From the IMG/VR virus record IMGVR_UViG_3300047553_000886, positions 1 to 22,320 of that record: a stretch of 22,320 bases of DNA. One strand, 5' to 3'. The stretch is from a virus. This document shows positions 1 to 22,320 of this stretch, piece by piece. Below the pieces are notes generated by a model that saw only the letters and a program-made list of their open reading frames with translations, was not told the origin of the DNA and did not search any database. Positions within the stretch are counted from its first letter, which is position 1; each line of letters begins with the position of its first letter. A program made the position numbers and the translations under genes.

Positions 1-397
1 TTTGGGCCAACGGAATCGTCTGCCAGCTTGCGCCGCCGGTGGACTGCGAATCAACCCGCACGCCATCGATAAAAACCGCTGTGTAGCGCGACTCCGCACC
101 ACGCAAGAACACGCTGGTTGGAGAGCCAACGTTACCGGGGCGGCTGATTTGAATACCGGGCGCGCCGGCTAGGATATCCGCTACGCCAACCGCTCCGCTG
201 CGTTGGATGGTTGCACGGTCAATGATCGTTACATCGGCCACCAAGTCGGCCAACGGCTGCGGCACACGGGTCGCCGTCACCACAATTGGGCTAAGTGTGG
301 GGACGTCTACAGGCGTTGATTGCGCATAGACGGCCGGAACTGACAGGGGGGCGTGGATAAGCGCGGCCAAGAGCCGGCGTGAGTGAAGTTTTCGCAT
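1..397 (-). CDS. btuB: BtuB-type TonB-dependent vitamin B12 receptor, N-terminal part (cut by window edge)
   Basis: Only the first 132 codons are present; the gene continues leftwards beyond position 1. It begins MRKLHSRRLLAALIHAPL, a signal-peptide-like start ending near AVYAQS, so the product is exported to the outer membrane. A TonB box region (SPIVVTATRV, about residues 33-42) follows, then a plug domain with IIDRATIQRSG, ILAGAPGIQI, SVFLRGAESRY and FIDGVRVDSQS, all typical of BtuB. The family binds cobalamin outside the cell and moves it into the periplasm with energy from TonB/ExbB/ExbD. The upstream leader carries a cobalamin riboswitch, which supports the substrate assignment. The gene is host chromosomal and flanks the prophage. 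A related cobalamin or cobinamide receptor is possible; another TonB substrate is unlikely given the riboswitch. Confidence 0.9.
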   Translation of the reverse strand, partial: MRKLHSRRLLAALIHAPLSVPAVYAQSTPVDVPTLSPIVVTATRVPQPLADLVADVTIIDRATIQRSGAVGVADILAGAPGIQISRPGNVGSPTSVFLRGAESRYTAVFIDGVRVDSQSTGGASWQTIPLAQ

Positions 398-489
398 ATG
401 AATCAACCCGAAACAAAGGCCCTTACCGGCATCCCCGCCAGTACATGAGCGTTACAGCAGCGCGCTTTTAAAAAGACGCACCACCACAT

Positions 490-690
490 TGTTGGCCGGT
501 ATCCGGGCTGGTGGCACGACTTCCATCGCCTTCCCAAGCGCTTGTTCAAGGCACTCAGTGGCTGTGATGGAAGCGGAATCCCTGCGGATTCGTCCACTTA
601 CCGTTGCGGGGGCAGCGCAGGTTAAGTTGGCTTTGAGTGACCTTCTCTCCTGCTTCCCGTTGAACTGCGCTATGTGAACCACAGCGCGAG
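490..690 (-). promoter_or_regulatory. Cobalamin (adenosylcobalamin) riboswitch in the btuB leader
   Basis: Read on the minus strand, the B12 box GCTGCCCCCGCAACGGTAA lies at 616-598. It is preceded by AACGGGAAGCAGG and followed by the conserved GCCACTG (562-556) and the 3' element AGCCCGGATACCGGCC (509-494). This order and spacing match the cobalamin riboswitch family. In that family, ligand binding represses the downstream gene, usually by hiding the ribosome binding site or by terminating transcription. The limits given are approximate because the P1 stem was not resolved. The next gene on this strand is btuB, about 95 bases downstream. Confidence 0.92.
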
Positions 691-703
691 CACCAACTTG
701 TCG

Positions 704-732
704 ATAGTAAACGAAAAAGCACTTCGAATCAA
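704..732 (-). promoter_or_regulatory. Probable sigma70 promoter of btuB
   Basis: On the minus strand TTGATT (732-727) is followed after exactly 17 bases by TACTAT (709-704). Both hexamers are close to the TTGACA/TATAAT consensus. Initiation would fall near position 697, just upstream of the riboswitch. The prophage genes start about 90 bases further upstream, so the promoter seems to have been left intact by the insertion. Confidence 0.65.
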
Positions 733-822
733 ACCAACAGGTAAAGTGAATTGGAAACTACCCAGAGATTCATTTGGTTCGGATTTGCGTTGGTGCGTAA
801 GAAATGAAGGCTGTTTTCGCTT
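733..822. other. Likely left host/prophage junction (attL region)
   Basis: This 90-base gap lies between the btuB promoter (host) and the stop codon of the last gene of the recombinase cassette (phage). Large serine recombinase genes usually sit next to their attachment site, so attL is expected here. No direct repeat or core sequence can be assigned from one end alone. I see no strong terminator for the minus-strand recombinase operon in the gap, so read-through into the btuB leader is possible. Confidence 0.4.
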
Positions 823-1221
823 CTACTTTGGCTGCAAAAATATCTTCTCCTGCATAGACCACTCCATTGGAAACGGCTCCATCAGATCTTTCATCGTTAG
901 TTGCGCCGGGTACTTCCCGTCTAGGATGGCTTCAATGACTGTGGGTGACAGATAGGCCAGGCGCAGTATTCTGCTGACAAACGATGGACTGATGTTCTCT
1001 GACTTGGCCATGTCTTCAATTGAAGCGTGGGTACCGTCAAATAGTTTCCGGTGCCAGCGGTGGCCGCGAGCCAGCAGTTTGACCATGGCGTTATCAATCA
1101 GCGCCTCGCGCCGCTCGATCGCCCGAGAACCGTCGGGCATTACGATCACCGCCTTGCCCCCACGCCTGCGAAAAGTCATCGGAATCTCGGTGGTGAATCC
1201 CGCTTCGGTATCGGTGCTCAT
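823..1221 (-). CDS. Helix-turn-helix protein of the recombinase cassette
   Basis: A 132-residue protein. Residues about 67-90 (SIEDMAKSENISPSFVSRIL) read as a helix-turn-helix. The conserved segment before it (MTFRRRGGKAVIVMPDG and RGHRWHRKLFDG) and the C-terminal LTMKDLMEPFPMEWSMQ resemble, from memory, a small protein that regularly follows recombinases of this subtype. Its ATG overlaps the recombinase stop as ATGA (1218-1221), which implies translational coupling. The HTH suggests DNA binding, perhaps as a recombination directionality factor, an att-binding accessory protein or a repressor of the cassette; none of these roles is shown by the sequence. It is the last gene of the operon and faces the host junction. 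Confidence 0.8.
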   Translation of the reverse strand: MSTDTEAGFTTEIPMTFRRRGGKAVIVMPDGSRAIERREALIDNAMVKLLARGHRWHRKLFDGTHASIEDMAKSENISPSFVSRILRLAYLSPTVIEAILDGKYPAQLTMKDLMEPFPMEWSMQEKIFLQPK

Positions 1222-2561
1222 GCAGCCTCCAATTCTTTTTGTGGCTCAAGCGTGTCGCGCAACAGCTTGTTCAAGCCCTTGTCGTGCCATTTGATTGATA
1301 TGCCGTCCTTGCGCACAGTGATGCGTTCAACCAGGGTATGCAGAACTTTGGCCTGCTCCGCAGGGAAGAGTTCGTCCCAGACCGCGTCGACAGACTGCAA
1401 TGCGCTAATTGCTTTTGTCTCTTCAACCTTGGGCCGCTGCGCATTGACCTCACGCACTGCGTGGGCCAGCACCTCTGGTGAGCGCAGGATGCCGCGCATC
1501 TTTTCAACAACCACCTGTTCAATCTCACCGGCGGGGATGCGGCAGATGTCGCAGCTTTCTTTGCCGATCTTGATCGAGTCGGTGTTGATGTAGTAGCGGT
1601 AGGTCTTGTGCTGCTTGCGCGTCCAGCCAGGCGTGAAGGCCCGTCCTTGCTCAGAAAAAATAATTCCGCGCAGTAGAGAGGGCGCGCTGCCCCTACCCGC
1701 CAGCCTCGCCTTATTCATAGGGGTGCCGTTTTTCAGGTGCATCTGCACCGTATCCCAAAGCTCTTGCGTGATGATGCCGTCATGTTCACCAGGGAAGTGC
1801 TGACCCTTGTAGGCCGCAATGCCAATGTAGACCGGGTTGCTGAAAATCTTGTAGACAAGGCCTTTGGTGATCAATTTGCCTTCGCGGACAACGCCCTTGG
1901 CTGTTGTCCAGGATTTGGAGGTGACACCGCGCTTGCGCAGGTCTTTGACAATGGTGGCCATCGAGGGCGTTGCGGCAAAGCGAGCAAAAATCTCCTGAAC
2001 AATGGCTGCTTCTTTGGGGTTGGGCACCAGTTTTCGCTCAACCACGTCATAGCCCAAAGCGGGCATCCCACCCATCCAGATGCCACGCTTGCGTGAGGCC
2101 GCAATCTTGTCGCGCACCCGTTCACCGGACAACTCACGTTCAAACTGCGCAAAGGACAGCAGGATGTTGAGCGTCAACCGTCCCATAGAGGTGGTGGTAT
2201 TGAAGGACTGGGTGACCGAAACAAAGGTCACCTTGTGCTGATCAAACAGCTCGACCAGCTTTGCAAAGTCGGCAAGCGACCGTGATAAACGATCAATCTT
2301 GTAAACCACGATGGTGTTCACCAGACCCTTCCGGACGTCTTCGAGCAGACGCTTGATGGCCGGGCGCTCGAGGGTTCCTCCTGAGAAACCGCCGTCGTCG
2401 TAACGATCCTTGAGCGTTACCCAGCCTTCAGATTTTTGGCTGGCAATGTAATTAGCGCAGGCATCGTGTTGGGCGTCCAGTGAGTTGAAGTTTTGGTCCA
2501 AGCCTTCTTCTGTGGACTTGCGCGTGTAGATCGCGCACAGGACTTTAGGGGTGGTAGCCAT
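1218..2561 (-). CDS. Large serine recombinase (probable prophage integrase)
   Basis: A 447-residue protein with an N-terminal resolvase catalytic domain: IYTRKSTEEG with the likely nucleophile Ser16, YDDGGFSGGTLERPA, VVYKIDRLSRSLADF and FAQFERELSGERVRDKI. A Recombinase domain (GGMPALGYDV through NPVYIGIAAYKG) and a C-terminal DNA-binding part follow. The cysteine pair usual in the zinc ribbon of large serine recombinases is missing around LLRGIIFSEQGRAFTPG, which I believe is normal for the DUF2924-linked subtype. The chosen ATG at 2561 has AAGGAG about 7 bases upstream and overlaps the upstream stop as TAATG; a longer frame to 2600 lacks such support. The enzyme would catalyse integration and excision by serine-linked strand exchange. 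No tyrosine integrase is present in the window. Confidence 0.93.
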   Translation of the reverse strand: MATTPKVLCAIYTRKSTEEGLDQNFNSLDAQHDACANYIASQKSEGWVTLKDRYDDGGFSGGTLERPAIKRLLEDVRKGLVNTIVVYKIDRLSRSLADFAKLVELFDQHKVTFVSVTQSFNTTTSMGRLTLNILLSFAQFERELSGERVRDKIAASRKRGIWMGGMPALGYDVVERKLVPNPKEAAIVQEIFARFAATPSMATIVKDLRKRGVTSKSWTTAKGVVREGKLITKGLVYKIFSNPVYIGIAAYKGQHFPGEHDGIITQELWDTVQMHLKNGTPMNKARLAGRGSAPSLLRGIIFSEQGRAFTPGWTRKQHKTYRYYINTDSIKIGKESCDICRIPAGEIEQVVVEKMRGILRSPEVLAHAVREVNAQRPKVEETKAISALQSVDAVWDELFPAEQAKVLHTLVERITVRKDGISIKWHDKGLNKLLRDTLEPQKELEAA

Positions 2562-3004
2562 TAGACGCTCCTTCCAGAAGACAAACCAAAAAAGGTCCAA
2601 CCGTTTCGGTTGGTGCCTGTAATCACCATGGCGATGCGTGAAATGGACTTGTAGCGTTGACCCGCGTATTCGAAATCGTCAACGTGCACCACCACCTCGT
2701 GGCGCTCACCATCCCATTCCCGAATCAGGCGCGTTCCGCAGATGGGCCTGCCATCAACCCTGCGGCGGCGGACATCGGCTTTGCCACCATCGAGTTGTTC
2801 GCCAAGCTTCTCCAGGCGCTTGACGGTCTCGCGGCGTAGGCCCCCAAGGGCCAGCTCCTGAATCCGGTATGCCAGACGCGTTTCAAGGAAGCGCCGGTTA
2901 AACGGTGGTGGTTCGGTCTGAAACATTTCTCGCCACATTTGCTTGAGGTCAGGTGTGGGCGAGGTTTTAAGGGCTGCAACGCGTGCAACAAGTGAGTCAT
3001 TCAT
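2561..3004 (-). CDS. DUF2924-family protein
   Basis: A 147-residue protein matching the DUF2924 pattern: VAALKTSPTPDLKQMWREMF, EPPPFNRRFLETRLAYRIQE, GTRLIREWDGERHEVVV and the C-terminal ITGTNRNGWTFFGL. It is encoded directly upstream of the serine recombinase, with stop and start overlapping by one base (TAATG), so the two are very likely made together. The family has no established function known to me. Its basic residues and constant coupling to a recombinase suggest it is an accessory factor in recombination. The start overlaps the 3' end of the upstream small gene by 8 bases (2997-3004). Confidence 0.88.
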   Translation of the reverse strand: MNDSLVARVAALKTSPTPDLKQMWREMFQTEPPPFNRRFLETRLAYRIQELALGGLRRETVKRLEKLGEQLDGGKADVRRRRVDGRPICGTRLIREWDGERHEVVVHVDDFEYAGQRYKSISRIAMVITGTNRNGWTFFGLSSGRSV

Positions 3005-3191
3005 GGGTGTTGTCCTTGGTAGTCAAAACACCTGCATGAACGCTCTCTTCGGTACGGTTAGCAAGTTGAGCTTCGCGTTTTTGGCGGTCCAGAAGGCGAA
3101 TAGCGCCCTGGGCCAGGATTGCGCCGATGACGGCCATCGGGCTTGGCTCGGCGCGAGGGGTTGGTGGTGGGGTGCGATTTGGGGCGGTCAT
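2997..3191 (-). CDS. Small protein (64 aa) heading the recombinase operon
   Basis: A short proline-rich N-terminus (MTAPNRTPPPTPRAEPSP) is followed by an amphipathic helix (MAVIGAILAQGAIRLLDRQK) and a polar tail. The stop overlaps the DUF2924 start by 8 bases, consistent with membership of the same operon. No clear Shine-Dalgarno sequence precedes the ATG at 3191. I do not recognise a family; similar short proteins seem to precede DUF2924 genes elsewhere, which is recollection and not something visible here. The coding assignment rests on the overlap architecture and plausible composition. Confidence 0.6.
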   Translation of the reverse strand: MTAPNRTPPPTPRAEPSPMAVIGAILAQGAIRLLDRQKREAQLANRTEESVHAGVLTTKDNTHE

Positions 3192-3338
3192 GTAGGTTCA
3201 TACCGCCGCAGGGGGTTTTTTTCTCAGGGCAGTGCCCGTTCTGGCCATCAAAAAGCCGATTTGCGCCATGTAAACGACACCCAGTCCTCAAGTCCAGTCA
3301 GAACACATCACAAATTTATTTCCGAGCAACAGTAATAA

Positions 3339-3369
3339 TGCTGGTTGTTTACTAGCAATGTGATATGAT
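3339..3369 (+). promoter_or_regulatory. Probable promoter and operator for the P63C operon
   Basis: An imperfect inverted repeat, TGCTGGT (3339-3345) and ACTAGCA (3351-3357), is separated by 5 bases and has one mismatch per arm. It abuts an extended -10 element TGATATGAT (3361-3369). No good -35 at normal spacing is present (TTGTTT at 3345 is only 13 bases away), which fits an extended -10 promoter. The repeat lies where a regulator would block polymerase. It sits in the 206-base gap between the divergent recombinase operon and the P63C gene. Confidence 0.5.
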
Positions 3370-3397
3370 GCTGCTCATCAACCACCAAGGAGTAATG

Positions 3398-4393
3398 ATG
3401 CAAGAAGAAAACACCACCGGACGCGCGCTCGGCGGCTTGGCCAGGATGGCCAGCATGACGCCAGAGCAGCGCAAGGAAAACGCCCGTGCAGCTGCCCAAG
3501 CAAAGGCTGCATTGAAGAAGTTGCCCAAGGCAACTCACTCTGGTCAATTGGCTACAAACCTGATCGACTTACCGTGTTTTGTACTTGACGACGGACGTCG
3601 GGTCATCTCTGGTAGGGGCCTGACTGCAGCCATCGGAATGAAAGGGCGCGGAGCTGGGGTTTCTCGGGTTGCTGAGCACAAGCTCATTAAGGCCTATGGT
3701 GATCCAGCCCTAATAGCCGCCATAGACAACCCGATTCAATTCGTTGGCAAGTCACCGAAAGGTGACAACGTGCCAAGTGATGGTTACGAGGCGCATGTTT
3801 TGCAAGAAGTTTGCGAAGCGATCCTCACAGCGCGTGACAACAATTTGCTCTTGACGGAGCAAGACCAGCGATATGCAGTGCAGGCAGATATTTTGATGCG
3901 GGCATTCGCGCGCGTTGGCATCGTCGCGCTGATTGATGAGGCTACTGGGTATCAGAAGGATCGAGACAAGCAGGCACTAGCCAAGATTCTTGAAGCCTTC
4001 GTCGCCAAAGAGCTCCAGCCATGGTTGAAGACGTTCCCGGATGAGTATTACAGCGAACTTTTCCGCATCTACAAAATTCCATATCCACCGGTGGGTAATC
4101 CATCGTGGAGACCTAGTTTTCTCGGACATGTGACCAATAACGTTGTTTACGATCGACTTGCACCAGGTTTGTTGCCAGAACTAAAGCGTCTGGCAAGCAA
4201 AGAGGAGCGTAAAGCACGGCTTCACCAACATCTAAGTCAGGAGGTGGGGCACCCTAAATTACAAAGTCACATGGGTTCCATCGTCACTCTACTGAAACTG
4301 TCGCAAAGTCCAGAGCAGTTCCGTGACTTGGTAGACCGTTTACACCCACGTTTTGGTACCACTGGCCAACTCGACTTCGATGGCCAGGCGTAG
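3398..4393 (+). CDS. P63C domain-containing protein
   Basis: A 331-residue protein. After a basic, alanine-rich N-terminus it contains the block seen in P63C proteins: LPCFVLDDGRRVISGRGLTA (about 58-77), GYEAHVLQEVCEAILTARD (129-147), ATGYQKDRDKQALAKILEAF (182-201) and the P63C core ELQPWLKTFPDEYYSELFRI (205-224) followed by SWRPSFLGHVTNNVVYDRLA. The domain occurs in phages, plasmids and mobile islands and has no firmly known activity. Two adjacent ATGs exist (3395 and 3398); AAGGAG at 3387-3392 is 2 bases from the first and 5 from the second, so 3398 is preferred. The gene is the first rightward gene after the divergent control region, a place often used by phage regulators, but no HTH is obvious. 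Confidence 0.88.
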   Translation: MQEENTTGRALGGLARMASMTPEQRKENARAAAQAKAALKKLPKATHSGQLATNLIDLPCFVLDDGRRVISGRGLTAAIGMKGRGAGVSRVAEHKLIKAYGDPALIAAIDNPIQFVGKSPKGDNVPSDGYEAHVLQEVCEAILTARDNNLLLTEQDQRYAVQADILMRAFARVGIVALIDEATGYQKDRDKQALAKILEAFVAKELQPWLKTFPDEYYSELFRIYKIPYPPVGNPSWRPSFLGHVTNNVVYDRLAPGLLPELKRLASKEERKARLHQHLSQEVGHPKLQSHMGSIVTLLKLSQSPEQFRDLVDRLHPRFGTTGQLDFDGQA

Positions 4394-4446
4394 TACGTAG
4401 CCATCTGAAAGACTCACGCAAAAAATAAAAGATAAAGAGGTTTTAA

Positions 4447-5391
4447 ATGAGCTATTGGAATCAATTTGACAATTTCGATCCGTTGACCGGGCAGGTTTCG
4501 TACTGGCCATTTCCTCAAAATTCAGGAATTGTCTGGCGAGCTCGTAACTTATTGCGAAAACGGACAAGCGAACAAATCAGACATCTGGCCAGCTTTTCTG
4601 CTCAGATAGTGGATGAGTACTTTAGCCAAGCTAAAGAGGATGAAATTGAGAAGCTTAAAAGTGAAGGTGAATGGAGCTATTTTGATAGCGATGAGGATGG
4701 AAATCATCTTCAAATTAATGAGGAACGATTAAATGAACGCGATTTTCCAACCGCCGAAAACACGACCGAAATTGATGCGCTTACAGAGTGTATTGATGGA
4801 TGGAGTGATGTATTTGGCGATGGCTCCGAGAATCCAGAAGCTTTTGAATACTTTGCAACTATGGCGCTGTGGAAAGTCGCAGATGCCATCGATAGGGTGA
4901 CTTACAGCTATGACTACAAGTCAAAAACCTACACAAAAAAGGATAGGAAAAAACTTGAGTCGTATGACTACACAAGAGCTGCAGCCAGCGCAATTGAGGC
5001 GATGGAAGCTATCTGTCGAGCTGAAAGTTTGAGAGATATTGAGCGTCGTGAGAAGCGATTTACTGAGCAGATTCAGGCAGCTGAAAAACACACCAGCGCA
5101 AAGGTTCTTAAAGCGAATGAAGCTAAGTGGAAGTCCCTGCAAGAGCAGGAGGCCAAGCAGAAAACCGACCATGCCAAAAAAATGGCCGAGCTGAGTAAGG
5201 CTAATAGAAATAAGTCGATGGCCGCAACATTGGCACATTGGGATCAAGACACGTCATTGCAAAAGCTCAGTATTGCTAAGGCGGGCATCAAGCTTTCAGC
5301 ATGGTTGGCAACGCAAGACCTTTACTTCTTCGAACCTCGAACTGTGTCGCAGTGGATTTCTGCCCATAAAAAGGTTAAAGCGGCAGCCTGA
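4447..5391 (+). CDS. Hypothetical coiled-coil protein (AT-rich gene)
   Basis: A 314-residue protein I do not recognise. The N-terminal half is acidic and aromatic (MSYWNQFDNFDPLTGQ, WSYFDSDEDGNHLQ). The region from about 180 to 265 is a long charged helix, probably coiled coil (RDIERREKRFTEQIQAAEK, KWKSLQEQEAKQKTDHAKKM). The C-terminus (LSAWLATQDLYFFEPRTVSQ) is helical and may be HTH-like. There is no signal peptide or membrane segment. AGAGG at 4436-4440 lies 6 bases before the ATG. Base composition is visibly more AT-rich than that of the neighbours, suggesting separate acquisition. It lies 53 bases after the P63C gene and probably shares its transcript. A moron or defence role is possible but unsupported. 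Confidence 0.85.
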   Translation: MSYWNQFDNFDPLTGQVSYWPFPQNSGIVWRARNLLRKRTSEQIRHLASFSAQIVDEYFSQAKEDEIEKLKSEGEWSYFDSDEDGNHLQINEERLNERDFPTAENTTEIDALTECIDGWSDVFGDGSENPEAFEYFATMALWKVADAIDRVTYSYDYKSKTYTKKDRKKLESYDYTRAAASAIEAMEAICRAESLRDIERREKRFTEQIQAAEKHTSAKVLKANEAKWKSLQEQEAKQKTDHAKKMAELSKANRNKSMAATLAHWDQDTSLQKLSIAKAGIKLSAWLATQDLYFFEPRTVSQWISAHKKVKAAA

Positions 5392-5397
5392 AATTCA

Positions 5398-5467
5398 TAC
5401 AGTCAGCGAAGCTGAACGTACATCCAGCCAAGGGTAACGACCGTACAGTCAGCGCGGCTAAACGGAC
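5398..5467 (+). repeat. Pair of imperfect 24-bp direct repeats, each with an internal dyad
   Basis: Copy one begins TACAGTCAGCGAAGCTGAAC at 5398 (to 5421) and copy two begins TACAGTCAGCGCGGCTAAAC at 5444 (to 5467). They match at 20 of 24 positions with a 46-base period. Copy one contains the dyad TCAGC-GAA-GCTGA; copy two has a degenerate form. The pair lies in the 177-base gap upstream of the sigma-factor gene and could be a double operator. There is no T-tract, so a terminator is not favoured. Confidence 0.55.
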
Positions 5468-5477
5468 GTGAACCGAA

Positions 5478-5495
5478 GCATGCCGCACGGCATGC
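5478..5495. repeat. Perfect 8-bp inverted repeat with 2-base loop
   Basis: GCATGCCG, CA, CGGCATGC form a perfect dyad between the direct repeats at 5398-5467 and the sigma-factor gene. It may be a further protein-binding site or a hairpin in the leader RNA. No T-tract follows. Confidence 0.5.
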
Positions 5496-5539
5496 CAAGC
5501 AAGCGTATTTCTTTGGTTACCCATCATCTCCATGATCGC

Positions 5540-5560
5540 CCTGTTCATTCAAAACAGGAG
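5540..5560 (+). promoter_or_regulatory. RBS of the sigma-factor gene inside a possible hairpin
   Basis: The Shine-Dalgarno AGGAG (5556-5560) lies 8 bases before the ATG at 5569 and decides that start. Its first half is part of the right arm of a 6-bp stem, CCTGTT (5540-5545) with AACAGG (5553-5558), closed by a 7-base loop. Folding would partly hide the ribosome binding site. The stem is short, so its regulatory meaning is uncertain. Confidence 0.4.
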
Positions 5561-5568
5561 TCGTCATC

Positions 5569-6249
5569 ATGGGAAATCAGAGTTGTACAGCACGGACATC
5601 TACCCCGTGCGCAGGTCGCAAAAATGTGCCCGCCAATACCCCCAGTGGGTATTTATTTGGCCAGAGCGCAAACGATCCGTATTTTGAAGCTGCCGTTAAT
5701 GCAGCCAGGGTCCGGACGCATCAACTGGCCGCTCGCCACGGCTTATCGCCAGCCGAGCGAGAGGACTTTCAGCAGGAGCTGATGCTCGACCTGCTGGAGC
5801 ACAGACACCAGTTTGATCCGGCCAAGGGTAGCCCGGGCACATTCACGGGCATGGTGTCAAAACACCGTGCCGTTGAATTGCTCGACGGGATGATCAAACA
5901 GCGCATGCTTTATACGGATTTTGACGCCGCATCCAAGACGATGGGGGCCGCCAATGACTCCGAGATGGGCACGTCCAAAACCAAATCAGCAGACGACTGC
6001 ATCGACGCGATCAACTTTAAACGCGACCCCGATCACGAATTCTTCACTGACGGCATGGCTATGCATGACCTGCAAGCGGCCATTGCCTTCATGAATGGCG
6101 AGCAGTCCGCATTGCTTGACCTGCTCACTGATCACTCGGATATCGCCAGCGCATGCGTGGCATCCGGCTTATCCACCGCATCTTTCTACCGCCGCGTCCA
6201 CGAGCTACGCATGCACCTGCGCATGTTTGGTCTGCGCGAAGTGGCCTGA
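5569..6249 (+). CDS. Phage sigma70-family-like RNA polymerase sigma factor
   Basis: A 226-residue protein. Residues about 39-107 resemble sigma region 2 (FEAAVNAARVRTHQLAARHG, SPAEREDFQQELMLDLLEH, FDPAKGSPGTFTGMVSKHRA), including the typical aromatic, helical promoter-melting segment. After a variable linker, residues about 179-208 (HSDIASACVASGLSTASFYR) resemble the region 4 helix-turn-helix. The overall size fits a small ECF-like factor. It probably binds host core polymerase and directs it to phage promoters, but it could be a related regulator that no longer binds core. It is the first gene of the long rightward early operon, which suits a regulator of later phage genes. Divergence from canonical sigma factors keeps confidence moderate. 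Confidence 0.72.
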   Translation: MGNQSCTARTSTPCAGRKNVPANTPSGYLFGQSANDPYFEAAVNAARVRTHQLAARHGLSPAEREDFQQELMLDLLEHRHQFDPAKGSPGTFTGMVSKHRAVELLDGMIKQRMLYTDFDAASKTMGAANDSEMGTSKTKSADDCIDAINFKRDPDHEFFTDGMAMHDLQAAIAFMNGEQSALLDLLTDHSDIASACVASGLSTASFYRRVHELRMHLRMFGLREVA

Positions 6250-6281
6250 GAAAAATAACGCGTCCAGCGGTAATAACACCT

Positions 6282-6785
6282 ATGCCAGCCAAAAAGTCCC
6301 CAAGCAAACCGAGCCGCAATACCTGCGCCACGGCCAATTCACACCTTTCGGAGCCCAAATTGTTAGCGCCACAAAAACTTGTCGAAATATCGCGCAGCCA
6401 TCTTGGCCTCGTCGCACCAGAGCCGCTCGGGGGTGCACGCCCTTTCTATTCACCAGGCGTCGCTGTCACAGAAGCCATTTTGTGTGACTGGGTCGCCAGT
6501 GCACAAATCGGCCACTGCATCCAGTACCACGAGGGCCTGCTGCTGCGTGATCGTTCAGAGATCAGCAGCGACTTGACCACCAAGGACCGCGCCCGTATTC
6601 ACTCCGTCGCCCGTCGCGCGTGGATCGCCTGCGAGCTTGGCCTGGTGCATCTCTTTAGCCAAAAGGTGGGGCAGGACCACTACCGCTACCTGGCCATGCG
6701 CTCCAGTTCCCCGCTCAAGCCGCCCGAAATCCGTACCCAGCTGCGCATTGCGCAGATGGCTCCCAGCAACCGCAAGCCCCACTGA
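6282..6785 (+). CDS. Conserved prophage protein of unknown function (167 aa)
   Basis: The frame is open well upstream, overlapping the sigma gene, but MPAKKSPSKPS at 6282 is the first ATG after the sigma stop and gives a normal spacing of 32 bases. The N-terminal 50 residues are basic, serine/proline-rich and probably disordered. The rest is a compact helical domain (VAVTEAILCDWVASAQIGHC, DRARIHSVARRAWIACELGL, GQDHYRYLAMRSS). No catalytic motif, membrane segment or known family was recognised. It lies between the sigma factor and the recombination genes in an uninterrupted rightward operon. The Shine-Dalgarno sequence is weak. Confidence 0.72.
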   Translation: MPAKKSPSKPSRNTCATANSHLSEPKLLAPQKLVEISRSHLGLVAPEPLGGARPFYSPGVAVTEAILCDWVASAQIGHCIQYHEGLLLRDRSEISSDLTTKDRARIHSVARRAWIACELGLVHLFSQKVGQDHYRYLAMRSSSPLKPPEIRTQLRIAQMAPSNRKPH

Positions 6786-6799
6786 AAGAAAGAGAACCC

Positions 6800-7324
6800 A
6801 TGACTGCCGAACCCGACGTGCTGGATGAAATAGGCCAGCTTTACATGAACGAGCTCGACAAGCTCCCGCTGCAAGACCTTGACCGTATGATCAAACAGGT
6901 CACTGCTGCCAAAGACACTGCCGCTTTGTACCTCAACGCATTGCAGTCCACCTTGCACAGTCGCTTGGGTGGTCATGCCCAACAGCTTCGCCAAGAGGCT
7001 GGCAAGTCCACCGGCACTGTGCGCTTTGAGGTCGATGGCTACATGGTCGTCGCCGATTTGCCTAAGCGCCCTGAATACAACCAGGTCAAGCTCAAAGAAG
7101 CCGTGGAAGCGCTGCGTAAATGGGGCGAGGACCCGGAGAATTATGTCGGCATCGAAATCAAAGTCGCCGAGTCCAAGTACACCGCCTGGCCACCCGGTAT
7201 CCGCGATCTGTTCGAACCTGCACGCACGCTCAAAACGGGCAAGCCCAGCTACAAGCTCGAGCAGATCAAGACCGGAGAAATTCCCGACGCTGCCAACGAC
7301 AGTCACTTTGGTGGGGGTGTGTGA
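6800..7324 (+). CDS. Hypothetical phage protein (174 aa), recombination operon
   Basis: The N-terminal third is helical and acidic (DVLDEIGQLYMNELDKLPLQ), followed by a possible beta-rich part (TVRFEVDGYMVVADLPKRPE) and a C-terminal part with YTAWPPGIRDLFEPARTLKT. I do not recognise a characterised family. A purine-rich AAAGAAAGAGAA precedes the ATG by about 4 bases. The stop shares its last base with the ATG of the ATPase gene (TGATG at 7322-7326), so the two are translationally coupled. Constant placement beside Sak4-like ATPases would suggest a helper in single-strand annealing or repair, but this is inference. Confidence 0.75.
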   Translation: MTAEPDVLDEIGQLYMNELDKLPLQDLDRMIKQVTAAKDTAALYLNALQSTLHSRLGGHAQQLRQEAGKSTGTVRFEVDGYMVVADLPKRPEYNQVKLKEAVEALRKWGEDPENYVGIEIKVAESKYTAWPPGIRDLFEPARTLKTGKPSYKLEQIKTGEIPDAANDSHFGGGV

Positions 7325-8118
7325 TGGCCATTTCACTTGCACAACTCACCCGCGCCAATACGCCCAAGCCACCCCGTATTCTGATTCACGGTGTTGCAGG
7401 CGTTGGTAAAACCACCTTCGCCGCAGAAGCCAGCAAACCTGTGTTCGTGCAAACGGAAGACGGTCTGGGAACAATTCCGGCAGCTAGCTTTCCGCTTGCA
7501 CGCACGTTTGAGGAAGTCCTTGAGTCACTGGCCTCGCTTTACACCGAAGACCATGACTTCAAAACCGTGGTCATTGACAGCGTTGACTGGCTCGAGCCCT
7601 TGGTTTGGGGCAAGGCCTGCCGCGACAACGGATGGGGATCCATCGAAGACGCCGGTTACGGCAAAGGGTACGTCGCCGCATTGACTCTGTGGCGTCAGTA
7701 CATCGACGGCCTGAACGCACTGCGTGACGACCGTGGCATGACCGTTGTGCAAATCGCGCACACCGACATCAAGCGTTTTGACTCGCCTGAGCACGACCCC
7801 TACGACCGGTACGTCATCAAGTTGCACACCCGCGCAGCGGCGCTGATGCAAGAGCACTCCGACATCGTGCTGTTTGCCAACTACCGCATCTCCACCGTGA
7901 AGGCCGATGTCGGCTTCAACAAAAAAGTAAACCGCGCCATGGGCTCGGGCGAGCGGGTGATTCACACCGCCGAGCGCCCAGCCTTTTTGGCCAAGAACCG
8001 CTATGGCCTTCCTGAGACCCTGCCACTGGACTGGCAGTCCTTTGCCCAGGCCATGCCCGATGTGATCAAGCCCATGTTGATCGCCAACCCAGTCACCCCC
8101 ACCAACCCAACCACCTGA
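7324..8118 (+). CDS. AAA_24 / Sak4-like phage ATPase
   Basis: A 264-residue RecA-fold ATPase. Walker A is GVAGVGKTT (residues 23-31) and Walker B is TVVIDS (81-86); a Q-I-A-H sensor-like strand (VVQIAHTDIKRF) follows. This is the pattern of phage AAA_24 proteins (PF13479), several of which are grouped with the Sak4 single-strand annealing proteins. They promote homologous recombination of phage DNA, often with a partner ssDNA-binding protein; the next gene encodes a DUF669 protein that fits that role. The ATG at 7324 overlaps the upstream stop by one base; an upstream extension in the same frame (from 7120) lies inside the previous gene and is not favoured. Confidence 0.88.
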   Translation: MAISLAQLTRANTPKPPRILIHGVAGVGKTTFAAEASKPVFVQTEDGLGTIPAASFPLARTFEEVLESLASLYTEDHDFKTVVIDSVDWLEPLVWGKACRDNGWGSIEDAGYGKGYVAALTLWRQYIDGLNALRDDRGMTVVQIAHTDIKRFDSPEHDPYDRYVIKLHTRAAALMQEHSDIVLFANYRISTVKADVGFNKKVNRAMGSGERVIHTAERPAFLAKNRYGLPETLPLDWQSFAQAMPDVIKPMLIANPVTPTNPTT

Positions 8119-8140
8119 AATTGAAATAGGAGAAAACACC

Positions 8141-8653
8141 ATGGCTTCATTCGGACAAACTTTCGACGCATCCTCAGTTGAACCCAGCAGCGGCTACGAA
8201 GTCCTGCCACCCGGTAAATACCTCGCCCAAATTGTTGCAAGCGAAATGCGTGCAACCAAAGACGGCATGGGCCAGTACCTCTACCTTGAGGTGGATGTCA
8301 TTGAGGGGCAGTACGCAGGCCGCAAGCTCTTTGATCGCCTGAACCTCATCAATGCCAATGCAGATGCTGTGCAAATCGCACAGCGCACGCTGTCATCTAT
8401 CTGCCGTGCCGTTGGCAAGTTGCAGGTCAGCAATTCGGAGCAGTTGCACCTCATTCCATTGATTGCTGATGTGCGTGTGCGCCCCCCGAAGGGCATGTAT
8501 GGCGAGAGCAACTCGGTCCGCTACCTGCCTCGCAGCGGTCAGGCTGCAAACGCCCCCACATTCAGCACTGGTCCAGCCAACCCGCCAGCGCGTCCTGCCG
8601 TTGCTACAGCAACGCCTGCTGCCAACGGACTGCCCTGGAAGCGCCAAGCCTGA
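8141..8653 (+). CDS. DUF669 protein, probable phage ssDNA-binding protein
   Basis: A 170-residue protein with the DUF669 layout: FDASSVEPSSGYEVLPPGKY at the N-terminus, then a beta-barrel-like core (LYLEVDVIEGQYAGRKLFDR, LNLINANADAVQIAQRTLSS, ICRAVGKL), a proline/alanine-rich linker, and a short end LPWKRQA. The layout of an OB-like core with a disordered tail resembles SSB, and DUF669 proteins commonly accompany Sak4-type ATPases. It would coat ssDNA during replication and recombination. AGGAG lies 8 bases before the ATG. The acidic tip typical of bacterial SSB is absent, so partner contacts probably differ. Confidence 0.85.
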   Translation: MASFGQTFDASSVEPSSGYEVLPPGKYLAQIVASEMRATKDGMGQYLYLEVDVIEGQYAGRKLFDRLNLINANADAVQIAQRTLSSICRAVGKLQVSNSEQLHLIPLIADVRVRPPKGMYGESNSVRYLPRSGQAANAPTFSTGPANPPARPAVATATPAANGLPWKRQA

Positions 8654-8664
8654 GGTCCCACTGC

Positions 8665-9066
8665 ATGCACGAACACTTCACATTGCATCAACACGCGCTT
8701 GAGCCGGTTCACCTGCCGGACTCTGCGCAGGGCTGTCGGGAGCGAATGGCTGCGCTGCAAGGCGAGATTGCTTCCATTCGTATTCAGATCGCAACGACTG
8801 ACATTCGGCGGCAAACAGAGAAGAAGACGCTTGATGCTGCCTGGTTCCATCGCGCCAAAACCGCGCTGCGTTTAAAGCAGCAGGAGCTGGCGCAGGTGAC
8901 TGTGCATCTTGCAACCTTTGATAAACGCGCTGCGCCCAATCACCGTGATGCCTTCAAAGACACCTTGATTGAAGTGGTGCGTGAAAACTGCAATGACCAG
9001 GAGTGGGCGGGCCTGGTGCAGCGTGCGCGTGACTTACACGCGAGCCAAGGAGGAAACCATGGCTGA
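8665..9066 (+). CDS. Hypothetical coiled-coil phage protein (133 aa)
   Basis: The N-terminus is histidine-rich (MHEHFTLHQHALEPVH); residues about 24-85 form a probable coiled coil (CRERMAALQGEIASIRIQIA, RAKTALRLKQQELAQVTVHL). The last 40 residues are polar (DAFKDTLIEVVRENCNDQEW). No known family is recognised. It begins 11 bases after the DUF669 stop and overlaps the nuclease gene by 8 bases, so it belongs to the operon. It may be a structural helper of the adjacent nuclease or ssDNA-binding protein; nothing in the sequence proves this. Confidence 0.7.
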   Translation: MHEHFTLHQHALEPVHLPDSAQGCRERMAALQGEIASIRIQIATTDIRRQTEKKTLDAAWFHRAKTALRLKQQELAQVTVHLATFDKRAAPNHRDAFKDTLIEVVRENCNDQEWAGLVQRARDLHASQGGNHG

Positions 9067-10012
9067 ACTGCCCGCCATCACAAGCCTTACCCGCGAGGCC
9101 ATCTTCTCTGGCTACGAAGCAGATGCCAGTGATGGGTTTCGCAGCCACCTTGGCGCATCCCTCATTGGCAAGGAATGCGAACGTGCGCTTTGGTACGACT
9201 TTCGCTGGGTCACGCGCAGCAAGCACCCAGGCCGACTTCTGCGCTTGTTTGAAACCGGTCAACTGGAGGAGGCGCGCCTGGTGCTGAACCTGAGACGCAC
9301 CGGTGCGACTGTGCTGGAAGTCGATCCCGAGACTGGACGTCAGTTTCGTGTTCAAGCCCATGGCGGCCATTTTGGAGGTTCGCTCGATGGCGTTGCTATC
9401 AATTTGCTTGAAGCACCCAAAGTCTGGCACGTGCTGGAGTTCAAGACGCACTCTAACAAGAGCTTTGGCGATCTGGTGGCCAAGAAGGTACGCGAGTCCA
9501 AACCGCAGCACTTTGCCCAGATGCAAATCTACATGCACCTGATGGGCATTACCCGATCGATGTACTTGGCTGTGAACAAGGACACCGATGACCTGTATGT
9601 CGAACGCGTGGAGGCAGATGTCACTTATGCGGAACTTCTTCTGGAAAAAGCCCGGCGAATCATCTTTGCCCAAACACCACTGCCACGCATCAGCGAAGAG
9701 CCAAGTTGGTATCAGTGCCGCATGTGTGACCACGCACCGGTTTGCCATGCAAGTGGCAACAGCGTGGTGGCACCTGCGATCAATTGCCGTACTTGCCTGC
9801 ACTCAACACCCGTGGATGGTGGTTGGCATTGCGACCGGCATCAAAAGCGCCTGACCGAAGTAGATCAGCGCAGCGGCTGTGAGCAGCACCTGTATTTGCC
9901 ACCACTTGTTCCTGCTACGCAAGTCGATGCGGGTGACGACTGGGTTGACTACGAATTTACCAACGGTGTTCGCTGGCGCGATGCCGGTTTGAAAAAGCAC
10001 GCCGCCAACTGA
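9059..10012 (+). CDS. Cas4/RecB-like PD-(D/E)XK exonuclease with probable Fe-S cluster
   Basis: A 317-residue protein. Active-site residues are D110 (GGSLDG) and E127/K129 (VLEFKTHS), followed by the Q-motif (QHFAQMQIYMHLM, 150-162). C40 (GKECERALWY) plus C220, C223 and C229 (YQCRMCDHAPVC) reproduce the four-cysteine 4Fe-4S arrangement of Cas4 and AddB nucleases. A further group, C243, C246, C258 and C274, could bind zinc and is an addition to the basic fold. Such phage nucleases resect DNA ends to give ssDNA for annealing proteins, which fits the ATPase and DUF669 neighbours. AAGGAGG lies 5 bases before the ATG at 9059; an upstream in-frame ATG at 8969 lies deep in the previous gene and is not preferred. 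Confidence 0.88.
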   Translation: MAELPAITSLTREAIFSGYEADASDGFRSHLGASLIGKECERALWYDFRWVTRSKHPGRLLRLFETGQLEEARLVLNLRRTGATVLEVDPETGRQFRVQAHGGHFGGSLDGVAINLLEAPKVWHVLEFKTHSNKSFGDLVAKKVRESKPQHFAQMQIYMHLMGITRSMYLAVNKDTDDLYVERVEADVTYAELLLEKARRIIFAQTPLPRISEEPSWYQCRMCDHAPVCHASGNSVVAPAINCRTCLHSTPVDGGWHCDRHQKRLTEVDQRSGCEQHLYLPPLVPATQVDAGDDWVDYEFTNGVRWRDAGLKKHAAN

Positions 10013-10057
10013 ATCCCCAACCGCAAACCTAAACGCAATTGAAAAAGGAGTCCCGTC

Positions 10058-11632
10058 ATGAGCTTTTCCCTTCGCCCCTACCAAAGCGCTGCCATCCAAG
10101 GCATCTACAACTATTTCCAAGATGAGAGCGGCAACCCGCTGGTGGTGATTCCTACCGCTGGTGGCAAGTCCCTTGTCATGGCCACCTTTGTTGAAGGCGT
10201 GCTCAAAGCCTTTCCAGATCAGCGCATCCTGATCGTGACTCATGTGCGTGAGCTGATTGAACAGAACTTTGCCGAACTCAAAAAGCTTTGGCCGCAAGCC
10301 CCGGCAGGGATTTATTCAGCAGGTCTTAAGAAGCGTGAGATCCGTGCGCAGATTTTGTTTGCTGGCATCCAGTCCATTCACAAGCGTGTGTATGACGTTC
10401 AGCAGTGCGATCTGGTGTTGATTGATGAAGCGCATTTGATCCCACGCTCCTCAAACACGATGTACCGCAAGTTTCTTGATGGCTTGAAGCGCATTAACCC
10501 CATGCTCAAAGTGATTGGTCTGACGGCCACGCCATACCGCCTTGACTCTGGGTTGTTGCATGAAGGTAGTGAGGCCATCTTCACTGACATCGCCTACGAG
10601 GTTTCGGTGCGCGAGTTGATTGATGACCACTACCTTTCGCCACTGATCTCCAAACGCATGGCAACGCAAATTGACCTCACTGGTGTGGGTACACGCGGCG
10701 GTGAGTTCATCCCGAAGGATTTGGAAGCGGCCATTGACCAGGACGCGATCACACAAAGCGCAGTCAATGAAATCTTCTCGTACTCAACAAACCGCAAAAG
10801 CTGGCTGATCTTCTGTGCTGGCGTGGACCATGCTTACCACGTGCGTGATGCGGTGCGCAGCAGAGGGGTGACCTGCGAGACGATTGTGGGCGATACGCCC
10901 AGCGCCCAGCGCGAAGCGATCATCAATGACTTCAAGGCCGGACGAATTCAGTGCCTGACCAATGCCAATGTCTTGACGACAGGCTTTAACGCTCCTGCGG
11001 TAGACCTGATTGCCATGCTGCGCCCGACCAAGTCGGCGGGCTTGTATGTGCAGATCGTTGGTCGTGGCTGCCGCCTTGCACCGGGCAAGACCGACTGCTT
11101 GGTGCTCGACTTTGCCGGGAACATTGCGCGCCACGGACCCATTGACGCCATCAAGCCCAAGACACCCAAAGCGGGTGAAGACGGCGATGCGCCCACCAAA
11201 GCCTGCCCTGAGTGCGACAGCATCGTGCACGCGGCGGTACGTCAGTGCCCCGACTGTGGCCACATGTTTCCGGAGCCGCAAATCAAGATTGACGCCAAAG
11301 CCAGCACTTTGGACATCCTCTCTGGCGGTCCACCCGAGTGGGTGCCCGTGACACGGGTCAGCTATGCCCGGCACGACAAGACTGGTAAGCCGCCGTCACT
11401 TCGAGTTGATTACTGGAGTGGACTGAGTTCCCACAGCGAATGGGTTTGCATTGAACACCAGGGCTATGCGCGGCAAAAGGCTGCGAGCTGGTGGGCAAAC
11501 CGAGCACCGGGGCTGCCACTTCCCCGTGGTGTTGATGAAGCTCTGGCCGTATCGCAGCGGCTCAAGTGTCCATCGCAGATCGCGGTGCGCCCGAGCGGGC
11601 GTTACACAGAAATCGTCGGCGCGCGCTTTTGA
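10058..11632 (+). CDS. SF2 DEAH-box helicase with C-terminal zinc finger
   Basis: A 524-residue helicase: Q-like region RPYQSAAI (6-13), motif I PTAGGKS (32-38), motif II DEAH (123-126), motif III TATP (156-159), then TTGFNAP (307-313) and motif VI QIVGRGCR (332-339). This is the SSL2/UvsW-like superfamily 2 type common in phages. C383, C386, C397 and C400 form a zinc-ribbon-like element, and the last 120 residues are a separate domain of unknown role. It probably unwinds or remodels branched DNA in replication or recombination. AAGGAG is 7 bases before the ATG. It continues the rightward operon. Confidence 0.93.
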   Translation: MSFSLRPYQSAAIQGIYNYFQDESGNPLVVIPTAGGKSLVMATFVEGVLKAFPDQRILIVTHVRELIEQNFAELKKLWPQAPAGIYSAGLKKREIRAQILFAGIQSIHKRVYDVQQCDLVLIDEAHLIPRSSNTMYRKFLDGLKRINPMLKVIGLTATPYRLDSGLLHEGSEAIFTDIAYEVSVRELIDDHYLSPLISKRMATQIDLTGVGTRGGEFIPKDLEAAIDQDAITQSAVNEIFSYSTNRKSWLIFCAGVDHAYHVRDAVRSRGVTCETIVGDTPSAQREAIINDFKAGRIQCLTNANVLTTGFNAPAVDLIAMLRPTKSAGLYVQIVGRGCRLAPGKTDCLVLDFAGNIARHGPIDAIKPKTPKAGEDGDAPTKACPECDSIVHAAVRQCPDCGHMFPEPQIKIDAKASTLDILSGGPPEWVPVTRVSYARHDKTGKPPSLRVDYWSGLSSHSEWVCIEHQGYARQKAASWWANRAPGLPLPRGVDEALAVSQRLKCPSQIAVRPSGRYTEIVGARF

Positions 11633-11646
11633 TGTCGAGCGCATAA

Positions 11647-11970
11647 ATGATGTGCGCCATTTGCAGGCGCGATGCCCGAGGGTATGGGTTCGCGCCATGT
11701 TTGATCCGTATTGATGCGCCGAGCGTGAAGTTGTGTTCGAGGCGCTGTCAAAACATTGCAGCAAGGCTAAAGGGAATGATTGATCCAAACCAACATGAAA
11801 CCAACGCTCTGGCGGCGGCCTGCGAGACAGGTGGCGAGTACGTCGAGTCACTTGCCAAAACAGACTTGGCCACCTTCACCGCAGTGGAGTGGTCAACCTT
11901 GATTGATGTGGTCGTGACCGCCTTTCAAGACTCACTTCGCATTGCCTATGCAGATGACCCACCATTTTGA
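11647..11970 (+). CDS. DUF6511-like phage protein
   Basis: A 107-residue protein with a zinc-finger-like N-terminus (CAICRRDARGYGF, then LCSRRCQNIAARLKGMIDP) and a C-terminal helical part (TNALAAACETGGEYVESLAK, TAVEWSTLIDVVVTAFQDSL). This pattern matches the DUF6511 family I recall from prophages; its function is unknown. The four cysteines (CxxC and CxxxC) probably bind one zinc. Two ATGs in tandem (11647 and 11650) could serve; neither has a strong Shine-Dalgarno sequence. It lies between the helicase and primase genes, which suggests a replication accessory role. Confidence 0.78.
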   Translation: MMCAICRRDARGYGFAPCLIRIDAPSVKLCSRRCQNIAARLKGMIDPNQHETNALAAACETGGEYVESLAKTDLATFTAVEWSTLIDVVVTAFQDSLRIAYADDPPF

Positions 11971-11978
11971 AGGAACGC

Positions 11979-14300
11979 ATGAATCCAAATAATTACATGG
12001 CCCATCTTGGGGCCACGCTCGTAGATCGCGGCTATGCCATTTTGCCGATCCAGCCTAGCACTAAGAAGCCGGGCATGTTTCGCCTGGGTGCCTGGCAAGA
12101 CTATCCCAAGTGGAGCCGTCACTGTGAGCGCGACACGACTGAAAACGAAGTCGATATCTGGGGCGACTGGCCCGAAGCTGGCATTGGTATTGCCGCAGGC
12201 AAGGTGATTGGCATCGACATTGATGTGCTGCAGTCCAAAGACATCGCGGTTCAGATTGAGGGCTTAGCTAAGCGGCTGCTGGGCGACACACCTGCAGTTC
12301 GTATCGGCAACGCCCCCAAGCGATTGCTGGTGTACCGTGCGGCCCAGCCCTTCAGTGGCTTTAAGTTCCCGCCCATTGAGGTCTTGGGTGTGGGGCAGCA
12401 GTTCATCGCCTATGGCATTCACCCGGATACCGGCAAGCCCTACGAGTGGCCCGTGCAAACCTTGGCCGACCTGAAAATCGAAGAACTGCCTGTCATCACC
12501 GAGGCACAGGCTCGAGAGTTTGCACGCCAGGCGTACGAGATGGTCCCCGAATCTATGCGCCCCAAAAGTCTGGCTGTAGGTTTGAAGTCTCCAGAGGCGT
12601 TCGCCAATCTGCCCGAGCAACGCGGCACGTTCGAGGCAGTGCAAGACGCGCTTCAGTACATCCCCAATCAGGACCTGGACTACGACAGTTGGGTGCGCAT
12701 TGGCATGGCCATCAAAGGTGCGCTTGCCGAGCAGGGGTGGCCGCTCTTTGAGTCCTGGTCTGCGTCGTCCAGTAAAAACGATGCCAAGACAACCGCTAAA
12801 AGTTGGGGGAGCTTTTCGCCTCAGCGCATTGGGGCGGGAACCATCTACAAGCTGGCGCTGGACAACGGCTGGATTCCAGATGCTGACCTGCAGCTCAATG
12901 GTGAGATTGTGATGAACGGACATCACCCGGCCAAGGAGATGCTGCAAACGCTGCAAACATCAAACCCCATCACGATTGATGGATCAGGTGCACCGCCCGT
13001 GCTGCCACCACCCAAACCACTGCCGACGGGCTGGGACCAAGTTGGCGGCGTGATTGCCGACATGATGTCGCTCATGGCAACGACGGCAAAGCGTCCACAG
13101 CCTGTGCTGGCGCTCGGAGCGAGTTTGTGTGCCATCGGCGCGCTGATGGGGCGTAAGTACCGCACCGAGAGCAACACGCGCTCGAACCTTTATGTCGTAG
13201 GTATCGCTGAGAGCGGCGCAGGCAAGAACCACAGCCGCGTGGTTATCAACGAGCTATTCCGCAAGGCCGGGTTGCTGCAATACCTGGGCGGCAACAAGAT
13301 CGCATCGGGTTCCGGTCTTTTGACGGCCATCCAGCGTCAGCCCGCCATTCTTTTTCAGCTAGATGAGTTCGGTATGTTTTTGTCGGCAGCCGCTGACCGT
13401 AAACGCTCCCCGCGCTACGTGTGTGAAATCCTGGACCTGATGACCGAGCTGTACACCACTTCAGGCACGACTTACTTTGGCATTGAGTACGCAAGCAACC
13501 AACTCAACAACGCGCACCGTGCCATTCACCAGCCCTGCGCGTGCATCTACGGCACCACCACACCCTTGCACTTTTGGCAGGCGCTGCAGGCGTCGAATGT
13601 GGCCGACGGTTCATTGGCGCGCTTTCTGATTCTGGAGAGCGAGGACGATTTCCCCAATAGCAACGAACTTTTTGGCACGATAGATCCCCCGCAAGACTTA
13701 ATCGACCGACTGCTGCTGATCCACCAGGGAGGTGGTCAGTTGAACGGCAACCTCACGGATGTGGGCGCGATTGATGAAGTGCTGGTGGATCCGCGTGTCG
13801 TTCCGATGACCGCGCAAGCGCGTGACGCGTTTCGCTTGCTTGACCACGAGTTGTTGACAAAGCTTCGCTTGTCGAGAGGCACCGGTTTTTCATCGATCTT
13901 GGCGCGCATTGAAGAGAACGCCACCAAATTGGCTCTCATTCGCGCTGTGTCGCGCGACGCGGTGACACCGCAGATCGAGGACCACGACGCGCACTGGGGA
14001 ATTGCGCTCTCGCGCCACTGTGCCGAGCTGACTATTCGAGAAGCAAGCGCGCGCGTTTCAGAAAACCAAGTCGAGTCCAACCACAAGCGCGCTTTGCAAA
14101 TCCTGCGTGATGGCGATGCCGCTGGTATGTCAAAGAGCGAGTTCACACGGCGCACCCAGTTCATGGACCACCGCCAGCGAGATGGCGTGCTGCGTACCTT
14201 AACGGACGCCCACCTGGTTGAGGTGTTCGCCATGCCAACGGGCGGCAGACCTAGCCAGTGGATCAAGCTGGCGGGAAATGATGTCCCAACTGAACAGTGA
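11979..14300 (+). CDS. Primase-polymerase / helicase-like fusion (Prim-Pol, PriCT-2, DUF3987-like)
   Basis: A 773-residue replication protein. Residues about 5-170 are a bifunctional primase-polymerase domain with catalytic DID (D80, D82; GKVIGIDIDV) and the YGIHPDTGKPYEW strand with H148. Residues about 213-298 match PriCT-2 (TFEAVQDALQYIP, LDYDSWVRIGMAIKGAL, FESWS). Residues from about 355 on form a DUF3987-like ATPase with the Walker A-like ESGAGK (411-416) and Walker B-like ILFQLDEFG (457-465). The protein could both prime and unwind, making the phage replication independent of host DnaG/DnaB loading. AAGGA overlaps the preceding stop and is 5 bases from the ATG at 11979; a TTG twelve bases upstream is less likely. 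Confidence 0.9.
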   Translation: MNPNNYMAHLGATLVDRGYAILPIQPSTKKPGMFRLGAWQDYPKWSRHCERDTTENEVDIWGDWPEAGIGIAAGKVIGIDIDVLQSKDIAVQIEGLAKRLLGDTPAVRIGNAPKRLLVYRAAQPFSGFKFPPIEVLGVGQQFIAYGIHPDTGKPYEWPVQTLADLKIEELPVITEAQAREFARQAYEMVPESMRPKSLAVGLKSPEAFANLPEQRGTFEAVQDALQYIPNQDLDYDSWVRIGMAIKGALAEQGWPLFESWSASSSKNDAKTTAKSWGSFSPQRIGAGTIYKLALDNGWIPDADLQLNGEIVMNGHHPAKEMLQTLQTSNPITIDGSGAPPVLPPPKPLPTGWDQVGGVIADMMSLMATTAKRPQPVLALGASLCAIGALMGRKYRTESNTRSNLYVVGIAESGAGKNHSRVVINELFRKAGLLQYLGGNKIASGSGLLTAIQRQPAILFQLDEFGMFLSAAADRKRSPRYVCEILDLMTELYTTSGTTYFGIEYASNQLNNAHRAIHQPCACIYGTTTPLHFWQALQASNVADGSLARFLILESEDDFPNSNELFGTIDPPQDLIDRLLLIHQGGGQLNGNLTDVGAIDEVLVDPRVVPMTAQARDAFRLLDHELLTKLRLSRGTGFSSILARIEENATKLALIRAVSRDAVTPQIEDHDAHWGIALSRHCAELTIREASARVSENQVESNHKRALQILRDGDAAGMSKSEFTRRTQFMDHRQRDGVLRTLTDAHLVEVFAMPTGGRPSQWIKLAGNDVPTEQ

Positions 14301-14314
14301 ACGGTCTATGAGGA

Positions 14315-14341
14315 CTTCTTTCAATTACGACCTTCTTTCAA
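14315..14341 (-). repeat. Two CTTCTTTCAA motifs, inverted copies of the 14456 repeats
   Basis: CTTCTTTCAA occurs at 14315-14324 and 14332-14341 with a 17-base period. Its reverse complement TTGAAAGAAG occurs at 14456-14465, and a one-mismatch version at 14507-14516. The set therefore gives opposed repeat pairs around an AT-rich segment. Confidence 0.6.
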
Positions 14342-14455
14342 AGGGGGTGCCTCTATATACAAATAAATACAGGGGTCGCTATACGCACCCAAAAATCCTC
14401 GCGCGCGCGAAACGCCTGCCCTGGAGGTGGTCAGAGAGAGACATAGGTATATATA

Positions 14456-14535
14456 TTGAAAGAAGAAGTATTGAAATAAGTACCCCACCAGACCCGGACT
14501 CCACCTTTGAAAGATGAAGTATTGAAATAAGCCCC
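14456..14535 (+). repeat. Two near-identical repeats built on TTGAAA-type motifs
   Basis: The unit from TTGAAAGA through GAAGTATTGAAATAAG to CCCC occurs at 14456-14486 and 14507-14535. The copies differ by one substitution in the first 25 bases and by a 2-base insertion near the end. Each unit contains TTGAAA twice, 15 bases apart (14456/14471 and 14507/14522). A further TTGAAGA follows at 14544. The regular spacing is iteron-like. Confidence 0.7.
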
Positions 14536-14699
14536 GTCATCTGTTGAAGACTTTTTGTAAGCCCTGATAACCGCATCCGATTGAAAAAATCGGAAATGAC
14601 AGACATGAGGGAGCCGCACCCGCCCTGACACGGCTTTGGTGCCAGTGCTCCTCCAGGTCGCACAAGAAAACTTGTACGAACCCTTGGAGGAAATCCCTG

Positions 14700-15242
14700 A
14701 TGAATTACAAATCAACCCCACGCCTCGTCATCCTGGCTCTTGACCTGGGTACGACCACCGGCTGGGCACTGCGCTCGGCAAACGGTCCTGTGGCGCATGG
14801 CTTCGTGAGCTTCAAGTCCCAACGCTTTGAGGGCGGTGGCATGCGCTATCTGCGCTTTGGACGTTGGCTCGATGACATGCTCGCCTTGAGTGGCTCAGAG
14901 AGTGACGCACCAACCGATTCAGCGGTCATTGGAGCCGTTTACTTTGAAGAGGTGCGCCGTCACCTCGGCGTAGATGCTGCGCATGTCTACGGCGGTTTGC
15001 TGGCCACGCTGACCGCATGGTGTGAGCGTCACCAGATACCGTACCAAGGTGTGCCTGTGGGCACCATCAAACGCCATGCCACTGGCAAAGGCAACGCGGG
15101 CAAGGCCGAGGTGATTGCGGCCATGAAAGCGCTGGGCCACCCGGTCACCGACGACAACGAGGCGGATGCTCTTGCGCTCTTGCACTGGGCGCTGGCGCAG
15201 TGTACGGATCCCGCCTTGAGCAAGGAGGTGCGCCATGGCTAA
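14700..15242 (+). CDS. RuvC-like Holliday junction endonuclease (phage type)
   Basis: A 180-residue RNase H-fold protein. The first strand LVILALDLGTTTGWAL carries D15; VYFEEVRRH carries E83/E84; DDNEADALALLHWAL (151-165) carries the C-terminal acidic pair. The spacing and the middle motif VPVGTIKRHATGKGNAGKAE fit phage RuvC homologues. It would cut four-way junctions, resolving recombination intermediates and branched DNA before packaging. GGAGG lies 9 bases before the ATG. The gene overlaps the next one by 8 bases. The same fold appears in other nucleases, but the KxxxGxGxAxK-like segment favours RuvC. Confidence 0.87.
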   Translation: MNYKSTPRLVILALDLGTTTGWALRSANGPVAHGFVSFKSQRFEGGGMRYLRFGRWLDDMLALSGSESDAPTDSAVIGAVYFEEVRRHLGVDAAHVYGGLLATLTAWCERHQIPYQGVPVGTIKRHATGKGNAGKAEVIAAMKALGHPVTDDNEADALALLHWALAQCTDPALSKEVRHG

Positions 15243-15756
15243 AAAGCAAGTTGCACAGCCATTGACCCATGGCACTTTGGTGAGTCTGCCCGGCGGTCGG
15301 GTTGGTGAGTGGATCAGTGAGGCGGAGGAAGGCACCAGCTTTCGCACCGAGCATTTCCGGACTGTCGACTCGCTCGGCCTTTTGATGCGCAATGGCGCGA
15401 TCACGGCGCAGATGCACGACGCGGGTCAGGACTTCTCTCGCACATTTGTTTTTGCTCAGCTAAGTTCAGCGGGCTCACCACCGCTTGATCGCATACCTGG
15501 TGGTCATTGGCAGGACACGATGACAGAGCGCTGTGCCTGGGCTAGAAAGCGGTTGGGTGAGGCGCTCGATGCAGTGGGTGGTATCAGTAGCCCCGGTGGT
15601 TGCGCTGTCTGGCACGTGGCCGGTTTGGGTCAAAGCGTGAAGGAGTGGTCTGCTCAGGAAGGTTGGAACGGACGCACACTCAACCAGTACGAGGCCAAGG
15701 GCATTTTGGTTGGCGCATTGGGTGTGTTGGCGGTGCATTACGGGTACAGTCGTTAA
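15235..15756 (+). CDS. DUF6456-like phage protein, possible late regulator
   Basis: A 173-residue protein with FRTVDSLGLLMRNGAITAQM, DAGQDFSRTFVFAQL, RIPGGHWQDTMTERCAWARK, LDAVGGISSPGGCAVWHVAG and a conserved end with ILVGALGVLAVHYGY. The layout matches the DUF6456 proteins I recall from alphaproteobacterial and betaproteobacterial phages, which sit between replication and packaging genes. The helical C-terminal half (WARKRLGEALDAVGG to the end) resembles a DNA-binding fold but shows no clear HTH. Its place suggests control of late genes, but this is inference. GGAGG at 15225-15229, inside the end of the RuvC gene, precedes the ATG. Confidence 0.72.
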   Translation: MAKKQVAQPLTHGTLVSLPGGRVGEWISEAEEGTSFRTEHFRTVDSLGLLMRNGAITAQMHDAGQDFSRTFVFAQLSSAGSPPLDRIPGGHWQDTMTERCAWARKRLGEALDAVGGISSPGGCAVWHVAGLGQSVKEWSAQEGWNGRTLNQYEAKGILVGALGVLAVHYGYSR

Positions 15757-15763
15757 AAAACGC

Positions 15764-15792
15764 TTGTCAGGACGTTGTCCGGACGCTATGAT
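15764..15792 (+). promoter_or_regulatory. Promoter with tandem operator for the toxin-antitoxin pair
   Basis: TTGTCA (15764-15769) and TATGAT (15787-15792) are separated by exactly 17 bases, a strong sigma70-type promoter. The spacer and -35 consist of two perfect-register 11-bp tandem copies, TTGTCAGGACG (15764-15774) and TTGTCCGGACG (15775-15785), which differ at one base. Ribbon-helix-helix antitoxins typically bind such short repeats, so autoregulation by the DUF1778 product is likely. Confidence 0.75.
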
Positions 15793-15820
15793 GGGTCAAC
15801 TTTTCAAAAAAGGGGTCGCC

Positions 15821-16099
15821 ATGACCGCAGTCATTCATTCCAAATCTGAGCGCATTGATGTGCGAGCCAGCACGCCTGTGAAGCAATTGCTTCAGGAAGC
15901 GGCGCGCGTGGCGCACAAAAATGTGAGCGAGTTTCTGCTTGACGCGGGCATCATCGCGGCTAACCAGACCTTGGCTGACCGCACCCGTTTCGAGCTAAGC
16001 GACGACAAGTGGTTGGCGTTTCAGGCTGCACTTGACCAGCCCGTGAGTGCCAAGCCCAAGCTCAAGAAGCTTTTGTCTGAGCCGGGGCTGCTTGGTTGA
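15821..16099 (+). CDS. DUF1778 ribbon-helix-helix antitoxin (TacA-like)
   Basis: A 92-residue protein with the DUF1778 core KSERIDVRASTPVKQLLQEA, ARVAHKNVSEFLLDAGI and a C-terminal toxin-binding tail (FELSDDKWLAFQAALDQP). RERIDVR-like strands form the ribbon that contacts DNA; the tail blocks the partner acetyltransferase. The ATG at 15821 is preceded by AGGGG; an earlier in-frame ATG lies next to the -10 and is unlikely. The stop overlaps the toxin start (TTGA at 16096-16099), ensuring coupled synthesis. It sits in the prophage as an addiction or anti-phage element. The assignment is strong from motif and context. Confidence 0.9.
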   Translation: MTAVIHSKSERIDVRASTPVKQLLQEAARVAHKNVSEFLLDAGIIAANQTLADRTRFELSDDKWLAFQAALDQPVSAKPKLKKLLSEPGLLG

Positions 16100-16608
16100 G
16101 TTCGCATGCTTACGAGCCAGTTCGCAAACTGGCCGGCTCGGACACCGTTGAGTCCTTCGACTGTGGCCAGAGCGCACTGAATCAGTTTTTGCAGCGCTTT
16201 GCGCTCGTCAACCAAAAATCTAATAGCGCGCAAACCTACGTGAGTTGCCATTCGGGCTCGGTCGTTGGTTTCTACAGTTTGGCGGTTGGTAGCGTTGAGC
16301 CTTCCAGTGCGGCACCTCGTGTAACCAAAGGTATTCCACAGCACCCCGTGCCGGTGATGATTCTGGCCCGGCTTGCGGTGGACCTTCAGCACCAAGGCGC
16401 TGGGCTTGGCAAAGCACTGCTCAAAGACGCGCTGCTGCGCACTGCACAAGCGGCAGACATTGCCGGAATTCGTGCACTGCTGGTGCATGCAAAGGACGAG
16501 ACTGCCAGGCAGTGGTATCTCAATTGGGAGTTTGAACCCAGCCCATCTGATCCGTTTCACCTGTTCCTTTTGATGAAGGACATCAAGGCCATGGTGGGTA
16601 AATCGTGA
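16096..16608 (+). CDS. GNAT acetyltransferase toxin (TacT-like)
   Basis: A 170-residue GNAT protein. ILARLAVDLQHQGAGLGKAL (89-108) holds the acetyl-CoA loop (Q100 to G105), and Y141 in ARQWYLNWEFEP is the likely catalytic tyrosine. The N-terminal ESFDCGQSALNQFLQRFA is typical of TacT/AtaT relatives. Such toxins acetylate the amino group of charged tRNAs and stop translation; the antitoxin gene immediately upstream neutralises it. The start is TTG, overlapping the antitoxin stop (TTGA), which lowers expression relative to the antitoxin. No ATG is available nearby in frame. The target tRNA cannot be told from the sequence. Confidence 0.9.
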   Translation: MSSHAYEPVRKLAGSDTVESFDCGQSALNQFLQRFALVNQKSNSAQTYVSCHSGSVVGFYSLAVGSVEPSSAAPRVTKGIPQHPVPVMILARLAVDLQHQGAGLGKALLKDALLRTAQAADIAGIRALLVHAKDETARQWYLNWEFEPSPSDPFHLFLLMKDIKAMVGKS

Positions 16609-16657
16609 GTTAAAAGTACAGGGTATTTAGTCGATGAATAAATCGCACGAAAACCCC

Positions 16658-16687
16658 TTGACGCGGTATATATCGAAGCGGTAGCAT
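16658..16687 (+). promoter_or_regulatory. Possible promoter upstream of the methyltransferase gene
   Basis: TTGACG (16658-16663) is followed after 18 bases by TAGCAT (16682-16687). The -35 is strong and the -10 is moderate. Transcription would start near 16694, just before the terminator-like hairpin at 16707. It is the first promoter-like signal after the toxin gene and could drive the methyltransferase and the packaging genes. Confidence 0.4.
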
Positions 16688-16706
16688 TCAGCTAATCACT
16701 CAAATT

Positions 16707-16743
16707 ACGCCCACACGGTTTGCGCCTTGTGGGCGTTTTGTTT
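16707..16743 (+). terminator. Rho-independent terminator after the toxin gene / in the methyltransferase leader
   Basis: ACGCCCACA (16707-16715) and TGTGGGCGT (16728-16736) form a perfect 9-bp stem with a 12-base loop, followed by a T-rich run (16736-16743, TTTTGTTT). It would end transcription from the toxin-antitoxin operon. It also lies between the possible promoter at 16658 and the methyltransferase start at 16831, so it may act as a leader terminator. Confidence 0.82.
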
Positions 16744-16830
16744 GGGTCTTCACTTCCCCGCATTTACCGCGCTTGCAAGCAGCCCTCGCTGGTTGACCTG
16801 CAAGCTGCGCTCCAACCCGAAAGCTTCCCT

Positions 16831-18117
16831 ATGACACCCGAGATCCGAATGGTCGCGGTGGATTCGCTCATCCCGTATGCGCGAAACGCCCGCACCCACA
16901 GCGATGACCAGGTGGCACAAATTGCCGCATCCATCTCCGAGTTTGGTTTTACCAATCCGATCCTGACAGATGGGGACAAAGGCGTGATCGCAGGACACGG
17001 ACGCTTGGCTGCAGCGCGCAAACTTGCACTGACTGAAGTGCCCGTGATTGAGCTGGGCCACCTCACCGCAATTCAAAAGAAAGCCTACATCCTGGCCGAC
17101 AACCGCATCGCTGCAAACGCTGGCTGGGACGAAGAGTTGCTCAAGCTTGAGATTGCCGAACTCGATGAGGCTGACTTCAATCTGGAGTTGATGGGCTTTG
17201 GTGATGAAGAGCTTGAGCGTTTGCTCAACGGTGATGGCGACACCACGGGCCTGACCGAAGACGATGCAGTACCCGAGTTGCCAGCCGAACCTGTTTCCAA
17301 AACAGGTGATGTGTGGGTCTTGGGTCAGCACCGTTTGCTGTGTGGTGACTCCACCGTGCTCTCCGATGTGGAGCGACTGATGAATGGCCAGCTCGCCGAC
17401 ATGGCTTTCACCGATCCACCCTACAACGTGGACTACGGCAACAGCGCCAAAGACAAGATGCGAGGCAAGGACCGTCGCATCATGAACGATGCGCTAGGAG
17501 ATGGGTTCTATAAGTTCCTCTACGACGCCTGCGTCAACTTGTTGGTGGTCACCAAAGGAGCCTGCTATGTGTGCATGAGCTCCTCTGAGTTGCACACCTT
17601 GCAAAAAGCCTGGCTTGATGCGGGCGGCAAGTGGTCCACATTTGTGATCTGGGCCAAGAACACTTTTACGCTTGGACGCGCCGACTACCAGCGCCAGTAC
17701 GAGCCAATCCTTTATGGTTGGAAAGATGGCGCAAAACACTTCTGGTGCGGTGACCGCGACCAGTCAGACATTTGGAATTACAACAAGCCCCGTGTGAACG
17801 ATTTACACCCGACGATGAAGCCGGTGGAGTTGGTCGAGCGTGCCATCAAGAACTCATCCAAGACACGCGACATCGTGATCGATTTGTTTGGCGGATCTGG
17901 CACAACGCTCATTGCATGCGAGAAAACGAATCGCCAAGCCCGTCTCATGGAGATGGATCCCAAGTACGTGGACGTTATCGTCAAGCGTTGGGAGGAATAC
18001 ACAGGACAAAAAGCCACCCGTGAAGCGGATGGCTCTGCATTTGCAGATCTATCGCCGCAAGGTCAGTCTGTTTTAGCTGATGCTGTGGGGAGCGAGCTAG
18101 AGGGTGAGACCCTGTAG
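16831..18117 (+). CDS. ParB-domain / DNA methyltransferase fusion
   Basis: A 428-residue protein. Residues about 5-95 are a ParB/Srx-like nuclease-type domain (VDSLIPYARNARTHSDDQVA, GHGRL at 55-59). The C-terminal part is an amino-methyltransferase with motif IV DPPY (195-198) and motif I DLFGGSGTT (351-359). The order IV before I makes it beta class, which methylates adenine N6 or cytosine N4. There is no restriction partner in the window, so it probably protects phage DNA or alters gene expression. MTPEIRM at 16831 is the first ATG of the domain; the frame is open to 16720, but that start lies inside the terminator. Its last 55 bases overlap the convergent DUF3489 gene. Its target sequence is unknown. 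Confidence 0.93.
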   Translation: MTPEIRMVAVDSLIPYARNARTHSDDQVAQIAASISEFGFTNPILTDGDKGVIAGHGRLAAARKLALTEVPVIELGHLTAIQKKAYILADNRIAANAGWDEELLKLEIAELDEADFNLELMGFGDEELERLLNGDGDTTGLTEDDAVPELPAEPVSKTGDVWVLGQHRLLCGDSTVLSDVERLMNGQLADMAFTDPPYNVDYGNSAKDKMRGKDRRIMNDALGDGFYKFLYDACVNLLVVTKGACYVCMSSSELHTLQKAWLDAGGKWSTFVIWAKNTFTLGRADYQRQYEPILYGWKDGAKHFWCGDRDQSDIWNYNKPRVNDLHPTMKPVELVERAIKNSSKTRDIVIDLFGGSGTTLIACEKTNRQARLMEMDPKYVDVIVKRWEEYTGQKATREADGSAFADLSPQGQSVLADAVGSELEGETL

Positions 18118-18539
18118 ACCCGCTCACCACCGCTCTCTTTGACGGAGTCGATGGTCAGGCCCAGCTTCTTTTTCAAAGTTCCAGCCATACAACCGCGCAC
18201 CGTGTGCGCCTGCCATCCTGTGGCCTCCACCATTTGAGGGAGGGTTGCACCTTCGGGGCGTTTCATCAGATCGATGAGTACCGACTGTTTGCTGCCTTCG
18301 CGTTTGGGTTTGGCCGGTGGCTCAATACCAATGGCCTTCAAGCCTGCAACGGTGATGGCAAAACGGGTAGAGCCCTCTGGTCCTTTGCTGTGGGGTCTGA
18401 TCAGGCCTTCATTGCCAAGGCTGGTCAGCACCTTGATCAATGCACCACCTTTGAGGTTGGACGGGAAGTCGGTCAGCACATGCTGAGGATGGCTGGCTGC
18501 AGCGTTGAGAAGCAAGGTTTGGCTGGGTGTGAGTTTCAT
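18063..18539 (-). CDS. DUF3489 protein
   Basis: A 158-residue protein. The N-terminal half is a winged-helix-like region (LTPSQTLLLNAAASHPQHVL, IKVLTSLGNEGLIRPHSK). The C-terminal DUF3489 domain has KQSVLIDLMKRPEGATLPQM, VEATGWQAHTVRGCMAGTLK and KKLGLTIDSVKESGGERVYR. The domain is small, probably DNA-binding and of unknown function, and occurs in phages and mobile elements. GGAGG lies 5 bases before the ATG at 18539. It is the last gene of a three-gene minus-strand cassette. Its 3' end overlaps the methyltransferase 3' end by 55 bases in antisense (18063-18117), so the two genes may interfere with each other. Confidence 0.87.
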   Translation of the reverse strand: MKLTPSQTLLLNAAASHPQHVLTDFPSNLKGGALIKVLTSLGNEGLIRPHSKGPEGSTRFAITVAGLKAIGIEPPAKPKREGSKQSVLIDLMKRPEGATLPQMVEATGWQAHTVRGCMAGTLKKKLGLTIDSVKESGGERVYRVSPSSSLPTASAKTD

Positions 18540-18553
18540 GTTGACCTCCGGTA

Positions 18554-18742
18554 TCAGTTTGGTTGGGTTGTTTGTTTGGATTGCTGGCCAGCCGTGAATG
18601 CGGCTTGCAGGGCTTCTTTGAGGCCCCAGACGCTGACTTCATGAAAGTCCAGGCGGTCGCTGTTGCGTGTTGCCAGCGTGTCGATGTGCAGATGCTCTGC
18701 GGCGATTTGGTTGAGCAGACGCTCCAATGTTTTGGCGTCCAT
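18554..18742 (-). CDS. DUF6900-like small protein (62 aa)
   Basis: The sequence ERLLNQIAAEHLHIDTLATR, NSDRLDFHEVSVWGLKEALQ and AAFTAGQQ matches, from memory, the DUF6900 pattern ('hIxTLeTRNSDxLDFHxVxVW'), found in phages and mobile DNA with no known function. The ATG at 18742 shares a base with the stop of the upstream gene (TGATG); a GTG at 18745 would instead give a 4-base overlap. It ends 14 bases before the DUF3489 start. The cassette runs against the surrounding phage genes. Confidence 0.75.
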   Translation of the reverse strand: MDAKTLERLLNQIAAEHLHIDTLATRNSDRLDFHEVSVWGLKEALQAAFTAGQQSKQTTQPN

Positions 18743-18948
18743 CACTTGGCTCCCCGCACCTGGTGGATCTGGCGGGCGCGGTCAAAGCCGACCCACTCGC
18801 CTTGGGTATCAAGGCCGCGTGAGGCCAGCTCCTCGCGGGCCAGCAGGTTGAGGTCAAGTTCCCCACGTGCGGCGGCTGCCAGTACCTTGGTGAGCGCGAT
18901 CTGGATGAACCCGACCTCGTCGACGGTGAACTGTGTGGTGTAGGTCAT
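18742..18948 (-). CDS. Hypothetical small protein (68 aa), first gene of the reverse cassette
   Basis: The start at 18948 (MTYTTQFTVDEVGFIQIALT) is chosen because AAGGAG lies 8 bases upstream; a longer frame to 19011 lacks this. The C-terminal ELDLNLLAREELASRGLDTQ and GEWVGFDRARQIH form a short conserved-looking block that I have seen beside DUF6900-type genes; this is recollection. No catalytic motif is visible. The stop shares a base with the DUF6900-like start. A convincing promoter upstream could not be picked out. Confidence 0.75.
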   Translation of the reverse strand: MTYTTQFTVDEVGFIQIALTKVLAAAARGELDLNLLAREELASRGLDTQGEWVGFDRARQIHQVRGAK

Positions 18949-19077
18949 TTGCAAAGCTCCTTGGGTTGTTGATGACGTTCCTATGAACGCTCTGAATCCA
19001 AGTGAAGCCAAGCTTTATCTGCATCAATTGCGATTAGTTTTTTGATTGAGTTGCTTACACGCCAATACCGAGCCGCT

Positions 19078-19443
19078 ATGCCCCGCAGTGCCCCGACACC
19101 ATGCCGTCACCCCGCCTGCGCGTTGGTGCTGGACAAGCCCGGCTACTGCGAGCAGCACCGCCCCAAGGTGCACCGGGACTACGGGCGTGCCAGGCGTGGC
19201 TTTGATACTGAGCTGGGCTTCTACCAGTCCGCGCGCTGGCGTGAGGTACGTGCTGCATTCCTGCGTGAACACCCGCTGTGTGTGGCGTGCAAGGGGGCGG
19301 GTCTGGTGGTGGCTGCCAAGGTTGCCGACCACATCAGGCCGCTCAAGGACGGCGGCGAGCGCTTTGACTGGGTCAATCTGCAAGGGCTGTGCGTCTCATG
19401 TCACAACCGAAAGACGGCGCGTGAGACTGCAGGTCGGGGCTGA
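19078..19443 (+). CDS. HNH endonuclease, packaging-associated
   Basis: A 121-residue protein with the HNH signature: VADHIRPLKDGG (D84, H85), FDWVNLQGLC (N100) and CVSCHNRKT (H109, N110). C68, C71, C105 and C108 bind the structural zinc. An additional N-terminal cysteine/histidine cluster (CRHPACAL, YCEQH) may form a second zinc site. HNH proteins beside terminase genes in HK97-like phages are needed for cos cleavage together with the terminase. The ATG at 19078 is preferred over a TTG at 19042 because the family usually begins close to the N-terminal zinc cluster. It stops just before the C/G palindrome at 19446. Confidence 0.92.
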   Translation: MPRSAPTPCRHPACALVLDKPGYCEQHRPKVHRDYGRARRGFDTELGFYQSARWREVRAAFLREHPLCVACKGAGLVVAAKVADHIRPLKDGGERFDWVNLQGLCVSCHNRKTARETAGRG

Positions 19444-19445
19444 CT

Positions 19446-19545
19446 ACCCCCCCCGGGGGGGTCTCAATCTCTACAGACGGCGGCCAAAGATGCGTGCGCC
19501 TGCCAAGATTTTTGCGCGTGCAAATTGAAACCTAGGGGGGTTGCC
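19446..19545. other. Candidate cos (packaging) site
   Basis: Immediately after the HNH stop lies a C8-G7 palindrome (19446-19462). A second G-run, CCTAGGGGGG (19531-19540), follows 70 bases later, and a TTTGC-GCGT-GCAAA dyad (19511-19524) lies between. In cos-type HK97-like phages the cohesive-end site usually sits between the HNH and terminase small-subunit genes, which is this position. The exact nicks cannot be told from the sequence. Confidence 0.5.
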
Positions 19546-19592
19546 CGAAGGCAGCCTAATGCCGGGCCTCGCCGGTCGGGGCTAAGAGCCGA

Positions 19593-19820
19593 TCAGTTGA
19601 GATCGGCGATGAACTTTTCAATATTGATGGCTTTGGATTTCCCCACCGAGCGAATGATGGAGTTGGCGACGTTTTCTTCAACGACGCTGTTCCATTTGGA
19701 AAAGCTTTTGTCCGTCACGCTCTTGTCAAACGCAGATCGAACCGCCTCACGCCCAGCTTTCATATCAGCCGCCAGAGCGGACTGAACGAGGCATTTTGAG
19801 ATGACGTCGGCTTTGCGCAC
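19593..19820 (-). CDS. Possible small gene (75 aa) in the HNH-terminase gap
   Basis: The minus strand holds an open frame starting at a GTG (19820): residues include ADVISKCLVQSALAADMKAG, REAVRSAFDKSV and SKWNSVVEENVANSIIRSVG, with plausible composition and helix content. No family is recognised. A TAA lies 33 bases upstream in the same frame, so the protein could be the C-terminal remnant of a longer one. The stop falls in a 7-bp stem (GCCGATC/GATCGGC, 19588-19607). The rest of 19546-19880 holds nothing else I can identify. Coding potential is uncertain. Confidence 0.4.
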   Translation of the reverse strand: MRKADVISKCLVQSALAADMKAGREAVRSAFDKSVTDKSFSKWNSVVEENVANSIIRSVGKSKAINIEKFIADLN

Positions 19821-19880
19821 TGGGAGTTTTCCGGTGGGTTTGAAGCCTCCATATTAACGATTACCAACGACTGAACCCAG

Positions 19881-20339
19881 ATGGCCGGAAGAAAACCACT
19901 CCCGACGGAGATCAAAAAGCTCAGGGGAACCCTGCAAAAGTGCAGGACCAACCCGCATGAGCCGCAGCCCCAAGGGGATCTGGTTGCGCCGCCCGAGTAC
20001 ATGTCCGACGGGGCCAAGCAGGCCTGGCGCTATGCCATTGAGAGCGCGCCTGAGCATTTGCTGCGCAAACTCGATATGTCGGTGCTGGAGGTTTGGTCCT
20101 GCGCCGCTGACTTGTACCGCAAGGCCCAGATCGGAATCACCAAGACGGGTCTGCTGATCAAAGCGCCGAACACCGGTGTGCCGATGCAGTCGCCGTACTT
20201 GGCCATCGCCAACAAGCAGGCCCAGATCATGACCAAGGCAGCGGTGGAGATGGGATTTACGCCAGCCTCTCGTTCGCGTATCACACAGCCCACAGATACC
20301 CAGATCGATCTCGATCCTTGGGCGGACATAGCAGGCTGA
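19881..20339 (+). CDS. Phage terminase small subunit, P27 family
   Basis: A 152-residue protein. The start MAGRKPLPTEIKKLRGTLQK and the helical core (PPEYMSDGAKQAWRYAIESA, LDMSVLEVWSCAADLYRKAQ, NKQAQIMTKAAVEMGFTPAS) match the P27 family of small terminase subunits. These bind phage DNA near cos and hand it to the large subunit. The large-subunit gene follows 9 bases later. There is no obvious Shine-Dalgarno sequence before the ATG. It is the standard partner of Terminase_1-type large subunits. Confidence 0.9.
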   Translation: MAGRKPLPTEIKKLRGTLQKCRTNPHEPQPQGDLVAPPEYMSDGAKQAWRYAIESAPEHLLRKLDMSVLEVWSCAADLYRKAQIGITKTGLLIKAPNTGVPMQSPYLAIANKQAQIMTKAAVEMGFTPASRSRITQPTDTQIDLDPWADIAG

Positions 20340-20348
20340 GACTGAACT

Positions 20349-22061
20349 TTGGCAGCAGATAACTACGCCGCCGTTGCCCGCAAGTATGCACAGGCAGTCG
20401 TTGCCGGTGACATCCTGACCTGCAAATGGGTCCAGCGTGCATGCCAACGGCAGTTGAATGATCTGGCAAAGTTCAAGGGCAAGGCAAGTCCCTACCAGTT
20501 CAACCCAAAGCTCACCGACAAGGACGGGCGGGAATTCCATCCCGCTGACAACCTGTGCGCGTTCATTGAACGCCTGCCCCACGTCAAGGGGCCGCTGGCA
20601 GGCGAAACGATCAAGTTGGAGCCTTGGCAGGTGTTCATCCTGACCACCGTATTTGGATGGGTCAAGCCTGACGGTAATCGCCGCTTTCGGCGCTCGTACA
20701 TTGAGGTGCCACGTGGCAACGCTAAGTCGACCCTGTCGTCTGCGCTTGCGCTGTATATGCTGGCCGCCGATGGTGAAGGTGGTGCAGAGGTTTACTCTCT
20801 GGCCACCACCCGCGACCAGGCGCGCATTGTGTTTGGTGATGCGCAGACCATGGCGCGCAGGTCACAGGGCTTTCGCAGCCGGTTCTCTGTCAACGTTGGT
20901 GCGCACAACATGAACGTGCTGCATACCGGCTCAAAGTTTGAAGCGCTCTCGGCAGAGGGATCTACGCTCGACGGCCTGAACATTCACTTCGGCTGCATTG
21001 ATGAACTGCACGCCCATAAGACTCGCACCGTCTACGACGTTGTGGAGACCGGTACCGGCAAGCGAGACAACTCGCTCTTGTGGGTGATCACCACCGCTGG
21101 CAGCAATCGCGCAGGCATTTGCTACGAGGTACGCACCTTTGTAACTCGACTACTCGATGGTGTGTTCGAGGACGACAGCCAGTTTGGCATCGTCTACGGG
21201 CTGGACGACGGGGACGACTGGACCAGCGAAGACTCGCTGATGAAGGCCAACCCCAACTGGGGTATCTCGGTGCGCCCGGAAATCCTGGGACCGCTGCAGG
21301 CCAAGGCCATGCAGTTGCCCAGTGCAATGAACAACTTCAAGACCAAGCACTTGAACGAGTGGGTCAACGCTGACACTGCATGGATGGACATGCGCTCCTG
21401 GGACGCCTGTGCTGATCAGGACCTGGACATCGAGTCCTTTGTTGGCCAGCCCTGCTGGGTGGGTCTGGACTTGGCCAGCAAGACAGACATTGCGGCATTG
21501 GTGATTGTGTTTGCCCATCCCGAGATTGCTGACGCATTCGTAGTCTTCGGCAAGTACTACCTGCCAGAGGACACGGTCAATGCCAACGGCAACAGTCAGT
21601 ACCCGGGATGGATGCATACCGGACGCCTCACCGTGACGCCGGGCAATGTGATTGATTTCAGTTGGATCGAAGCGGATCTGAATGATCTGTCCTCTCGCTT
21701 TGCTGTTCAGGCAGTCGCGTTTGATCCGTTTCAGGCGACGCAACTCTCGACCCGAATGTTGAGTGAGGGGCTGCCCATGATTGAAGTGCGTCCGACGGTG
21801 CTGAATTTCTCAGAACCGATGAAGGCGCTTGAAGCCCTGGTGCTTCAAAAGAAATTGGTTCACGACGGTGACCCGGTTCTGGGTTGGATGGTCAGCAACG
21901 TGGTGGCCCACCTGGACGCCAAAGACAACATTTACCCACGCAAGGAGCGAGCAGAAAACAAGATCGACGGCATCGTGGCACTGATCATGGCCCTTTCAAG
22001 GGCAATCAAACCGGGAGACTCGGTGGTGCTGGGATCCGACTACGAGTTGATGTTGCTCTGA
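20349..22061 (+). CDS. Phage terminase large subunit (HK97-like, Terminase_1)
   Basis: A 570-residue packaging ATPase/nuclease. Walker A PRGNAKST (121-128), Walker B GCIDEL (215-220) followed by HAHKTRTVYD, and the C-terminal RNase H-like nuclease with D374 (VGLDLASKTDIAALV) and a final acidic segment near NKIDGIVALIMALSRA. Full length for the family. The start appears to be TTG: no in-frame ATG exists before the conserved YMLAADGEG region, and the N-terminal YAQAVVAGDILTCKWVQRAC is typical of the family start. It cuts concatemeric phage DNA at cos and drives it into the prohead. The portal gene begins 4 bases after the stop. Confidence 0.94.
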   Translation: MAADNYAAVARKYAQAVVAGDILTCKWVQRACQRQLNDLAKFKGKASPYQFNPKLTDKDGREFHPADNLCAFIERLPHVKGPLAGETIKLEPWQVFILTTVFGWVKPDGNRRFRRSYIEVPRGNAKSTLSSALALYMLAADGEGGAEVYSLATTRDQARIVFGDAQTMARRSQGFRSRFSVNVGAHNMNVLHTGSKFEALSAEGSTLDGLNIHFGCIDELHAHKTRTVYDVVETGTGKRDNSLLWVITTAGSNRAGICYEVRTFVTRLLDGVFEDDSQFGIVYGLDDGDDWTSEDSLMKANPNWGISVRPEILGPLQAKAMQLPSAMNNFKTKHLNEWVNADTAWMDMRSWDACADQDLDIESFVGQPCWVGLDLASKTDIAALVIVFAHPEIADAFVVFGKYYLPEDTVNANGNSQYPGWMHTGRLTVTPGNVIDFSWIEADLNDLSSRFAVQAVAFDPFQATQLSTRMLSEGLPMIEVRPTVLNFSEPMKALEALVLQKKLVHDGDPVLGWMVSNVVAHLDAKDNIYPRKERAENKIDGIVALIMALSRAIKPGDSVVLGSDYELMLL

Positions 22062-22065
22062 ACTG

Positions 22066-22320
22066 ATGGGACTGTTTACCTTTTTTGATCGCTTTCGCGG
22101 ATCTGGTAGCTCCAACGCCTCAGGTGGAGATCGTTCGCCATGGGGTGACTTTTCATTCGAGTCAGTGTCTGCGCGTACCAGCAGTGGCATGCGCGTCTCG
22201 CCCGATAGCGCGCTGCGCCTAGCTGCTGTGTATGCCTGTGTGCGGATACTGGCCGAAACAATTGCATCACTGCCTTTGGTGGTTTACCAGCGCCGCCCTG
22301 ACGGCGGCAAGGACAGGGTC
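22066..22320 (+). CDS. HK97-type phage portal protein, N-terminal part (cut by window edge)
   Basis: The first 85 codons are present and the gene runs off the right edge. MGLFTFFDRFRGS is followed by SPDSALRLAAVYACVRILAE and TIASLPLVVYQRRPDGG, the hallmark N-terminal helix and strand of HK97-family portals. The dodecameric portal forms the DNA entry channel at one prohead vertex and docks the terminase. The ATG is 4 bases after the terminase stop, as is usual in these late operons. Confidence 0.92.
   Translation, partial: MGLFTFFDRFRGSGSSNASGGDRSPWGDFSFESVSARTSSGMRVSPDSALRLAAVYACVRILAETIASLPLVVYQRRPDGGKDRV

Follow-up and report, generated by a model that had tools for sequence, protein, structure and literature searches.

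The DNA studied here, a 22,320-nucleotide window from the IMG/VR virus record IMGVR_UViG_3300047553_000886, probably captures the right-hand attachment junction of a prophage that encodes a serine recombinase. Sequence comparisons place this junction at a TGG trinucleotide (859-861), where a macrodomain gene has its 3' end, within the tRNA-Ser(CGA)/serS island of a Rhodoferax-type bacterium, with an acquired vitamin B12 operon lying intact about 130 bp away. This reading draws on a sharp change of identity at the TGG, an empty site elsewhere, an older break at position 757 and an island end at a tRNA gene; the recombinase of the adjoining cassette presumably made the crossover, and RNA from that cassette can presumably pass through the btuB leader. 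The underlying history would be one in which the B12 operon moved into the tRNA-Ser island, cutting the macrodomain gene at 757, after which the TGG beside the operon served as integration site for phages with this recombinase, at least twice or with later exchange, as suggested by the contigs C14 and L306 compared below. The operon would have kept its own promoter and riboswitch, both of them island DNA, and cassette RNA could run into its leader, riboswitch included.

The window corresponds to the minus strand of positions 26168-48487 of contig C14 in genome G000 (window position equals 48488 minus the C14 position), from which it differs by five single bases, at 7872, 8013, 9652, 16861 and 22275. 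This 75.7-kb contig was read for 6-7 kb of the btuB side and for the entire phage side. The block at about C14:3748-47626 (43.9 kb), whose right part occupies 859-22320 of the window, is a tailed-phage prophage with a recombinase, judging from the occurrence together of structural and lysis genes. PHROG matches within it comprise terminase, portal, major head protein, tape measure, endolysin and integrase, with the terminase large subunit encoded at 20349-22061 on the plus strand. A related phage is present in G089, another species of the genus, with aligned blocks of 80-97% identity and three unaligned stretches. The prophage also encodes a GNAT acetyltransferase (PHROG acetyltransferase) overlapping a preceding small ORF (15710-16608, plus strand), a pair that we take to resemble the TacAT-type toxin-antitoxin systems.

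Toward its right end the prophage carries a cassette on the minus strand, comprised of an ORF called for 64 amino acids (2997-3191), a DUF2924 protein identified by family match (2561-3004), a large serine recombinase (1218-2561) and an HTH protein (823-1221). The recombinase matches PF00239, PF07508 and PF13408, all above cut-off, i.e. the Resolvase N-terminal, Recombinase and zinc-ribbon domains, as well as PHROG 95 (integrase), while the HTH protein shows a weak SopB_HTH match and belongs to PHROG 14161. The HTH gene crosses the phage/host junction, such that its last 11 codons and stop (858-823) come from the host side. An earlier note on this DNA had correctly recognized that the last cassette gene ends at 823, that the cassette points toward btuB, and that a prophage lies upstream of the btuB promoter with promoter and riboswitch intact. 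Its phage edge at 823 or 733 has to be moved: comparison with related genomes, which it had proposed for fixing the insertion point, puts the right junction at the TGG at 859-861, inside the HTH gene and about 100 bp further out than had been supposed.

One line of evidence for this junction comes from L306, a Rhodoferax MAG contig colinear with C14:46459-53941. Between C14 and L306 there are 166 mismatches in 1168 nt (14.2%) before C14:47627, none in the next 433 nt and 178 in the 6315 nt up to the end of L306. The converse is provided by L151 and L152, which have a 98%-identical recombinase. Over the 2.4 kb ending at C14:47629 their identity with C14 is 96.1%, after which they continue into other genes; around the TGG it is 0.99 in the 300 nt to the left and 0.33 in the 90 nt to the right. 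Among the 12 closest loci, whose 65 distinct pairs share members and are not independent, a strong change point (log-likelihood gain >30) was detected in 42 pairs, lying exactly after the TGG in 31 of them and within 2 nt in 34. When all 45 loci were taken together (987 pairs), 899 pairs had a gain >8 and only 112 of these a change point exactly after the TGG, the scatter arising because distant pairs diverge elsewhere. The reverse pattern, with the right side identical and the left different, was seen in a single pair, C14/L306. Several key contigs, including the MAG contigs L306 and G029, derive from MAGs or viral metagenomes, in which binning or assembly errors are possible. As to whether the cassette is ancestral at this place, which the earlier note had named as a finding that would speak against its proposal, this holds only in part: L306 has the same junction but a diverged phage, and the cassette is absent from the leaders of the other relatives compared. 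These comparisons support a junction at 859-861, the putative right attachment site (attR), with this recombinase as its likely agent.

In relatives, a macrodomain gene encoded on the opposite strand lies to the right of the TGG, with its 3' end adjoining it. An empty macrodomain site lacking the HTH gene is seen in locus L295 of genome G112, where the macrodomain gene is followed by a DUF3293-type gene, and also in L152, beside a phage inserted elsewhere. In the present genome only the last 33 macrodomain codons are left (757-857, plus strand; stop TAG at 855-857), interrupted by an internal stop (TAA at 798-800), and this remnant is joined at 757 to 59 bp of btuB upstream DNA (698-756). The break at 757 is common to L306 and hence predates the present phage. 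Position 757 was itself considered as the phage edge, as the similarity to related phage contigs breaks off there (C14:47731) in a manner resembling an attachment point. It was ruled out: the common 100 bp are the 3' end of the macrodomain gene, which is phage-free in G112, and L306 splits at the TGG. Between the HTH and macrodomain genes some relatives have further genes, coding for 259, 282 and 144 (DUF3293) amino acids in L152:6703-8913, a 2.2-kb block with TGG at both of its ends.

On the other side, the B12 operon ends near C14:62620 and is followed by tRNA-Ser(CGA) at 62973-63062 and then serS. The contig of G029, which starts inside the operon and so covers its tRNA end and not its btuB end, differs from C14:53135-63100 at 76 of 9966 nt (99.2% identical), 4 kb of this block reading 100%; the adjoining serS region is 86.4% identical, G029 being another species. 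Copies of the sequence to the left of this tRNA occur at both tRNA-Ser(CGA) and tRNA-Ser(GCT) genes in the genus, and in G142 a B12 operon likewise lies near a tRNA-Ser gene, of the GCT kind. The operon thus looks like a horizontally acquired passenger of a tRNA-linked genomic island. Of the features expected of such an island, one end at a tRNA gene and near-identical content in another species were found, and no direct repeat of the tRNA end turned up for the opposite boundary; a 29-bp query from the tRNA end had no second copy in C14 with up to 4 mismatches allowed. As C14 may end inside the island, we do not claim a classical island as proven.

The same neighborhood raises the alternative that prophage and B12 operon are a single element, with the operon as phage cargo between the cassette and an element end at tRNA-Ser, in the place held by defense genes in relatives. 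Indeed, several backgrounds have the cassette to the same side of this tRNA-Ser element end. In G580/L152, a viral contig with a 98%-identical recombinase, it is followed by genes matching defense models (Hma/BREX/DrmD-type helicase and methylase) and then by the sequence of C14:62733-63085 with tRNA-Ser(CGA). G089 has the cassette about 16 kb from a tRNA-Ser(GCT) gene, and L179 has it less than 1 kb from the element end by a 50-bp match. A DrmD-like gene lies beyond the macrodomain gene in L161. Against a single element, C14 and L306 split exactly at the TGG into different phages beside the same operon, the 15.3 kb fetched from G112 include the macrodomain island at tRNA-Ser but no cassette, and G029 has the operon end at tRNA-Ser with only a weak recombinase match (32%, E 1.5e-10) in a genome that is 87% complete. 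Furthermore, a scan of viral contigs with this BtuB recovered no relative. We therefore regard the single-element explanation as improbable, though the best placed of the alternatives, and favor two elements meeting at the TGG.

Somewhat less probable still is that the change at the TGG came about through ordinary homologous recombination, or through deletion, among phages and islands rather than site-specifically by this recombinase. Its appeal lies in the left side, where the comparisons located neither attL nor attP, and in the great variability among loci of the accessory genes beside the HTH gene. Comparison of the left and right edges for direct repeats gave a longest common word of 8 nt, as in shuffled sequences, and no shared core near the left edge. 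Alignment of the left edges of four phages gave no common TGG point, the left breakpoint against G089 does not fall at a TGG, and the C14 left flank (C14:1-4500) yielded only a 24-bp match in the L306 genome. The right side speaks for site specificity. Of 71 loci searched, 57 had a match to the HTH gene and 49 had 40 nt beyond the match, and all but one of the latter have the TGG. These 48 loci have the 3-nt point in common but continue into 37 distinct 30-nt right sides, in which CA at +7/+8 and T at +20 are invariant, as expected for a recombinase half-site, although selection on the HTH protein could also account for these positions. With regard to the left edge itself, it adjoins a DUF411-like gene (C14:3185-3748, outside the window), and that of G089 carries a paralog of the 64-aa cassette ORF. 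An SDR-gene region near the start of the contig (C14:9-1571) has a second copy at G000:C2:28902-30126, with 85-89% identity.

The C-terminus of the HTH protein changes at the TGG between loci, and no free phage form was seen among the sequences compared. After the TGG the protein reads Trp-x-x-Gln in 48 of the 48 loci with TGG, the Gln codon being the third after it. Given that the attachment site appears to lie in the HTH reading frame, each integration would rewrite the C-terminus with host codons, and we tentatively raise the possibility that this constitutes a built-in sensor of the place or state of integration for a serine-recombinase phage; here the junction would open onto a mobile B12 operon, so that the arrival of a phage and the acquisition of B12 genes meet within one 130-bp stretch. 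A relevant comparison is integration-dependent immunity, the original work on which is reportedly that of Broussard in 2013. In the available part of one account of this system in actinobacteriophages, the attachment site likewise lies inside a phage gene and integration alters the C-terminus of the protein (PMC5559632). That system, as described there, involves tyrosine integrases, with an ssrA-like tag on the repressor (PMC5559632), whereas the present one has a serine recombinase and an HTH protein without an assigned role. In three loci of other genomes (L119, L238 and L159) the same cassette is followed to the right of the HTH gene by genes that by eye resemble two-component and metal-efflux genes.

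Turning to the operon, its first gene is the btuB-type TonB-dependent receptor, the 5' part of which occupies 1-397 on the minus strand (ATG at 397-395) and which runs past the window to C14:49929. The operon, apparently for B12 uptake and salvage, encodes in addition CobB, a binding protein, CobU, BtuC-like and BtuD-like proteins, CobQ, CobT and CobS. The curated NCBIfam cut-offs are passed by CobB, CobQ and CobT and missed by BtuB, CobU, BtuC and CobS. For BtuB the best-scoring models are TIGR01779 (416.9 against a cut-off of 599.7) and NF007926 (305.4 against 836), and we use the label BtuB-type because of the context, namely the riboswitch and the CobB, CobQ and CobT neighbors. The CobT of this operon is the single match in the genome. 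A second riboswitch with btuB lies on contig C1, and riboswitch matches in 35 other genomes of the genus number one in 30, two in one and none in four. The BtuB studied here is 26-32% identical to that of 15 of the 16 riboswitch loci fetched, including the genome's own other copy, and L039 gave no hit. Its nearest relatives among 200 genomes of the family are those of G142 (83%) and G183 (76%). These results do not support the resident nutrient locus of the earlier note and point instead to a divergent additional B12 operon, which sits in a tRNA-Ser island and recurs almost unchanged in another species, the usual btuB of the genus being that on C1.

Upstream of btuB, an intact cobalamin riboswitch aptamer was detected at 712-477 on the minus strand (Rfam RF00174; 74.6 bits against a cut-off of 31.5, covering model positions 1-189 of 189), and B12-dependent control of btuB is predicted from this match. 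It is preceded, as the earlier note had proposed, by a promoter at 732-704 with a -35 element TTGATT (732-727), a spacer of 17 nt and a -10 element TACTAT (709-704). This promoter matches 8 of the 12 consensus bases and for that reason escapes scans requiring 9 of 12; nevertheless, the conserved position of its -10 element supports the assignment. Of 22 distinct leader-motif sequences, 20 have a TAnnnT placed 6 or 7 nt before the conserved start of the leader; these 20 were identified by motif match rather than each by Rfam and are related to each other, and the chance level in shuffled upstream DNA is 7.9% per sequence. The two sequences without it, in L106 and L314, are second motif matches elsewhere, and the btuB leaders of both these loci have TAnnnT. 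The 59 bp separating the start of leader homology (697) from the macrodomain remnant are identical in L306 by alignment comparison, and could not be aligned with the upstream DNA of L104, the closest other relative.

No terminator had been noticed between cassette and btuB, and our scan of positions 400-900 is likewise empty (0.6 sites expected by chance), while the predicted folding of the 862-713 RNA is no more stable than that of its shuffles (z 0.01). A terminator-like hairpin occurs within the DUF2924 gene (2613-2597, minus strand), against a chance expectation of 5.5 such sites over the 4 kb scanned. It is possible that cassette RNA reads through into the btuB leader. Such RNA would carry the riboswitch too, so B12 would still gate btuB, and the prophage should have little effect, if any, on B12 uptake. 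The proposed coupling of uptake to lysogeny is further weakened by the operon having its own promoter. The original proposal, that a phage entered at 733-823, immediately ahead of a resident host btuB, and alters B12 uptake by prophage transcription, is consistent with the orientation, the intact promoter and riboswitch and the lack of a detected terminator, but is very unlikely given the junction at 859-861, the acquired nature of this second locus and the presence of the riboswitch on any read-through RNA.

What appeared to be an insertion beside a host vitamin gene is more naturally understood as the meeting of two mobile layers, a prophage and an acquired B12 operon, which corrects an easy misreading. 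It places a complete-looking B12 uptake and salvage operon in a tRNA-Ser island slot that holds defense genes in relatives, and offers a precise candidate crossover, spanned by a phage gene, for a recombinase family in which this point is usually hard to map. With the prophages of large serine integrases (PHROG 95, Pfam Recombinase) it shares the recombinase domains, an apparently short core and the terminal position of the recombinase gene in a prophage that also carries head, tail and lysis genes; it differs in that the inferred crossover falls inside the downstream HTH gene and that relatives use several sites in one gene array. As in the tRNA-linked islands treated in the available part of the Islander report (PMC4383910), the island DNA ends at the 3' end of a tRNA gene, though C14 showed no displaced tRNA fragment of the kind that should mark the other end. 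The nearest parallel for the locus is GI-23 of classical Vibrio cholerae, which according to the accessible part of its description is inserted into the cobalamin riboswitch upstream of the transporter gene btuB and carries anti-phage genes (PMC12409358). Both cases involve a mobile element at a cobalamin riboswitch/btuB locus; unlike GI-23 as described there, the element here is a tailed-phage prophage, riboswitch and promoter are intact, and the B12 operon itself appears to be island DNA. Finally, the closest B12 operon under the name of another genus (83%) is that of L307 (JASGCK010000004.1), titled as a Cytophagales bacterium; this is the contig of G142, which is placed in the present family, and the Cytophagales title may be wrong.
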